Origin: Pseudomonas gingeri
GTDB lineage: Bacteria > Pseudomonadota > Gammaproteobacteria > Pseudomonadales > Pseudomonadaceae
Reading direction: 5' to 3'
Length of the DNA: 64,000 nucleotides
NCBI RefSeq assembly: GCF_013386115.1
Contig: NZ_JACAOR010000008.1
Location: 404,671 to 468,670, forward strand
This document shows, in pieces, positions 1 to 64,000 of the stretch. How positions within the stretch are numbered: the stretch's first letter is position 1; each line of letters starts with the position of its first letter. The translations under genes were made by a program, and so were the position numbers. The notes under the pieces were generated by a model that was given only the letters and a program-made list of their open reading frames with translations, did not search any database and was not told the origin of the DNA.

Positions 1-20
1 CCTGCCGGCCGTACAACTTT

Positions 21-1408
<1,388 letters not shown>

Positions 1409-1443
1409 GCAGTAGATGGTAAAAAGACACCGGATTGTGTCGG

Positions 1444-1466
1444 AAAAGTCGCTATAGCGGCTTTTT
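1444..1466 (+). terminator. Hairpin terminator after eno
   Basis: AAAAGTCGC-TATA-GCGGCTTTT forms a 9-bp stem (one G-T pair) that runs straight into a T tract 36 bp past the enolase stop. A second hairpin (AAGCCTGG / CCAGGCTT, 1495-1515) follows before ftsB. Confidence 0.75.
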
Positions 1467-1576
1467 CGCAACTAATCTGATGGCTGACAAGCACAAGCCT
1501 GGTCTTTCCAGGCTTCGTGCTGTTGGGTATACGGAAGTCGGCTTGGCTGTCTTTTTCACTGGGTAAACGAAATTCG

Positions 1577-1855
1577 ATGCGCAGTCCCAATTGGTTGTTC
1601 CTTGTCTTGCTCTTGCTGCTGGCTGGCCTGCAGTACCGCCTTTGGGTGGGTAACGGGAGCCTGGCGCAGGTAGCCGACCTGACACAACAGATTGCCGACC
1701 AGCATGCCGAGAACGAGCGTCTGCTGGAGCGTAACCGTGTCCTCGATGCGGAAGTTCTTGAGCTGAAGAAAGGCATGGAGACCGTTGAAGAACGTGCTCG
1801 CCATGAACTGGGCATGGTCAAGGACGGCGAAACCCTCTATCAGTTGGCACAATGA
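1577..1855 (+). CDS. ftsB: Cell division protein FtsB
   Basis: FtsB is a small bitopic inner-membrane protein of the FtsQLB divisome subcomplex. The 92 residues begin MRSPNWLFLVLLLLLAGLQY, giving one N-terminal transmembrane helix (about 4-20). A heptad-rich coiled coil follows (about 25-75), then the family ending ERARHELGMVKDGETLYQ, which is close to the E. coli FtsB C-terminal consensus. A longer in-frame start 60 nt upstream would add 20 polar residues before the membrane helix and is not credible. The stop overlaps the start of ispD by 4 nt (ATGA), a typical ftsB-ispD arrangement that implies translational coupling. Confidence 0.95.
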   Translation: MRSPNWLFLVLLLLLAGLQYRLWVGNGSLAQVADLTQQIADQHAENERLLERNRVLDAEVLELKKGMETVEERARHELGMVKDGETLYQLAQ

Positions 1856-2562
1856 CTGACTCATCGCTACCGGCCTTCTGGGCCGTGATTCCTGCCGCGG
1901 GCGTGGGTGCCCGTATGGCGGCCGACCGTCCCAAGCAGTACCTGCAACTGGGCGGACGAACCATTCTCGAACACAGCCTCGGCTGTTTTCTCGATCATCC
2001 GGGACTCAAGGGGCTGGTGCTCAGCCTGGCGCCCGACGATCCCTATTGGCCTGGCCTGGCCTGTGCCGGCGACCCGCGCATCCAGCGCGTCGACGGTGGC
2101 GCCGAACGTGCCGACTCGGTCCTCAATGCCTTGCTGCACCTGCATGCCCGGGGGGCGGCGGATGAGGATTGGGTACTGGTTCATGATGCGGCGCGGCCGA
2201 ACCTGTCCCGCGACGATCTCGACAAGCTGTTGGCCGAGCTCGCCGACGATCCGGTGGGCGGCTTGCTGTCCGTGCCGGCCCGGGACACCCTCAAGCGTGT
2301 CGACCAGCATGGCCGGGTGGTGGAAACCGTCGATCGCAGCCTGATCTGGCAGGCCTACACGCCACAGATGTTCCGTCTCGGTGCCTTGCACCGGGCGCTG
2401 GCCGACAGCCTGGTGGCGGATGTCACCATCACCGACGAAGCCTCGGCGATGGAATGGGCGGGGCAGGCGCCGCGTCTGGTGGAGGGGCGTTCGGACAATA
2501 TCAAGGTCACCCGTCCCGAAGACCTGGAGTGGCTGCGCCTGCGCTGGGCCAACCGGCGCTGA
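1852..2562 (+). CDS. ispD: 2-C-methyl-D-erythritol 4-phosphate cytidylyltransferase
   Basis: IspD catalyses the CTP-dependent third step of the MEP isoprenoid pathway in the cytoplasm. The 236 residues contain the nucleotide-binding start AVIPAAGVGARMAADRPKQY, the VLVHDAARPN loop (around residue 105) and the C-terminal DNIKVTRPEDL motif that marks the family. It overlaps ftsB by 4 nt. The pathway partner ispF is encoded at 6095, separated by a REP array, a LysR gene and the formaldehyde genes; in many bacteria ispD and ispF are adjacent. Confidence 0.97.
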   Translation: MTDSSLPAFWAVIPAAGVGARMAADRPKQYLQLGGRTILEHSLGCFLDHPGLKGLVLSLAPDDPYWPGLACAGDPRIQRVDGGAERADSVLNALLHLHARGAADEDWVLVHDAARPNLSRDDLDKLLAELADDPVGGLLSVPARDTLKRVDQHGRVVETVDRSLIWQAYTPQMFRLGALHRALADSLVADVTITDEASAMEWAGQAPRLVEGRSDNIKVTRPEDLEWLRLRWANRR

Positions 2563-2583
2563 CAATCCAGGCCGCACTGCCGC

Positions 2584-2979
2584 TATCGCCAGCAAGCCGG
2601 CTCCCACAGGATGGTGTCTCACCCTGGACTATCGCTGGGACCTTGTAGGAGCTGGCTTGCCGGCGATGGCGTCCGCAAGACCGATGCAGGACGCTCTGCC
2701 CTCATCGCCAGCAAGCCGGCTCCCACAGTACGGCGTCTCACCCCGGACTATCGCCAGGCTGGGGACCTTGTAGGAGCTGGCTTGCCGGCGATGGCGTCCG
2801 GAAGATCGATGCAGGACTCTCTGCCCTCATCATCGGCAAGCCGGCTCCCACGGGACGGTGTCTCACCCCGGACTATCGCCAGGCCTGGGACCTTGTAGGA
2901 GCTGGCTTGCCAGCGATGGCGTCCGCAAGATCGATGCAAGACGCTCTGCCCTCATCGCCAGCAAGCCAGCTCCTACAGA
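2584..2979. repeat. Tandem REP-doublet array, 125-bp unit
   Basis: The gene-free stretch between ispD and the LysR gene is filled by REP copies. GTAGGAGCTGGCTTGCC starts at 2645, 2770 and 2895, exactly 125 bp apart. Each is followed by an inverted partner (GCAAGCCGGCTCCCAC type), and the spacer between doublets is conserved too (GTCTCACCCCGGACTATCGC). An unpaired copy begins the array. This is a BIME-like amplification of one doublet with its spacer. Confidence 0.9.
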
Positions 2980-3017
2980 GACTGCGTTGATCTCAAGAGG
3001 GTATTTACAGGCGTCGA

Positions 3018-5134
<2,117 letters not shown>

Positions 5135-5142
5135 GGTTGCTC

Positions 5143-6000
5143 ATGAGCCTGGAAAACCTTTCCTGCCAGAAAAGCTTCGGCGGCTGGCATAAACGCTACA
5201 AGCATCATTCCGAAGTCCTCGGTTGCGACATGGTATTCGCCGTCTATCTGCCACCGCAGGCGGAGCAGGGCGTCAAGCTGCCGGTGCTGTACTGGTTGTC
5301 CGGGCTGACCTGCACCGATGAAAACTTCATGCACAAGGCCGGCGCCCAGCGCATGGCCGCGCAACTGGGGCTGATCATCGTCGCGCCGGACACCAGCCCG
5401 CGTGGCCCGGGTGTCCCGGGCGATCCCGAGAATGCCTGGGACTTCGGTCTCGGCGCCGGCTTCTACCTCAATGCCACGCAGGAGCCCTGGGCGCGCAACT
5501 ACCGGATGCACGACTATGTGGTGCATGAGCTGCCAGCCCTGGTCGAGGCGCATTTCCCGGCTTCCGACAAGCGCGGTATCAGCGGTCATTCCATGGGCGG
5601 CCATGGGGCGTTGGTCTGTGCGCTGCGCAATCCAGGGCGTTACCAGTCGCTGTCGGCATTCTCCCCGATCAGCAATCCGATGGATTGCCCGTGGGGACAG
5701 AAGGCCTTCTCGCGCTACCTGGGAGAAGAGCGCTCGCGCTGGCGTGAGTGGGATGCCTGTGCGCTGATCAGCGAGGCGGGTGAAAAGCTGCCGATCCTGG
5801 TGGATCAGGGTGACCGGGATGATTTCCTGGCCAACCAGCTCAAGCCCGAAGCCCTGCAACAGGCCGCCCGCCTGGCGCAGCATCCGCTGATCCTGCGCAT
5901 GCAGCCGGGCTACGACCACAGCTATTTCTTCATCGCCAGCTTCATCGAAGACCATCTGGTGCATCACAGCGAAGCGCTTGGCGCAGGTTCTGCACGATAA
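5143..6000 (+). CDS. fghA: S-formylglutathione hydrolase
   Basis: FghA hydrolyses S-formylglutathione to formate and glutathione, the step after AdhC. It is a 285-residue alpha/beta-hydrolase of the esterase D family. The nucleophile elbow is GHSMGGHG with Ser150. The acid lies in the [10 protein letters not shown] region and the catalytic His in [12 protein letters not shown] near the C-terminus. The oxyanion region is [12 protein letters not shown]. The ATG at 5143 has GAGG 6 nt upstream; an in-frame TTG two codons earlier is less likely. It is co-transcribed with adhC. Confidence 0.96.
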
Positions 6001-6065
6001 TTGTCGGCGCTCGCTCAGGCTAATTCTCGTACGAGAACCTAATGTCGGACAAAATAGGTAGAATC

Positions 6066-6094
6066 ACGCCCTGACTAAATCGGGGCGTTTTTTT
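6066..6094 (+). terminator. Terminator-like hairpin abutting the ispF start
   Basis: ACGCCC and GGGCGT form a 6-bp stem with an 11-nt loop, followed by seven T residues whose last base immediately precedes the ispF ATG at 6095. It would end the adhC-fghA transcript. It also occupies the place where the ispF ribosome-binding site would sit. Confidence 0.6.
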
Positions 6095-6568
6095 ATGCGT
6101 ATTGGCCACGGCTATGATGTGCACCGTTTCGCCGAAGGCGACTTCATCACTCTGGGCGGCGTGCGGATCGCACACCACCACGGATTGCTGGCTCACTCCG
6201 ACGGCGACGTGTTGCTGCATGCCCTGAGTGACGCGCTGCTGGGTGCGGCGGCACTGGGGGACATCGGCAAACATTTCCCGGACACCGATCCCACCTATAA
6301 AGGTGCCGACAGCCGCGTGCTGCTGCGCCACGTGGTATCGCTGCTCAAGGCCAAGGGCTGGAAGGTCGGCAATGTCGACAACACCATCGTTGCCCAGGCG
6401 CCGAAAATGGCCCCGCATATTGAATCGATGCGCGCGCTGATCGCCGCGGATCTTGAAGTTGAGTTGGATCAAGTGAACGTAAAAGCCACCACCACTGAAA
6501 AGCTCGGCTTCACCGGGCGGGAAGAAGGCATCGCGGTGCATTCCGTTGCCTTGTTGCTGCGCGCATGA
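6095..6568 (+). CDS. ispF: 2-C-methyl-D-erythritol 2,4-cyclodiphosphate synthase
   Basis: IspF cyclises CDP-methylerythritol 2-phosphate in the MEP pathway. It is a homotrimer with active sites at subunit interfaces. The 157 residues begin [12 protein letters not shown] (zinc ligands Asp8 and His10). [19 protein letters not shown] contains the third ligand, followed by [14 protein letters not shown] and the C-terminal [13 protein letters not shown] motif. There is no ordinary purine-rich ribosome-binding site before the ATG; the only G-rich stretch (GGGG, 6082-6085) belongs to the hairpin directly upstream. It overlaps truD by 4 nt. Confidence 0.97.
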
Positions 6569-7610
6569 CGGAACTGGAACTGCTGGGCCCCCGTGCCCAT
6601 GGTGATGCCCTGGGCCGTGCGGTGCTCAAGGCCACCGCGGAGGATTTCCAGGTTGATGAAGTCCTCGACATCCCCTTGTCCGGCGACGGCGAGCACCTGT
6701 GGTTGTGGGTCGAAAAACGGGGCCTGAACACCGAGGAAGCCGCCCGGCGCCTGGCCAAGGCGGCCGGCGTCCCCTTGCGTACCGTCAGCTACGCGGGCCT
6801 GAAGGACCGCCAGGCGCTCACCCGGCAATGGTTCAGCATCCAGCTGCCGGGCAAGGCCGACCCGGACATGGGCGCGGCGCAGAACGATACCCTGCAGATC
6901 CTCAAGAGCGTGCGCCACAAGCGCAAGTTGCACCGCGGAGCCCATGCGGCCAACGGTTTCACCTTGCGCCTGAGCCAATTGGCGGCGGACAAGGACGGCC
7001 TGCAGCAACGTCTCGAGCAGATCAGCCGGCAGGGTATCCCCAACTATTTCGGCGCCCAGCGCTTCGGCCACCAGGGCGGCAACCTCGGCGAGGCGCGCAC
7101 CTACGCCGCCCGCCAGGCTCTGCCCGAGCAACGCAATGTGCGTTCGCGGCTGCTGTCCACCGCCCGCAGCTACCTGTTCAACCAGGTGCTGGCGGCGCGG
7201 GTCGCCGATGGCAGCTGGAATCGTGCCCAGGTCGGCGACCTGCTGGCCTTCACCGACAGCCGCAGTTTTTTCCCGGCCGGCGAAGCCGAGTGCGGCGATC
7301 CGCGCCTGGCGATTCTCGACCTGCACCCGACCGGTCCGCAGTGGGGCGAAGGGCCGTCGCCGGCGACCGGCGCGACCTTCGAACTGGAGCAGGCCGTCGC
7401 CGCCCGTGAAGCCGACCTGTGCCAATGGCTGGTGAAGGCGGGAATGGAGCACGAACGTCGCATCCTGCGGCTGCCCATTGGCGGGCTGACGTGGCATTAT
7501 CCCGAGCCTGACATTCTGCAACTGGAATTCGTCCTGCCGGCCGGATGCTTCGCCACTGTTCTGGTGCGCGAGCTCGTTGATCTGGTGCCGGTAGGGCAGA
7601 CGGACAGCTC

Positions 7611-7623
<13 letters not shown>
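6565..7623 (+). CDS. truD: tRNA pseudouridine(13) synthase TruD
   Basis: TruD modifies U13 of tRNA-Glu. The 352 residues match the family length. The catalytic motif [14 protein letters not shown] places the conserved Asp at residue 81. NYFGAQRFG and the TRUD insertion domain follow. The gene is coupled to ispF (4-nt overlap) and overlaps the start of surE by 13 nt. The order ispF-truD-surE-pcm-nlpD-rpoS is conserved in gammaproteobacteria. Confidence 0.96.
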
Positions 7624-9034
<1,411 letters not shown>

Positions 9035-9283
9035 GCATTGATTGCATTTGTTGCATTTGTTTAAGCGGCACGCTGAATTCTGTTGAACGTTGTCGGTCAT
9101 AGGGCCGGACCTTGCAGACAGTATGTGTTTAAAAGTGTGTCGAGTTTCACTGTCGAACCGTACAAGAGAGTCGCTTATCGGGCTTTGCTGTCCGTAAAAT
9201 TCCAACGGCCAGTTATACTTGCGCACACGACCGCCTGTACGGGCACTCTATATTCATTTCAGCCAACACAAAGGGAGCGGCGG

Positions 9284-10153
9284 GTGAGTCTCACAGTCAT
9301 TCGGCAGCGTATGGGTAAAACAAGCGTTCAGCGCCTGATGATCGGTCTTGCCCTCAGTGCTTTACTGGCTGGTTGCTCCAGTGCTTCGAAGAACGGCGTG
9401 CGCGTCGTGGATCGCAATGGCAACGCGAGCAGCCCTGCCAGTGCCGCACCGCAACGACCGATGACCACCACCGGCCAGCACGTGGTGGTTCGGGGCGATA
9501 CCTTGTTCTCGATCGCCTTTCGCTACGGCTGGGACTGGAAAGCCCTGGCCGCGCGCAACAATATTCCCGAGCCCTACACCATTCACGTCGGTCAGGCGAT
9601 TCGCTTCGACAGCCGTTCAAATTCAACGCCGGCGGTGGCGACGTCGACGACCACCACATCGTCGAGTTCATCCTTCAGCAAAACCACGGTTACCCGGCGT
9701 CCGGCGACGGCTGCCGGGACGCCCGCGGCGGCCCCGGCACCGACCGCCGCGGCCACGCCGACACCACCGCCAGGGCCCGCGCCGAAGGGCTGGGCATGGC
9801 CTTCGAACGGCGTTTTGATTGGAAAATTCTCTTCAAACGGTAGTTTGAATAAAGGTATTGATATCGCCGGGGATTTGGGACAGCCTGTTTTAGCTGCGTC
9901 TGATGGGTCAGTGGTTTACGCCGGGAGTGGGTTGCGGGGCTACGGCGAGCTGGTCATCATCAAACACAGCGATACTTACGTCAGTGCCTACGGTCACAAC
10001 CGTCGGCTGTTGGTTCGGGAGGGGCAGCAGGTCAAAGTCGGACAGACAATTGCCGAGATGGGATCAACTGGTACAGACCGGGTGAAACTGCACTTTGAGA
10101 TTCGCCGCCAGGGCAAGCCCGTAGATCCATTGCAATTCCTGCCGCGTCGTTGA
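9284..10153 (+). CDS. nlpD: Murein hydrolase activator NlpD (lipoprotein, LysM and degenerate LytM)
   Basis: NlpD is an outer-membrane lipoprotein that activates a cell-division amidase (AmiC-type). I use the GTG at 9284 (AAGGGAG 7 nt upstream), which gives 289 residues; an ATG at 9311 is possible. The lipobox LLAGC places the lipidated Cys at about 31. A LysM domain spans about 65-110 (VRGDTLFSIAFRYGWDWKAL). A Thr/Ala/Pro-rich linker follows, and the LytM/M23 domain is about 170-285. The zinc site is incomplete: NKGIDIAG has Asn where active enzymes have His, and KLHFEI lacks the first His of HxH. That fits an activator rather than a peptidase. The major rpoS promoter usually lies inside this gene. 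Confidence 0.94.
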   Translation: MSLTVIRQRMGKTSVQRLMIGLALSALLAGCSSASKNGVRVVDRNGNASSPASAAPQRPMTTTGQHVVVRGDTLFSIAFRYGWDWKALAARNNIPEPYTIHVGQAIRFDSRSNSTPAVATSTTTTSSSSSFSKTTVTRRPATAAGTPAAAPAPTAAATPTPPPGPAPKGWAWPSNGVLIGKFSSNGSLNKGIDIAGDLGQPVLAASDGSVVYAGSGLRGYGELVIIKHSDTYVSAYGHNRRLLVREGQQVKVGQTIAEMGSTGTDRVKLHFEIRRQGKPVDPLQFLPRR

Positions 10154-10163
10154 TCCGTTTACC

Positions 10164-10195
10164 AGCCTGTTCTCATGACGTAGAGGGAACAGGCT
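10164..10195 (+). promoter_or_regulatory. Hairpin in the rpoS leader
   Basis: AGCCTGTTC and GAACAGGCT can pair in the nlpD-rpoS gap, 65 bp before the rpoS start. No T tract follows, so it looks like a leader structure rather than a terminator. Post-transcriptional control of rpoS is known in Pseudomonas, but no specific regulator is indicated here. Confidence 0.4.
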
Positions 10196-10260
10196 CCAGC
10201 GTTGCCAAGGATAAAGGCGCCGCTTGAGCTTGAGGTCGAACTCACCAAAGGACTATAACA

Positions 10261-11265
10261 ATGGCTCTCAGTAAAGAAGCGCCGGGGTTTGACATCGACG
10301 ATGAGGTGCTCCTTATGGACTCCGACATTGTCATGGATATGATGCCGGAGGACGACAGTTCTCCACCCCCAGTTCGTGCCAAGACCAAAAACGCTGCTGC
10401 GCTCAAACAGCACAAGTACATTGACTACACCCGGGCCCTGGACGCGACCCAGTTGTACCTCAATGAAATCGGTTTCTCCCCTTTGTTGTCCCCGGAAGAA
10501 GAAGTCCATTTTGCGCGTCTGTCGCAAAGCGGCGATCCGGCCGGACGCAAGCGCATGATCGAAAGCAACCTGCGCCTGGTGGTGAAAATCGCCCGACGTT
10601 ATGTCAATCGTGGGCTTTCCCTGCTGGATCTGATCGAAGAGGGCAACCTCGGACTGATCCGGGCGGTCGAGAAATTCGACCCGGAACGCGGCTTCCGCTT
10701 TTCAACCTATGCCACCTGGTGGATCCGACAGACGATTGAACGGGCGATCATGAATCAGACCCGGACCATCCGCCTGCCGATTCATGTGGTCAAGGAACTC
10801 AACGTCTATCTGCGGGCGGCCCGCGAGCTGACCCAGAAGCTCGATCACGAACCGTCCCCCGAAGAGATCGCCAACCTGCTGGAAAAACCGGTCGGGGAGG
10901 TCAAGCGCATGCTGGGCCTGAACGAGCGGGTCTCCTCGGTGGACGTCTCCCTCGGCCCGGACTCGGACAAGACGTTGCTCGATACCCTGACGGATGACCG
11001 GCCGACCGATCCCTGCGAGCTGTTGCAGGACGACGACCTGTCCCAGAGTATCGACCAGTGGCTGTCCGAGCTGACCGACAAGCAGCGTGAGGTGGTGGTA
11101 CGCCGCTTCGGCCTGCGCGGCCACGAGAGCAGCACGCTGGAGGACGTTGGCCTGGAGATCGGCCTGACCCGTGAGCGGGTGCGGCAGATCCAGGTCGAAG
11201 GTCTCAAGCGCCTGCGCGAGATCCTCGAGAAGAACGGCCTGTCCAGCGAGTCGTTGTTCCAGTAA
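10261..11265 (+). CDS. rpoS: RNA polymerase sigma factor RpoS
   Basis: RpoS is the stationary-phase and general stress sigma factor. The 334 residues match Pseudomonas RpoS. Region 1.2 is [17 protein letters not shown]. Region 2 contains [38 protein letters not shown] and [17 protein letters not shown]. Region 4 ends with the [23 protein letters not shown]. It follows nlpD after 107 bp. The 3' flank is a REP array. RpoS normally controls stress survival and secondary-metabolism genes, so it could influence accessory genes elsewhere in this window, but no direct evidence is visible. Confidence 0.98.
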
Positions 11266-11296
11266 CGGAGCGGCGACCAATACCTGCACGGACCTT

Positions 11297-11752
11297 GTGG
11301 GAGCCGGCTTGCCGGCGATGAGGCCCTTGAGCCTTGCTGCGTCCATCCGGGCGCCATCGCCAGCAAGCCGGCTCCTACAATAGGTGCCTCACGGCAAAAT
11401 ATCGCCTTGCCCAAAAAACTGTGGGAGCCGGCTTGCCGGCGATGAGGCCCTTGAGCCTTGCTGCGTCCACCCGGACGCCATCGCCAGCAAGCCGGCTCCT
11501 ACAATAGGTGCCTCACGGCAAAATATCGTCCTGCCAAAAAACTGTGGGAGCCGGCTTGCCGGCGATAGGGCTCTTGAGCCTTGCTGCGTCCATCCGGACG
11601 CCATCGTCAGCAAGCCGGCTCCTACAATAGGTGCCTCACGGCAAAATATCGCCTTGCCCAAAAAACTGTGGGAGCCGGCTTGCCGGCGATGAGGCCCTTG
11701 GGGCTTGCTGCGTCCATCCGGACGCCATCGCCAGCAAGCCGGCTTCCTACAA
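11297..11752. repeat. Four-copy tandem REP-doublet array, 124-bp unit
   Basis: GTGGGAGCCGGCTTGCCGGC begins at 11297, 11421, 11544 and 11668 (steps of 124, 123 and 124 bp). Each unit holds an inverted REP doublet and a nearly invariant spacer (TAGGTGCCTCACGGCAAAAT plus a run of A). The last REP half merges with the 3' end of the mexW-type gene and overlaps its stop codon on the opposite strand. Confidence 0.92.
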
Positions 11753-14700
11753 GTCCTTCTTCGCCAGCAGGCTGTACACGCATGGCAGCACGAACAGCGT
11801 GAACAACGTCCCCACCGACATCCCGGTGGCGATCACCGTGCCGATATCAAAGCGACTGACTGCCCCGGCGCCGCTGGCGAGGATCAGTGGCACCATCCCG
11901 AACACCATCGCCGCCGTGGTCATCAGCACCGGACGCAGGCGGATCGCCGCGGCCTCCTCGACGGCTTCGCGGGCTGACAACCCCTTGTCCTTGCGCAACT
12001 GGTTGGCGAACTCGACGATCAGGATCCCGTGCTTGCTGATCAGCCCGATCAGGGTCACCAGGCCCACCTGGGTGTAGATGTTCATGCTCGACCAGCCGAG
12101 GAACAGCGGGATCAGTGCGCCGCAGATCGACAGGGGCACCGTCACCAGGATCACCAGCGGGTCGCGGAAACTCTCGAACTGCGCGGCCAGCACCAGGAAG
12201 ATGATCGCCAGGGCCAGGCCGAAGGTGACCCACAGGGCGCTGCCTTCCTGGACGAACTGACGCGTGGCGCCGGCATAGTCGCTGGCAAACCCCACGGGTG
12301 CCTCTTCGGCGGCGATCTGGCGAATGGTTGCGATGGCTTCGCCCATGCTGACGATGGGCACCCCGGAGATAATCGCCGAGTTCAGTTGCTGGAACTGGTT
12401 CAGCTGGCGGGGACGGGCGCGGTCCGAGACCTTGATCAGGGTCGACAGCGGCAGCAGCTTGCCTTCGCTGTTCTTCACGTAATAGTTGTTCAGCCAGTCG
12501 GGATTGTCCCGATAGGCGCGTTCGACCTGGGCGATCACCTTGTAGCTGCGACCCTCCAGGGTAAAGCGGTTGATCTCCGCCTCACCGAGCAGGGTCGCCA
12601 GGGTGCCGCCCAGGTCCTGCATCGAGACGCCCATCTGCGCCGCCTTGGCCCGGTCGATATCGACCACGACTTCCGGCTTGTCGAAGGCCAGGTCGATATC
12701 GAGAAAGGCGAACTTGCCGGACTCCAGCGCGCGTTTCTTGATCCGGCCGGCGACGTCCAGCAGGGCGCTGTAGTCGTTCGGTGTATTGAGCACATACTGG
12801 AAGGGCAGGCCCTCGCCGGTACCCGGCAGCGACGGCAGGTTGAAGCCGAAGATCTGCAGCCCGGTGATGCCCGCCAGCTTGCCCTGGACCTCGGGGAGGA
12901 TCTGCATCTGCGTGCGTTTGCGCTCGTTCCAGGGCTTGAGCAGGAAGCCGCCGATCCCCGACTGCACGCCGTTGAAACCATTGATCTGGAACGATGAGTA
13001 GTACTCCGGGAACTCCTTGAAGATCGTGATGAACTCGTCGGTGTAGGTGTTCAGGTAGTTCAGGTTGGTCGGCTGCGGTGCGGTGGCCATCATGAAGATG
13101 ATGCCCTGGTCCTCGTTGGGCGCCAGTTCCGATTGGGTGAACTTCAACAACAGCGGAATCAGGCACAGGATGATGACCGCGAAGACCACCACCACCGGCC
13201 GCGTGTTGAGGGTGCCGTGGAGGATCTTCTGGTAGCGCCGCTTCAGGCGCTCGAACAACTGGTCGAGGCGGTGCGACAGGCCCGACGGGTTTTCATCGTG
13301 GCGCAGCAGCAGGGCGCACATCATCGGCGACAGCGTCAGGGCGACCACCCCGGAGATCACCACCGCCCCCGCCAGGGTCAGGGCGAACTCCTTGAACAGC
13401 GCCCCTGTCAGGCCCTGCAGGAAGCCGATGGGGGCGTAGACCGCCGCCAGGGTGATGGTCATCGACACCACCGGCACTGCGATCTCCCGCGCGCCTTCGA
13501 GGGCGGCGTCCAGCGGTGTCTTGCCTTCCTCGATATGGCGGTGGATGTTCTCCACCACGACGATCGCATCGTCCACCACCAGGCCGATGGCCAGCACCAT
13601 CGCCAGCAGGGTCAGCAGGTTGATCGAATAGCCCATCAGTTGCATGAAGAACAGCACGCCGACCATCGACAGCGGAATGGTGATCACCGGGATCACCACC
13701 GAGCGCAGGGCGCCGAGGAACAGGAACACCACCACTATCACGATCAGCACGGCTTCGAAGAGGGTCTTCACCACTTCGTTGATCGACGCCTGGATGAACA
13801 GGGTGGCGTCATAGGCGATTTCCGCCTTGAGGTTGGTCGGTAGCTGCGCTTCCAGCTCCGGCATGATCTTGCGCACTTCCTTGATCACATCCAGCGGGTT
13901 GGCGCCGGGGGTGGCCTTGATGCCGATATACACCGATGGCGTGCCGCCGAAGGAACTGACGGTGTCGTAGTTTTCCGCGCCCATCTCCACCCGCGCCACG
14001 TCGCTGAGCAGGACCCGGCTGTCACCGGAAGTCTTGAGTGGAATCGCCGCGAAGGCCTCGGCGGATTTCAGCTCGGTGCTGGCGTTGATGCTGGTCACCA
14101 CGTACTCGCCCTTGACCTCGCCGGCGGCGGACAGGAAGTTGTACCGGCGCACGGCGTTGGTCACGTCCGCGGCGCTCAGGCCGAACCCGGCCAGCTTCAC
14201 CGGGTCCAGCCACAGGCGCATGGCGAACACCTGGTTGCCGAGAATTTCCGCCTCGGCCATGCCCGGCAGGGTCGCCAGCTTGGGCTGGATCACCCGCGAC
14301 AGGTAGTCGGTGATCTGCGGATTGCTCAACTGGTCGCTGAAGAAACTGATGTACATCAGCGCCGAGGCATCGGCGGCTTCCTTGCTCAGCACCGGGTCCT
14401 CGGCGTCCTGCGGCAACTGGTTCTTGACCTCGTTGGCCTTGGCCAGCAACTCGGTGAATAGCCGGTCGCTGTTGGAGCCGATCCGGGCGTAGATCGAGAT
14501 CACCGAGAAGTTCTGCCGACTGACCGACGTCATGTAGTCGATGCCCTCGGCACTCGCCAGGCTCTGTTGCAACGGCTGGGTGATATAGCCCTGGATGGTC
14601 TCGGCATTGGCCCCGGGGTAGGCGGTGGTCACCGTGATCAGGGCGTTTTCCATCTGCGGGTACTGGCGCAGCGGCAGTTTGCTGTAGGCCTGGAACCCCA

Positions 14701-14770
14701 GCAGGATGATCAGCAGGCTGACCACACTGGCAAGCACCGGGCGACGAATGAACGGATCGGTAAAGGCCAT
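11747..14770 (-). CDS. mexW: RND multidrug efflux permease (MexW-type)
   Basis: Proton-driven inner-membrane RND transporter of 1007 residues that pairs with the adaptor encoded just upstream. TM1 lies at about 10-28 (SVVSLLIILLGFQAY), with two large periplasmic loops after TM1 and TM7. The proton-relay motif is IGLVVDDAIVVVENIHRHIE (two Asp in TM4), and the TM10 Lys region is LISKHGILIVEFANQLRKDK. It starts 14 nt after the adaptor stop. The symbol rests on synteny with P. aeruginosa, where mexVW neighbours the imelysin genes, bifA and sodB. Substrates cannot be read from sequence. No outer-membrane partner gene is present, which is also the case for mexVW, whose pump uses OprM. Confidence 0.8.
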   Translation of the reverse strand: MAFTDPFIRRPVLASVVSLLIILLGFQAYSKLPLRQYPQMENALITVTTAYPGANAETIQGYITQPLQQSLASAEGIDYMTSVSRQNFSVISIYARIGSNSDRLFTELLAKANEVKNQLPQDAEDPVLSKEAADASALMYISFFSDQLSNPQITDYLSRVIQPKLATLPGMAEAEILGNQVFAMRLWLDPVKLAGFGLSAADVTNAVRRYNFLSAAGEVKGEYVVTSINASTELKSAEAFAAIPLKTSGDSRVLLSDVARVEMGAENYDTVSSFGGTPSVYIGIKATPGANPLDVIKEVRKIMPELEAQLPTNLKAEIAYDATLFIQASINEVVKTLFEAVLIVIVVVFLFLGALRSVVIPVITIPLSMVGVLFFMQLMGYSINLLTLLAMVLAIGLVVDDAIVVVENIHRHIEEGKTPLDAALEGAREIAVPVVSMTITLAAVYAPIGFLQGLTGALFKEFALTLAGAVVISGVVALTLSPMMCALLLRHDENPSGLSHRLDQLFERLKRRYQKILHGTLNTRPVVVVFAVIILCLIPLLLKFTQSELAPNEDQGIIFMMATAPQPTNLNYLNTYTDEFITIFKEFPEYYSSFQINGFNGVQSGIGGFLLKPWNERKRTQMQILPEVQGKLAGITGLQIFGFNLPSLPGTGEGLPFQYVLNTPNDYSALLDVAGRIKKRALESGKFAFLDIDLAFDKPEVVVDIDRAKAAQMGVSMQDLGGTLATLLGEAEINRFTLEGRSYKVIAQVERAYRDNPDWLNNYYVKNSEGKLLPLSTLIKVSDRARPRQLNQFQQLNSAIISGVPIVSMGEAIATIRQIAAEEAPVGFASDYAGATRQFVQEGSALWVTFGLALAIIFLVLAAQFESFRDPLVILVTVPLSICGALIPLFLGWSSMNIYTQVGLVTLIGLISKHGILIVEFANQLRKDKGLSAREAVEEAAAIRLRPVLMTTAAMVFGMVPLILASGAGAVSRFDIGTVIATGMSVGTLFTLFVLPCVYSLLAKKDL

Positions 14771-14784
14771 GCTCGACTCCCTGA

Positions 14785-15933
14785 TCAGTTCGCCGGAGCG
14801 GGCGGGTTCGCCGCCGGTGCCGTCTTGTCCGCGCTGATGGCGATGTGCGCGCCATTGTCCAGTTTCAGCTGGCCGCCGCTGACCACCTGCTCACCGTCCT
14901 TGAGCCCCTTGATGACTTTCACCAGGCCGTCACGGCGTTCGGCGGTTTCGATGAAGCGCCGCTCGGCAATCAGCACCGGCTGGCCGTCGGAGGCTTTTTC
15001 GAGGCTGCCGTCCTCGGCCTTCTTCTGTGTCACGACATACACCGAGTTGCCGTAGAGCGTGTAGGCGACCGCGCTTTCCGGGATCACCACATAGGACTGC
15101 GGGTCGGGCAGCAGCACCTGGAGATTGGCGAACATGCCGGGCAACAGCTTGCCGTCGGGGTTGGCCAGGGTGGCGCGCACCAGCACGTTGCGGGTGGTTT
15201 CATCGACCTTGGGATTGATGGCGCTGAGGCTGCCGGGGAAGTTTTCCCCGGCGTAGGCGCCCACGCTCAATTGCAGTGGCTGGCCGACCGCCAGCTTGGG
15301 CACGAACTGCTCGGGGACATAGAAATCGACATACAGGCTGCTCAGGTCCTGCAGCGTGGCGATCACCGTGCCGCTGGCGAGGTAGTCGCCGACATCCACC
15401 TGGCGGATACCGATGGTGCCGCTGAAGGGCGCGACGATCTTTTTCTTCGCCAGGGCCGCCTTGAGCTGATTGACCGTGGCCTTGTTCTTTTGCAGCACCG
15501 CCGAGAGCCGGTCGAACTCGCCCCGGGAAATTGCCTGGCTGCCGACCAGCTGGGCGCCGCGGCCGTAGTCCAGTTGCGCCAGCCCGAGGTCGGCCTGGGC
15601 GGTTTCCAGCAGGGCGCTTTCGACATCGCTGTCGAGCTGGACGATGGGTTGCCCGGCCTTGACCTTCTGCCCCGACTCGAACTGCACGGCCTTGACCGTC
15701 CCGGCGATCTCCAGGCTGAGGTTGACCCCTTGCAGGGCCTTGAGCGTGCCCACCGAGGGCAGGCGGTTCTGCCAGGGCTGCGCGCTCGCGGTGACGGCCG
15801 CGACATTGATCGGTGGCTTGGGCGCGGCGAATACCTGGATCTGCCTGTAGATCGAGAAGGCCTTGTAACCGGCGAGTGCCAGTACGACCAGGAGGACGAT
15901 ACCCAACATGATCAGCATGCGGCGACGCAGCAT
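14785..15933 (-). CDS. mexV: RND efflux periplasmic adaptor (MexV-type)
   Basis: Membrane-fusion protein linking the RND permease to an outer-membrane channel. The 382 residues start with a basic N-terminus and one membrane anchor (about 6-24, LIMLGIVLLVVLALAGY). Two lipoyl halves flank an alpha-hairpin (VQFESGQKVKAGQPIVQLDS, then APFSGTIGIRQVDVGDYLAS). A beta-barrel domain follows (DETTRNVLVRATLANPDGKL). A short Ala/Pro tail ends the protein. It is the first gene of a two-gene operon with the permease. The symbol is by synteny as for mexW. Confidence 0.8.
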   Translation of the reverse strand: MLRRRMLIMLGIVLLVVLALAGYKAFSIYRQIQVFAAPKPPINVAAVTASAQPWQNRLPSVGTLKALQGVNLSLEIAGTVKAVQFESGQKVKAGQPIVQLDSDVESALLETAQADLGLAQLDYGRGAQLVGSQAISRGEFDRLSAVLQKNKATVNQLKAALAKKKIVAPFSGTIGIRQVDVGDYLASGTVIATLQDLSSLYVDFYVPEQFVPKLAVGQPLQLSVGAYAGENFPGSLSAINPKVDETTRNVLVRATLANPDGKLLPGMFANLQVLLPDPQSYVVIPESAVAYTLYGNSVYVVTQKKAEDGSLEKASDGQPVLIAERRFIETAERRDGLVKVIKGLKDGEQVVSGGQLKLDNGAHIAISADKTAPAANPPAPAN

Positions 15934-16065
15934 ATTCCGGTTCCTTGGAAGACGAGGCTAGAGGGAGGTCGAACAACCGCCCAGCACGATACTGCCCGCA
16001 CCCAGGCGTCGCCATGCAACTATACCGTCAGATATTACGCCAATACCGTGGCTTGAGAAGGGGGG

Positions 16066-16172
16066 CTGTGCCGACGTCTTCGTGGGCAAGCCCACTCCCA
16101 CAGGGGTAGCGTCGTATGCACACTTTGCGTACGACATGACACTTGTGGGAGTGGGTTTGGCCTGGGCGGCGT
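16066..16172. repeat. REP-like doublet
   Basis: TCGTGGGCAAGCCCACTCCC and its inverted partner GGGAGTGGGTTTGGCC flank a second imperfect dyad, GTCGTATGC / GCGTACGAC. It sits between the adaptor gene and the DUF1513 gene. The sequence variant (CCCACTCCC) differs from the REPs near eno and rpoS. Confidence 0.75.
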
Positions 16173-16195
16173 TGCGACGAAGAGGCCCGTGAGGT

Positions 16196-17296
16196 CTACG
16201 CCAGGTGCAGATGGTTGTCCCAGAGCCCCGCGGGCAGATCCAGCGGTTGCGCACTCAGTTCTTGTCGGCGGCAATCGTAGAAACGGCAGCGACCCTGTCC
16301 TGACGTGACGACAAAACCATCGGCGACCGCGCCGACCCCGGCACAATCCGGCAGCGGCGCATCCAGGCGCAGCGCGGCGCTGTCCAGGTCCCAGATAAAG
16401 AACCGGTTGCCCCGCGGCGCGGTCAGCGCCACCAGGCGCAGCTCGCTGTGCACGGCGACGCTGGCGGTGTAGTGCCCCATGGCCTGCAACTGCTGCTCGG
16501 CCACCGGAAAAGCGACAAAGGGCTGGCCGGGGCGCTTGATCGCCAGCAGTTCCGACGATTCGTGGGACGGTCCCATGAATTGCTGGCCGGCGACGATGGT
16601 GCCGTCGCTGGCCACGCCGAGATGGCGCACGCTGTTCATCTGCTGGGCCAGGGTTTCCTTGCTCAGCAGGGTGCCGTCGCGCTGCATCAGCACCAGGCTC
16701 GGCTCCATGGCGTCGAGGTTCATCTCGACCCGGCTTTCGGCCTCGGTGCGGATGCCGCCGTTGGCGACGATCAGGGTCTCGCCGTCGGGCATCCACGACA
16801 CCTGGTGCGGACCGATGCCATGGGTGGAGATTTCCCCGCTGTGCACCAGCCGCTCACCTTCGAACCTGTACACGCCGAGCAGGCCACGGCCCGGATCGCG
16901 GGTGTCGTTCTCGGTCGCATACAGCCAGTCGCCACTCTTGTGGATCACCGCATGGCCGTAGAAGTGCCGGTTAGGCTGCGAGACGATCGTCTGCAGCAGG
17001 CGCCCGTCGCGCAGGTCGACCAGGTAGCTCTCGGTACCGGGGCGACGCGCGACGAACAGCGCCAGGGGCAGGGTCGGATGATTGATGATGTCGTGGCAAC
17101 GCTGGCCGACCCGGGTCGCGAAGACCTGCTTGCCATCCAGTCGATAGCCCACGGCGTAGTGCCCGCCCTCGCTGTCATCGCGGGCGGAAAGCAGCAGCGG
17201 GCTTTTGCCTTTTTGTCGGAACAGCGTCCAGCCACCCAGGGTGATCGCGCTGAGCAGGAGGCTACCGAGGGTCAGGGCCTGGCGTCGCAACATCAT
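16196..17296 (-). CDS. DUF1513 protein, beta-propeller-like, imelysin-cluster member
   Basis: 366 residues beginning MMLRRQALTLGSLLLSAITL. This is an RR-containing, Tat-like or Sec export signal followed by a region rich in short beta motifs (GHYAVGYRLDG, WLYATENDTRDPGRGLLGVY, WMPDGETLIVANGGI), resembling a beta-propeller. DUF1513 genes recur next to imelysin and di-haem genes in Proteobacteria, consistent with a periplasmic iron-related role, but the activity is unknown. Its ATG overlaps the stop of the upstream imelysin-like gene by 1 nt (TGATG), so it is translationally coupled and probably last in the operon. Confidence 0.85.
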   Translation of the reverse strand: MMLRRQALTLGSLLLSAITLGGWTLFRQKGKSPLLLSARDDSEGGHYAVGYRLDGKQVFATRVGQRCHDIINHPTLPLALFVARRPGTESYLVDLRDGRLLQTIVSQPNRHFYGHAVIHKSGDWLYATENDTRDPGRGLLGVYRFEGERLVHSGEISTHGIGPHQVSWMPDGETLIVANGGIRTEAESRVEMNLDAMEPSLVLMQRDGTLLSKETLAQQMNSVRHLGVASDGTIVAGQQFMGPSHESSELLAIKRPGQPFVAFPVAEQQLQAMGHYTASVAVHSELRLVALTAPRGNRFFIWDLDSAALRLDAPLPDCAGVGAVADGFVVTSGQGRCRFYDCRRQELSAQPLDLPAGLWDNHLHLA

Positions 17297-18360
17297 CAGT
17301 CACCGTCGTTGGCATTGAAGCCCAGTTGGATGCCCAGCGCCTTGGCCAGTTCGCCTTCGTGCAGGCGGTGGACGACGTTGAGGCTGTCATAGAGGTCGTT
17401 GAGCTGCTGGCGCCCGGCGTCGTCGCCGAGCATGTCGGTCAGCGAGCGCTGGTTGCTGGCGAACAGCTTCAGGGACGCGGCATAGGCGGCGTCGATCTTG
17501 TCGGCCAGCGGCTTCTGCTCGGCCGGCAGCAGGCCGCGCAGGCCCTTGTTGTCGACCCCGACCCAGACGGTGCGGGCAGCGGCCAGGCTGGCCTCCAGGC
17601 CTTGCAGCGACGACTGGCTGCGCCAGGCGTCGGCCTGGAACGGCTGCGGAATGCCCTTGGTCTGGCGGCCCATCGGTGTGCCGAGCTTCTTCTTCAGGGT
17701 ATCCAGCGCGGTCACCTGGACCCGCAGCAGATCGGCGATGGCTTCGTGGGAATCGGCATAGCGCTGGTTCGGGAACTTGCTCATCTGCGCGAGCATGCCG
17801 TCGTTGCTGTTCCAGCTCGACAGGATCTCTTCGGCGAGGGTTTTCTGGCGCTCGCCGATGGCTGTCAGCAATGGGCAGTAACGGGCTTTCTGGGCGCTGT
17901 CGGCCATGTCGATCTTGCTGTCGAACAGGATGTATTCATAGGCCGACAGGCCCTGGACCACCACGCTGGATTTGGCCAGGGCGGCGGCATCGACCTGCGG
18001 CTGGGCGGTGACCAGTTGCTCGACCTGGCGTCCCACGAGGTTTTTCTTGTCCGGCCAGAACTGCACCTGCCAGGAACGATTGCCTTCGGCCAGCGGGCCG
18101 ATCAGCAGGGGCTGCAACTCGGCCCAGGCTTTCTGCGCATGGAGGAAATCGGCGCGGGCGGTGTCCAGGCTCTCCTTGCCCTGGCAGAAGGCCAGGGCGC
18201 TGATCGCCAGTTGGCGGTCGGCCTCGACCCAGCGGCTGTAGGTCGGCAGGATCACCTGCTTGGCGATGGCGGCCGAGGTCACGGCCTGTGGGTCCTGCGG
18301 CGAACAGGCACCGAGGGCGAGGGCGGCGAGGCTGGTGAACAACAGTTTGGGGCGGAACAT
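17296..18360 (-). CDS. Imelysin-family lipoprotein (short paralogue)
   Basis: 354 residues with a lipoprotein signal: MFRPKLLFTSLAALALGAC, lipidated Cys19. The remainder matches the imelysin (EfeO/IrpA/IcmP) alpha-helical fold: LPTYSRWVEADRQL, WAELQPLLIGPL, then LSAYEYILFD in the position where imelysins usually have GxHAIEFLLWG. The HxxE-type motif is therefore altered here to YEY. The family is linked to iron uptake. It lies between the di-haem and DUF1513 genes with a 27-bp gap and a 1-nt overlap, so it is part of one transcription unit. Confidence 0.85.
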   Translation of the reverse strand: MFRPKLLFTSLAALALGACSPQDPQAVTSAAIAKQVILPTYSRWVEADRQLAISALAFCQGKESLDTARADFLHAQKAWAELQPLLIGPLAEGNRSWQVQFWPDKKNLVGRQVEQLVTAQPQVDAAALAKSSVVVQGLSAYEYILFDSKIDMADSAQKARYCPLLTAIGERQKTLAEEILSSWNSNDGMLAQMSKFPNQRYADSHEAIADLLRVQVTALDTLKKKLGTPMGRQTKGIPQPFQADAWRSQSSLQGLEASLAAARTVWVGVDNKGLRGLLPAEQKPLADKIDAAYAASLKLFASNQRSLTDMLGDDAGRQQLNDLYDSLNVVHRLHEGELAKALGIQLGFNANDGD

Positions 18361-18387
18361 GTCCGTGTCCTCTCTTTTAGAGAAATC

Positions 18388-19815
18388 TTATAAGGAATTC
18401 AGGAAAGCCAGCAGCGCGGCACGCTGCTCGGCATTGAACGACAACACGCGTTGCTGGGCCGGCAAGGCTTCGCCGCCATGCCAGAGCACCGCTTCCATGA
18501 GGTTGCGGGCGCGGCCGTCATGCAGGAACTGGGTATGGCCGCTGACGGTGGCGGTCAGGCCGATCCCCCACAACGGCGGGGTGCGCCAGTCGCGGCCACC
18601 GGCCTGGAACTCGCTGCGGTTGTCCGCCAACCCAGGGCCCATGTCATGCAGCAGCAGATCGCTGTAGGGGCGGATCACCTGGCCGGCCAGCTCGGGCTCG
18701 ACCGCCGTGGTCGCCGTGGTGAACTGGGGCGTATGACAGGCCTGGCAGCCGGCCTGGTAGAACAGGTTCTTGCCGGCCAGCACTTGCGGCGCACCGACGT
18801 CCCGTCGGGCCGGCACCGCCAGGTTGCGGGTGTAGAACAGCACCAGGCGCAGGATATTGTCGCTGACTTCCTGTTCGCCGTCCGCGCCGTTGCCATTAGG
18901 AGCTGTGCGGCAGGCGGTCTGGCTCGCAGTACAGTCATCGAAGGGTCTCAGGGTCGTGGTCAGGCCCATATCACCAGAAAACGCGTGAACATTCTGTTGA
19001 TTGAGGTTCGGTTGCCCGGCTTTCCAGCCAAAACGTCCCAGCACGGTCTTTTGCAGGGCATCGTCCCAGACCCGGTTCGGCCGCCCGGCGACGCCGTAGC
19101 CTTGCTGCTCCCTGGCATTGGCGAGGATGGCTTCCTCGGGAATGGCTTCCAGCAAGCCCAGGCCGATCATCGGTGGGGCGACACGGGCGGAAAAACGCGT
19201 GTCCGGATGCATCGGGCCGTAGCCCAGCTGGGTGATCAGCAGGCGCGGCTTGCGCAGTTCGACTTCGCTGCCGTCCTTGAACCGTACCGGCACGGGATCG
19301 TATTCGACCCGCACCTTGCCTTCCGGGGTGACGCCGGGAATCGCCATGTCCTGCAACTGGCCTCCATAGACCGGTTCGGGGACCACGCCCTGTTGCTCGA
19401 TCAGGCGCGCATAGGCCGGTGTATCGGGGATCGACAGGCGTACCAGCATCGACACGGCATTGTCCGAGCCGGGTTCCGGCGGGTGGCCGCGGCCGTCCTT
19501 GATATGGCAGTTCTGGCAAGCGTTGGTGTTGAACAGCGGGCCCAGGCCGTCGCGTGCGGTGGTGGTCGAAGGGGCGATCACCCAGGGGCTGCGGAAGAAA
19601 CTGTTGCCGACACTGAATTCCAGGCGGCGGGTTGGCGACAGGTTGGCCGCCGGCAGGGAAAAGGCATTGCGATCGGTCTTGCGCACGGTGGTGCTGCCAC
19701 CTGAACGTGCCTCGCCGGGCTCGGGCTTGGTAAAGCGCGGCGCGTCATCGCAGGCGCTCAGGCCCAGGACCAGGAGCAACGACGACAGGCGGAGGGGCAG
19801 CGAGGGCATCGGCAT
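18388..19815 (-). CDS. Di-haem oxidoreductase-like lipoprotein (DUF1111)
   Basis: 475 residues. A lipobox ends at Cys22 (VLGLSAC). Two c-type haem motifs are present, CQNCH at residues 100-104 and CQACH near 360, each in a cytochrome-like context (LFNTNACQNCHIKDGRGHPP). DUF1111 proteins are related to di-haem cytochrome c peroxidases and are often called thiol oxidoreductases, a name with little biochemical support. Clustering with two imelysin genes suggests electron transfer coupled to periplasmic iron handling; this is inference. Confidence 0.88.
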   Translation of the reverse strand: MPMPSLPLRLSSLLLVLGLSACDDAPRFTKPEPGEARSGGSTTVRKTDRNAFSLPAANLSPTRRLEFSVGNSFFRSPWVIAPSTTTARDGLGPLFNTNACQNCHIKDGRGHPPEPGSDNAVSMLVRLSIPDTPAYARLIEQQGVVPEPVYGGQLQDMAIPGVTPEGKVRVEYDPVPVRFKDGSEVELRKPRLLITQLGYGPMHPDTRFSARVAPPMIGLGLLEAIPEEAILANAREQQGYGVAGRPNRVWDDALQKTVLGRFGWKAGQPNLNQQNVHAFSGDMGLTTTLRPFDDCTASQTACRTAPNGNGADGEQEVSDNILRLVLFYTRNLAVPARRDVGAPQVLAGKNLFYQAGCQACHTPQFTTATTAVEPELAGQVIRPYSDLLLHDMGPGLADNRSEFQAGGRDWRTPPLWGIGLTATVSGHTQFLHDGRARNLMEAVLWHGGEALPAQQRVLSFNAEQRAALLAFLNSL

Positions 19816-19927
19816 CCGGAGCAGGCTTCAAGACAGGGCGCGAAGTTTATCAGGCCAGGGTGTATGGAATCAGCGCAATCGGCATTTGCCTGATCTGCAG
19901 CAGGTTCTTCGTTGCAAACCGACCCCT

Positions 19928-20010
19928 GTGGGAGCCGGCTTGCCGGCGATGGCGTCCGCAAGATCTATGCAAGACTTGCCGGCCTCATCGCCGGCAAGCC
20001 GGCTCCCACA
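19928..20010. repeat. REP doublet between di-haem and imelysin genes
   Basis: GTGGGAGCCGGCTTGCCGGC and GCCGGCAAGCCGGCTCCCAC are near-perfect inverted copies separated by about 40 bp. They split the imelysin gene from the rest of its cluster, and could attenuate or stabilise the read-through transcript. Confidence 0.88.
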
Positions 20011-20030
20011 AGTCTTGCGCCGAGTGCAGA

Positions 20031-21377
20031 TCAGAACTCGTGATCGGCGTTGTCCGGGTTCAGGTCGCTGATGCCCAGCTTGGCGGCGGCCTGTTCGATC
20101 GAACCGGTCTGCTTGACCAGCGCGGCGATGGCGTCGCGGACGATCTTGTTGCCCGCGTCGTTGCCGGCGGCGATCAACTGGTCGTAATGCTCACCCTTGT
20201 TGGCGTGGTCGACCATGATCTGGATCTTCGCTTCGGTCGCTTCCAGGTCGCCCTTGAGCGCTGTATCGGCGGCCGGATCGGCTTTTGCCACCAGCGACGA
20301 CAGGCTCGGGCCGGTCAGCTTGGTGCCGTCGGTGCGGGTGTATTCGCCCAGGTAGACGTTGCGGATGCCCTTGGCGTCGTAGAAGTGCGAGTTATGGGTG
20401 TTGTCGCTGAAGCAGTCCTGCTCGTCTTCCGGCGAGTTGGCTTCCAGGGATACCTTCATGCGCTCGCCCGCCAGTTCGCCGAGGGACAGGCTGCCCATGC
20501 CGAACAGCATCTTGCGCAGGCCACTTTCCGCCGGCTCGGCTTCCAGGCTGGCGCGGTAGTTGTCGGCCACGTTCGGCTTCCAGTTGCCGACCATTTCTTC
20601 CAGGTCGTTGACCAGCAGCTGGGTCACGGCCTTGAGGTAGGCCCGACGGCGATCGTTATGGCCACCGGTGGCACCGGCGCCTTCCAGGTAGTCCGACGCC
20701 GGACGGTTGCCGGCGCCCGGGCCGGTGCCGTTCAGGTCCTGGCCCCAGAGCAGGAATTCGATGGCGTGGTAGCCGGTGGCGACGTTGGCTTCGGAACCGC
20801 CCAGTTCGTTCAGGCCGGCGAGTTTTTCCGGGGTGATCTCGCTCACATCGACCTTGTCTTCGCCGATCTGGATCTGCTTGTTGGCGATGATATTGGCGGT
20901 GGCCCCCGGATTGCCCAGCGCGTGCTCGTACGAGGCGTCGACGTAGTCGATCAGGCCTTCGTCCAGTGGCCAGGCGTTCACCTGGCCTTCCCAGTCGTCG
21001 ATGATGGTGTTGCCGAAGCGGAACACTTCGCTCTGCAGGTACGGCACGCGAGCGGCGACCCAGGCGGCCTTGGCGGCCTTCAAGGTGTCGGCGTCCGGCT
21101 TGGCGAGGAACGCGTCGACAGCGCTCTGCAGGGTTTTCGCGGTGGATTCGGCATCGCTGTAGACGGCGAAGACCATGTCGGCGTAATGCGCGACCACGGC
21201 CTTGCCGGCGGCTTCGTCAACCTTGCCGGCGGCGTCGCTGGCCGGTGTGGCCGCGGCGGTGGTGGTGGCGGGTGTCGGCGTGGCGGCGGCGGTTTTTTCC
21301 TTGTCCTTGTCGCCGCAGCCGGCGAGGGCAATGGCAATGGCCAACAGACTGGCGGTGGCCAGAGGCATACGAATCAT
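20031..21377 (-). CDS. icmP: Imelysin-family protein (IcmP-like)
   Basis: 448 residues from the ATG at 21377. The start MIRMPLATASLLAIAIALAGC gives a lipobox with Cys21; an upstream in-frame start would add 20 Arg-rich residues before the signal. After a Thr/Ala linker comes the imelysin domain with the family motif GYHAIEFLLWGQDL, the WAAARVPYL-like region, QSEVFRFGN and DWEGQVNAWPLDEGLIDYVD. The family founder was described as an insulin-cleaving metalloprotease; relatives act in iron uptake. Synteny with P. aeruginosa (icmP near bifA and sodB) supports the symbol. Confidence 0.88.
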   Translation of the reverse strand: MIRMPLATASLLAIAIALAGCGDKDKEKTAAATPTPATTTAAATPASDAAGKVDEAAGKAVVAHYADMVFAVYSDAESTAKTLQSAVDAFLAKPDADTLKAAKAAWVAARVPYLQSEVFRFGNTIIDDWEGQVNAWPLDEGLIDYVDASYEHALGNPGATANIIANKQIQIGEDKVDVSEITPEKLAGLNELGGSEANVATGYHAIEFLLWGQDLNGTGPGAGNRPASDYLEGAGATGGHNDRRRAYLKAVTQLLVNDLEEMVGNWKPNVADNYRASLEAEPAESGLRKMLFGMGSLSLGELAGERMKVSLEANSPEDEQDCFSDNTHNSHFYDAKGIRNVYLGEYTRTDGTKLTGPSLSSLVAKADPAADTALKGDLEATEAKIQIMVDHANKGEHYDQLIAAGNDAGNKIVRDAIAALVKQTGSIEQAAAKLGISDLNPDNADHEF

Positions 21378-21501
21378 GGCGAATATCCTGCTTCGAGAGG
21401 TTGGACGGGCGCGCGCGGGGACACGCAAAACCGGCACATGATGCGAAAGAGTTGCATTTGAGTAAAGATTTAGTTATTGAAATATTTAGTAATGTTTACT
21501 G

Positions 21502-21612
21502 ATCGTTCCCACGCCCGGCGTGGGAATGCAGCCCGTGACGCTCTGCGTCACAGATCTGAAGCGGACGCAGAGCGTCCAGTCAGGTATTCCCACGCAGAGC
21601 GTGGGAACGATC
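21502..21612. repeat. 111-bp palindromic repeat, single copy
   Basis: Starts GATCGTTCCCACGC and ends GCGTGGGAACGATC, a 14-bp perfect terminal inverted repeat. An internal dyad has GACGCTCTGCGTC and GGACGCAGAGCGTCC. The same 111-bp element occurs three more times at 28832-29326. It lies between icmP and bifA. Confidence 0.9.
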
Positions 21613-21616
21613 CGGA

Positions 21617-23668
21617 TCACAGGATCGCCGCGTTGCTGCGTTGTGCCTGCTTGAGATAGGCACTCAGCTCGCGCGCCGGCAGCGGCTTGCTGTAGTGATA
21701 GCCCTGGCCTTCATGGCAACCCTCGGAAATGATGTAGGCCTCCTGCTCGACGGTTTCCACCCCTTCGGCGATGACCTGCATGCCCAGGCTTTTGCCCAGC
21801 TGGATGATCGCCCGCACGATGGTCGCGTCGTCATCGTCGTCCAGCAGGTCCTGGACGAAGCTCTTGTCGATCTTGATCTTGTCCAGCGGCAGGCTCTTGA
21901 GATAGCTCAGCGACGAATAACCGGTGCCGAAGTCATCGATGGCGATCAGCGCGCCGGAACGACGCAGGCTCAGCAGATGCTGGGCGGCGGTGCTGATGTC
22001 TTCCATCAGGCCGGTCTCGGTGACCTCCAGTTCCAGGCTGCGCGGCGGCAGGCGGTACATCTGCAGCAGGTTGTTGACCACCCGCGGCAGCTCGGCGTGG
22101 TGCAACTGCACGGTGGACAGGTTGACCGCCATGCGCAGGTCGCTGAAGCCCTGGTCGTGCCATTCGCGCAATTGCCGGCAGGCCTGGTCCAGCACCCACT
22201 CGCCGATGGCGATGATGGTGCCGTTCTGCTCGGCCAGCGGGATGAACAGGTCCGGCGGCACCAGGCCGTGTTCCGGGTGCTGCCAGCGGATCAATGCCTC
22301 GACGCCGACCACGCGGTGGTCGCGGTAGCTGATCTGCGGCTGGTAGACCAGGTAGAACTGGTTGCGGTTGAGGGCGTCGCGCAGGTCCTTTTCCAGTTCC
22401 CGGCGGCGGCGCATTTCGCTGTCGACGCTGGCGATATAGAACTGGTAGCGGTTGCGCGAGCGGGTCTTGGCCAGGGTCATGGTCTGTTCGGCTTTCTGCA
22501 GCAGCTTTTCGGTGCTGTCGCCATCTTCCGGGAACAGGGTGATGCCGATGGTGGCGCGCAGGCGGATTTCCTGGTGGTCGAGGGCGAACGGCGCCTCCAG
22601 GTCATCGAGGATGCTTTGCGCCAGTTCGGCGGCCTCGTAGGGCTGTTCGATATCCGCCTGGACCAGGGCGAACTGATCGCCACCCAGGCGCGCCAGGGCG
22701 CCGAGGCGACCGCTGTGGGCGCGCAGGCGATCGGCCAGGGCCAGCAGCAGTTGATCGCCGGCCTGGTAGCTGAATTGTTCGTTGATGCCCTTGAAGTCAT
22801 CGAGGCCGACCACCAGCACCGCGACCCGGCGTTGCAGGCGCCCGCCGTCGGTGAGGATCTTGTCCAGTTGCTGCTGCAACTGCTGGCGGTTGGGCAGGCC
22901 GGTGAGAAAGTCGTACTGGGCCATGCGCAGCAGGCTGTTTTCCGCTTCATGGCGCAAATGGGTATTGCGTTCGATCGAGGCCAGCAACTGGTTGGCGGTG
23001 TTGATCCAGATACCCAGTTCGTTCTTTTCGTGGCCCTTGAGCAAGGGCAACTGGTGCGCGGCCGGACGATCCGGGTTGATATTGGTCAGGTGCTCGATGA
23101 TTCGCGACAGCGGCTTGGTCAACAACCAGTGATAGACCAGGTACAGCACCAGGCCCATGAGCAGGGCCCGGAGCACGCCGGAGATGAAGATGATCACCGA
23201 ACTGATGATAAAGCCCTGGCCGTAGGTGGCGGTGTCGAGGGTGATGCTCAGGTCGCCGTAATACTCGCTGTAGGGGCCGCGACCGACCAGTTGCGTGGTA
23301 AAGGTGCGTTCCTGGCCGAGGATCAGGTCGGTGAGCCAGCGGCTGGAGGAGGTCTGCAGGTCGCGGGATTTTTCCGCGAGCATGGCTTCGTTGGGGTGGC
23401 CGATGGAGGCCATGCGCACGGAGCGGTCCTGGAACAGGCCTTCGATCACCTGCATGCCCATCTCCCGGTCGAGGCTGTAGACGGCCTGGGTCGAGGGGTC
23501 GCGGAACATGTCGAGAATTCGCTGGGCGTCACCGGCGACCGCCTGGCGGGTCTTGTAGGCGTCGAAGACGATCTGCGCACAGCTCAGTACCACGCCGACA
23601 ATCAGTGCCGACAGCAGCACGACCCGGAGCAACTTCACCGACAAGCTGTTCTTGAGTTCCAGCTTCAA
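21617..23668 (-). CDS. bifA: Cyclic-di-GMP phosphodiesterase BifA (degenerate GGDEF plus EAL)
   Basis: 683-residue inner-membrane protein. TM1 is at about 13-35. A periplasmic segment spans about 36-150. TM2 lies at about 155-185 (IISSVIIFISGVLRALLMG). A GGDEF domain follows with the altered active site GGDQF (LARLGGDQFALVQ). The EAL domain is intact (VVGVEALIRWQHPEHG, then IDDFGTGYSSLSYLKSLPLD and EGVETVEQE). In P. aeruginosa BifA the same GGDQF change abolishes cyclase activity while EAL degrades c-di-GMP, controlling swarming and biofilm formation. The gene lies between icmP and sodB as in P. aeruginosa. Confidence 0.93.
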   Translation of the reverse strand: MKLELKNSLSVKLLRVVLLSALIVGVVLSCAQIVFDAYKTRQAVAGDAQRILDMFRDPSTQAVYSLDREMGMQVIEGLFQDRSVRMASIGHPNEAMLAEKSRDLQTSSSRWLTDLILGQERTFTTQLVGRGPYSEYYGDLSITLDTATYGQGFIISSVIIFISGVLRALLMGLVLYLVYHWLLTKPLSRIIEHLTNINPDRPAAHQLPLLKGHEKNELGIWINTANQLLASIERNTHLRHEAENSLLRMAQYDFLTGLPNRQQLQQQLDKILTDGGRLQRRVAVLVVGLDDFKGINEQFSYQAGDQLLLALADRLRAHSGRLGALARLGGDQFALVQADIEQPYEAAELAQSILDDLEAPFALDHQEIRLRATIGITLFPEDGDSTEKLLQKAEQTMTLAKTRSRNRYQFYIASVDSEMRRRRELEKDLRDALNRNQFYLVYQPQISYRDHRVVGVEALIRWQHPEHGLVPPDLFIPLAEQNGTIIAIGEWVLDQACRQLREWHDQGFSDLRMAVNLSTVQLHHAELPRVVNNLLQMYRLPPRSLELEVTETGLMEDISTAAQHLLSLRRSGALIAIDDFGTGYSSLSYLKSLPLDKIKIDKSFVQDLLDDDDDATIVRAIIQLGKSLGMQVIAEGVETVEQEAYIISEGCHEGQGYHYSKPLPARELSAYLKQAQRSNAAIL

Positions 23669-24001
23669 AGGGCTATTCCTTGTTCCGTGCGGGTAGCATC
23701 AAGTTGCCATGAGTATTGGCAATCCGGCCCCGGCAGTCAAAGGGACAATGCGACCGGGGATGATCCATGCTAGGGCTTGGCCGAAATGTGCTTCTCGAAC
23801 CTTTTCAGGCCATAGGTACTGTGTCGTAGCAGCGCCGTGTAACTTGAGGCGGTGTCATTCAATTTAGCGGATTATTCAGCGTAGTCCCTGGCGGCGTTGC
23901 GGCAAGGGACAATCGGTCGTGGGCGCCCGTGGTCACGGGGGCGTCCGCGGGGCATAAAAAAACCCGGCCAGGCCGGGTTCTTTCTCAAGCGTGATTCAGT
24001 C
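23669..24001. other. Intergenic region between sodB and bifA
   Basis: 333 bp without a gene. It holds the sodB terminator at 23955-23979 near its right end, and must hold the bifA promoter. I see no clear -35/-10 pair and no repeat. Confidence 0.6.
23955..23979 (-). terminator. Rho-independent terminator of sodB
   Basis: Read on the minus strand, AACCCGGCC-T-GGCCGGGTT forms a 9-bp GC-rich stem followed by a T tract. It begins about 22 bp past the sodB stop. Confidence 0.9.
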
Positions 24002-24598
24002 TCAAGCGGTGAAGGTCTTGCCTTCGAACTGCTCGGCGACGAATTTCCAGTTCACCAGGTTCCAGAACGCTTCGACATACTTCGGACGCACGTTGCGGTA
24101 GTCGATGTAGTAGGCGTGTTCCCAGACGTCGCAGGTCAGCAGCGGGGTGTCGCCGCTGGTCAGCGGGTTGCCGGCGCCGATGGTGCTGGCCAGGGCCAGG
24201 GAACCGTCAGCCTTCTTCACCAGCCAGCCCCAGCCGGAACCGAAGGTGCCGACGGAAGTCTTGGTGAATTCTTCCTTGAACTTGTCGAACGAACCGAACG
24301 CAGCGTTGATCGCTTCGGCCAGTGCGCCGGTAGGTTGGCCGCCGGCGTTTGGCGCCAGGCAGTTCCAGTAGAAAGTGTGGTTCCAGACTTGAGCGGCGTT
24401 ATTGAAGATGCCACCCGAGGAAGACTTGACGATTTCTTCCAGGGTCTTGCCTTCGAACTCAGTGCCTGGCACCAGGTTGTTCAGGTTCACGACATAGGTG
24501 TTGTGGTGCTTGTCGTGGTGGAACTCCAGGGTTTCCTTGGAGATGTGCGGCTGCAGGGCATCGTGTGCGTAGGGCAGCGGTGGCAATTCGAAAGCCAT
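24002..24598 (-). CDS. sodB: Superoxide dismutase [Fe]
   Basis: 198-residue cytoplasmic Fe-SOD that dismutates superoxide. Metal ligands are His27 ([12 protein letters not shown]), His74 (QVWNHTFYW), and Asp and His in [14 protein letters not shown] (about 157 and 161). The [14 protein letters not shown] and GSGWGWLV segments are typical of the iron form. The start [15 protein letters not shown] is canonical; the reading frame stays open far upstream on the minus strand, but that part is the shadow of the argO-type gene. A strong terminator follows. Confidence 0.97.
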
Positions 24599-24789
24599 GG
24601 TTATTCTCCTAATCAGGTCAGTTGCGGTGAGCGCAAGGCCGATCACGGGCGGCCAAACTATGCGCCGTGGAGTTTGTACCCCTTGCGGCGCAGGTTTCCG
24701 ATCATAGCACCGGGGTTGCGGCTTAACCACGCAACAACTGTGTGGGATAGAGGTTCCAGAGCCTTTTGGAATAAAAGCCCCTGGCGATA

Positions 24790-25401
24790 TCAGGCGCTGC
24801 CGATCAGTTGGCCCGCCACGCTGAACATCATCACCGCCACCAGCAGGTCGAGGATGCGCCAGGTCGCCGGGCGCGCCAGCCATGGAGCCAGCCAGGCCGC
24901 GCCCAGGGCCAGGGTGAAAAACCACAGCAGCGACGCACTGGCGGCACCGACCACATAGGCTCCGGGTTCGGTCTGCTGGGCGCCGAGGGAGCCGATCAGC
25001 AGCACGGTGTCGAGGTAGACGTGGGGGTTGAGCAAGGTCACCGCCAGGGCGCTGAGCAGCACGGCACGCAACGAGCGCGCGGTCTGGCCCTGGCCCTGTT
25101 GCAGGCTTTGCCGCGAGCAGGCGCGGCGCAGGGCCAGGCTGCCGTACCAGAGCAGGAAGGCGGCACCGCCCCAGCGGGCGATCGCCAGCAGCGTCGGGTT
25201 GTGGGCCAGCACCGTGGCGAGGCCGAACACACCCGCTGCCACCAGCAGCGCATCGCAGGCCACACACAGGGCCGCGACCGGCACGTGGTGTTCACGGCGC
25301 AGGCTCTGGGCCAGGACAAAGGCATTCTGCGTACCGATGGCCATGATCAGTCCGGCCGCGACCAGCAGGCCGTTCACATAACTCTGCCACATGCGGGTCA
25401 T
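24790..25401 (-). CDS. argO: LysE/ArgO-family amino-acid exporter
   Basis: 203-residue inner-membrane exporter of basic amino acids with about six hydrophobic segments. The family signature near the N-terminus is [18 protein letters not shown], with [19 protein letters not shown] in the middle. The ATG at 25401 overlaps the stop of the ACT-domain gene by 4 nt (ATGA), so I chose it over MWQSY nine bases later. argP, the LysR-type activator of argO in E. coli, lies nearby and divergent, which supports arginine/lysine export. Confidence 0.88.
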
Positions 25402-25799
25402 GCTCCCTGGTGGGCCAGGTCCTGCAACACGGACATGGCGCGTTCGGCGTCGTCGCGGCCGACGAACAGATGATCGTGGTAGTAGCCGGCGATCACGTTG
25501 CAACTGATACCGGCCTTGCCCAGCGCGCCGGCGAAGGCGGCGGTGAGGCCGACGGCTTCCAGGGCCGAATGCACGTTCAGGGTGATCCAGGCCGCGCGGT
25601 AGTCGAAGGGCAGGCCCAGCGCCTCGGCGTCTTCACGGCGGAGAATCACCGTCAGGCCCTCGCGCTCGCGAAAGCTGCCGATGGGCTCGCGACCCTGGAG
25701 CACGGCGGCGTCGGCGATGCAGCAGAACACATAGTCGCCGTCATTGAGGTGGGGGCTCATGCTGCGCAACAGGATTGCCAGGGAGGTTTCGCCAGCCAT
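25398..25799 (-). CDS. ACT-domain protein (DUF2241 type)
   Basis: 133 residues resembling two-part small ACT proteins: an N-terminal LLRSMSPHLNDGDYVFCCI segment and a C-terminal ACT fold (AAWITLNVHSALEAVGLTAA, NVIAGYYHDHLFV). ACT domains bind amino acids. Coupled translation with the exporter (4-nt overlap) and its position beside argP suggest a role in sensing or buffering the exported amino acid; the biochemical function is unknown. I start at MAGETSLAIL because AAGGA lies 7 nt upstream; an ATG five codons earlier lacks a ribosome-binding site. Confidence 0.85.
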   Translation of the reverse strand: MAGETSLAILLRSMSPHLNDGDYVFCCIADAAVLQGREPIGSFREREGLTVILRREDAEALGLPFDYRAAWITLNVHSALEAVGLTAAFAGALGKAGISCNVIAGYYHDHLFVGRDDAERAMSVLQDLAHQGA

Positions 25800-25895
25800 T
25801 GCACTGTCCTTCATTCAAAGAGTACTGGCGGGCATTCTCCCGGGGGATCCTGTATAAGAGAAACCAATATTGATGATCGCTCATTAGGAAAACTG

Positions 25896-26789
25896 ATGTT
25901 CGACTACAAATTGCTCTCCGCCCTGGCCGCCGTGGTCGAACAGGCCGGGTTCGAGCGGGCGGCACAGGTGCTGGGCTTGTCCCAGTCGGCGATCTCCCAG
26001 CGGATCAAGTTGCTGGAGGCGCGGGTTGGCCAACCGGTGCTGGTGCGCGCGACGCCGCCGTCGCCGACCGAGATCGGCCGGCGTCTGCTCAATCATGTGC
26101 AGCAAGTGCGCCTGCTCGAACGCGACCTGCAGGGCCAGGTGCCGGCACTGGACGAAGAAGGGCTGCCGGATCGCCTGCGTATCGCCCTGAACGCCGACAG
26201 CCTGGCGACCTGGTGGGCCGAGGCGGTGGGTGACTTCTGTGTCGCTCACCACCTGTTGCTGGATCTGGTGGTGGAAGACCAGACCGTCGGCCTCAAGCGC
26301 ATGCGCGCCGGTGAAGTGGCGGCCTGTGTCTGTGCCAGCGAGCGGCCGATCGCCGGTGCCCGCAGCCTGTTGCTCGGGGCCATGCGCTACCGGGCACTGG
26401 CGACCCCGGCATTTGTCGCCCGGCATTTCCCCGACGGCGTCGATGCCCGCTCGCTGGCACAGTCGCCGGCGCTGGTATTCGGTCCGGACGACCTGCTGCA
26501 ACATCGCTACCTCGCCGCGTTGGGCGTGGAGGGCGGTTTCGAGCACCACCTGTGTCCGTCCGCCGAAGGTTTTCTGCGTCTCAACGAGGCGGGACTGGGC
26601 TGGGGGCTGGTCCCCGAATTGCAGGTGCGCGAACAGTTGGCGCGGGGTCGGCTGGTGGAGTTGATTCCAGATAAACCGGTCGATGTGCCCTTGTACTGGC
26701 ATCATTGGCGCAATGGCGGTCAGTTGCTGGGGCGCTTGACCGAGCACCTGGCGCGTTCGGCGGCGCAATGGCTGGTGCCTCTGGCGTGA
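25896..26789 (+). CDS. argP: LysR-family regulator ArgP (IciA)
   Basis: 297-residue LysR-type regulator. It starts MFDYKLLSALAAVVEQAGFE, followed by the HTH RAAQVLGLSQSAISQRIKLL. Then come RATPPSPTEIGRRLLNH and the effector domain (LNADSLATWWAEAVGDF, characteristic of ArgP). In E. coli ArgP activates argO with arginine and is antagonised by lysine. Here it is divergent from the ACT-argO pair with 96 bp between starts, matching that regulatory scheme. The frame is open upstream, but AGGAA before 25896 and the family N-terminus fix the start. Confidence 0.93.
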   Translation: MFDYKLLSALAAVVEQAGFERAAQVLGLSQSAISQRIKLLEARVGQPVLVRATPPSPTEIGRRLLNHVQQVRLLERDLQGQVPALDEEGLPDRLRIALNADSLATWWAEAVGDFCVAHHLLLDLVVEDQTVGLKRMRAGEVAACVCASERPIAGARSLLLGAMRYRALATPAFVARHFPDGVDARSLAQSPALVFGPDDLLQHRYLAALGVEGGFEHHLCPSAEGFLRLNEAGLGWGLVPELQVREQLARGRLVELIPDKPVDVPLYWHHWRNGGQLLGRLTEHLARSAAQWLVPLA

Positions 26790-26841
26790 CGGGCAGCGTT
26801 TAAGTAGCAGGCAAGACGAATCAAGGTATTTGGAGCACGAC

Positions 26842-27840
26842 ATGAAAATTCTGGTCACCGGCGCAAGCGGCTTTATCGGCGGACGCTTCGCGCGTTGCGC
26901 CCTGGAGCAGGGCTATGACGTGCGGGTCAATGGCCGCCGGGCCGAGAGCGTCGAGCATCTGGTACGCCGTGGCGCCGAGTTTATCCAGGGCGACCTCGGC
27001 GACCCGCAACTGGTGCGCGACCTGTGCCGCGATGTCGAGATCGTGGTGCATTGCGCCGGTGCCGTCGGCCTGTGGGGGCGCTACCAGGATTTTCACCAGG
27101 GCAATGTGCTGGTCACCGAAAACGTCGTCGAGGCCTGCCTCAAGGAGCAGGTGCGACGCCTGGTCCACCTGTCCTCGCCTTCGGTCTACTTCGACGGCCG
27201 CTCGCACCTGGAACTGACCGAGGAACAGGTGCCCAAGCGCTTCCGGCATCCCTATGCGGCGACCAAGTTCCTCGCCGAGCAGAAGGTCTTCGGCGCGCAG
27301 GAGTTCGGCCTGGAGACCCTCGCCCTGCGTCCGCGCTTTGTCACCGGGGCCGGCGACATGAGCATCTTCCCGCGCCTGCTGAAGATGCAGCGCAAGGGCC
27401 GCCTGGCAATTGTCGGCAACGGCCTGAACAAGGTCGACTTCACCAGTGTGCAGAACCTCAACGACGCCCTGTTGAGCTGCCTGCAAGCCAGTGGCTCGGC
27501 CCTGGGCAAGGTCTACAACATCAGCAACGGTACGCCGGTGCCGCTGTGGGACGTGGTGAACTACGTGATGCGCCGGATGCAGGTGCCGCAGGTCACGCGC
27601 TATCGCTCCTATGGCCTGGCCTACAGCGTCGCGGCGCTGAACGAAGCGGCCTGTGCGCTGTGGCCGGGACGCCCGGAGCCGACCCTGTCGCGACTCGGGA
27701 TGCAGGTGATGAACAAAGATTTCACCTTGGACATCAGCCGGGCACGGCATTATCTGGGGTACGAGCCCAAGGTCAGCCTGTGGGCGGCACTGGATGAGTT
27801 CTGCCACTGGTGGCAGGCCCAGGAACCGGCTGCCCGGTGA
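26842..27840 (+). CDS. NAD(P)-dependent epimerase/dehydratase (extended SDR)
   Basis: 332 residues. The Rossmann motif GASGFIGGRFAR is at the N-terminus (TGxxGxxG type). Asp of the adenine pocket lies in FIQGDLGDPQLV. The catalytic YAATK (YxxxK) sits in HPYAATKFLAEQ, with upstream Ser in LSSPSVYFDG. FTSVQNLNDALLSCL and YNISNGTPVPLWD are typical of the 3-beta-hydroxysteroid dehydrogenase/isomerase-like branch. The substrate is unknown. The ATG at 26842 has GGAG 6 nt upstream. It is probably transcribed alone after argP (52-bp gap). Confidence 0.88.
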   Translation: MKILVTGASGFIGGRFARCALEQGYDVRVNGRRAESVEHLVRRGAEFIQGDLGDPQLVRDLCRDVEIVVHCAGAVGLWGRYQDFHQGNVLVTENVVEACLKEQVRRLVHLSSPSVYFDGRSHLELTEEQVPKRFRHPYAATKFLAEQKVFGAQEFGLETLALRPRFVTGAGDMSIFPRLLKMQRKGRLAIVGNGLNKVDFTSVQNLNDALLSCLQASGSALGKVYNISNGTPVPLWDVVNYVMRRMQVPQVTRYRSYGLAYSVAALNEAACALWPGRPEPTLSRLGMQVMNKDFTLDISRARHYLGYEPKVSLWAALDEFCHWWQAQEPAAR

Positions 27841-27955
27841 AACATTCAGTGACCAGGACTGAACCGAGTGCCGGGTTCAGAGTCGATCAGAGCGGCGGGT
27901 AACGGGTTTATACTCGGCGCATTTCGCCATCAATGTGGTCCGCAAAGGTTCTTTC

Positions 27956-28795
27956 ATGCGTAACGATGCCAACGACGATTTCGATGATGTACCGAGCCTG
28001 CGTGCCGACGTGGGCGATGACGATGACTTCCCGGTGACCCCGGCTGCCCGCGAGCGCACCAAGGTGGCGTCGCGCAGCACCCCGGTGGTCAAGGTCAAGG
28101 GGCCGAGTACCGGTCCGTTGTGGGCGCTGGTGGGGGCGTTGTTCTTTGCCTTTGCCGGGCTGGCCTGGTGGAGCTTCCAGCAGATCTCGCTGATGGAGCA
28201 GCAACTGGTTGCCACCCAGGAGAGTTTTGCGCGCATCAGCGAGGACGCGGCCGGGCGCCTGCAGGCGATTTCCGGCAAGGTGGTGGCGACTGAGTCCAAC
28301 GTCAACAGCGACAGTGAGGCGTTGAAGTTGCAGGTCAAGCAGTTGGAGGGCAAGTTGCTGGAGCAGGGCAAGCAACAGCAGGGCGTCGCCGGCCAGCAGA
28401 CCGGGCTGGAGCAGCGCCTGCAGCAGATGACCGCGCAGACCAGCGACCTGCAGAGTGCCAATGGCCAGTTGCAGGCCCAGGTCAAGAGCCTGGTGGCGGA
28501 CCTGGCGACGCTGAAGGCGGCCCAGGCGGATGCCGGCAAGCTCGATGCCGAGGTCAGGAGCCACGCCGCCGATATCGCCGCGCTGAAGAAGCAGGGCAAT
28601 CCGAGCGCGGCCGTGGAGCGCCTGGAGCAGGACATGATCGTGCTCAAGAGCGAGCAGGACAATCGCCAGGCCGCCGCCGGACAGGGCGCCAGCACGGCGG
28701 AGTTCGATGCCTTCCGTGGTCAGGTCACGCGCAATATCAACACGCTGCAAAGCCAGATCCAGAACCTGCAGCAGCAGCTCAACGCGCGGCCCTGA
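27956..28795 (+). CDS. Single-pass membrane protein with long coiled coil
   Basis: 279 residues. The N-terminal 60 residues are acidic, then basic and presumably cytoplasmic (NDDFDDVPSLRADVGDDDDF). One transmembrane helix lies at about 58-77 (LWALVGALFFAFAGLAWW). The rest, to the C-terminus, is a Gln/Ala/Leu-rich heptad coiled coil (LEGKLLEQGKQQQGV, LEQRLQQMTAQTSDLQ). Homologues in Pseudomonas are sometimes named ATPase, but no Walker motif is present. It may organise an envelope complex; function unknown. The ATG at 27956 follows AAAGG. Confidence 0.8.
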   Translation: MRNDANDDFDDVPSLRADVGDDDDFPVTPAARERTKVASRSTPVVKVKGPSTGPLWALVGALFFAFAGLAWWSFQQISLMEQQLVATQESFARISEDAAGRLQAISGKVVATESNVNSDSEALKLQVKQLEGKLLEQGKQQQGVAGQQTGLEQRLQQMTAQTSDLQSANGQLQAQVKSLVADLATLKAAQADAGKLDAEVRSHAADIAALKKQGNPSAAVERLEQDMIVLKSEQDNRQAAAGQGASTAEFDAFRGQVTRNINTLQSQIQNLQQQLNARP

Positions 28796-28831
28796 TGGCC
28801 AGCGCCTCACGGTTGGCTCGGCCCTTTGATT

Positions 28832-29326
28832 GATCGTTCCCACGCTCTGCGTGGGCATGCAGCCCGTGACGCTCCGCGTCAGCTGCAGAGCGGACGCGGA
28901 GCGTCCGGTGAGGCCTTCCCACGCTGGAGCGTGGGAACGATCATCTTGCAGTGTGCTCAAGGCCTTATCGCCAGCAAGCCGGCTCCTACAGTGGATCGGG
29001 GGCGGTGCGGAAAAGCAGGTTTTGATCGTTCCCACGCTCTGCGTGGGAATGCAGCCCTTGACGCTCCGCGTCACTTGCAGAGCGGACGCGGAGCGTCCAG
29101 TGAGGCCTTCCCACGCTGGAACGTGGGAGCGATCATCTTGCAGTGTGCTCAAGGCCCTATCGCCAGCAAGCCGGCTCCTACAGTGGATCGGGGGCGGTAC
29201 GGAAAAGCAGGTTTTGATCGTTCCCACGCTCTGCGTGGGCATGCAGCCCCTGACGCTCCGCGTCACCTGCAGAGCGGACGCGGAGCGTCCGGTGAGGCAT
29301 TCCCACGCTGGAGCGTGGGAACGATC
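28832..29326. repeat. Composite tandem array: 111-bp palindromes plus REP halves, 192-bp period
   Basis: Three copies of the 111-bp palindromic element start at 28832, 29024 and 29216, exactly 192 bp apart. Each begins GATCGTTCCCACGCT and ends GTGGGAnCGATC. The first two are followed by an 81-bp spacer containing one REP half (CGCCAGCAAGCCGGCTCCTA) and the tail GGATCGGGGGCGGT. The array fills the gap between the coiled-coil gene and the Tyr-rich lipoprotein gene; the remaining bases (29327-29474) hold no gene that I can see. Confidence 0.92.
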
Positions 29327-29474
29327 AGAAGGGTGTAGAAAAGCATGTTTCCAAATATTGCCGAATGGCACTTCATGAGGGTTTTACAGTCTTAAAGAGT
29401 GTGCGTGGACCTGTTTGTCCACGCATGCCGACCAGCGTCGCTGGTGTGGCTTCTTCGCGGTCCAGGAGGCCGCC

Positions 29475-29837
29475 ATGTACCCTCGACTTCTTCTCACGGC
29501 AAGCCTGGCTTTGACGCTTTCTGCATGTGTGCCTTACTACGACGGTGGTGCCGACTACTACCGTTCCGAGGTCTACACGGCACCCGCACCGGTCTATTAC
29601 GGCGGCGGTTCGTACTACCGTCGAGACTACTACGCACCGCAACCGCGCTACTACGCGCCACAGCCCCGCTACTATGCCGCGCCGCGTTACTACGCCCCGG
29701 CGCCACGGGGCTATTCGAACGGCTACCCGAACCGTGGCTGGGGCCAGCCTTACCGGCAGGGCTGGGGCGAGCATGGCGGCAATGGCGGTCACGGCAACAA
29801 CGGTGGCCACGGGCACGGTGGAGGTCGTGGGCACTAG
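29475..29837 (+). CDS. Small Tyr/Gly-rich lipoprotein
   Basis: 120 residues: MYPRLLLTASLALTLSAC gives a lipoprotein signal with Cys18. The mature part is dominated by Tyr pairs (YYDGG, YYR, repeated YYAPQPR, then YYAPAPRGY), and the C-terminus by Gly/His (GGNGGHGNNGGHGHGGGRGH). AGGAGG lies 5 nt before the ATG, an optimal ribosome-binding site. No enzymatic motif is visible. The His/Gly tail could bind metal and the YY repeats could be structural; both are guesses. It is followed by a REP doublet and a convergent gene. Confidence 0.8.
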   Translation: MYPRLLLTASLALTLSACVPYYDGGADYYRSEVYTAPAPVYYGGGSYYRRDYYAPQPRYYAPQPRYYAAPRYYAPAPRGYSNGYPNRGWGQPYRQGWGEHGGNGGHGNNGGHGHGGGRGH

Positions 29838-29869
29838 GGTTGAAGAGGGCGCCCAGAAGCTTCGCTGGC

Positions 29870-29950
29870 AAGCCAGCTCCCACAGGGTTCGTGCCGTAGC
29901 GCAGCACTGTGTCCGACGCAAACCCTGTGGGAGTCGGCTTGCCGACGAAG
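29870..29950. repeat. REP doublet
   Basis: TTCGCTGGCAAGCCAGCTCC and GGGAGTCGGCTTGCCGACGA form an imperfect inverted pair between the lipoprotein gene and the convergent hydratase-family gene. Confidence 0.8.
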
Positions 29951-29989
29951 AGGCCGGCAAGGCTGATCGAAGACCCGGATCCGTGTGCT

Positions 29990-31102
29990 TCAGTAATTGG
30001 ACAGGTCCGCCAGGGGATGGCGGCCTTCCCAGGCCTTGTGGAAATGTGCCTCGACCACCGCCCGCGGCACCGCCGTGACATCCGGCCAATGCCAGCGCGG
30101 TTGCTGGTCCTTGTCGATCAGGCGGGCCCGCACCCCTTCGCTGAATTCCGGGTGACGGCAGCAGTTCAGGCTCAACGTATATTCCATCTGGAACACCTGG
30201 GCCAGCGACAGGTGCCGCGCCCGGCTGATCTGCTCCCACACCAGGTGAGCCGTCAGCGGACAACCGTCCTTGAGGTTCTTCGCCGCCCGGGCCAGGAGGT
30301 CGTCGGGGTCCTCGGTGCGCTGGGCCAGCATCCGCCAGGCACAGGCCACGTCACCGACGTCCAGCAGCGCGTCGATGGTTTCCCGGCGTGGCAGCCACTG
30401 CGCCGGCGGGCGCTGCTCGCGTGCCTGGTGCTCCAGGGCCTTGAGCAGGCTGTTGAGTTGCACCGCCGTCTGTTCCTGCCAGTTGAGCCGCAGCAGGCCA
30501 TCGATCAATTCGTCCTGCTGGTCGTCGCGCAACATCCGGTCGGCCAGGCCGAGGTCAAGCGCATCGCGGGCATTCATCCGCGCGCCGGTCAAGCCGAGGA
30601 ACAACCCCAGCTTGCCCGGCAGGCGCGAGAGGAACCAGCTGCCGCCGACATCCGGGTACAGGCCGATGCCGATTTCCGGCATCGCCAACTGGCTGCCGGG
30701 AGTGACGATGCGGATGCTGGCGGCCTGCAGCAAGCCCAGGCCACCGCCCAGCACATAGCCGTGGCCCCAGCAGATCAGCGGTTTGGGATAGGTGTGCAGG
30801 TGGTAATCGAGGCGGTATTCCGCGGCGAAAAATGCCGCTGCCAGCGGCGGCACCTCGCCCGGTCGGGCGCGGCATTCCTGGGCCAGGCTGCGCACCTCGC
30901 CGCCGGCGCAAAAGGCCTTGGCGCCGTTGCCGCGCAACAGTACGCAAGCGATCTGTGGATCCTTGGCCCAGGCCTCGAGCCGCTCATGAAGGGCCGTGAT
31001 CATCGGCAGCGAAAGGGCGTTGAGCGTGTGTTCGGCATCCAGGCTGGCGACGCCGATCCGGGCGCCATCGGTACCGATGAGTTCTTCGACGTGCAGATTC
31101 AT
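29990..31102 (-). CDS. Enoyl-CoA hydratase/isomerase family protein, 3-hydroxyisobutyryl-CoA hydrolase type
   Basis: 370 residues, longer than crotonases (about 260) and matching the 3-hydroxyisobutyryl-CoA hydrolase branch. The oxyanion-hole segments are AFCAGGEVRSLA (HIBCH proteins have FCAGGDVR) and GHGYVLGGGLGLL. The catalytic acid region is MPEIGIGLYPDVGGSWFLSR. The C-terminal extension carries NLKDGCPLTAHLVWEQI and FSEGVRARLIDKDQ, typical of HIBCH. The likely role is valine or beta-hydroxyacyl-CoA catabolism, but paralogues of uncertain substrate are common. It is divergent from ung. Confidence 0.85.
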   Translation of the reverse strand: MNLHVEELIGTDGARIGVASLDAEHTLNALSLPMITALHERLEAWAKDPQIACVLLRGNGAKAFCAGGEVRSLAQECRARPGEVPPLAAAFFAAEYRLDYHLHTYPKPLICWGHGYVLGGGLGLLQAASIRIVTPGSQLAMPEIGIGLYPDVGGSWFLSRLPGKLGLFLGLTGARMNARDALDLGLADRMLRDDQQDELIDGLLRLNWQEQTAVQLNSLLKALEHQAREQRPPAQWLPRRETIDALLDVGDVACAWRMLAQRTEDPDDLLARAAKNLKDGCPLTAHLVWEQISRARHLSLAQVFQMEYTLSLNCCRHPEFSEGVRARLIDKDQQPRWHWPDVTAVPRAVVEAHFHKAWEGRHPLADLSNY

Positions 31103-31236
31103 TGCGACCTCAAACTGCGGGTTGAATGCTCAGTATGATCCCTGTGTGGGAAACTGCCGGGAATGCGTCGGATCAATTGACAAGCGTGGTCGGCTTTCCT
31201 AGTGTCCGCCCCATTGCTCATTCAGGACAGGATCTC

Positions 31237-31929
31237 ATGACCGACGACGACCGCATCAAACTCGAACCGAGCTGGAAACACGCCCTGCGTGACGAGTTCG
31301 ACAAGCCCTACATGGCCGAGTTGCGCGAGTTCCTGCGCCAGGAACATGCCGCCGGCAAGCAGATCTACCCGCCGGGCCCGCTGATCTTCAATGCGTTGAA
31401 CAGCACCCCGCTGGACCAGGTGAAAGTGGTGATCCTCGGCCAGGACCCGTACCACGGCCCGGGCCAGGCCCACGGCCTGTGCTTCTCGGTGCAACCGGGC
31501 GTGCCGGCGCCGCCGTCGCTGGTCAATATCTACAAGGAATTGCAGCGCGACCTGAACATCGACATCCCCAACCACGGCTACCTGCAAAGCTGGGCCGAGC
31601 AGGGCGTGCTGTTGCTCAACACCACCATGACCGTGGAGCGGGGCAATGCCGCTTCCCACGCCAACCGGGGCTGGCAGTTCTTCACCGACCGCATCATCGA
31701 AGTGGTCAGCGAGCGTCAGGACAAGCTGGTGTTCCTGTTGTGGGGCGCCCATGCCCAGGGCAAGCAGAAACTGATCGACGCCACCAAGCACCTGGTGCTC
31801 AAGTCGGTGCATCCGTCGCCTCTTTCGGCCTATCGCGGCTTTATCGGTTGCGGGCATTTCAGCCGGACCAACAAGTTCCTCGAGCAGAACGGCCTGGCGC
31901 CGATCGAATGGGCGTTGCCGGCGCTGTAG
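31237..31929 (+). CDS. ung: Uracil-DNA glycosylase
   Basis: Ung removes uracil from DNA in base-excision repair. The 230 residues carry the water-activating motif [17 protein letters not shown] (Asp70) and the DNA-intercalating loop [34 protein letters not shown] is also diagnostic. AGGA precedes the ATG at 31237. It is the last core gene before the accessory cluster. Confidence 0.97.
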
Positions 31930-31982
31930 GCCTTCGATCCGCGCCAACCCGGGGCTGCACTTTTCAGACGTAAGGCCCCTCG

Positions 31983-32002
31983 ACCTGTCATTTCTGACAG
32001 TA
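31983..32002 (+). promoter_or_regulatory. Lux-box-like dyad, copy 1 (gene A promoter)
   Basis: ACCTGTCATTTCTGACAGTA: CTGTCA-N4-TGACAG dyad. A -10-like TTAAAT at 32024-32029 begins 21 nt past the box, putting the dyad centre near -43 from the expected transcription start. No -35 hexamer is visible. Gene A starts 110 bp downstream. Confidence 0.75.
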
Positions 32003-32112
32003 TCCGCTGCGCACCTTTACGCATTAAATGTTCTCCACGGCCTTGTCGGTCGGCCCTGTGCCGACCCGGTGGTCAACGGCCGCTCGTTGATCATTTCCCA
32101 AGGAGAATGCAA

Positions 32113-34074
32113 ATGTCCGAATCCAAACCCGTGAGGGCTGCCTCGACTGGGGCGGCTACCGATGGGCGGTCTCGACCTGCCGAGAAGATTGGTTCCCCCC
32201 GAACCCTGGACTCCCTGGTCTTTCGTGATGTGCTGGAGCGTCTATGGGATGAAACCAGTTACACATTGCCGATCTATTTTCAGCCGCTACCCTTGCGGAT
32301 CGTCATTGAACATCCCTGGCCGTTCACCGCGCATGAGGAGGACGAACAGGAAACCCAGGTCTATTTCGTCCTGGATAATCATGATATTCCAGAGCTGACC
32401 ATTTCCATCATCGGAGCCTACGAACTCGATGATGTATTTCCTATCGAAGTGGATGTGCCTGCCGAGCTGATGGGGCCAGGCGTGCATCGTCTGTCCTATC
32501 GGGTCGATGGCAACATCATCGGCACCAGTCACTCTTTCGTCGCGGCCATCAACTACGATCAGACCCAACCCAACCAGGGTAATCCCGGTGGGGAACTGGT
32601 GTTCGATGACGAAGTGAGGCAGAACGGCATTACCGAGGCCTACCTGAACACCCATCATGGCGCCACGGCCCTGGTGCCCCGGTGGTCGGATGTAAAGACC
32701 GAAGACGAGGTCATCTACTACTGGTCGCCCACCGCGCACCTGGGGCGGGTGGACGTGCTGTCGATCACGCGGGCGCACGCTTCCGGTGCTCCCATCGAAG
32801 TCACTTTCCCCGAAGCGGACATTCGCGCCCACGGTTCGGGCATCCGTTATGCGTCCTACCGTTTGCGCGACCGGGCCGGCAACATCGGTCCCTTTTGCGA
32901 TCCGCCTTCGCAAATCAATGTGTCCCTGAACACACTACCCATCCGCTTGCCACGCCCCGATGTGCCGTTGGCCGACAGTGACGGGGTGATCGATCTTGCC
33001 GATGCACGTGCCCCCACGGTGGTGGTCATCCCGGAAATCCTCGATGCCGAGATCGGCGATGTCGTGCGTATCTACTGGAACGTCCATGAGCTGGCTTCCT
33101 TCACCGTGGAAGGGCCGATCCCGGTCTGGCCGGTCTCCCGGCCCGTTTCCTGGGATATCGTGTCTTCCAGTGGTTTTGATGCGCGGGTGTCGGCCGTGGT
33201 GTTTTATCGTCTTTATCGGGGAGTGCCCTTCGTCCCGTCTCCGGACAATTTCTTCGAGGTCGACCTGACGGTCGCCGGTCCGGACCCCGAAGGCCCGGAC
33301 CCGATCAACCCCGGGCTGTACCCGGTCACGGTCCAGGGCGTTACCGCCGACAACGTCATCACCCTGGCCGACCGTGACACCACCATACGGGCGGTGGCCC
33401 CGCTCTACGCCAATCCCCAGCCGGGTGAACGCCTGGAGTTGATGTGGGGCGATGACAGCAAGCTGGCATCGGTCTATACCGTTCGCGCGGGTGACACGGA
33501 GGCGGTCTTTTTCGTGCAATGGGAGTTCGTCGAAACCAACGGCAGCCACCTCGCGCTGCCGGTCTACTACTGGACCGACAATGGCGTGAATCGCCAGCGT
33601 TCCCGGCCCACGCCGGTTCGCGTGGCCATCGATCGGGTCACGGGACTGAAGCCTCCGGAGTTCCTCCATGCCGTCCGGCGCTTCATCAACTGCAATACCC
33701 TGCCGGCTCCCTGGCTGGGTGTCCATGTGCATATTCCCGGAGATTCAAGCCGTCTGGCGACGGGGGACGAGGTCGTCCTGCACTGGCAAAGCTACCCGAC
33801 CCCGAACGCCACCGGAGAGCCTTTTCCCGAGACGGTGAGATCCTTCAGGCATACGCTCAGGGACAATGAAGCGGCGACCGGTTATACCTTCGTCATCCCG
33901 TTCAGCCCCTATATCACATTGCCCGGACTGACTCCGTCCTATGGCTCGGCGGACGCCTACTACGACCTGAACAAGGTCGACGGTGGTTTTGGCGGATCGG
34001 AAGATTCATGGATCGCTATTGATCTGACCCGTCCCGGCTCGCCTCCCTGCCTGGGCGACGATGTGGTGGATTGA
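32113..34074 (+). CDS. Gene A: modular beta-rich protein of unknown function, paralogue of gene B
   Basis: 653 residues, not recognised from any characterised family. No signal peptide or membrane segment: the N-terminus is Ser/Arg/Ala rich and polar. The body looks like repeated Ig-like modules of about 110 residues with recurring GDxVxxYW (GDVVRIYWNVHELASF, GERLELMWGDDSKLAS), xxxYRLRDRAGN and LPVYYWTDNG. The C-terminal 150 residues share with gene B an INCN motif, VxVxI, GDxxxLxW, a PG...PYxxxP stretch and a Cys near the end (SPPCLGDD). The ATG at 32113 has AGGAG 7 nt upstream; an ATG 6 nt earlier is too close to it. A terminator follows at 34097. Confidence 0.8.
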   Translation: MSESKPVRAASTGAATDGRSRPAEKIGSPRTLDSLVFRDVLERLWDETSYTLPIYFQPLPLRIVIEHPWPFTAHEEDEQETQVYFVLDNHDIPELTISIIGAYELDDVFPIEVDVPAELMGPGVHRLSYRVDGNIIGTSHSFVAAINYDQTQPNQGNPGGELVFDDEVRQNGITEAYLNTHHGATALVPRWSDVKTEDEVIYYWSPTAHLGRVDVLSITRAHASGAPIEVTFPEADIRAHGSGIRYASYRLRDRAGNIGPFCDPPSQINVSLNTLPIRLPRPDVPLADSDGVIDLADARAPTVVVIPEILDAEIGDVVRIYWNVHELASFTVEGPIPVWPVSRPVSWDIVSSSGFDARVSAVVFYRLYRGVPFVPSPDNFFEVDLTVAGPDPEGPDPINPGLYPVTVQGVTADNVITLADRDTTIRAVAPLYANPQPGERLELMWGDDSKLASVYTVRAGDTEAVFFVQWEFVETNGSHLALPVYYWTDNGVNRQRSRPTPVRVAIDRVTGLKPPEFLHAVRRFINCNTLPAPWLGVHVHIPGDSSRLATGDEVVLHWQSYPTPNATGEPFPETVRSFRHTLRDNEAATGYTFVIPFSPYITLPGLTPSYGSADAYYDLNKVDGGFGGSEDSWIAIDLTRPGSPPCLGDDVVD

Positions 34075-34096
34075 GCGGCATGAGGATGGAACACAA

Positions 34097-34131
34097 ATCG
34101 GGAGGGGCAGATACCCTCCCGTTTGTTTTCG
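34097..34131 (+). terminator. Terminator of gene A
   Basis: CGGGAGGG and CCCTCCCG form an 8-bp stem with a short loop, followed by TTTGTTTTC, 25 bp past the gene A stop. Confidence 0.8.
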
Positions 34132-34315
34132 AGGCGGATGCAAACAGATCCGGCTACATAGTGATCAAGAGGAGAATGATTGGTTTTTATTGCTGAAAGT
34201 GATAATCGCCGGCTAGGTTTTTTCGCAATGAAAAGCCTGTTTGTTATTCTCGAACCCGGCACTGATTGGCCGTTTTAGCGCAGTTTCTCACCATGCATAT
34301 TTTTCGACTTTGCGC

Positions 34316-34335
34316 ACCTGTCAAAGTTGACAGGA
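34316..34335 (+). promoter_or_regulatory. Lux-box-like dyad, copy 2 (gene B promoter)
   Basis: ACCTGTCAAAGTTGACAGGA: a perfect 7-bp arm dyad CCTGTCA-AAGT-TGACAGG. A -10-like TCTAAT at 34358-34363 follows after 22 nt. The spacer differs from the other copies (AAGT instead of TTTC) while both arms are kept, which argues that the arms are under selection. Confidence 0.75.
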
Positions 34336-34495
34336 TGTAATTTCCGCGAAAGCGCTTTCTAATGAATTTCCCCCACTGTCGTATCACCAGCGGATCAGTC
34401 AGTACCAGCGAGTGGTAGCGGGTTCGATCCCTTACCGGCAGGTCTCAGGCACAGGCAATGCCTGATCACCTTCCTACTGCCCTGGAGCCATTGAC

Positions 34496-36451
34496 ATGCG
34501 GACACCCAAAAAAAACCTGGAGGCCGAACTGCAACGCGCCGAGGTTCGAAGCGCGGCCAATGCGCGCGCGCCGAAAAGTACTAACGAACCCATTATTATT
34601 GACGCGCCTGATATTCATAATGCGCTACCGAACCTGGATGGCGGTCAGCCGAATCTTATCCATAAGGAAGAACTGCTGGAGAACGGGGTGAGTATCAGTC
34701 TTCCCGGCTGGCTCAACTCGGCACCGGAGCCGGAACCGGATGATCCTCCCGAAAAATTTACCGATTATGTGACCATATTTCTCAATAACGTCAAATTCGA
34801 TAATCTCGACCTGCTTGGGCCTGTGGCGCCACGGTTTCCGATACGCCTTACCTATTCCGAGGATCGCTTTGGCAATAATGGTACGAATATATTCCGTTAT
34901 GAAGTCGTGAGGTACGATGAAGTACTGAACGTGTCCGAAGAGTTGGTATTCACAATTGACCGTGTCAATCCCACGGGGGGGAGTCCGGCCGAGCCGGTGG
35001 AACTTCCCGCCTGGGTCATCGAGGGTACGATCACTCCCGAACTACTTTCCGACAATGACGACGAGGTGGTTCTCACCATTCCCCCCTGGGCGGATCGCAA
35101 GCCTTACGACATCGTCAAGGTCTATTGGAACTTCTTCGATACGGTCCCCATTGCCACCCGGGAACTGACCAGCGCTACGGGGGCCGTCGAGATTACCATC
35201 CCTGCCGCCGACATCCTGGCTGCCGGCGAGGGCAGCAAGCTGGTCACCTATACGCTGGAGGACCGGGCCGGCAATACCAGCCAGAAAACCACGCACGTCA
35301 CGGAAGTCCTGGTGCTGCTGCATCCACGGCCGGACAACCTGCGGGCCCCCGTCGTGCCGTTGGCCCCCATTGATAGGGATGACGCCAATGTGCCGCCGCA
35401 AATCGAAATTGCCTATGACCAGGCGTTTGCCGGGGACAGGCTCGAGATAGACTTTGGTGGTTATGTCTTCTTCCATGAGATTTCCCGGCTCAGTCCTATC
35501 TACTATGTGGACCTGACATGGGAAGCGCTCAGGTCCGGTGGGCTGCTGGCACCCTATACCGCGGTATTACGCTACAGGGTACACCGTGGGAACTATGTGA
35601 CGGGTTGGAGTCCGACCCTTGACGTGGATGTCGATCTGTTCGTGCCGGGTGGCGATGACGAAACGCCAGGGCCGGTCAACCCGGACCTGCCTATTCCGGT
35701 CGTCGAATCCACAGTCACCGGCCAGCTCAACAAGTTGGGGCCGGATGACCGCGACGCGGATGCCCTCGTGCATTTCCCGGTGCCCTCGGATGTGCTGGCC
35801 GGTCACTTTGTCCAGGTGTACTGGGGCAACCAGGAAGTCTTCGCCACGCCGCATGAGGTGACGCCCGAGGAGGTCGCCGACGGGAATTTCACCCTGGACG
35901 TACCCTGGGAGGTGATCGAGCGGGAGAAAAACGGCCTGATCCCGGTTTACTACGAGTTCAGCAGTGCCAGCAACGCCAACCGCGCGCAATCAGCGCCACA
36001 GGAAGTCAGGGTGGCTATTTTCGAAATCGTGGACCTGGCGTTGCCGACATTCCGCGATCCACAGAATATGGCCATCAGCGTTATCAACTGTAACCACAGG
36101 CCCGAGCTCGGTGTTCGGGTCAATATCCTCGACCCGAAAAACATCAAGGCGGGCGACAAGCTGTTCTTGAACTGGGTGGTATTTGAGCCGGTCTCCAATG
36201 GTGTTCCAGTGGAAGCTTCCCGTGGCGAAGACATACCCCTGCCACCGGTCACCACCGATCATGATCTACCGGGACATCCGGGTGAAACCTACCTGGTGCC
36301 TTACGATCCCTATGTCTCGACGGTGGTGGTCGGCAGGGCGGTGATTTTCTATCGACTGGAATCCGCTGATGAAACCAATGGGGGGCGTTCAAAGGAAACA
36401 AGAGCCGTACTGAGTCGACAGAACGGTGATGGTTCTATCTGTTCGGCCTGA
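34496..36451 (+). CDS. Gene B: modular beta-rich protein of unknown function, paralogue of gene A
   Basis: 651 residues. The first 70 are polar and probably unstructured (PKKNLEAELQRAEVRSAANA, then PEPEPDDPPE), with no signal peptide. Ig-like modules follow with the same phrases as gene A: KPYDIVKVYWNFFDT, VTYTLEDRAGNTSQ, GDRLEIDFGGYVFF, AGHFVQVYWGNQEV and LIPVYYEFSSASN. The C-terminal domain aligns with gene A: SVINCNHRPELGVRVNI, AGDKLFLNWVVFEP, PGETYLVPYDPYVS and a final Cys (GDGSICSA). The paired Cys in A and B could form a disulfide, suggesting the protein leaves the cytoplasm. GGAG lies 8 nt before the ATG. A strong terminator follows. Confidence 0.8.
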   Translation: MRTPKKNLEAELQRAEVRSAANARAPKSTNEPIIIDAPDIHNALPNLDGGQPNLIHKEELLENGVSISLPGWLNSAPEPEPDDPPEKFTDYVTIFLNNVKFDNLDLLGPVAPRFPIRLTYSEDRFGNNGTNIFRYEVVRYDEVLNVSEELVFTIDRVNPTGGSPAEPVELPAWVIEGTITPELLSDNDDEVVLTIPPWADRKPYDIVKVYWNFFDTVPIATRELTSATGAVEITIPAADILAAGEGSKLVTYTLEDRAGNTSQKTTHVTEVLVLLHPRPDNLRAPVVPLAPIDRDDANVPPQIEIAYDQAFAGDRLEIDFGGYVFFHEISRLSPIYYVDLTWEALRSGGLLAPYTAVLRYRVHRGNYVTGWSPTLDVDVDLFVPGGDDETPGPVNPDLPIPVVESTVTGQLNKLGPDDRDADALVHFPVPSDVLAGHFVQVYWGNQEVFATPHEVTPEEVADGNFTLDVPWEVIEREKNGLIPVYYEFSSASNANRAQSAPQEVRVAIFEIVDLALPTFRDPQNMAISVINCNHRPELGVRVNILDPKNIKAGDKLFLNWVVFEPVSNGVPVEASRGEDIPLPPVTTDHDLPGHPGETYLVPYDPYVSTVVVGRAVIFYRLESADETNGGRSKETRAVLSRQNGDGSICSA

Positions 36452-36484
36452 AGGAAGGGCTCGCGAATCGATAGTTGTTGATTA

Positions 36485-36516
36485 AACAGAGGCCGTAGGA
36501 GGCCTCTGTTTTTTTA
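36485..36516 (+). terminator. Terminator of gene B
   Basis: AACAGAGGCC and GGCCTCTGTT form a perfect 10-bp stem followed by a run of T, 33 bp past the stop. The 160 bp after it, up to the autotransporter, are AT-rich and lack the CTGTCA dyad. Confidence 0.92.
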
Positions 36517-36680
36517 TGAAATAAACATAAAAGTAAAATTATTCCTTCGCTCAAGAAGGAAAAATCCTACATTTTAATTCGGATCCCCTCTGTACTTTAT
36601 GCACCTCTGAAAGCCAAGCCCGTTATCGGTGGACTGTATTGGCTTTTATAGCCAGTAAAGCACTTGGAGGTTCGTTTTAA

Positions 36681-38936
36681 ATGTCCTGTTTCAATATTAA
36701 ACTTTTCAATTATTCGCGTTTGATCAAGGCCACCGGTCTTTTTGCATTCATGCCTTTGTCGCTGGTGAGTCTCGAGTCGCTCGCCAAACCGCTTATCGGT
36801 GGTAATACCGTCATTGAGGAAGGCACCTCGCCTGACCGCTATGCGCTGACCCGGGGGGCGACCTTGACCGTCAACGGTGCAAGAACCTTCGAGATCGACG
36901 CGCGAGAGGGGTCGAGGGTGAATTTCAACGGGGGCTCGGTGTCCGTCGGTGGTGCCAATGTCCATGGTATCGCCCTGTATGACTCCAGCGCCCTGCTCAA
37001 TGACGTCAGCATCACCAGCACGGGCGGCACCGGGCTGGTGGTCGGTTCCAATGGCACCGGTTCCGTCGCCGAGGTCAATCGAAGCGTGATCACCGGGGCC
37101 GCGACGGGAGCCAGCGTCAGCGTACAAAGCCATCTGATCCTGAACGCGACGGATGTCGTGGGCACCAACGCGACGGGCAATGGCCTGACCATGTACGGTG
37201 GCCGGGTTACCGCTAACGGCGGTAGCATCACCGGGGGCAATCACGGAATTCGGGTTATCCGTTCCAGCGATGAAGGCGCCGACATTTCTCTGGACGGTAC
37301 GCAGGTCGTCGGCCAGGCCGGTGCGGCGATCGCCATCAGCCAGGATATCACCGCCGAAATCGATGTGCGCAATGGCGCTACCTTGACGGGCGGCAACGGC
37401 AACATGCTTCAGTTGAGCAGCGGCGCCAACGCCAATATGCGTGTCGCCAACAGCAACCTGACCGGTAATATCCGGGTCGGCAACGGCAGCACCCTGGACC
37501 TTAGCCTGGACGGCGCGGCCATGACCGGCGATGTGGTCAAGGATGTCGACGGCACCGCCCATGTGGCCCTGAACAACGGTTCGGTCCTCACCGGCCGCCT
37601 GGACAACGTCGACAGCCTGGCGCTCAACAGCGACGCGACCTGGGTCATGACCGACCACCAGAGCATCGGTGACCTGAATATGGCCGGCGGTAACGTCAAG
37701 TTCGGCGACCCGGGGGCGTTCTACCAGCTGGACGTGGAAAATCTCGCGGGCAACGGCACCTTTGTCATGACCGCCGACTTCGCCCATCTGCAGGGGGATT
37801 TCCTCAACGTCACCGGTACCTCCGAGGGTGAGCACAAGCTGCTGATCAGCAGCAGCGGTGCCGACCCGCTGTCCGAGGATCGCCTGCATGTGGTGCGTAC
37901 CGCCGACGGTGGCGCGAGCTTCAGCCTGCTGGGCGACCGCGTGGACGTCGGGACCTACTCCTACAGCCTGATCGCCGACAACGACGGCAAGGACTGGCAC
38001 CTGGACCCGTCGACCAAGGTCATCAGCCCTGGCACCCGTTCGGTGCTGGCCCTGGCGAATGTCGCGCCGACCGTGATGTACGGCGAGCTGAGCTCCCTGC
38101 GTTCGCGCATGGGTGAACTGCGCTTCAACGGCGGCCAGAGCGGTGGCTGGGCGCGCACCTACGGCAACAAGCACAAGGTCGATGCCGGCAAGGGTGCCGC
38201 CTATGACCAGAACCAGCAGGGCATTGCCCTCGGTGCCGACGGGCGCTTGCCGGTCGGTGACGGGCAATGGTTGGCCGGTGTGATGGGTGGCTACAGCAAG
38301 TCCGACCTGAGCCTCGGCCGCGGTACCAACGGCACCGTGCACAGCACCTACGTCGGTGGTTATGCCACCTGGCTGGACGAGCAGAGCGGTTACTACTTCG
38401 ACGGCGTGGCCAAGCTCAACAGCTTCCACAACAAGTCCTCGGTGGCGCTCAGCGACGGCAAGAAAGCCAAGGGCAACTACAAGGACATGGGTGTCGGGGT
38501 TTCCGGTGAGTTCGGTCGTCACATCAAGCTGGAAAACGACTACTTCGTCGAGCCGGCGGTACAGCTTTCGGCCATGGCCGTGGGCGGCAAGGACTACAAG
38601 CTGGACAACGGCCTGAAGGCGGAAAACGGTCGTACCCTGTCGTTGCTCGGCAAGGTCGGCGTGACCGGCGGGCGCAACTTCGACATCGGTGACGGTCGCG
38701 TGGCCCAGCCTTACCTGCGCACTGCGTTCGTGCAGGAGTTCGCCAAGAACAACAAGGTGCAGGTCAACGACAACACCTTCCACAACGACCTGTCGGGTTC
38801 GCGGGTGGAAATCGGTACCGGTGTGGCGATGTCCCTGAACGACAAGTGGCAAGTGCATGCCGACCTGGACTTCAGCAAGGGCGAGAAGATCGACCAGCCC
38901 TGGGGCGCCAATGTCGGGATCCGCTATAGCTGGTAA
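36681..38936 (+). CDS. Pertactin-type autotransporter (type Va)
   Basis: 751 residues. A signal-like N-terminus (about 1-36, LIKATGLFAFMPLSLVSLES) is followed by a passenger of short beta-helix repeats (about 40-460; many G-N-G/S-x-L turns such as GSRVNFNGGSVSVGGANVHG). A linker and a C-terminal autotransporter barrel of about 265 residues follow (GELRFNGGQSGGWARTYGNK onward), ending in the aromatic outer-membrane signal IRYSW. The passenger is probably a surface adhesin or biofilm factor; no protease or lipase motif is seen. GGAGG precedes the ATG. It lies inside the modular-protein cluster but has its own AT-rich leader without the shared dyad, and it is bounded by strong terminators on both sides. 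Confidence 0.9.
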   Translation: MSCFNIKLFNYSRLIKATGLFAFMPLSLVSLESLAKPLIGGNTVIEEGTSPDRYALTRGATLTVNGARTFEIDAREGSRVNFNGGSVSVGGANVHGIALYDSSALLNDVSITSTGGTGLVVGSNGTGSVAEVNRSVITGAATGASVSVQSHLILNATDVVGTNATGNGLTMYGGRVTANGGSITGGNHGIRVIRSSDEGADISLDGTQVVGQAGAAIAISQDITAEIDVRNGATLTGGNGNMLQLSSGANANMRVANSNLTGNIRVGNGSTLDLSLDGAAMTGDVVKDVDGTAHVALNNGSVLTGRLDNVDSLALNSDATWVMTDHQSIGDLNMAGGNVKFGDPGAFYQLDVENLAGNGTFVMTADFAHLQGDFLNVTGTSEGEHKLLISSSGADPLSEDRLHVVRTADGGASFSLLGDRVDVGTYSYSLIADNDGKDWHLDPSTKVISPGTRSVLALANVAPTVMYGELSSLRSRMGELRFNGGQSGGWARTYGNKHKVDAGKGAAYDQNQQGIALGADGRLPVGDGQWLAGVMGGYSKSDLSLGRGTNGTVHSTYVGGYATWLDEQSGYYFDGVAKLNSFHNKSSVALSDGKKAKGNYKDMGVGVSGEFGRHIKLENDYFVEPAVQLSAMAVGGKDYKLDNGLKAENGRTLSLLGKVGVTGGRNFDIGDGRVAQPYLRTAFVQEFAKNNKVQVNDNTFHNDLSGSRVEIGTGVAMSLNDKWQVHADLDFSKGEKIDQPWGANVGIRYSW

Positions 38937-38951
38937 GCGGTCTGTGTGAAC

Positions 38952-38983
38952 AAAAAGAGGAAGCCTTGGCTTCCTCTTTTTGT
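38952..38983 (+). terminator. Terminator after the autotransporter
   Basis: AAAAAGAGGAAGCC and GGCTTCCTCTTTTT form a near-perfect long stem followed by GTTTTT. The A run upstream means it could also act for the convergent gene C. Confidence 0.92.
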
Positions 38984-39020
38984 TTTTGCTGGTGTGGTTT
39001 ATCAGACAGACTCAACTCAC

Positions 39021-42000
39021 TCAGTCCCACAAGGTAAAGAAGTCCAGGAAGGAATAATCAGCGCGGCTGTTGGCAACTTCTATGTGGGAAATGGGTCCAT
39101 TAATCACCGGAACAGAGTAGTCTACCCAGTGATGGAGCACGTTAGTCCCCCCCCCAATGGCGTCTCCTCCTTTACATTCACGCTCTACCAATAGCGTCCC
39201 AATTGAGTTATAGAAAAAAACCGTTCCAGTAAAATTGAGATACGTATAGGCAAATCTCACTCTCTGATACCCTCGCTTGAACGTCAGGCGCAAACGTTGT
39301 CTGCCCACATTTCCATCGCTCAAGACGATCGAACGTCCAGACTGCATATCCGGTACCTGGTTGCCTGTGTAATGAACTATCCCGGATTTTCCTCCCGATT
39401 CCGGCAGCAAGGTGATCGTCATCAGCGGGGTGTCCATGCTCTGTCCCGCCGTGATGCTCCGCACGGGCACCGTTTCGAATGTTTCGTAGTAGATTCTGGG
39501 CTGGTTTTGCGTAACCACTATACGATACGGAAAAACCGTTGCATTGGCCTCGACGCTGCTGTGGTCAAAGGTCACCTTGAACGTGGCTGATAGCGAGCTG
39601 GTATCGTGCAATCCTCTCAGGTAACTGGCTGGTACCGGTATTTCCGCGTAGCCGGTGCTGATCCACCCGGAGGAAACCGGAAAGGCTTCCCATAGGGTGT
39701 GATTGTTCGGCAGCCCTCCCAATCTCAACCAGACTTTCTGGCCCACAGCGATCAACGGCCAGGCGAGCAGGCGCATTTTTATGACTCTTCTGACATCGAG
39801 CGTACCTCCGGTCACTTCGACATTGTCCGCATAGAACTTGGGCCTTGGCAGGTCGCTGTCATTGAACCGGGAAACACTGACCTGCAAGGTATCGGAGACT
39901 GTCGTGGCCCCGCCGCGCTCCACGCTGTAGCTCACCTGGCAATCGCCACCGATGGCCGCCGCCACCGCGCTGCTCGGTGCTGTGAAGTCCACCTGGCCCG
40001 AGGTCGAGCCGGGCTTGGGCAGGATGCCTGGCGTACCGATGCCGGGCTTGCCGATCCAATGCACGGTGATATTGTCGCTGGGATACATCGGGCTGTACTC
40101 GACCCGGATCGTGACCACCGGCGGGGAGTCGACATGCAGCGGATTGATCGTCGCGGTATCGGGGCCGGTAATCGTGCTTTCCAGCACCTGGGGCACTGGC
40201 AGGTCCAAGGCACTGCCAACCTTCATGATGAAGGGATGGGAAAACCGCGTCCGCGCGCCGTCGCGAGCGACGGTATAGTACAGGCGCATTGAGCGGTCGA
40301 GGTTGGGCAGGATGTACTCGCGCTTGAGGGTGAAGGGCAGGTCTCGGCCGACCCAAGGCGCCGTCACGGGAAAGCTGAAGGGCGGTGCACTGCCGCCGGG
40401 TGCACTGCCCTCGGCGTGGAGGTTGATGATGTCATTTTCGATGATGTCCACGTTTGCCTTGACCAGCACCCTGGCATCGAAGAGCGATACCTCGGGGTCG
40501 AAGACCTGATCGGGTGGTGGGGCTTCGTTCACCTCCACCGGTGGCAGCGAAGCCTGCGGTTCGCCCACATCGAGCAGCAGATCCTCGGACGGGATTTTAC
40601 CCATCGCGTTTTCCACCCAGTAGTACAGCCGCAAGGTTCCGCCTTCGAGCCTGGCGATATCGCCATTGGGGCCATTCTGCAAACGGAAGACGATGTCGCC
40701 CTCACCGGCGATATCGTAGAGCTCATCGTAGTAGGACTGGCCATTGGCAAAGGTGCCGTCGAGTACCAGGGTGATCCGGTCGAACGGATCCTGGCCCAGA
40801 TACTCCTTGATATTGACGATCAGGAAAGCGATATCCGGCGGTAATACATCGCCGGGCGCACCCTCGACCGTGGGCGCCGGCAGGCCGGTGCCGACCTGGG
40901 TGCCGGTGATATAGACGACCACGCTACGTGACCCACGCTCTGGGGCCGAGGAGCGGATCCGCACATAAGAGACCTGCACCCGCCCCTTGATCAGGGGCAG
41001 GATGTCGCTGTTCTTCCAGGGGATCCGCGCGGTGCGTCCCAGCTCGCTGACGACCACGGTATGCTCGATATACCGGGTGACACGCTGGCCCTCGAATGTT
41101 CGGCCGTTGAGCCTTACCCGAATGGTATCGCCGACGGCAAAGTCCGCCCGGTGAACCGCCACGACGATGGTGGCATCGGCGCCGTCGAGTGCATCGGCAT
41201 CGAGTTCATTGTGCTCGTCTGACTCTTCCACATAAGGCTCGTAGAGCAAGGGCTCGGCCTGATCGTCCAGACGCACTTCAAGTAGCTGCGCCGGTGACCA
41301 GCCATCGGAGTAGTTGCCGACCTCGTCGACCACCTCGTATTCGCAGACGTGCTCGCCGCTGCCGATCTTTTGCCAGTCGCCGGTATTGACCCAGAGGGTG
41401 ATCGGGTCGGTGCTTTCGACTTCGCCCTCGGTGACCCGGTGCTCGATGATATGGCCGCCGATGCTCAGGCGGATGCGGTCACGCACTGCGCGGTTGATGT
41501 CCGGTGCCGGGTTGCTGACCGCCGGGTAGAAATCGATGCGGACCGGGACCGGGGTGATGATGTCGCCTTCGCCGACCCCAAAATCGATCAGGTCCTGGGG
41601 AAAGACCGGCATCGCCAGGTTTTCGTTGTAATAGGTACTGGCGACGGGATTGCGGCCACCGGGGGAGACGGTATCGACCTTGAGACGAAAGCGCGCGGTT
41701 TCATCGGTGTTGCTACTCACCCGGGTCAGGCGAAAGAACACCGGGTCGGCCGGGCCGTCGGGCAAGCGTGCGCGGGGAATGAACAGCGGGATCTGGGCAT
41801 TGTTGGCGGCCTCGATATCGCTGACGGTATGAAAGGCGACCGGAGTGACGGTGTCTCGGCAGAACAGTTCGATGAAGTCGTTTTCGGCCATGGGCCGGTA
41901 GGGCAGCAGGATGCACTGCAGGCCCTTGTCCCGATGGGCATCGAGGGCCGCCCGGTTGATGCCGCCGTCGAAGCCGACCACAGGCGCGGTCTTGTTGGGA

Positions 42001-42137
42001 ATGTAGAGTTCGAGCTCGTTGAAGGGCACGGGGGTGATAGGTTCTGGCTGGCTCAGGTCGAAGGTGCGTGCTTGCGATGGGGCGTTGTCTTGCGATGGAT
42101 CGTGGCTGGGGAGCAGGGGATCAACGTAGTCGTTCAT
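39021..42137 (-). CDS. Gene C: scaffold protein with LWD-type C-terminal tip
   Basis: 1038 residues, not recognised from a characterised family. No signal peptide: it begins MNDYVDPLLPSHDPSQDNAP. Residues 1-879 are a scaffold of about seven Ig-like modules, nearly identical to gene D. Landmarks are GDTIRVRLNGRTFEGQ, an acidic EESDEHNELDADALDGAD stretch, a B-type module (about 650-760: PSDNITVHWIGKPGIGTPG, VDFTAPSSAVAAAIG) and an A-type module (about 762-878: VGQKVWLRLGGLP). After QNQ at 879 comes a 159-residue tip starting YETFETVPVRSITAGQSM and ending FLDFFTLWD. This tip is homologous to the end of gene E, not of D. AGGAACC precedes the ATG, and the dyad lies about 95 bp upstream. Confidence 0.82.
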   Translation of the reverse strand: MNDYVDPLLPSHDPSQDNAPSQARTFDLSQPEPITPVPFNELELYIPNKTAPVVGFDGGINRAALDAHRDKGLQCILLPYRPMAENDFIELFCRDTVTPVAFHTVSDIEAANNAQIPLFIPRARLPDGPADPVFFRLTRVSSNTDETARFRLKVDTVSPGGRNPVASTYYNENLAMPVFPQDLIDFGVGEGDIITPVPVRIDFYPAVSNPAPDINRAVRDRIRLSIGGHIIEHRVTEGEVESTDPITLWVNTGDWQKIGSGEHVCEYEVVDEVGNYSDGWSPAQLLEVRLDDQAEPLLYEPYVEESDEHNELDADALDGADATIVVAVHRADFAVGDTIRVRLNGRTFEGQRVTRYIEHTVVVSELGRTARIPWKNSDILPLIKGRVQVSYVRIRSSAPERGSRSVVVYITGTQVGTGLPAPTVEGAPGDVLPPDIAFLIVNIKEYLGQDPFDRITLVLDGTFANGQSYYDELYDIAGEGDIVFRLQNGPNGDIARLEGGTLRLYYWVENAMGKIPSEDLLLDVGEPQASLPPVEVNEAPPPDQVFDPEVSLFDARVLVKANVDIIENDIINLHAEGSAPGGSAPPFSFPVTAPWVGRDLPFTLKREYILPNLDRSMRLYYTVARDGARTRFSHPFIMKVGSALDLPVPQVLESTITGPDTATINPLHVDSPPVVTIRVEYSPMYPSDNITVHWIGKPGIGTPGILPKPGSTSGQVDFTAPSSAVAAAIGGDCQVSYSVERGGATTVSDTLQVSVSRFNDSDLPRPKFYADNVEVTGGTLDVRRVIKMRLLAWPLIAVGQKVWLRLGGLPNNHTLWEAFPVSSGWISTGYAEIPVPASYLRGLHDTSSLSATFKVTFDHSSVEANATVFPYRIVVTQNQPRIYYETFETVPVRSITAGQSMDTPLMTITLLPESGGKSGIVHYTGNQVPDMQSGRSIVLSDGNVGRQRLRLTFKRGYQRVRFAYTYLNFTGTVFFYNSIGTLLVERECKGGDAIGGGTNVLHHWVDYSVPVINGPISHIEVANSRADYSFLDFFTLWD

Positions 42138-42231
42138 GGTCGGGTTCCTGACAAGTCACGGAAAAAGGCGACCCGAAAGCCCGGATGGCGAGTCGTAAAG
42201 ACCATTCAACGCTGGGAGGGAGTGGCTGGCT

Positions 42232-42251
42232 AGCTGTCAGAAATGACAGTG
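42232..42251 (-). promoter_or_regulatory. Lux-box-like dyad, copy 3 (gene C promoter)
   Basis: On the minus strand CACTGTCATTTCTGACAGCT, with a -10-like TTGAAT at 42209-42204, 22 nt downstream. Gene C starts 95 bp from the box. The whole leader is duplicated in front of gene D. Confidence 0.75.
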
Positions 42252-42284
42252 GCGACGAGTGGTGGATGTCGAAAGACAGGGGAG

Positions 42285-42315
42285 AGCAGGGCTCCCCCCT
42301 GTCAGTGAGCGTGAG
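42285..42315 (-). terminator. Hairpin 3' of gene D
   Basis: Minus strand GACAGGGG.GGAG and CTCTCCCCTGTC form an imperfect long stem followed only by TTTC, 58 bp past the gene D stop. It separates gene D from the gene C promoter; it may terminate weakly. Confidence 0.5.
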
Positions 42316-42372
42316 TTTGCTAACGCCTGTTGATGCCCGTTCCTCGCAACGGACTCAAGGCGATATTCACTC

Positions 42373-45300
42373 TTACTCCCTCATCATTGCACGCAGGCGA
42401 ATGGAAGGGTTGTGCATATTAAACCCCTGGGTTCCCCACTGCATATTCCCGGTAAAGTTGTAATACCGCGGATCGCTATAAGGCGTCGAGGTCCAGTAAG
42501 CTGGCAGCGTGCCGTCATTCACCCAGGTGCCGGGGTAACTGCTAAATAGCGGGCCCCATTCACCCCACAAAGTTCCAACCATTCGGTTGGACGTAGCATT
42601 GGAGAATTGCTGGCTTGAAATCGCATTGGCGGGAACTGCGGTTGTACCGTAAAGCTGGGGTGATGGTCGTACATAAAGTTGTGGCACGGCCAACGTATGT
42701 GTAACGGTTACATTTCTCGCATCCGTGATCGTGAAGGTAATCGATGCGCCAGGTTTGGAATGGACGGTGACTCGCCCCTTGCCATCGATACTCGCGACCG
42801 CTGAATTCGAGGAAGTGAACTTCACGGGTCTGGCTCCGCCGGCAAACCCGATATCGAAAATGGCGCCGGGGAACAGCGTTCTCGGAAAGCCGCTGTTCAG
42901 AGCAAATGTGAAAGGCGCGGGAAGCGGATCGGTACCCCCGTGCGGGCTGGCGACCAGGTTGACCAGGCTCAACGGCAGTGTTGCGATCTTGAAGCGATAG
43001 GGCGGTGACACCTGCGTCTCGCCGAGCGTAATCGCCGTCAGCTCATAATCCCCATCCGCTAGTGCGGTGAGCGAGGTTTCCCAGGTTTTCTGACTGCCAA
43101 CGGACGCTGTGGCAATAACTCCACCACGGTTGCGTATCTGCACCGTCGAGTTTTCACGGCCCGTGCCGTAGACCGTCAGGTTAACGCTGGAGGTGGTGCC
43201 GTTATCAGGTATAACACCCTCGGCGTCGGTGACACGGGTGATGCTCGGCGTTACAGAGGCGATTACGGTGAAAGTCCTGATGTCGGACGACAGCACCCCA
43301 CCGACGACTTTGGCGATGAGGTCGTGTCGTTCGAGGGGCAGGTTGTTGATGTGATCGCTCCAGATTCCAGAAGCATTGACGCTGGTGGTCAAGATAACTG
43401 TCCCACCTCTGCGTACCTCGATGGTGGAGTTGGGCGTCGCGGTCCCGGACAGCGTCAGGCTTCTTTGATCGGTACTGCCATTGTGAGGTACCGAAGCCCC
43501 GGTAGAGGTGTGCACGCCAGTAATCTCCGGTCTCACCTCACGGATGACGGTAAAGGTGCGCGGCGGAGTGGACTCCGGATTGCTGCCATACAGGCCGCGC
43601 GCGGTGATGCTGTAGTCCTTGGCTGTCACCGTCAGCGCGGGTGTGCTCCAGGTTCCGTTGTCGTCAGCGGCGACCGTGCGCAGGACGTCGTTGCCGTCAC
43701 GAATCTGCACCTGCTGTCTATTGGCGGCTGTGCCCGTGAGTGTCATGGTCGTCGTGATCACGCGGGTGCCATTGGTGATCTCGGTGCCGCCGGCATCCTT
43801 GATGGAGGTGATGGTCGGAATGACAGAGAGCTGATTTTGCACGGTCACGGTACGCGATGGGAAAGTCTTGGCATTGGCTTCGACGCTGCTGTGGTCAAGG
43901 GTCACCTTGAAGGTCGCTGTCAGCGAGCTGGTGTCGAGCAGCCCATTCAGGTAACTGGGCGGTACCGGTATTTCCGCAAAACCGTCCCTGACCCAGGCCG
44001 CTGAAACCTCGGCGTCTTCCCAGAGGGTGTAATTGTTCGGCTGCCCCGTCAGCCTCAACCAGACTCTCTGTCCCGCCGCTATCAACGGCCAGGAAGGCAG
44101 GCGCATTTTTATGGTCCTGGTGATATCGAGCGTGCCGCCGGTCACCTCGACATTGTCCGCATAGAACTTGGGTGTTGGCAGGTCGCCTTGATTGAACTCG
44201 GAAACACTGACCTGCAGGATTTGGGACGGGGTCGTGGCACCGCCGCGTTCCACGCTGTAGCTCACCTGGCAACCGCCACCGATGGCCGCCGCCACCGCGC
44301 TGCTCGGGGCCGTGAAGTCGACCTGGCCCGAGGCAAGACCCGGCTTGGGCTCGATGGCCGGTGTGCCGATCCCCGGCTTGCCGATCCAATGCACGGTGAT
44401 GTTGTCGCTGGGGTACATCGGGCTATAGCGCACGCGAATGGTGACCATCGGTGGCGAGTCGACGTGCAGCGGATTGATCGTTGCGGTGTCAGGCCCGGTA
44501 ATGGTGCTTTCCAGAATATGTGGTACGGGCAGCTCCAGCGCACTGCCGACCTTCATGATGAAGGGATGGGAAAAGCGGGGCCGTGCGCCAGCCCGGGCGA
44601 GGGTGTAGTACAGGTGCATCGAGCGGTCCAGGTTGGGCAGGATGTACTCGCGCTTGAGGGTGAAGGGCAGGTCCCGACCGACCCAGGTCGCGGTGACAGG
44701 GAAGACGAATACCGGTGCGCTGCCCCCGGCGACGCTACCCTCGGCGTGGAGGTTGATGATGTCATTTTCGATGATGTCCACGTTCGCCTTGACCAGTACC
44801 CTGGCATCGAACGGCGACACCTCGGGGTCGAAAATGTGATCGGGCGGTGGCGCCTCATCCACCTCTACCGGTGGTAGCGAAGCCTGCGGTTCGCCGACAT
44901 CGAGCAGCAGGTCCTCGGACGGGAATTTACCCATCTCGTTTTCCACCCAGTAGTAGAGACGCAAGGTCCCGCCTTCGAGCCGGGCGATATCGCCATTGGG
45001 ACCGTTTTGCAAGTGGAAGACGATATCGCCGGTGCCGGCGATATCGTCGACTTCCTTGTAGTACGACCGGCCATTGGCATAGGTGCCGTCGAGCACCAGG
45101 GTGACCCGGTCGAAAGGATCCTGGCCCACATATTCCTTGATATGGACGATCAGGAAGGCGATATCCGGCGGCAATACATCGCCGGGCGCGCCCTCGACCG
45201 TGGGCGCCGGCAGGCCGGTGCCGACCTGGGTGCCGGTGATATAGACGATCACGCTGCGCGAACCTCGCTCCAGGGCCGAGGAGCGGATCCGCACATAAGA

Positions 45301-46467
45301 GACCTGCACCCGCCCCTTGATCAGGGGCAGGATGTCGCTGTTCTTCCAGGGGATCCGCGCGGTGCGTCCCAGCTCGCTGGCGACCACGGTATGCTCGATA
45401 TACCGGGTGACACGCTGGCCCTCGAATGTTCGGCCGTTGAGCCTGACCCGGACGATATCGTCGACGGCGAAGTCCGCCCGGTGAAGGGCGACGACAATCG
45501 TCGCGTCGGCGCCCTCGAGGGCATCGGCATCGAGTTCGTTGTGCTCGTCGGATTCCTCCACATAAGGTTCGTACAGCAAAGGCTCGGCCTGATCGTCCAG
45601 ACGCACTTCAAGTAGCTGCGCCGGTGACCAGCCATCGGAGTAGTTGCCGACCTCGTCGACCACCTCGTATTCGCAGACATGTTCGCCGCTGCCGATCTTT
45701 TGCCAGTCACCGGTGTTGACCCGGAGGGTGATCGGGTCGGTGCTTTCGAATTCGCCCTCGGTGACCCGGTGCTCGATGATATAGCCGCCGATGCTCAGGC
45801 GGATGCGGTCACGCACGGCGCGGTTGATATCCGGTGCCGGGGGGCTGATCGCAGGATAAAAATCGATGCGGACCGGTACCGGAACCTCGATATCACCCTC
45901 GCCGACCCCAAAATCGATCAGGTCCTGGGGAAAGACCGGCATGGCCAGGTTTTCGTTGTAGTAGGTGCTGGCGACGGGATTGCGACCGCCTGGGGAGACG
46001 GTATCGACCTTGAGGCGAAAGCGCGCGGTTTCATCGTCGTTGCCACTCACCCGGGTCAGGTGAAAGAACACCGGATCGGCGGGGCCGTCGGGCAGGCGTG
46101 CGCGGGGGATGAACAGTGATATCTGCGCGTTGTTGGCGGCCTCGATATCGCTGACGGTATGAAAGGCCACAGGAGTGACGGTGTCGCGGCAGAACAGTTC
46201 GATGAAGTCGTTTTCGGCCATGGGCCGATAGGGCAGCAGGATGCACTGCAGGCCCCTGTCCCGGTGGGCATCGAGGGCCGCCCGGTTGATGCCGCCGTCG
46301 AAGCCGACCACGGGCGCGGTCATGTTGGGGATGTAGAGTTCGAGCTCGTTGAAGGGCACGGGGGTGATAGGTTCTGGTTGGCTCAGGTCGAAGGTACGTG
46401 CTTGCGATGGAGCGTCGTCTTGCGATGGATCGTCGCTGGGGAGCAGGGGATCAACGTAGTCGTTCAT
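42373..46467 (-). CDS. Gene D: scaffold protein with Ig repeats and invasin-like lectin-type tip
   Basis: 1364 residues. Residues 1-879 duplicate the gene C scaffold with few differences. After the same QNQ junction the ending is entirely different. Three bacterial Ig-like repeats of about 92 residues (at about 880, 972 and 1064) each contain LTLSGTA or LTVYGTG followed by VEVRRGG/VQIRNRG and NGTWS-type turns. A Big_2-like module follows (about 1164-1262; FTSSNSAVASIDGKGRVTV, characteristic of that family). The final 100-residue segment has LWGEWGPLF, YWTSTPYSDPRYYNFT and a basic end, resembling the C-type-lectin-like ends of intimin/invasin-type adhesins. No signal peptide and no membrane anchor are seen. 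The leader, with dyad, matches gene C. Confidence 0.82.
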   Translation of the reverse strand: MNDYVDPLLPSDDPSQDDAPSQARTFDLSQPEPITPVPFNELELYIPNMTAPVVGFDGGINRAALDAHRDRGLQCILLPYRPMAENDFIELFCRDTVTPVAFHTVSDIEAANNAQISLFIPRARLPDGPADPVFFHLTRVSGNDDETARFRLKVDTVSPGGRNPVASTYYNENLAMPVFPQDLIDFGVGEGDIEVPVPVRIDFYPAISPPAPDINRAVRDRIRLSIGGYIIEHRVTEGEFESTDPITLRVNTGDWQKIGSGEHVCEYEVVDEVGNYSDGWSPAQLLEVRLDDQAEPLLYEPYVEESDEHNELDADALEGADATIVVALHRADFAVDDIVRVRLNGRTFEGQRVTRYIEHTVVASELGRTARIPWKNSDILPLIKGRVQVSYVRIRSSALERGSRSVIVYITGTQVGTGLPAPTVEGAPGDVLPPDIAFLIVHIKEYVGQDPFDRVTLVLDGTYANGRSYYKEVDDIAGTGDIVFHLQNGPNGDIARLEGGTLRLYYWVENEMGKFPSEDLLLDVGEPQASLPPVEVDEAPPPDHIFDPEVSPFDARVLVKANVDIIENDIINLHAEGSVAGGSAPVFVFPVTATWVGRDLPFTLKREYILPNLDRSMHLYYTLARAGARPRFSHPFIMKVGSALELPVPHILESTITGPDTATINPLHVDSPPMVTIRVRYSPMYPSDNITVHWIGKPGIGTPAIEPKPGLASGQVDFTAPSSAVAAAIGGGCQVSYSVERGGATTPSQILQVSVSEFNQGDLPTPKFYADNVEVTGGTLDITRTIKMRLPSWPLIAAGQRVWLRLTGQPNNYTLWEDAEVSAAWVRDGFAEIPVPPSYLNGLLDTSSLTATFKVTLDHSSVEANAKTFPSRTVTVQNQLSVIPTITSIKDAGGTEITNGTRVITTTMTLTGTAANRQQVQIRDGNDVLRTVAADDNGTWSTPALTVTAKDYSITARGLYGSNPESTPPRTFTVIREVRPEITGVHTSTGASVPHNGSTDQRSLTLSGTATPNSTIEVRRGGTVILTTSVNASGIWSDHINNLPLERHDLIAKVVGGVLSSDIRTFTVIASVTPSITRVTDAEGVIPDNGTTSSVNLTVYGTGRENSTVQIRNRGGVIATASVGSQKTWETSLTALADGDYELTAITLGETQVSPPYRFKIATLPLSLVNLVASPHGGTDPLPAPFTFALNSGFPRTLFPGAIFDIGFAGGARPVKFTSSNSAVASIDGKGRVTVHSKPGASITFTITDARNVTVTHTLAVPQLYVRPSPQLYGTTAVPANAISSQQFSNATSNRMVGTLWGEWGPLFSSYPGTWVNDGTLPAYWTSTPYSDPRYYNFTGNMQWGTQGFNMHNPSIRLRAMMRE

Positions 46468-46561
46468 GGTCGGGTTCCTGACAAGTCACGGAAGAGGGCG
46501 ACCCGAAAGCCCGGATGGCGAGTCGTAAAGACCATTCAACGTCGGGAGGGAGTGGCTGGCT

Positions 46562-46581
46562 AGCTGTCAGAAATGACAGTG
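46562..46581 (-). promoter_or_regulatory. Lux-box-like dyad, copy 4 (gene D promoter)
   Basis: Identical to copy 3: CACTGTCATTTCTGACAGCT on the minus strand, with TTGAAT at 46539-46534. The gene H terminator lies just upstream of it. Confidence 0.75.
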
Positions 46582-46610
46582 GCGACGAGTGGTCTGTACC
46601 GGTGATTTCA

Positions 46611-46644
46611 AATTGAAAAGGGGAGTCTTATTCCCCTTTCAATT
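46611..46644 (-). terminator. Terminator of gene H
   Basis: AATTGAAAGGGGAA and CTCCCCTTTTCAATT pair on the minus strand (14 bp, minor mismatch), followed by TTTGAAAT, 53 bp past the gene H stop. It insulates the gene D promoter. Confidence 0.75.
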
Positions 46645-46696
46645 CTCTATCGCGGTCGCGTCAAGTGCTTGCCAGGAGGGGCTTTAACCAGATCGT

Positions 46697-46900
46697 TTAT
46701 TCATAGTCCGCGAGGTGGAGGATGATTAAGTAACTGCCATCTTCTTCGAGTTTATGTTCTCTCAAGGTCACCAGCGAGCGTTTTCCTGGAGCTAGCTGGC
46801 CATTGATGACATCTCCTTGGACGGGGACGACTAAAACTTCTGCCTTTGCTTTAAACGCTGTTTTCTTGTTGCCTGCCATTACCACTATTTTAGTTGTCAT
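46697..46900 (-). CDS. Gene H: small 67-residue protein, unknown
   Basis: 67 residues, beginning MTTKIVVMAGNKKTAFKAKA and containing VLVVPVQGDVINGQLAPGK, RSLVTLREHKL and a hydrophobic-acidic end SYLIILHLADYE. Predicted mostly beta; no signal peptide, no recognised family. AGAGG lies 7 nt before the ATG. It has its own copy of the CTGTCA dyad (47097-47116) oriented toward it, with a -10-like TCGAAT, and its own terminator. It is therefore expressed as a separate member of the same regulon. It could be a small regulator, chaperone or single-module partner; undecided. Confidence 0.72.
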   Translation of the reverse strand: MTTKIVVMAGNKKTAFKAKAEVLVVPVQGDVINGQLAPGKRSLVTLREHKLEEDGSYLIILHLADYE

Positions 46901-47096
46901 AAAGACGCCTCTATGAAAAAAGTGATTGAGCCGGATTTGCTTTCACTGAGCGTTTTTTCATCCCTGAAAGTAGCAAGCCTGTTGAAGACTGCGCGTTGCA
47001 CTGCCTCTCTCTGCTGGTACTCGGCGTGTCAGCGAATCAAAGAGGTATTTTCTGAGGCTTGGTGATTCATTCGACACCGAAGTGGCAGGAAGGGCT

Positions 47097-47116
47097 ACCT
47101 GTCAGAAATGACAGTA
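47097..47116 (-). promoter_or_regulatory. Lux-box-like dyad, copy 5 (gene H promoter)
   Basis: TACTGTCATTTCTGACAGGT on the minus strand. Only on this strand does a -10-like hexamer (TCGAAT, 47074-47069) fall at the shared distance of 22 nt, so I assign it to gene H. Confidence 0.7.
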
Positions 47117-47182
47117 TCGACGAATGGTCATTGGAAAAAGAGTGTGAAACCGTTGGTCCACTTTACAGCCTTGCGCGGCTGA

Positions 47183-47202
47183 AACTGTCATTTCTGACAG
47201 TA
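47183..47202 (+). promoter_or_regulatory. Lux-box-like dyad, copy 6 (gene E promoter)
   Basis: AACTGTCATTTCTGACAGTA with -10-like TCAAAT at 47224-47229, 21 nt downstream. Gene E starts 90 bp past the box. The leader is a near-copy of the gene F leader. Confidence 0.75.
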
Positions 47203-47291
47203 GACATTCCCTCTCCCGAAACTTCAAATGACCTCAACGCGCAGTGGCGGCGGGCAGCCGATAGCCCATGTTCCGAACAGGAGTGTGCGTG

Positions 47292-50213
47292 ATGAAAGAG
47301 CAACCGCTTGCCGAGCTCGACTTGCCCGAAGCCAAATTGCTGGATGCCGATGGCGGGCACCTTGACAGTCTTCTGGTGCCCTTGGACGGCACGCCTGTCG
47401 AAGTCCGATACCCCGATATGCTGCCGACCGACCTGATCCGCTTCTGCTGGCCGGGCCTGTTGCCGGATGAAGAGTTTGCCCCGATAGAGCCTGTGTACGG
47501 GAATGCCGATGGCGTGGTCCAGTTCAGGGTGCCCTATGACTATGTCGGCTATGTCCTGGACATGTATGCCAGTTTTTTCTACACGGTGACCCGCGATGAA
47601 GAGACGTTCAAGTCGCGGGCGGACACGGTCAGGATCACGCGACCGAGCACCTTTCCGCTTCTGCACCTTGTGCCGTTGATCGACAATACCCTGTTCCTGT
47701 CGGCGCTGAGTGACGATCATTTCACGTTGCAGATGGACCCCTGGCCGTTTATCACGTCGGACTGCCGGGTCACGGTGTGGGCGCATGTCGAAAAGCCCGG
47801 CGGTGAAAGAATCAACTTCCGTCTCGTGACACAGGAGCGGGTGACCGCGACGGATATCCGTGTCGGCTGGACTCGCCGGTTTTCCAGTGACGTATACGCC
47901 ACGAGCCCTTCCGGCAGCATACTGTTCTTCGATTTGTTTGCCTCTTTCGGCGGCCAGTCCCACAGCATCCGGTTCCTTCCAGGGATAGCCTTTGTAGGGC
48001 TGAACAAGGACCCCCTGCCTACCCCGGAGGTACCGCAAGCACCGGATGGGCTGTTGGACCTTGAGGTTGTCCGCGGTGACCCACAATGCCGGGTCGCCCG
48101 CTGGCCTTTCGCCCAGACGGGGCAGCCGACCTGGCTGCATGTCATCGGTGAGCTCGATGACGGAAGCTCATTGCGTATCGATGTGTTGCAGGGCGAGCCG
48201 TTTGTTCCCGATGGCGAATTCCAGGGACTGAGCACTCTCTTGCCACGTGGAGCACTGAAACAGCTGCGCGATGGCAGTTACTTGTCTGTGCACTTTGGTG
48301 TCAACAGTCATGGCCCGGCCGATGAGAGTACCGCGATCTGGTTTCCGGAACTGCGGCTCAAGGTGCTTCAGGAAGCCCTCGAACTGATTGCGCCAAGCGT
48401 ACTGCAGGCATCCGGTTCGCTGTTGAATCCGATCAATGCCATCGACGGCGCGACGGTGCGGGTTGCCTATGAGCACATGAGCATCCATCACATCATTCAC
48501 CCTTTCTGGACAGGGCAGCCCGGATTGGGCACACCTGTCTTGGGCTCTGCGTCCGGGAGTCGTGACGGTCATGTCGATTTCCCCGTGCCGCCTTCGGCAG
48601 TGACGGCCAATCTCGGTACCACCGTAGAGGTCGGTTACTTCGTGGAGTACAGGGGGCAGACACTCCCGTCACCCGAGTTGTCCCTGCAGATCATGGCCCT
48701 GGCAGGGTTGCCGACTCCCGCGGTGAGCCAGGCCACCCTTGACGTATTGGATCTCAACACGTTCGAAGGCGATATCGAGTGCACGGTGGAGCCTTGGGAC
48801 TTCATTGCCCGGGACCAACCCTGCTGGCTGTGGATCACGGGAGAATTGGAGGATGGTTCTCCCCATGTTCTCGAGGTGCTTGAGGGCGAACCCCTGCCGG
48901 CCGAAGGCGTGGTGCAAGGAGTGGTTGCGGGAGTGTTGCGGCACGAACTGGAGAAACTGGCGGATTGCAGCACGCTGACGGTGTATTTCGCGGTCAACTT
49001 CGATGGTCGCTCGGACAAGTCGTCGGCAGTCGTTTTTCCGCTGCTGGAGCTGCACCTTGTGCAAGAGAACCTGACGTTGCACGAGCCCTCGGTGCTGGAG
49101 GCGGTAGGCTCGACGCTGACACCGTTCAATGCACAGGACGGGGCCACCGTACGGGTGGAGTATGAGCGGATGAATGCTCGGCAGAGCATCCAGGTCCGCT
49201 GGCAACGTCCCGATGGCAGTTTTGTGCCGATTGACGCCCAGGACGGCAACAGTGATCCGGGTCATGTCGATTTCCATGTACCACGCGAAGCAGTGATTGC
49301 CGGAATGGGCAAGACCGTCCCCGTCAGTTATTCGGTGACCAGCCCGTGCAAGAATGCCACCTCGCCCTTGCTCCGGTTGAACATCCTGCTGCCCACGCGC
49401 CTGCCTGCGCCGGTGGTACGACAGGCGACCGGAGGCGTTCTGGATCTGCGGACTTTTGTTGGCAATGCCGATATCACGGTTGAAAAATGGTGGTTCATCC
49501 TGGCCGGGCAGAAGTGCTGGTTGCGTGGGGTCGGGACTTTGCAAAATGGCAGTAACTACACCTTCACGGTCATCAATGGCGCGGCCGTGACGTTGGATGA
49601 GGTGGGCAAGGGGCTGCACAGGATCTTGCAGCGGACGGTTCTCGACTCATTGAAAAATCAAAGCGAGCTGACCTTTACCTGCAAGGTCACCGCCGATGGC
49701 AGCACTCAGGAAAGCCAGGCGATCAGCTTTGTGCCGCTGACGTTGAAGGTGCTCAGGGCGGTCATCGACTACGAAAGATTCGAGACGGTCCCCTTGAAGA
49801 AGATCACGGCGGGGCAAAGCATCGAGGCGCCGACGATGACGGTTACCTTGTTGCCCGACTCTCGGGGAGAGGCCGGTATAATCCAATACACCGACAACAA
49901 CAATCCGGACATGGTCTCCGGGCACTCGCTCGCCATGAGCATTGCAAACTCGGGAACACAGCGTGCGCGCCTGGCGCTCAAGCTGGAGTACCTGCGGGTC
50001 AGATTTTCCTTCATGTACCTCAATCTGTCCGCGACGATCTTTTTCTATAACAAACAGGGGCGGCTCCTGGAAGAGCGTGCTCTCACAGGAGGAGGAACGG
50101 GGGTCATCAATTATTGGGTCGACTACTCTGCGCCCGTGGGTGAACGCATTGCCTCCGTGGAAGTGGTCAGTAACGATTACATCATCATGGACTTCTTTAC
50201 CCTGTGGGGCTGA
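47292..50213 (+). CDS. Gene E: alternating-module scaffold with LWG-type tip
   Basis: 973 residues, no signal peptide (MKEQPLAELDLPEAKLLDAD). The scaffold alternates two Ig-like modules. The A type starts LPTPxVxQAxxxxLDL, with CTVEPWDFI and CWLWITGELEDGS, at about 243, 472 and 703. The B type starts PSVLEAxGSxLxPxNA, with DGATVRVxYExM and GHVDFxVP, at about 362 and 593. Divergent B- and A-like modules fill 1-240. The tip (about 823-973) starts YERFETVPLKKITAGQSI and ends IMDFFTLWG. It matches the gene C tip and resembles beta-sandwich lectin-type domains (YLRVRFSFMYLNLSATIFFY). AGGAG lies 8 nt before the ATG. An upstream in-frame start is rejected because gene F lacks that sequence similarity. 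Confidence 0.82.
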   Translation: MKEQPLAELDLPEAKLLDADGGHLDSLLVPLDGTPVEVRYPDMLPTDLIRFCWPGLLPDEEFAPIEPVYGNADGVVQFRVPYDYVGYVLDMYASFFYTVTRDEETFKSRADTVRITRPSTFPLLHLVPLIDNTLFLSALSDDHFTLQMDPWPFITSDCRVTVWAHVEKPGGERINFRLVTQERVTATDIRVGWTRRFSSDVYATSPSGSILFFDLFASFGGQSHSIRFLPGIAFVGLNKDPLPTPEVPQAPDGLLDLEVVRGDPQCRVARWPFAQTGQPTWLHVIGELDDGSSLRIDVLQGEPFVPDGEFQGLSTLLPRGALKQLRDGSYLSVHFGVNSHGPADESTAIWFPELRLKVLQEALELIAPSVLQASGSLLNPINAIDGATVRVAYEHMSIHHIIHPFWTGQPGLGTPVLGSASGSRDGHVDFPVPPSAVTANLGTTVEVGYFVEYRGQTLPSPELSLQIMALAGLPTPAVSQATLDVLDLNTFEGDIECTVEPWDFIARDQPCWLWITGELEDGSPHVLEVLEGEPLPAEGVVQGVVAGVLRHELEKLADCSTLTVYFAVNFDGRSDKSSAVVFPLLELHLVQENLTLHEPSVLEAVGSTLTPFNAQDGATVRVEYERMNARQSIQVRWQRPDGSFVPIDAQDGNSDPGHVDFHVPREAVIAGMGKTVPVSYSVTSPCKNATSPLLRLNILLPTRLPAPVVRQATGGVLDLRTFVGNADITVEKWWFILAGQKCWLRGVGTLQNGSNYTFTVINGAAVTLDEVGKGLHRILQRTVLDSLKNQSELTFTCKVTADGSTQESQAISFVPLTLKVLRAVIDYERFETVPLKKITAGQSIEAPTMTVTLLPDSRGEAGIIQYTDNNNPDMVSGHSLAMSIANSGTQRARLALKLEYLRVRFSFMYLNLSATIFFYNKQGRLLEERALTGGGTGVINYWVDYSAPVGERIASVEVVSNDYIIMDFFTLWG

Positions 50214-50237
50214 GTACACTGAGTCTGTCTGACAAGA

Positions 50238-50263
50238 AACGGGGGAACGCGATGTTCCCCCGT
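50238..50263 (+). terminator. Hairpin 3' of gene E
   Basis: AACGGGGGAAC and GTTCCCCCGTT form a perfect 11-bp stem with a 4-nt loop, 25 bp past the stop. There is no T tract, so termination may be incomplete and gene F could receive read-through. Confidence 0.55.
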
Positions 50264-50353
50264 TCAGGAGGAACACGGGACCTGAGGCATGGTCCCGCAG
50301 CGTGGAACGGCAGTGAAAACCCGTCGGTCGGTTTTCCTCTTATTTAAGGTCAA

Positions 50354-50373
50354 GACTGTCATTTCTGACAGTA
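50354..50373 (+). promoter_or_regulatory. Lux-box-like dyad, copy 7 (gene F promoter)
   Basis: GACTGTCATTTCTGACAGTA with -10-like TCAAAT at 50396-50401, 22 nt downstream; gene F starts 91 bp past the box. Confidence 0.75.
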
Positions 50374-50463
50374 GACATTACCCCTTCCCGGAACTTCAAA
50401 TAAGGTCAACGCGCAGTGGCGGTGGGCGGCCGATGGCCCATGTTCCGAGCAGGAGTCGTCCTG

Positions 50464-53382
50464 ATGAAAGAAACACCGCTTGCCGAGCTCGATTTGCCCG
50501 AAGCCAAATTGCTGGATGCCGATGGCGGGCGCCTTGACAGTCTTCTGGTGCCATTGGACGGTACGCCTGTCGAGGTCCGATACCCCGACATGCTGCCGAC
50601 CGACCTGATCCGCTTCTGCTGGCCGGGCCTGCTGCCGGATGAAGAGTTTGCCCCGATAGAGCCCGTGTACGGGAATGCCGAGGGCGTGGTCCATTTCACG
50701 GTGCCCTATGACTATGTCGGGTATGTCCTGGACATGTATGCCCGTTTTTTCTACACGGTGACCCGCGATGAAGAGACGTTCAAGTCGCAGGTGGCCGATG
50801 TCAGGGTCGCGCGGCAGAGCACGTTCCCGCCGCAGAAAATATTGCCAGTGTTCGACAATACCCTGTTTCTGTCAGCGCTGAGCGACGATCATTTCATCCT
50901 CCAAATCGATGCCTGGCCGTTTATTACGTCGGACTGCCGGGTTACGGTATGGACTCATATCGAGAAGCCTGACGGCGAAAGAGACTACTTTCGGCTCCAG
51001 CACCGAGAACCGGTGACCGAGGTGGATATCCGTTTTGGCTGGCAACGCAGGTTTCCCAGTGACGTATACGCCACGTACCCTTCCGGCAGCATTCTCCACT
51101 TCGTTTTTCTTATGTCTTTCGGTGGGCAATCCCACGACATCATGTTCTGGCCGGGAATATCGTTTATCACGCTGAACAAGGACCCGCTGCCCGCTCCAAA
51201 AGTCGCCCAGGCCCGCGAAGGCATGCTCGATATCCGCACATTCGACGGCGATGCCGAGTGCACCGTGGCGCCCTGGCCGTTTATCCAGGCCGGGCAAAAG
51301 GTCTGGTTGCAGGCCACGGGGACCCGGCGCGACGGCAGCCTGCTCGAGATCGTGCTGATGCAGGGCGAAACGGTCACGGAAAGCGAGGTGGGCGAAGGGC
51401 TGAATCGTCCGCTGCCGCGTGAGGACCTGGAGCAACTGGCCGATCTGAGCCTGCTGACGGTCACCTGCAAGATTGATCATGGGCAGGGCGATGCCATTAG
51501 CCTGAAACCGCTGGAGCTGACGATGCATGTGCCGGTCAGGCTGGTCCTGCCGCCGCCCGGTGTCCGTGAATCGACCCAGGACGGGGCCGACGGCTGGCTG
51601 CTGAATCCGGTCAACACCACCGAGGGTGCAACCATCGTGGTGGCCTATAGCGGCATGAGCGCGGGGGATTGGGTCTGTCCCGCCTGGGAGGGTACGCCCG
51701 GGGCCGGTTCGCCGGCGCTTGAGTGCGGTGAGGTACGGGAAGGCGAAACGTCCATCGAGTTCCGGGTACCGCCGTCGGCCATCAGTGCGAACTTGCTCCA
51801 GACGGTCACGGTGTCCTATAGCGTGACGCAAAGCTCGGGCGTGTTCTGGCCCTCACCGCCGCGCCGGGTGACGGTGCTCGATATCAGCCAACTGCCGACA
51901 CCGATGGTGGAGCAAGCCACTGCCGGCAAGCTGGACCTCAATACCTTTGCCGGGGATGCCGATTGTGTGGTCGAACCCTGGGACTACCGGGCGCTTGGAC
52001 AGCCTTGCTGGCTCTGGGTGACCGGCGAGCTGGAGGATGGCAGCCCCTACAGCTTTCAGGTGCTCGCCGGCGAGCCGCTGGATGCCGAGTGGCTGGAGAC
52101 GGGCGTGAGCAGCCTGCTGCCACGTGCCCAACTGCAAAAGCTGGCGGACTGCAGTCGATTCGAGGTGCACTTCGCGGTGAATTTCAACGGGATTGCCGAT
52201 AAGCCCACGGCCACGCTGTTCCCGACCCTGACGCTGGAAATCACCCAGGAGGATTGGGTCCTGAAGGCGCCCACTGTCCGTGAGGCCGTCGGTTCGCTCC
52301 TGACCGTCTACAACGGCAGGGACGGGGTGACGCTGCGGGTGGAATACGAGGCCATCAATGCCCGGCACAGCATTCAGCCCTGCTGGCAACGCGATACCGG
52401 GGGCTGCCTGCCGCTGGAGCCGAAACCCGGTAACGACGAACCGGGGCATGTCGATTTTCATATTCCGCGCGAGGCGGTGATCCAGGGGATCGGCAAGACG
52501 ATACCGATCCGCTATACCGTCACCGGCCGCTGCAAGGTGGCGACTTCTCCGGATCTCGATCTGCAGATCAGCGTGCCCGTCCGGTTGCCGACACCGGTGG
52601 TGCCGCAGGCGACCCGAGGCATTCTCGACGTGCGTACCTTTATCGGCGATGCCACGATCACGGTGGAACCGTGGTGGTTCATCCAGCCGGGGCAGAAGGT
52701 CTGGTTGACGGGCCTCGGGGTCGGGAAGAAGGGCAATCCGGTGATCTTCAGGATCCTGCAGGGCGAGCCGGTGACGGCGGGCCAGGTCGGCAGTGGGCTG
52801 CGCTCGCCGGTGTCGCGTGCCCAGCTTGAGCAACTGGAAAACGTCAGCCCCCTGAGCTTCACCTGCAAGGTCACCGCCGATGGCAGTGCCAATGAAAGTG
52901 AGGCCGTGAGGTTCCCGGTACTGGAACTGACGGTACGCCTGCCCTTCGATGACCTGACCCCGTTTGACAACGGTGACTGGAACAGCTGGCTCAAAGGCCC
53001 CGCCGCGGCGGATCCCCGTGACCTGGTCATCAAGCACGAGGACGGTAACTGGTTCTTGTACAACTGGACGTACACGAATCAATCCAACGGTGTGTTTCTG
53101 TATCGAGACTACCGCGGCCTTGAACCGGGTATGAAATATGAGTTCAGTATTGCCATTCGACGCGTGAACGATGTGCCGAGCGCTCCCATAGTGTCTCTGT
53201 GGGTCGAGGGTAAATCATTGGTGGGACCTGTGACCATTTCTCATCAGAACTGGCAGACCTTGAAAGGTGTGTTTACCGCGACAGCCAGCACCATGCGCTT
53301 ACAACTGTATAACCATGTCGCGACCGGGCTGGGGAACGATTACGCGGTGGACAATGTGCGAGTAAGGGAACTGGGGCTGTAA
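50464..53382 (+). CDS. Gene F: alternating-module scaffold with carbohydrate-binding-module-like tip
   Basis: 972 residues. The first 100 are almost identical to gene E (MKETPLAELDLPEAKLLDAD), diverging afterwards. A modules begin at about 242, 477 and 708; B modules at about 364 and 598. The tip (about 826-972) is unrelated to gene E: it runs FDNGDWNSWLKGP, then LEPGMKYEFSIAIRRVND, NWQTLKGVFTATASTMRLQL and a final GNDYAVDNVRVREL. This is the pattern of CBM4/9-type jelly-roll carbohydrate-binding modules (N-terminal xNGDFxxW, internal YxFSxxxR, final DNVxV). No signal peptide. AGGAG lies 8 nt before the ATG at 50464. Dyad and leader are shared with gene E. Confidence 0.82.
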   Translation: MKETPLAELDLPEAKLLDADGGRLDSLLVPLDGTPVEVRYPDMLPTDLIRFCWPGLLPDEEFAPIEPVYGNAEGVVHFTVPYDYVGYVLDMYARFFYTVTRDEETFKSQVADVRVARQSTFPPQKILPVFDNTLFLSALSDDHFILQIDAWPFITSDCRVTVWTHIEKPDGERDYFRLQHREPVTEVDIRFGWQRRFPSDVYATYPSGSILHFVFLMSFGGQSHDIMFWPGISFITLNKDPLPAPKVAQAREGMLDIRTFDGDAECTVAPWPFIQAGQKVWLQATGTRRDGSLLEIVLMQGETVTESEVGEGLNRPLPREDLEQLADLSLLTVTCKIDHGQGDAISLKPLELTMHVPVRLVLPPPGVRESTQDGADGWLLNPVNTTEGATIVVAYSGMSAGDWVCPAWEGTPGAGSPALECGEVREGETSIEFRVPPSAISANLLQTVTVSYSVTQSSGVFWPSPPRRVTVLDISQLPTPMVEQATAGKLDLNTFAGDADCVVEPWDYRALGQPCWLWVTGELEDGSPYSFQVLAGEPLDAEWLETGVSSLLPRAQLQKLADCSRFEVHFAVNFNGIADKPTATLFPTLTLEITQEDWVLKAPTVREAVGSLLTVYNGRDGVTLRVEYEAINARHSIQPCWQRDTGGCLPLEPKPGNDEPGHVDFHIPREAVIQGIGKTIPIRYTVTGRCKVATSPDLDLQISVPVRLPTPVVPQATRGILDVRTFIGDATITVEPWWFIQPGQKVWLTGLGVGKKGNPVIFRILQGEPVTAGQVGSGLRSPVSRAQLEQLENVSPLSFTCKVTADGSANESEAVRFPVLELTVRLPFDDLTPFDNGDWNSWLKGPAAADPRDLVIKHEDGNWFLYNWTYTNQSNGVFLYRDYRGLEPGMKYEFSIAIRRVNDVPSAPIVSLWVEGKSLVGPVTISHQNWQTLKGVFTATASTMRLQLYNHVATGLGNDYAVDNVRVRELGL

Positions 53383-53424
53383 GGCTGATTCCAGCTTCTC
53401 CGGTTTCCCAGGACCTTTTGTCGG

Positions 53425-53444
53425 GACTGTCATTTTTGACAGTT
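53425..53444 (+). promoter_or_regulatory. Lux-box-like dyad, copy 8 (gene G promoter)
   Basis: GACTGTCATTTTTGACAGTT: same arms with one spacer change (TTTT). A -10-like TGGAAT lies at 53466-53471, 21 nt downstream. Gene G starts 115 bp past the box. Confidence 0.7.
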
Positions 53445-53558
53445 TCCGGGGTGTTGATTTGTTGTTGGAATGGCCTGGGGAAATGAAGGCATGGGCACGG
53501 TGGATTACTGCCCATGTCGGATTTTCTGATATCTGGTTTTATTAAAGGAGTCAGGGTA

Positions 53559-53912
53559 ATGACGGATTCAACAGAAGTGATTAAATATACTTTGCCACAA
53601 CCTCATCTTCTTGAACTTTCAGGTGATGTGCTTCACGTCCCGGATCTGGGAGGAGGGCCTGCCACCGCAGAGGTCAGGTACGATGGTATCAAGGCAGGGG
53701 ACTCCATTCTTCTTGTGGGGGATAGACTTGTAGATCGTTTCCAAATTCCCCATACGGTTTCCGCGTCTGAAGCGTCAAGCGGCAAGGCGACAATAAAGAT
53801 TGAAAATCGCCATTTTTTGTATTGGGGAGAGCATCTCGATCTCATAAACCTCTATTACGTCGTAAGTAATGTCGGTGAGTCAGTTCGACTTCTCTTTAGA
53901 TTAACCTACTGA
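53559..53912 (+). CDS. Gene G: single-module member of the cluster
   Basis: 117 residues, about the size of one Ig-like module of genes E and F. It contains LSGDVLHVPDLGGGPATAEV, VRYDGIKAGDSILLVGDRLV (compare VRVxYExMxxxDxIxVxW in B modules) and SSGKATIKIENRHFLYWGEH. No signal peptide. It is clearly more AT-rich than the neighbouring genes. AAAGGAG lies 8 nt before the ATG at 53559, so I reject the in-frame ATG at 53514. It may be a degraded or founder unit, or an independent partner of the large proteins. Confidence 0.75.
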   Translation: MTDSTEVIKYTLPQPHLLELSGDVLHVPDLGGGPATAEVRYDGIKAGDSILLVGDRLVDRFQIPHTVSASEASSGKATIKIENRHFLYWGEHLDLINLYYVVSNVGESVRLLFRLTY

Positions 53913-53966
53913 CAAATGAAACCAACAGGCGCCAGATCCAGGTGGATAGGCGGTTTTCCTGAAACT

Positions 53967-54006
53967 CTTTCCTTGCTGATGACTCGGCATTGATCCGCAA
54001 GGAAAG
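53967..54006. terminator. Hairpin between convergent gene G and abrB-type gene
   Basis: CTTTCCTTGC and GCAAGGAAAG are a perfect 10-bp inverted repeat separated by 20 bp in the gap between convergent genes. There is no clear T tract; it may serve as a weak bidirectional terminator. Confidence 0.4.
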
Positions 54007-54036
54007 GGTTGCTCGACCTGTAAGCCAGGCAGTCCC

Positions 54037-55065
54037 TCAAGCCTGCCGGCTCCAATAGCGAAACAACGGTTCCGCCAGAAACAGCACGAACAACAAGCGC
54101 ATCACCTGCATCGCCGTCACCAGCGGCACCGACAGTTGCAGGGTCTCGGCGGTCAGGCTCATTTCCGCGATACCGCCGGGCATCATGCCCAGGGTCAGCG
54201 AACGCAGATCGAGGTGGGTCAGCGCACTCAGGGCCCAGGCCGAGAGGCTGGCGATCAGCATGGTCAAGGCGGTGCCGATCAGTGTACGGCCCATGAACGA
54301 GGGCGCGCGGCGAAAGAATTCGCGATTGAAATGACAACCCAGGCCGCTGCCGATCAGCCATTGGCCGATCTGGCTGCCGCCGTTGGGCAGGCCGATATGC
54401 AGGTCCCAGGCGATGCTTACCGTCGCACTCACCAGCAACGGTCCGAACAACCACGGATTGGGCTGGCGCAAGCGCTGCCAGAGCCAGGCGAGCAGGGCGC
54501 CCAGGGGGAACAGCACGGCCAGCCAGCGCCAGTCGACGACACTCGCACCGCCCAGCGGCACGCCATCGCCGAGCAGGTACTTGAAGGCGGCCGGTACGCA
54601 CAGCACCACCACCAGCACCCGCAGGCTCTGTCCCGCCGCGACCCGGCTGAGCACCGCGCCATTGCGCGCGCCGAGGTTGACCATCTCCCCGGAGCCGCCC
54701 GGCATGCTGGAGAAGAACGCCGTGGCGCGATCCTCGCCAGTGCGCCGCAGCAACCAGACGCCGAGTACGCTGGAGAGGCTGGTGACCAGCGCGCCGAAAA
54801 AGATCAGGCCGAAATGCGCGAGGACCTGCTCCATCACCACCGGGGTGAAGTGCAGGCCGATGCCGATGCCGACCACCCACTGGCCGGTCTTGCGCCCGCC
54901 GGGGATTTCCGCCAGTTGCCAGGGAGTCAGGCAGCGCACCAGGATGATCGCCAGCAACGAGCCGACCATCCACGGCAGCGGCCAGCCGACCTGGCTGGCG
55001 AGGTAACCGCCGACCAAGCCGACCAGCGGCGTTCCCCACCAGTCCCTGAAGGCTTTCTCACGCAT
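54037..55065 (-). CDS. AbrB-family membrane protein
   Basis: 342 residues with two repeats of a hydrophobic unit. The motif GTPLVGLVGGYLASQVGWPL recurs in altered form in the second half, and FFSSMPGGSGEMVNLGARNG pairs with MMPGGIAEMSLTAETLQL. These MPGG-E-M repeats identify the AbrB family (PF05145), whose E. coli member is named after a putative ammonia monooxygenase; the substrate is not established. The ATG at 55065 overlaps the tctA stop by 8 nt, so it is probably the last gene of the tctCBA operon, a common linkage. Confidence 0.88.
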   Translation of the reverse strand: MREKAFRDWWGTPLVGLVGGYLASQVGWPLPWMVGSLLAIILVRCLTPWQLAEIPGGRKTGQWVVGIGIGLHFTPVVMEQVLAHFGLIFFGALVTSLSSVLGVWLLRRTGEDRATAFFSSMPGGSGEMVNLGARNGAVLSRVAAGQSLRVLVVVLCVPAAFKYLLGDGVPLGGASVVDWRWLAVLFPLGALLAWLWQRLRQPNPWLFGPLLVSATVSIAWDLHIGLPNGGSQIGQWLIGSGLGCHFNREFFRRAPSFMGRTLIGTALTMLIASLSAWALSALTHLDLRSLTLGMMPGGIAEMSLTAETLQLSVPLVTAMQVMRLLFVLFLAEPLFRYWSRQA

Positions 55066-56572
55066 TGGCCAGGGCACGACGCTGGGCGGCACGCTTGCGC
55101 CAGATGCGCAGCAGCGGCATCGACAGCATGATGAAGGTCAGGACCCAGACGCCGAGGCTGATCGGGCTCGACCAGAGGATCTCCAGCGCACCGTTGGAAA
55201 TCGACAGCGCCCGGCGCAGGTTCGACTCCATCAGCCCGCCGAGGATAAAGCCCAGCAGTACCGGCGACAGCGGGAAGTCCAGCTTGCGCAGGATGTAGCC
55301 GAAGATGCCGATGCCGATCATCAGGAACAGATCGAAGGTGGTGGCATGCACCGCGTAGACGCCGATCGCGGTGATGATGGCGATCACCGGCACCAGCGCC
55401 CAGTTCGGCACGGCGAGGATGCGGGTGAAGATGCGGATCATCGGGATATTGAGGATCACCAGCATGATGTTGGCGATGAACAGCGAGGCGATCAGGCCCC
55501 AGACGATATCCGGTTGCTGCTGGAACAGCAGCGGCCCCGGGGTGATGTTGTACAGCGACAGGGCGCCGATCATCACCGCGGTGGTACCCGAGCCGGGGAC
55601 GCCGAGGGTCAGCATCGGTACCAGCGCGCCACAGGCCGAGGCGCCGATGGCGGTTTCCGGCGCGGCGAGGCCACGCTTGTCGCCCTGGCCGAAGGTCCCG
55701 CCGGCACCGGCGATGCGCTTCTCGGTCATGTAGGCCACGGCACTGGCGAGGGTCGCGCCGGCACCCGGCAACACGCCCATGATAAAGCCCAGCAGACCGC
55801 AACGGATGTTCACCACGAACACCGACGCCGCTTCCTTGAAGTTGAACATCATCCGCCCTGTGGCTTTCACGGCCTCCTGGCCATGATGGGTCTTTTCCAG
55901 CAGCAGAAGGATTTCGCTGATGGAGAACAGACCCAGGACCAGCACGACGAACTGGATGCCGTCGGTGAGGTGGATATTGTCCCCGGTGAAGCGGTAGACG
56001 CCGCTGTTGGCATCGATCCCGACACTGGACAGGAACAGGCCGATCAGCGCCGCGATAAAGGTCTTCAGCGGTCGGTCGCCGGCCATGCCGCCGAGGCAGA
56101 CAATGGCGAAGACCATCAGCACGAAGTACTCCGCCGGACCGAAGGCGATGGCCCATTTCGCCAGCAGCGGGGCGAACAGCACCATGCCGCAGGTGGCGAT
56201 AAAGGCACCGATGAACGAGCTCCAGGCCGACAGCGACAGCGCCACGCCGGCCAGGCCCTGGCGGGCCATCGGGTAGCCGTCGAGGGTGGTCATCACGGTG
56301 GAGGCTTCACCAGGGATGTTGAGCAGGATCGAGCTGATCCGTCCGCCGTATTCGCAGCCCAGGTAGACCGCCGCCAGCAGGATCAGCGCCGATTCCGGCG
56401 GCAGGCCGAGGGCGAAGGCAATCGGGATCAGCAGGGCGACGCCGTTGATCGGGCCCAGGCCCGGCAACAGGCCGACCACGGTGCCGATCAGGGTGCCGCA
56501 GAGGGCGGTGACCAGGTTGTAGGGGCTGAGCGCGACGCCGAAGCCCTGGCCCAAATAGCTGAAAGTATCCAT
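55058..56572 (-). CDS. tctA: Tripartite tricarboxylate transporter, large permease TctA
   Basis: 504 residues, about 11-12 membrane helices. The family signature near the N-terminus is GTVVGLLPGLGPINGVALLI; its echo in the second half is GFIMGVLPGAGATLASAVAY. With TctB and the periplasmic TctC it imports citrate or another tricarboxylate using the ion gradient. It follows tctB after 1 nt. Control by the divergent TctDE pair is expected from the arrangement in Salmonella and Pseudomonas. Confidence 0.95.
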   Translation of the reverse strand: MDTFSYLGQGFGVALSPYNLVTALCGTLIGTVVGLLPGLGPINGVALLIPIAFALGLPPESALILLAAVYLGCEYGGRISSILLNIPGEASTVMTTLDGYPMARQGLAGVALSLSAWSSFIGAFIATCGMVLFAPLLAKWAIAFGPAEYFVLMVFAIVCLGGMAGDRPLKTFIAALIGLFLSSVGIDANSGVYRFTGDNIHLTDGIQFVVLVLGLFSISEILLLLEKTHHGQEAVKATGRMMFNFKEAASVFVVNIRCGLLGFIMGVLPGAGATLASAVAYMTEKRIAGAGGTFGQGDKRGLAAPETAIGASACGALVPMLTLGVPGSGTTAVMIGALSLYNITPGPLLFQQQPDIVWGLIASLFIANIMLVILNIPMIRIFTRILAVPNWALVPVIAIITAIGVYAVHATTFDLFLMIGIGIFGYILRKLDFPLSPVLLGFILGGLMESNLRRALSISNGALEILWSSPISLGVWVLTFIMLSMPLLRIWRKRAAQRRALANA

Positions 56573-56573
56573 G

Positions 56574-57032
56574 TCAGTTCTCCAGAACGTCGAGCAGTCC
56601 GAGGGGCAGTGGCACGTCCATGGCTTTATCGAACAGCAGATAAAGCCCGACGCTCATCAGGCTGATGATCACCACGCTGGGCAGCCAGCGACCGCCGTAC
56701 AGGCGTGCCATCGGCACGCCGATCAGGATGCTGCTGAGGATGAAGCCCAACGGCTCGAAGGTGCCGGCGAACACCAGCAGCAGTGCGGTGCAGATGCCGA
56801 TCTTGGTCAGGGTCTGGCGGTCCAGTGGTGGCTCGTCGTCGTTGTGCTTGATCGGCGCCGGACGGAACAGCATGTACAACAGCGCCAGGCCCATCAGGCC
56901 GAGCATCAGCAGCGGGTAGGCCCGCGGTCCCACCGGTTCATAGGAAAATGCGGCCTGGTAGGGCCAGGCCATCAGCGCCAGGCCGGCGCAGGCCAGCAGC
57001 AGCGTGAAGGCGAAAATGCGTTGCAAGAGCAT
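56574..57032 (-). CDS. tctB: Tripartite tricarboxylate transporter, small permease TctB
   Basis: 152 residues with four hydrophobic helices (IFAFTLLLACAGLALMAW, AYPLLMLGLMGLALLYMLF, GICTALLLVFAGTFEPLGFI, SVVIISLMSVGLYLLF). Low sequence conservation is normal for TctB; the identification rests on topology and on its place between tctC and tctA. The ATG at 57032 has AGGAG 7 nt upstream, preferred over the in-frame ATG six codons earlier. Confidence 0.92.
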   Translation of the reverse strand: MLLQRIFAFTLLLACAGLALMAWPYQAAFSYEPVGPRAYPLLMLGLMGLALLYMLFRPAPIKHNDDEPPLDRQTLTKIGICTALLLVFAGTFEPLGFILSSILIGVPMARLYGGRWLPSVVIISLMSVGLYLLFDKAMDVPLPLGLLDVLEN

Positions 57033-57094
57033 GACGGACTCCTGGGCCACGCCACCGGTAACCGGAAGGCGTGGCCGCGACTAGAGAAAGATGA

Positions 57095-58075
57095 TCACTG
57101 GATCAGGCCGAATTCCTTGGCCAGCACTTTGTAGTCGGCAACCTGCTTCTTCACGTAGGTGTCCAGCTCCGGGCCGGTCATGGCGAACGGGAAGAGTTCG
57201 CGCTGGTCGCGCAGCTTGGCGAACTCTTCGGAAGCCAGCAGCTTGTCGAAGGCGTCTTTCCACCAGGCGTAGTCTTCGTCGCTGACCTTCGGCCCGAGGT
57301 AGAAACCGCGCACCACTGGCCAGACGATGTCGTAGCCCTGTTCGCGGGCGGTCGGGATGTTTTTCATTTCCGGCTCGTCCAGGCGCTGCTCGGAGAACAC
57401 CGCCAGCAGGCGCATGTCACCGCTGAGGATGTGCGGCATGGAGTCGGAGATGTCGGTGCTGCCGACCTGGATATGACCGCCGAGCAGGGCGGTGGCGATT
57501 TCGCCGCCGCCTTCGAGGGCCACGTAGCGCAGGTCGCGCGGGTTGATCCCGGCGGCCTTGGCGATCAGTGCGGTCTGCATCCAGTCCTGGCTGCCGACGG
57601 TGCCGCCGGAACCGATCACGACGCTGCTCGGGTCCTTCTTCAGGGCCTTGACCAGATCGTCGAGGCTCTTGTACGGCGAATCGCTTTTCACCGCGATGGC
57701 ACCATAGCTGGTGCCGACGGCGGCCAGCCAGCGCACGGCGCTTTCATCGAAACGGCCGAACTTGCCCTGGGCCAGGTTCAGCAGCGAGCCGCTGGACCAT
57801 GCCACCAGGGTCCCGGCGTCGGCCGGGCGCTGGGCCACCACGGCGTTGTAGGCCACGGCGCCGACACCGCCGGGCATGTAGGTCACGCGCATCGGCTTGC
57901 TCAGGACTTTCTCGTTGACCAGGGCGCTTTGCGCCAGCTTGCAGGTCAGGTCGAAGCCGCCGCCCGGCGAGGCCGGGGCGATGCATTCCGGGCGCTTGGG
58001 CTCGGCGGCCAGGGCTTGGCCGGCGAGCAGGACGACGCTGGCGGCGAGGGCGAGTTTACGTAGTGACAGGTCCAT
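57095..58075 (-). CDS. tctC: Tricarboxylate-binding periplasmic protein TctC
   Basis: 326 residues. A signal peptide (about 1-22, LRKLALAASVVLLAGQALAA) is followed by a Bug/TctC-type solute-binding protein: IAPASPGGGFDLTCKLAQ (ligand-binding loop), MPGGVGAVAYNAV and GTVGSQDWMQTALI. It delivers substrate to TctAB. GGAGAG precedes the ATG at 58075. It is the first gene of the tctCBA-abrB operon and is divergent from tctDE. Confidence 0.94.
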   Translation of the reverse strand: MDLSLRKLALAASVVLLAGQALAAEPKRPECIAPASPGGGFDLTCKLAQSALVNEKVLSKPMRVTYMPGGVGAVAYNAVVAQRPADAGTLVAWSSGSLLNLAQGKFGRFDESAVRWLAAVGTSYGAIAVKSDSPYKSLDDLVKALKKDPSSVVIGSGGTVGSQDWMQTALIAKAAGINPRDLRYVALEGGGEIATALLGGHIQVGSTDISDSMPHILSGDMRLLAVFSEQRLDEPEMKNIPTAREQGYDIVWPVVRGFYLGPKVSDEDYAWWKDAFDKLLASEEFAKLRDQRELFPFAMTGPELDTYVKKQVADYKVLAKEFGLIQ

Positions 58076-58550
58076 TGTTCTCTCCACGGGAGTTGTTGTT
58101 ATGGGTTTGTTTCGAGGGTGGCGGGGCAACGCAGTCGCTTACCCGCAAGCGCGCCTGCCCGGCGGCAGGGCAGAGGTACGGGGTGGTTGGTGCGGTACGA
58201 GAGGTCGGCCAGGGCGCGGGCGCCGTGAGGCACAGTGTGACCGAAAAGGGCAAGGACGAGCCTGGGGCTGTAGAGACAGCATCGTGTCGGACTCCATTAT
58301 TGTTCTTATTCTTGGCGAAAACGCATCGTGGCGTTTTTCGGGGTTTTACTATCCTGGATACAGCGGTATCGCGTAGGAATCGGCAGTCGGAACTGTCCGT
58401 AGGGAGACTCTAAAGGCTTAACCTTTCACCAACCTTTCAGCATGAAAGGCCCGATAAACAAGGGGAATGCTGGCTACCGGGCGTAGGTTTATTGGGTAAA
58501 CTCCGCGCCCAGAAGGACGTTCAACGGTCCCCAGTCGAGGTAGGAAATTC
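58076..58550. other. Divergent intergenic region tctC / tctD
   Basis: 475 bp with no convincing gene. The part near tctC is GC-rich; the tctD-proximal part is AT-richer and holds an 11-bp direct repeat and a 17-bp dyad (58421-58449) that look like a response-regulator site. Confidence 0.6.
58421..58449. promoter_or_regulatory. Candidate TctD operator
   Basis: ACCTTTCACCA and ACCTTTCAGCA are adjacent 11-bp direct repeats differing at one base (58421-58431, 58432-58442). The second repeat also forms the perfect dyad CCTTTCA-GCA-TGAAAGG (58433-58449). Tandem half-sites 11 bp apart fit OmpR/PhoB-family regulators such as TctD. The site is 101 bp before tctD and 345 bp before tctC. Confidence 0.5.
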
Positions 58551-59222
58551 ATGCGTGTGCTTCTGGTCGAAGACCATCTGCAGTTGGCCGAAAGCGTTGC
58601 CCAGGCGCTCAAGGGCGCGGGCCTGACGGTGGACGTGCTGCACGACGGGGTCGCCGCGGACCTGGCCCTGGGCAGCGAGGAGTACGCGGTGGCGATCCTC
58701 GATGTGGGGTTGCCGCGCATGGATGGCTTCGAAGTCCTGGCCCGCCTGCGTGCCCGCGGGAAAAACCTGCCGGTGCTGATGCTGACCGCTCGCAGCGATG
58801 TGAAGGACCGGGTCCATGGCCTCAACCTGGGGGCCGACGATTACCTGGCCAAGCCGTTCGAGCTCACGGAGCTGGAAGCCCGGGTCAAGGCCTTGCTGCG
58901 CCGCAGCGTGCTGGGCGGCGAGCGCCAGCAGCGCTGCGGGGTGCTGGTCTACGACCTGGACACCCGACGCTTCACCCTCGGCGACGACCTGTTGACCCTG
59001 ACCTCCCGCGAACAGGCGGTACTTGAAGCACTGATCGCCCGGCCGGGACGGGTGATGAGCAAGGAGCAACTGGCTTCCCAGGTCTTCGGCCTGGATGAGG
59101 AGGCCAGCCCCGACGCCATCGAAATCTATGTGCACCGCCTGCGCAAGAAGCTCGACGGCCATGCGGTGGCCATCGTGACCTTCCGTGGTCTCGGTTATCT
59201 GCTGGAAAACCGCGATGCATAA
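58551..59222 (+). CDS. tctD: Response regulator TctD (OmpR/PhoB family)
   Basis: 223 residues. The receiver domain (1-115) has the acidic pocket LLVEDH and phosphoacceptor Asp51 (AILDVGLPRMDG). Lys is in YLAKPFELTELEARVKALLR. The C-terminal winged helix spans about 125-220 (LTLTSREQAVLEALIARPGR, DAIEIYVHRLRKKLDG). In Salmonella TctD governs tricarboxylate transport. The stop overlaps the start of the kinase gene by 8 nt. Confidence 0.93.
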   Translation: MRVLLVEDHLQLAESVAQALKGAGLTVDVLHDGVAADLALGSEEYAVAILDVGLPRMDGFEVLARLRARGKNLPVLMLTARSDVKDRVHGLNLGADDYLAKPFELTELEARVKALLRRSVLGGERQQRCGVLVYDLDTRRFTLGDDLLTLTSREQAVLEALIARPGRVMSKEQLASQVFGLDEEASPDAIEIYVHRLRKKLDGHAVAIVTFRGLGYLLENRDA

Positions 59223-60600
59223 GCCCAGCAGCCTGCGTTGGCGGTTGCTGTGGAATCTTGCGCTGCTGCTGGTGGTGCTGATGCTCGCCAGCGGCTTGAG
59301 CGCCTACTGGAATGGTCGCGAAGCCGCCGACACGGCTTATGACCGGACGTTGCTGGCGTCGGCTCGAACCATTGCCGCCGGCCTTTCGCAGCGCGACGGC
59401 ACCCTCAGCGCCGACGTGCCATATGTGGCGCTCGATACCTTTGCCTATGACAGCGCGGGACGCATCTACTACCAGGTCAACGACATCAACCAGCAGCTGA
59501 TTTCCGGTTACGAAAACCTCCCGCCACCGCCCCCCGGCACCCCGCGTACCGATGACTATCCGGCCCTGGCGCGGTTCTACGATGCGCAATACCGCGGGCA
59601 GAACGTGCGGGTGGTGAGTCTGCTCAAGGCGGTCAGCGAGCCGAATATGAACGGCATGGCGGAAATTCGCGTGGCCGAGACCGATGAGGCGCGGGTCAAC
59701 ATGGCCCGCAGCCTGATGGCCGATACGCTGCTGCGATTGGGCATGCTCGCGGTGGGCGCTTTGTTGCTGGTGTGGTTTGCCGTGAGTGCCGCGTTGCGTC
59801 CGCTGGAGCGCCTGCGCACGGCGGTGGAGGAGCGCCAGTCGGATGACCTGCGGCCCTTGCCGTTGGTGGAAGTGCAGCACGAATTGTGGCCCCTGGTGCG
59901 CGCCCTCAATCATTTCACCGAGCGCCTGCGCCGGCAGTTCGAGCGCCAGGGGCAGTTTATCGCCGATGCCGCCCATGAGCTGCGTACTCCCCTGGCGGCG
60001 TTGAAGGCGCGCCTGGAACTGGGCTTGCGGGCCACCGACGCCGACACCTGGCGCAGCACCCTGGAAACCGCGGCCCAGGGCACCGATCGCCTGACGCACC
60101 TGGCCAACCAGTTGCTGTCGATGGCGCGGGTGGAAAACGGCGCGCGGGCGATTGCCGAAGGTGGCGCGCAGTTGCTCGACCTGAGCCAGCTGGCGCGGGA
60201 ACTGGGCATGGCGATGGCTCCCCTGGCCCATGCCCGGGGCGTTGCGTTGGCGCTGGAAGCGGATGAGCCGGTGTGGTTGCGTGGCGAGCCGACGTTGCTC
60301 AACGAGTTGCTGAGCAACCTGGTGGACAACGCCTTGGCCCATACACCGGTGGGTGGCAACGTGATCCTGCGGGTGAGTGCGCCGGCGGTGCTGGAAGTGG
60401 AGGATGACGGACCGGGGATCCCCCTGGAAGAGCGCGACCGGGTCTTCGAACGCTTCTATCGGCGCAACCAGCAGGGCATGGGCTCGGGACTGGGCCTGGC
60501 GATTGTCGGCGAGATCTGCCGGGCGCACCTGGCGCAGATCAGCCTGCACGATGGCGAGCCACGCGGGCTGAAGGTCCGGGTGAGTTTTATCGCGGGTTGA
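59215..60600 (+). CDS. tctE: Sensor histidine kinase TctE
   Basis: 461 residues. TM1 lies at about 10-32 (LLWNLALLLVVLMLASGL). A periplasmic sensor region spans about 33-165 (PYVALDTFAYDSAGRIYYQV). TM2 lies at about 170-192. The HAMP region is followed by the dimerisation helix with His254 (FIADAAHELRTPLAALKAR). The ATPase domain has an N box (LLSNLVDNALAHTP), a G1 box (EVEDDGPGIP) and a G2 box (GSGLGLAIV). It is translationally coupled to TctD. Confidence 0.93.
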   Translation: MHKPSSLRWRLLWNLALLLVVLMLASGLSAYWNGREAADTAYDRTLLASARTIAAGLSQRDGTLSADVPYVALDTFAYDSAGRIYYQVNDINQQLISGYENLPPPPPGTPRTDDYPALARFYDAQYRGQNVRVVSLLKAVSEPNMNGMAEIRVAETDEARVNMARSLMADTLLRLGMLAVGALLLVWFAVSAALRPLERLRTAVEERQSDDLRPLPLVEVQHELWPLVRALNHFTERLRRQFERQGQFIADAAHELRTPLAALKARLELGLRATDADTWRSTLETAAQGTDRLTHLANQLLSMARVENGARAIAEGGAQLLDLSQLARELGMAMAPLAHARGVALALEADEPVWLRGEPTLLNELLSNLVDNALAHTPVGGNVILRVSAPAVLEVEDDGPGIPLEERDRVFERFYRRNQQGMGSGLGLAIVGEICRAHLAQISLHDGEPRGLKVRVSFIAG

Positions 60601-60624
60601 TGGGTTGCCCGGGCCTGCGCTTTC

Positions 60625-60856
60625 GCGGGCAAGCCCGCTCCCACAGGGGCTCTGTGTCGCACACAAGAATCATGAGCACCCCGGAATTTATGGGAGCGGG
60701 CAAGCCCGCTCCTACAGGGGCTCTGTGTCGCACACAAGAATCATGAGCGCCCCGGAATTTGTAGGAGCGGGCAAGCCCGCTCCTACATGGGCTCTGTGTC
60801 GCACACAAGAATCATGAGCGCCCCGAATTTGTGGGAGCGGGCTTGCCCGCGAAAGC
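60625..60856. repeat. Four-copy tandem REP-like array, about 70-bp unit
   Basis: GCGGGCAAGCCCGCTCC-type elements start at 60625, 60696, 60767 and 60837 (steps 71, 71 and 70). The intervening sequence is almost invariant (GGGCTCTGTGTCGCACACAA then GAATCATGAGCGCCCC). Unlike the other arrays, the first three copies are self-complementary single elements in one orientation. The last copy is inverted (GCGGGCTTGCCCGCG). Confidence 0.9.
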
Positions 60857-60890
60857 GCCGGAACAGGCGCCACGCAACCGCGTTGAAAAG

Positions 60891-61712
60891 CTAGTTGAAC
60901 ATCATTCGCGCATCGTTGAGCTTTTCGACCCAGGCCTCGCTGTCCGGGTCCAGCCTCAGGCGCCTGAAGGCCGCCAGGCTGGCGAGCGGGACATCGGCAT
61001 AGGGCTGCGTCGTGCCCTGGTGGCAGAACACCGTGGCGATCTGTACCAGGTCGACGTAATCGAGGGTGCCGCTGTCACGCTCCAGGTCCTGGTACTGGCC
61101 CGGCAGCTTGACCAGCCGCTCGGGAAAATCCCAGACCCGCAACAGCTTGTCGCCCAGCAGCGGATGAATGCTCTCGATCACATGGTCGAGGCTCAACGGG
61201 TCGGCCAGCAGTTCGTAGTGATCCTCGGCGTAGGTCAGGATCGGCAATACGCCGATCTGGTGCACCAGCCCACCGAGTGCCGCCTGGTCCGGCTTGAGCG
61301 AGGTGTAGTCGCGGCACAGCACGTAGCTGATCCCGGCGATTTCCAGGCTCTTGCGCCAGACATCGCGCATTTTCTGTTCCACCACTTCGGAGCGGGCGTG
61401 GAAGATCTGCTCCATCACCAGGCCGATCGCCAGGTTGCTGCTGTAGTTCACGCCCAGGCGGGTGATGGCGGTGTGCAGGTCGGTCACTTCGTGGCTGGCG
61501 CGCAGCAAGGGGCTGTTGACCACCTTGATCAGGCGGGCCGACAGGGCGGTGTCGCCGGCAATCACCTTGCTCAGGGTACTGACGCTGATTTCGGGATCTT
61601 CCGCCGCCTCGCGAATCTTCAGGGCGACTTCCGGGAGCGTGGGCAGAACCAGGTCATCGTTGTCGATGGACGCTACCAAATCCTGTTGGACCTTTTCCGC
61701 CAGCTTGTTCAT
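60891..61712 (-). CDS. HDOD-domain protein
   Basis: 273 residues. The HDOD domain covers about 20-215 (LPTLPEVALKIREAAEDPEI, LSKVIAGDTALSARLIKVVN, SPLLRASHEVTDLHTAITRLG, GLVHQIGVLPILTYAEDH). HDOD domains are relatives of HD phosphohydrolases that usually lack the full metal site and act in signalling or stress control. No GGDEF or EAL partner domain is fused. It lies 23 bp after the convergent-strand ygfZ gene start region and probably belongs to its transcription unit. Confidence 0.9.
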   Translation of the reverse strand: MNKLAEKVQQDLVASIDNDDLVLPTLPEVALKIREAAEDPEISVSTLSKVIAGDTALSARLIKVVNSPLLRASHEVTDLHTAITRLGVNYSSNLAIGLVMEQIFHARSEVVEQKMRDVWRKSLEIAGISYVLCRDYTSLKPDQAALGGLVHQIGVLPILTYAEDHYELLADPLSLDHVIESIHPLLGDKLLRVWDFPERLVKLPGQYQDLERDSGTLDYVDLVQIATVFCHQGTTQPYADVPLASLAAFRRLRLDPDSEAWVEKLNDARMMFN

Positions 61713-61735
61713 TTGTGTTCTCTAAGGCGGTGCGG

Positions 61736-62677
61736 TTAACGCTGGATCTCGCGATCGCGGTCCAGTTGGTAAGGTAGGTCGAGCAATGTCAGGGCCGGGC
61801 CTTGCAGGTCACCCAGATGGACGATGCCGGCCTCGACCGCTTCGGCCTGCAGCACCGCCAGCAGTTCGATCGAGTGTTCGGCCGTGGCCGCGATCACCAC
61901 TTCGCCGATGGAACTGTTGTGGGCGGGCGAGAACAGTGGCGTACCGGGTTCAGGCAGTTGCCCGGCGTCCAGTGTCAGGCGATACAGGCGGCGCTTGAGC
62001 TTGCCCAGGTACTGCATGCGCGCGACGATTTCCTGGCCGGTGTAGCAGCCTTTCTTGAAGCTCACGCCACCGACGGCCTGCAGGTTGAGCATCTGCGGGA
62101 TGAACAGTTCGCGGGTCTGCGGCATGACCTGGCCGATGCCGGCGCGAATCTGTCCGAGCAACCAGGTATTGAGATCGGCTTCGCGCAGTTGGCCGGCCAG
62201 TTGCGCCCGCAGGTCCTGCGCCTGGTCCGCCGGGGCCCAGAGTTCGCTGCGCCCGACGGATACGCGGATGGCGATCAGGCCATTGGCCCGTGCCACCGAG
62301 TCGGTGTCCTCGGGCAGGTCGAGGCCGAGGGCGGCCAGTACGCTGTCCGCCTGGCCCAGGCCGAAACGTACCCAGCCGGCGCTTTCATCGGTGAGCCTGG
62401 ACTTGGAGAACACCGCGTATTTCTTCAGGTCCGCCAGTTGTGGTTCCAGCAATTCGCCGGCCATGGCCAGCAGCACGCCGTCACCTTCGAGCAGGATGCG
62501 GAAGCTCGACTGCATGCGGCCTTTCTGCGTGCAGCGGGCGCCGAGGCTGGCCCGGTTCTCGCTGAGGTAGTCGAGGTTGCAGGTCAACTGGCCCTGCAGG
62601 AACTTGCTGGCGTCGGAGCCGCGGACGGCGAGAACGCCTTCGTGGGAGAGAGTGCAGAAAAAAGCGGAATCGGCCAT
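61736..62677 (-). CDS. ygfZ: Folate-binding iron-sulfur cluster maturation protein YgfZ
   Basis: 313 residues related to the glycine-cleavage T-protein fold. The diagnostic motif [20 protein letters not shown] carries the conserved Cys in the K-G-C-Y-T-G-Q-E signature. The N-terminal part has [10 protein letters not shown]. YgfZ binds tetrahydrofolate and helps assembly or repair of certain Fe-S enzymes. It is divergent from sdhE, as in most gammaproteobacteria. I start at [10 protein letters not shown] (62677). Confidence 0.93.
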
Positions 62678-62828
62678 GGGTCTTCGCAGCATGAATAGGT
62701 CTGGTGGACATCATAGAGGGGCGCCCTGGAAATGGGTAGTTCACAAAACACCGCGCGCCCCCGACCAAAGCCGACTGTGCCGTGACGCTCGGGCCTGTAT
62801 ACTTGCGCACAAATTTGAGGAGCGCTCC

Positions 62829-63083
62829 ATGGTCGAAGATGTAGAACTCAATCGTCTCTATTGGCACAGCCGCCGCGGCATGCTGGAGCTGGACGTGCTG
62901 CTGGTACCGTTCGTCAAGGAGGTGTACGCGCATCTGAATGACGTCGACCGCGAGTGCTATCGCAAGCTGCTCGAATGCGAGGACCAGGACATGTTCGGCT
63001 GGTTCATGGAGCGTTCCGAGTCGGAAGATCCGGAGCTGCAGCGCATGGTCCGCATGATCCTGGACCGTGTTCAGCCCAAGTAA
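62829..63083 (+). CDS. sdhE: FAD assembly factor SdhE
   Basis: 84 residues. SdhE promotes covalent flavin attachment to succinate dehydrogenase SdhA. The [10 protein letters not shown] segment contains the essential RGxxE motif ([13 protein letters not shown]). [13 protein letters not shown] is also typical. GAGGAG precedes the ATG at 62829; the frame is open upstream, but that part antisenses ygfZ. It overlaps the next gene by 17 nt. Confidence 0.94.
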
Positions 63084-63519
63084 CACGTTCGAATGCCGCT
63101 GGCAGGCCTCGCGGCTGTTGCTGGCGGCGTATCTCGGGGCCCTGGGCCTGGCGTTGTCGTCGTTCAGCCTGCTGGAAATCCCACTCTGGGCGAGCCTGTC
63201 CGGGGCCTTGCTGTGCCTGCTCCACGGGGCCTGGGTGGTGCCGCGGCGAATACGCCTGGACCATCCGTCGGCTTTTACCGGTTTGCGGCGTGACGAGCGG
63301 GGTTGGCAGCTCTGGAGCAGGGCAACAGGCTGGCAGCCGGTCCGCTTGCAGCGTGACAGTCTCGCCTTGCCCTGGCTGGTGGTGCTGCGCTTTCGTCGGC
63401 CCGGGGACTGGTGGCCGCGCTCGATCTGCGTACCCCGCGACGCGCTGGCGGCCGACTCGCATCGGCGCCTGCGCGTGCGCTTGAAATTCAGTCGGCGTAG
63501 GTGGGCGGCACCAGGATAG
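63067..63519 (+). CDS. YgfX-family membrane protein
   Basis: 150 residues. Two adjacent transmembrane helices lie at about 15-33 and 37-55 ([20 protein letters not shown], then [16 protein letters not shown]). A basic cytoplasmic tail of tryptophan and arginine-rich sequence follows. Size, topology and position directly after sdhE identify the YgfX (CptA-like) family, which in E. coli was reported as a toxin acting on MreB/FtsZ, although this is debated. The start is a GTG inside sdhE (17-nt overlap). Confidence 0.82.
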
Positions 63520-64000
63520 TGTCGAGGGCCTCGGGCAGCAGGTCCGGGTAGTCGAGGGTGTAATGCAGGCCCCGGCTTTCCTTGCGCTCCATGGCCGAGC
63601 GGATCATCAACTCGGCCACCTGGGCCAGGTTGCGCAACTCGATCAGGTCGCGACTGACCTTGTAGTTGCTGTAGAACTCGTCGATCTCGTCCAGCAGCAG
63701 GCGCACCCGGTGTTGGGCCCGCTGCAGGCGCTTGTTGGTGCGCACGATGCCGACGTAGTCCCACATGAAGCGCCGCAGCTCATCCCAGTTGTGGGCGATG
63801 ATCACGTCTTCGTCGGAATCGGTCACCTGGCTCGCGTCCCAGCTCGGCAAGGCCACGGGTACGGCGACCTGTGGCAGTTGCCGGAGAATGTCGGCGGCCG
63901 CCGAGCGGGCATAGACGAAACACTCCAGCAGCGAGTTGCTGGCCATGCGGTTGGCGCCGTGCAGGCCGGTGAAGCTGGTCTCGCCGATGGCATACAGGCC
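63488..64000 (-). CDS. nadB: L-aspartate oxidase, C-terminal part (5' end outside window)
   Basis: The 171 codons present start in frame at the window edge with [20 protein letters not shown], the FAD-binding motif near the middle of NadB. They run through [17 protein letters not shown] and the helical C-terminal domain ([21 protein letters not shown]). NadB oxidises aspartate to iminoaspartate in NAD synthesis. The gene is convergent with ygfX and overlaps its end by 32 nt. Confidence 0.95.

Follow-up and report, generated by a model that had tools for sequence, protein, structure and literature searches.

Organization of the D–H–E locus

Within the window, i.e. the whole stretch of 64,000 nt that was analysed, the genes D and E are divergently oriented and separated by a gap of 824 nt. 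This gap holds three perfect copies of the dyad CTGTCAN4TGACAG, starting at positions 46564, 47099 and 47185 and belonging to D, to a 67-codon gene termed H and to E, respectively. D and H share the minus strand, with D being the downstream gene. The features of the locus are as follows.

42373..46467, minus strand: gene D, 1364 aa, with bacterial Ig-like domains (Big_6, Big_13)
46564..46579, minus strand: perfect dyad of gene D
46610..46645, minus strand: terminator-like hairpin after H with a 14-pair stem, between H and the promoter of D
46697..46900, minus strand: gene H, 67-aa open reading frame (ORF), GC content 0.46
46901..47062, minus strand: putative 5′ leader of H, about 160 nt, start site predicted from the −10 element
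46908..46912, minus strand: Shine-Dalgarno-like AGAGG of H, 7 nt before the ATG, as read from the sequence
47069..47074, minus strand: −10-like TCGAAT of H, 24 nt from the dyad
47099..47114, minus strand: operator dyad CTGTCATTTCTGACAG of the H promoter, a perfect CTGTCAN4TGACAG
47118..47129, minus strand: element GACCATTCGTCG upstream of the dyad of H, matching GACCACTCGTCG at D
47185..47200, plus strand: perfect dyad of gene E
47292..50213, plus strand: gene E, about 973 aa, divergent neighbour of H

H and E stand back to back, as the dyad of E is only 86 nt (start to start) away from that of H. A preliminary description had placed a 67-residue gene with dyad, TCGAAT and ribosome-binding site in this divergent gap, all of which are indeed seen in the sequence, although part of the interval it gave to H, 47185–47200, is E's own dyad.

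A 37-nt block around the dyad of D (46558–46594) is repeated at 47093–47129 with 89% identity, while the similarity between the promoters of H and D drops beyond it, with 50 of 90 nt being identical when aligned on the dyad. The segment between these two dyads has a GC content of 0.48, as compared to 0.61 for D and 0.59 for E. Hence, the lineage probably acquired H as an AT-rich cassette, which is flanked by two near-copies of a 37-nt promoter core; both the low GC content and the flanking repeat fit a recent gain. By eye, D and the gene C (39021–42137) are arranged in tandem with near-identical N-terminal parts, each with its own dyad, and a third C/D-like gene elsewhere in the genome (L079:3771-7922) is likewise equipped with a dyad of its own.

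Coding capacity of H

The start codon of H (ATG, 46900–46898) lies in an open frame spanning 81 codons, in which no in-frame ATG, GTG or TTG is found further upstream. The predicted protein shows no signal peptide apparent by eye and no domain match in Pfam, NCBIfam or PHROGs, and single-sequence prediction (66 of 67 residues, pLDDT 44.8) did not give a usable structure. By itself, the length of the ORF is within chance and no evidence of a gene: when the 519-nt segment is shuffled with its dinucleotides preserved, 453 of 2000 sequences contain an ATG-initiated ORF of at least 67 aa. When a Shine-Dalgarno sequence is demanded in addition, only 40 of 2000 shuffles contain such an ORF.

Codon usage is the stronger coding evidence and fits that of the AT-rich genes of the regulon. 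With a model trained on 11 of the latter, H's frame is the sole one among the six frames to score positive, and its value is matched or exceeded by merely 2 of 4000 composition-matched stop-free null sequences. The score of 0.08 compares with values between 0.07 and 0.20 in four related small genes that had not been used for training. When codon usage is modelled on the high-GC genes of the genome, on the other hand, H's frame is not favoured (−0.27), an antisense frame being slightly better and the best of six (−0.24). With all coding evidence combined, H is probably a real gene.

The competing reading of an untranslated ORF, where the dyad promoter would yield a regulatory or by-product RNA ending at the hairpin and the frame would have arisen by chance, draws on the frequency of equally long ORFs in shuffled sequence, on H being an orphan (see below) and on the hairpin, which is very stable (z −4.5, with 1 of 200 shuffles being as good). 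Against it stand the codon score and the rarity of Shine-Dalgarno-backed ORFs among the shuffles as well as the leader itself, which is not unusually folded (z 0.46 for 46898–47075) and lacks any Rfam match up to an E value of 1. A structured leader or known RNA at H was rejected on these two results, and an untranslated ORF is altogether an unlikely explanation.

The hairpin had been put forward as the terminator of H. A stable hairpin located 3′ of the stop codon stands, whereas the terminator scan called a site at 46610–46645 on the plus strand only. With one site found, this plus-strand call is not significant, as shuffled sequences contain 1.3 sites on average.

A family of small proteins encoded behind the dyad

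Five genes encoding proteins of 66–68 aa were found behind exact dyads in three genomes: A (L071), A′ (G306, L087), A″ (G037, L141), N (G306, L109) and B (L070). The positions of A and A′ are as follows.

L071:3131-3334, plus strand: gene A, member of the ~67-aa family
L087:1504-1701, plus strand: gene A′, member of the ~67-aa family

When searched alone, gene A is detected in 2 of 398 genomes of the genus; searches of plasmids with gene A and of viral contigs with gene B returned no matches. The profile of all five members hits 77 of the 398 genomes at E ≤ 1, noise included. Inspection of the 30 best loci, comprising three seeds and 27 further ones (L151–L177), revealed an intact frame with a mid-sequence Gly-Asp motif in every one of the latter. 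The exact dyad was not present in the flanks examined at these 27 loci, but 25 of them bear a half-site TTTC[TC]GACAG 115–135 nt before the ATG, a count made on interrelated loci and without a shuffled control.

The family proteins have a length of 63–69 aa. No Pfam match was obtained for A, L151 and L172, and of these three only L151 has an NCBIfam match, far below the cut-off, while gene B gives one sub-threshold Pfam match (YqbF, E 0.0098). The structural model of the family consists of one helix, preceding Gly-Asp, and three strands (pLDDT 82). Its best alignments are to KOW/SH3-like barrels such as domain I of EF-P (Z 3.8, rmsd 2.7 over 44 residues). This likeness, which concerns the family model rather than H, has a low Z and a best Foldseek E value of 0.77, and implies no function. 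Accordingly, a strong fold match for the family model was not found, and the best hit of the family profile in a PDB sequence search has an E value of 0.064. By eye, the leaders in L071, L087, L151, L163 and L176 show an inverted repeat resembling CCTGAAA...CTTTCAGG, which encloses GGA and might represent a post-transcriptional control element.

H possibly belongs to this family as a strongly diverged member, for which the sequence comparisons are only suggestive. It is of family length (67 aa) and has the upstream operator, albeit with its dyad 198 nt before the ATG as compared to 93–138 nt in the five related small genes. Against the family profile A2, H scores 3.8 bits, a value attained by 16 of 5000 shuffles and surpassed by 36 of 5430 small open frames, a total that includes some duplicates; of these 36, 26 belong to the family and 10 do not. 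With hhalign, a local P value of 0.004 is accompanied by a probability of only 8%. Earlier profiles gave mixed results, with shuffles scoring at least as high as H in 8 of 2000 cases when built from five members, 622 of 2000 from four and 200 of 2000 from three. In the comparisons with the relatives that first suggested the kinship, global scores were reached by 2 and 1 of 1000 shuffles and local scores by 16 and 25 of 1000, values that are biased upward because the relatives had been picked by eye. H aligns with the family over the full length, its GDVI being opposite the family's GDTI. However, while the A2 family members have a helix before Gly-Asp in their model, H does not give a confident model (pLDDT 44.8, as stated above).

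Conservation of H and its relation to E

At E ≤ 0.01, H matches just one of the 398 genus genomes, namely its own, and no homologue was found in the other 397. E, in contrast, matches 183 of 398 genomes drawn likewise (E ≤ 1e-10), many of these matches being only partial due to the repetitive nature of the protein. Searching a collection of genome contigs for H homologues gave one short doubtful match (L002, 24 residues at 54%). Among phages, no credible homologue is present (22 records at E ≤ 10, the 20 listed all with E ≥ 4), and the same applies to viral contigs and plasmids. Looser searches produced matches in 18 of 95 relatives (E ≤ 1) and 23 of 232 genus genomes (E ≤ 0.5), consisting of H itself and weak hits, most of which lie within longer frames; the genomes shown from the latter search are already among the 398, with seemingly none being new. 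With no credible homologue in the collections searched, conservation cannot serve as evidence on H.

Divergent gaps between D-family and E-family genes do occur elsewhere. In G037 and G394, the gap measures about 0.25 kb and H is absent; in both genomes, the E-family gene resembles E2, the second copy, more closely. In G306, a gap of the D–E type of about 1.4 kb contains another ORF instead, up to 376 codons long (L035:9815-10945), and hence such gaps seem to accept different genes. The expectation that the frame would be conserved beside E homologues was thus not borne out in the related clusters examined (G037, G394 and G306). Rather than refuting the gene, this absence makes H a lineage-specific member of the regulon, and H missing at E-like loci elsewhere indicates that the E cluster does not always include it.

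These findings bear directly on the idea, already raised in the preliminary description, that E has in H a dedicated partner, chaperone or local regulator, kept back to back with it for production in fixed proportion. The short distance of 86 nt between the divergent dyads would suit this arrangement, as would gene B of the same genome (66 aa, L070:9887-10351), which is divergent from a gene for a 1977-aa RHS-repeat protein, the two dyads being separated by 110 nt in an arrangement like that of H and E. Nevertheless, the occurrence of E in 183 of 398 genomes, even if often partial, against H in one speaks against a dedicated partnership. Moreover, the small-protein profile matches none of ten E-family loci elsewhere (L033–L042), the family gene A′ adjoins in L087 an upstream gene that by eye is threonine-aldolase-like, not an E gene, and H has no recognised domain. 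Considering its absence at E-family loci elsewhere, a role as partner of E is rejected as the main reading and appears distinctly improbable.

The CTGTCAN4TGACAG operator and the promoter of H

The 7.35-Mb genome contains 35 exact copies of CTGTCAN4TGACAG, eight of them located within the window, whereas a reversed-pattern control does not occur at all. In four other genomes of the genus, 19, 17, 22 and 10 exact dyads were counted (0, 1, 0 and 0 for the controls). At H, the dyad is followed by TCGAAT at a spacing of 24 nt, identical to that between dyad and TTGAAT at genes C and D, although the −10 element is only weakly conserved across the full set of dyad sites. Sequences similar to GACCATTCGTCG are also found at some other dyad sites. 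Scanning the D–E gap for a sigma-70 consensus promoter did not give a hit.

For evaluating the direction of transcription, 30 of the 35 genomic dyads were given a target gene and an orientation by eye from ORF positions. Left out of the promoter model were H, three sites with unassigned targets (L072:3113, L076:3403 and L078:4006) and one intragenic site (L082:3539). The matrix was built from the flanks of 26 sites, excluding the dyad itself; four sites of the C/D type were kept out of it, yet scored with it. In the leave-one-out test, the assigned orientation outscores the opposite one at 29 of the 30 sites, with means of 4.78 and −13.78, respectively. The model is nevertheless loose, since 10 of the 30 assigned promoters, among them all four of the C/D type, have a negative score even in the correct orientation.

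With H held out, this directional model yields a score of 13.06 toward H and −8.04 toward E, and only 1 of 5000 random windows scores at least as high as H. A promoter of regulon type, with the exact operator and the spacing of C and D, thus points toward H, corroborating the earlier suggestion of a regulon promoter of its own, back to back with E. The alternative that the dyad at 47099 is a second, tandem operator of E, for which its position just 86 nt upstream of E's dyad could be adduced, is rejected as highly improbable on the orientation score and on the success of the assigned orientation at 29 of 30 other sites.

Proposed role of H and the search for the regulator

H is, on balance, likely a genuine lineage-specific single-gene member of the CTGTCAN4TGACAG regulon encoding a co-induced small cytoplasmic accessory protein. 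A dimeric activator would bind to the dyad, the centre of which is near −44 from the predicted start site (class II position), and, when occupying the dyads of both H and E, would turn on the two genes together. Transcription of H would stop at the hairpin ahead of D's promoter. The gene product would be a small soluble protein of the cytoplasm, made alongside the large Ig-like and RHS-repeat proteins of the regulon and serving an accessory role other than that of E's dedicated partner.

Small orphan genes brought under the control of a regulon, as H would be, are an ordinary kind of case. A far broader proposal is an undescribed genus-wide regulon having tiny, unannotated and fast-evolving cytoplasmic proteins as recurrent output, with H as the extreme, and recruiting promoter-bearing small-gene cassettes, as here between two genes for giant proteins; at present, this generalization is doubtful. 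Annotation pipelines tend to lose genes this small, orphans above all, and a repeated operator can flag real small genes that are invisible to conservation. In the present case, it exposed a family of ~67-aa proteins for which no Pfam or NCBIfam model was found.

The operator also marks a set of genes, encoding Ig-like giants, an RHS-repeat protein, a ricin-type lectin and an autotransporter, that can be used in searching for the regulator. A description of CTGTCAN4TGACAG as operator was not found among the open-access papers listed, where exact-string matches concern human genes according to their titles. In class II activation by LuxR-type regulators, a CT-N12-AG operator is placed near −42.5. 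The operator of H resembles such a lux box in being a CT-N12-AG inverted repeat with its centre near −44 from the predicted start site, whereas its letters presumably differ from those of the las, rhl and phz boxes. The genome encodes three Autoind_bind proteins as candidates, and the loci examined for these contain no dyad closer than three mismatches. PprB was set aside as regulator, as its binding site, given as GGCTAATAC in an excerpt of a previous study (PMC6821963), is different; the part of another article considered here does not state a PprB consensus (PMC3510237).

Among the neighbours of the dyads (L068–L085 and the window) are the Ig-like giants, the RHS-repeat protein, and the ricin-type lectin together with a related protein. 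Further dyad neighbours are a type II/IV secretion ATPase, the autotransporter, a thioredoxin-like protein, a glycosyltransferase and several small AT-rich genes without assigned function.
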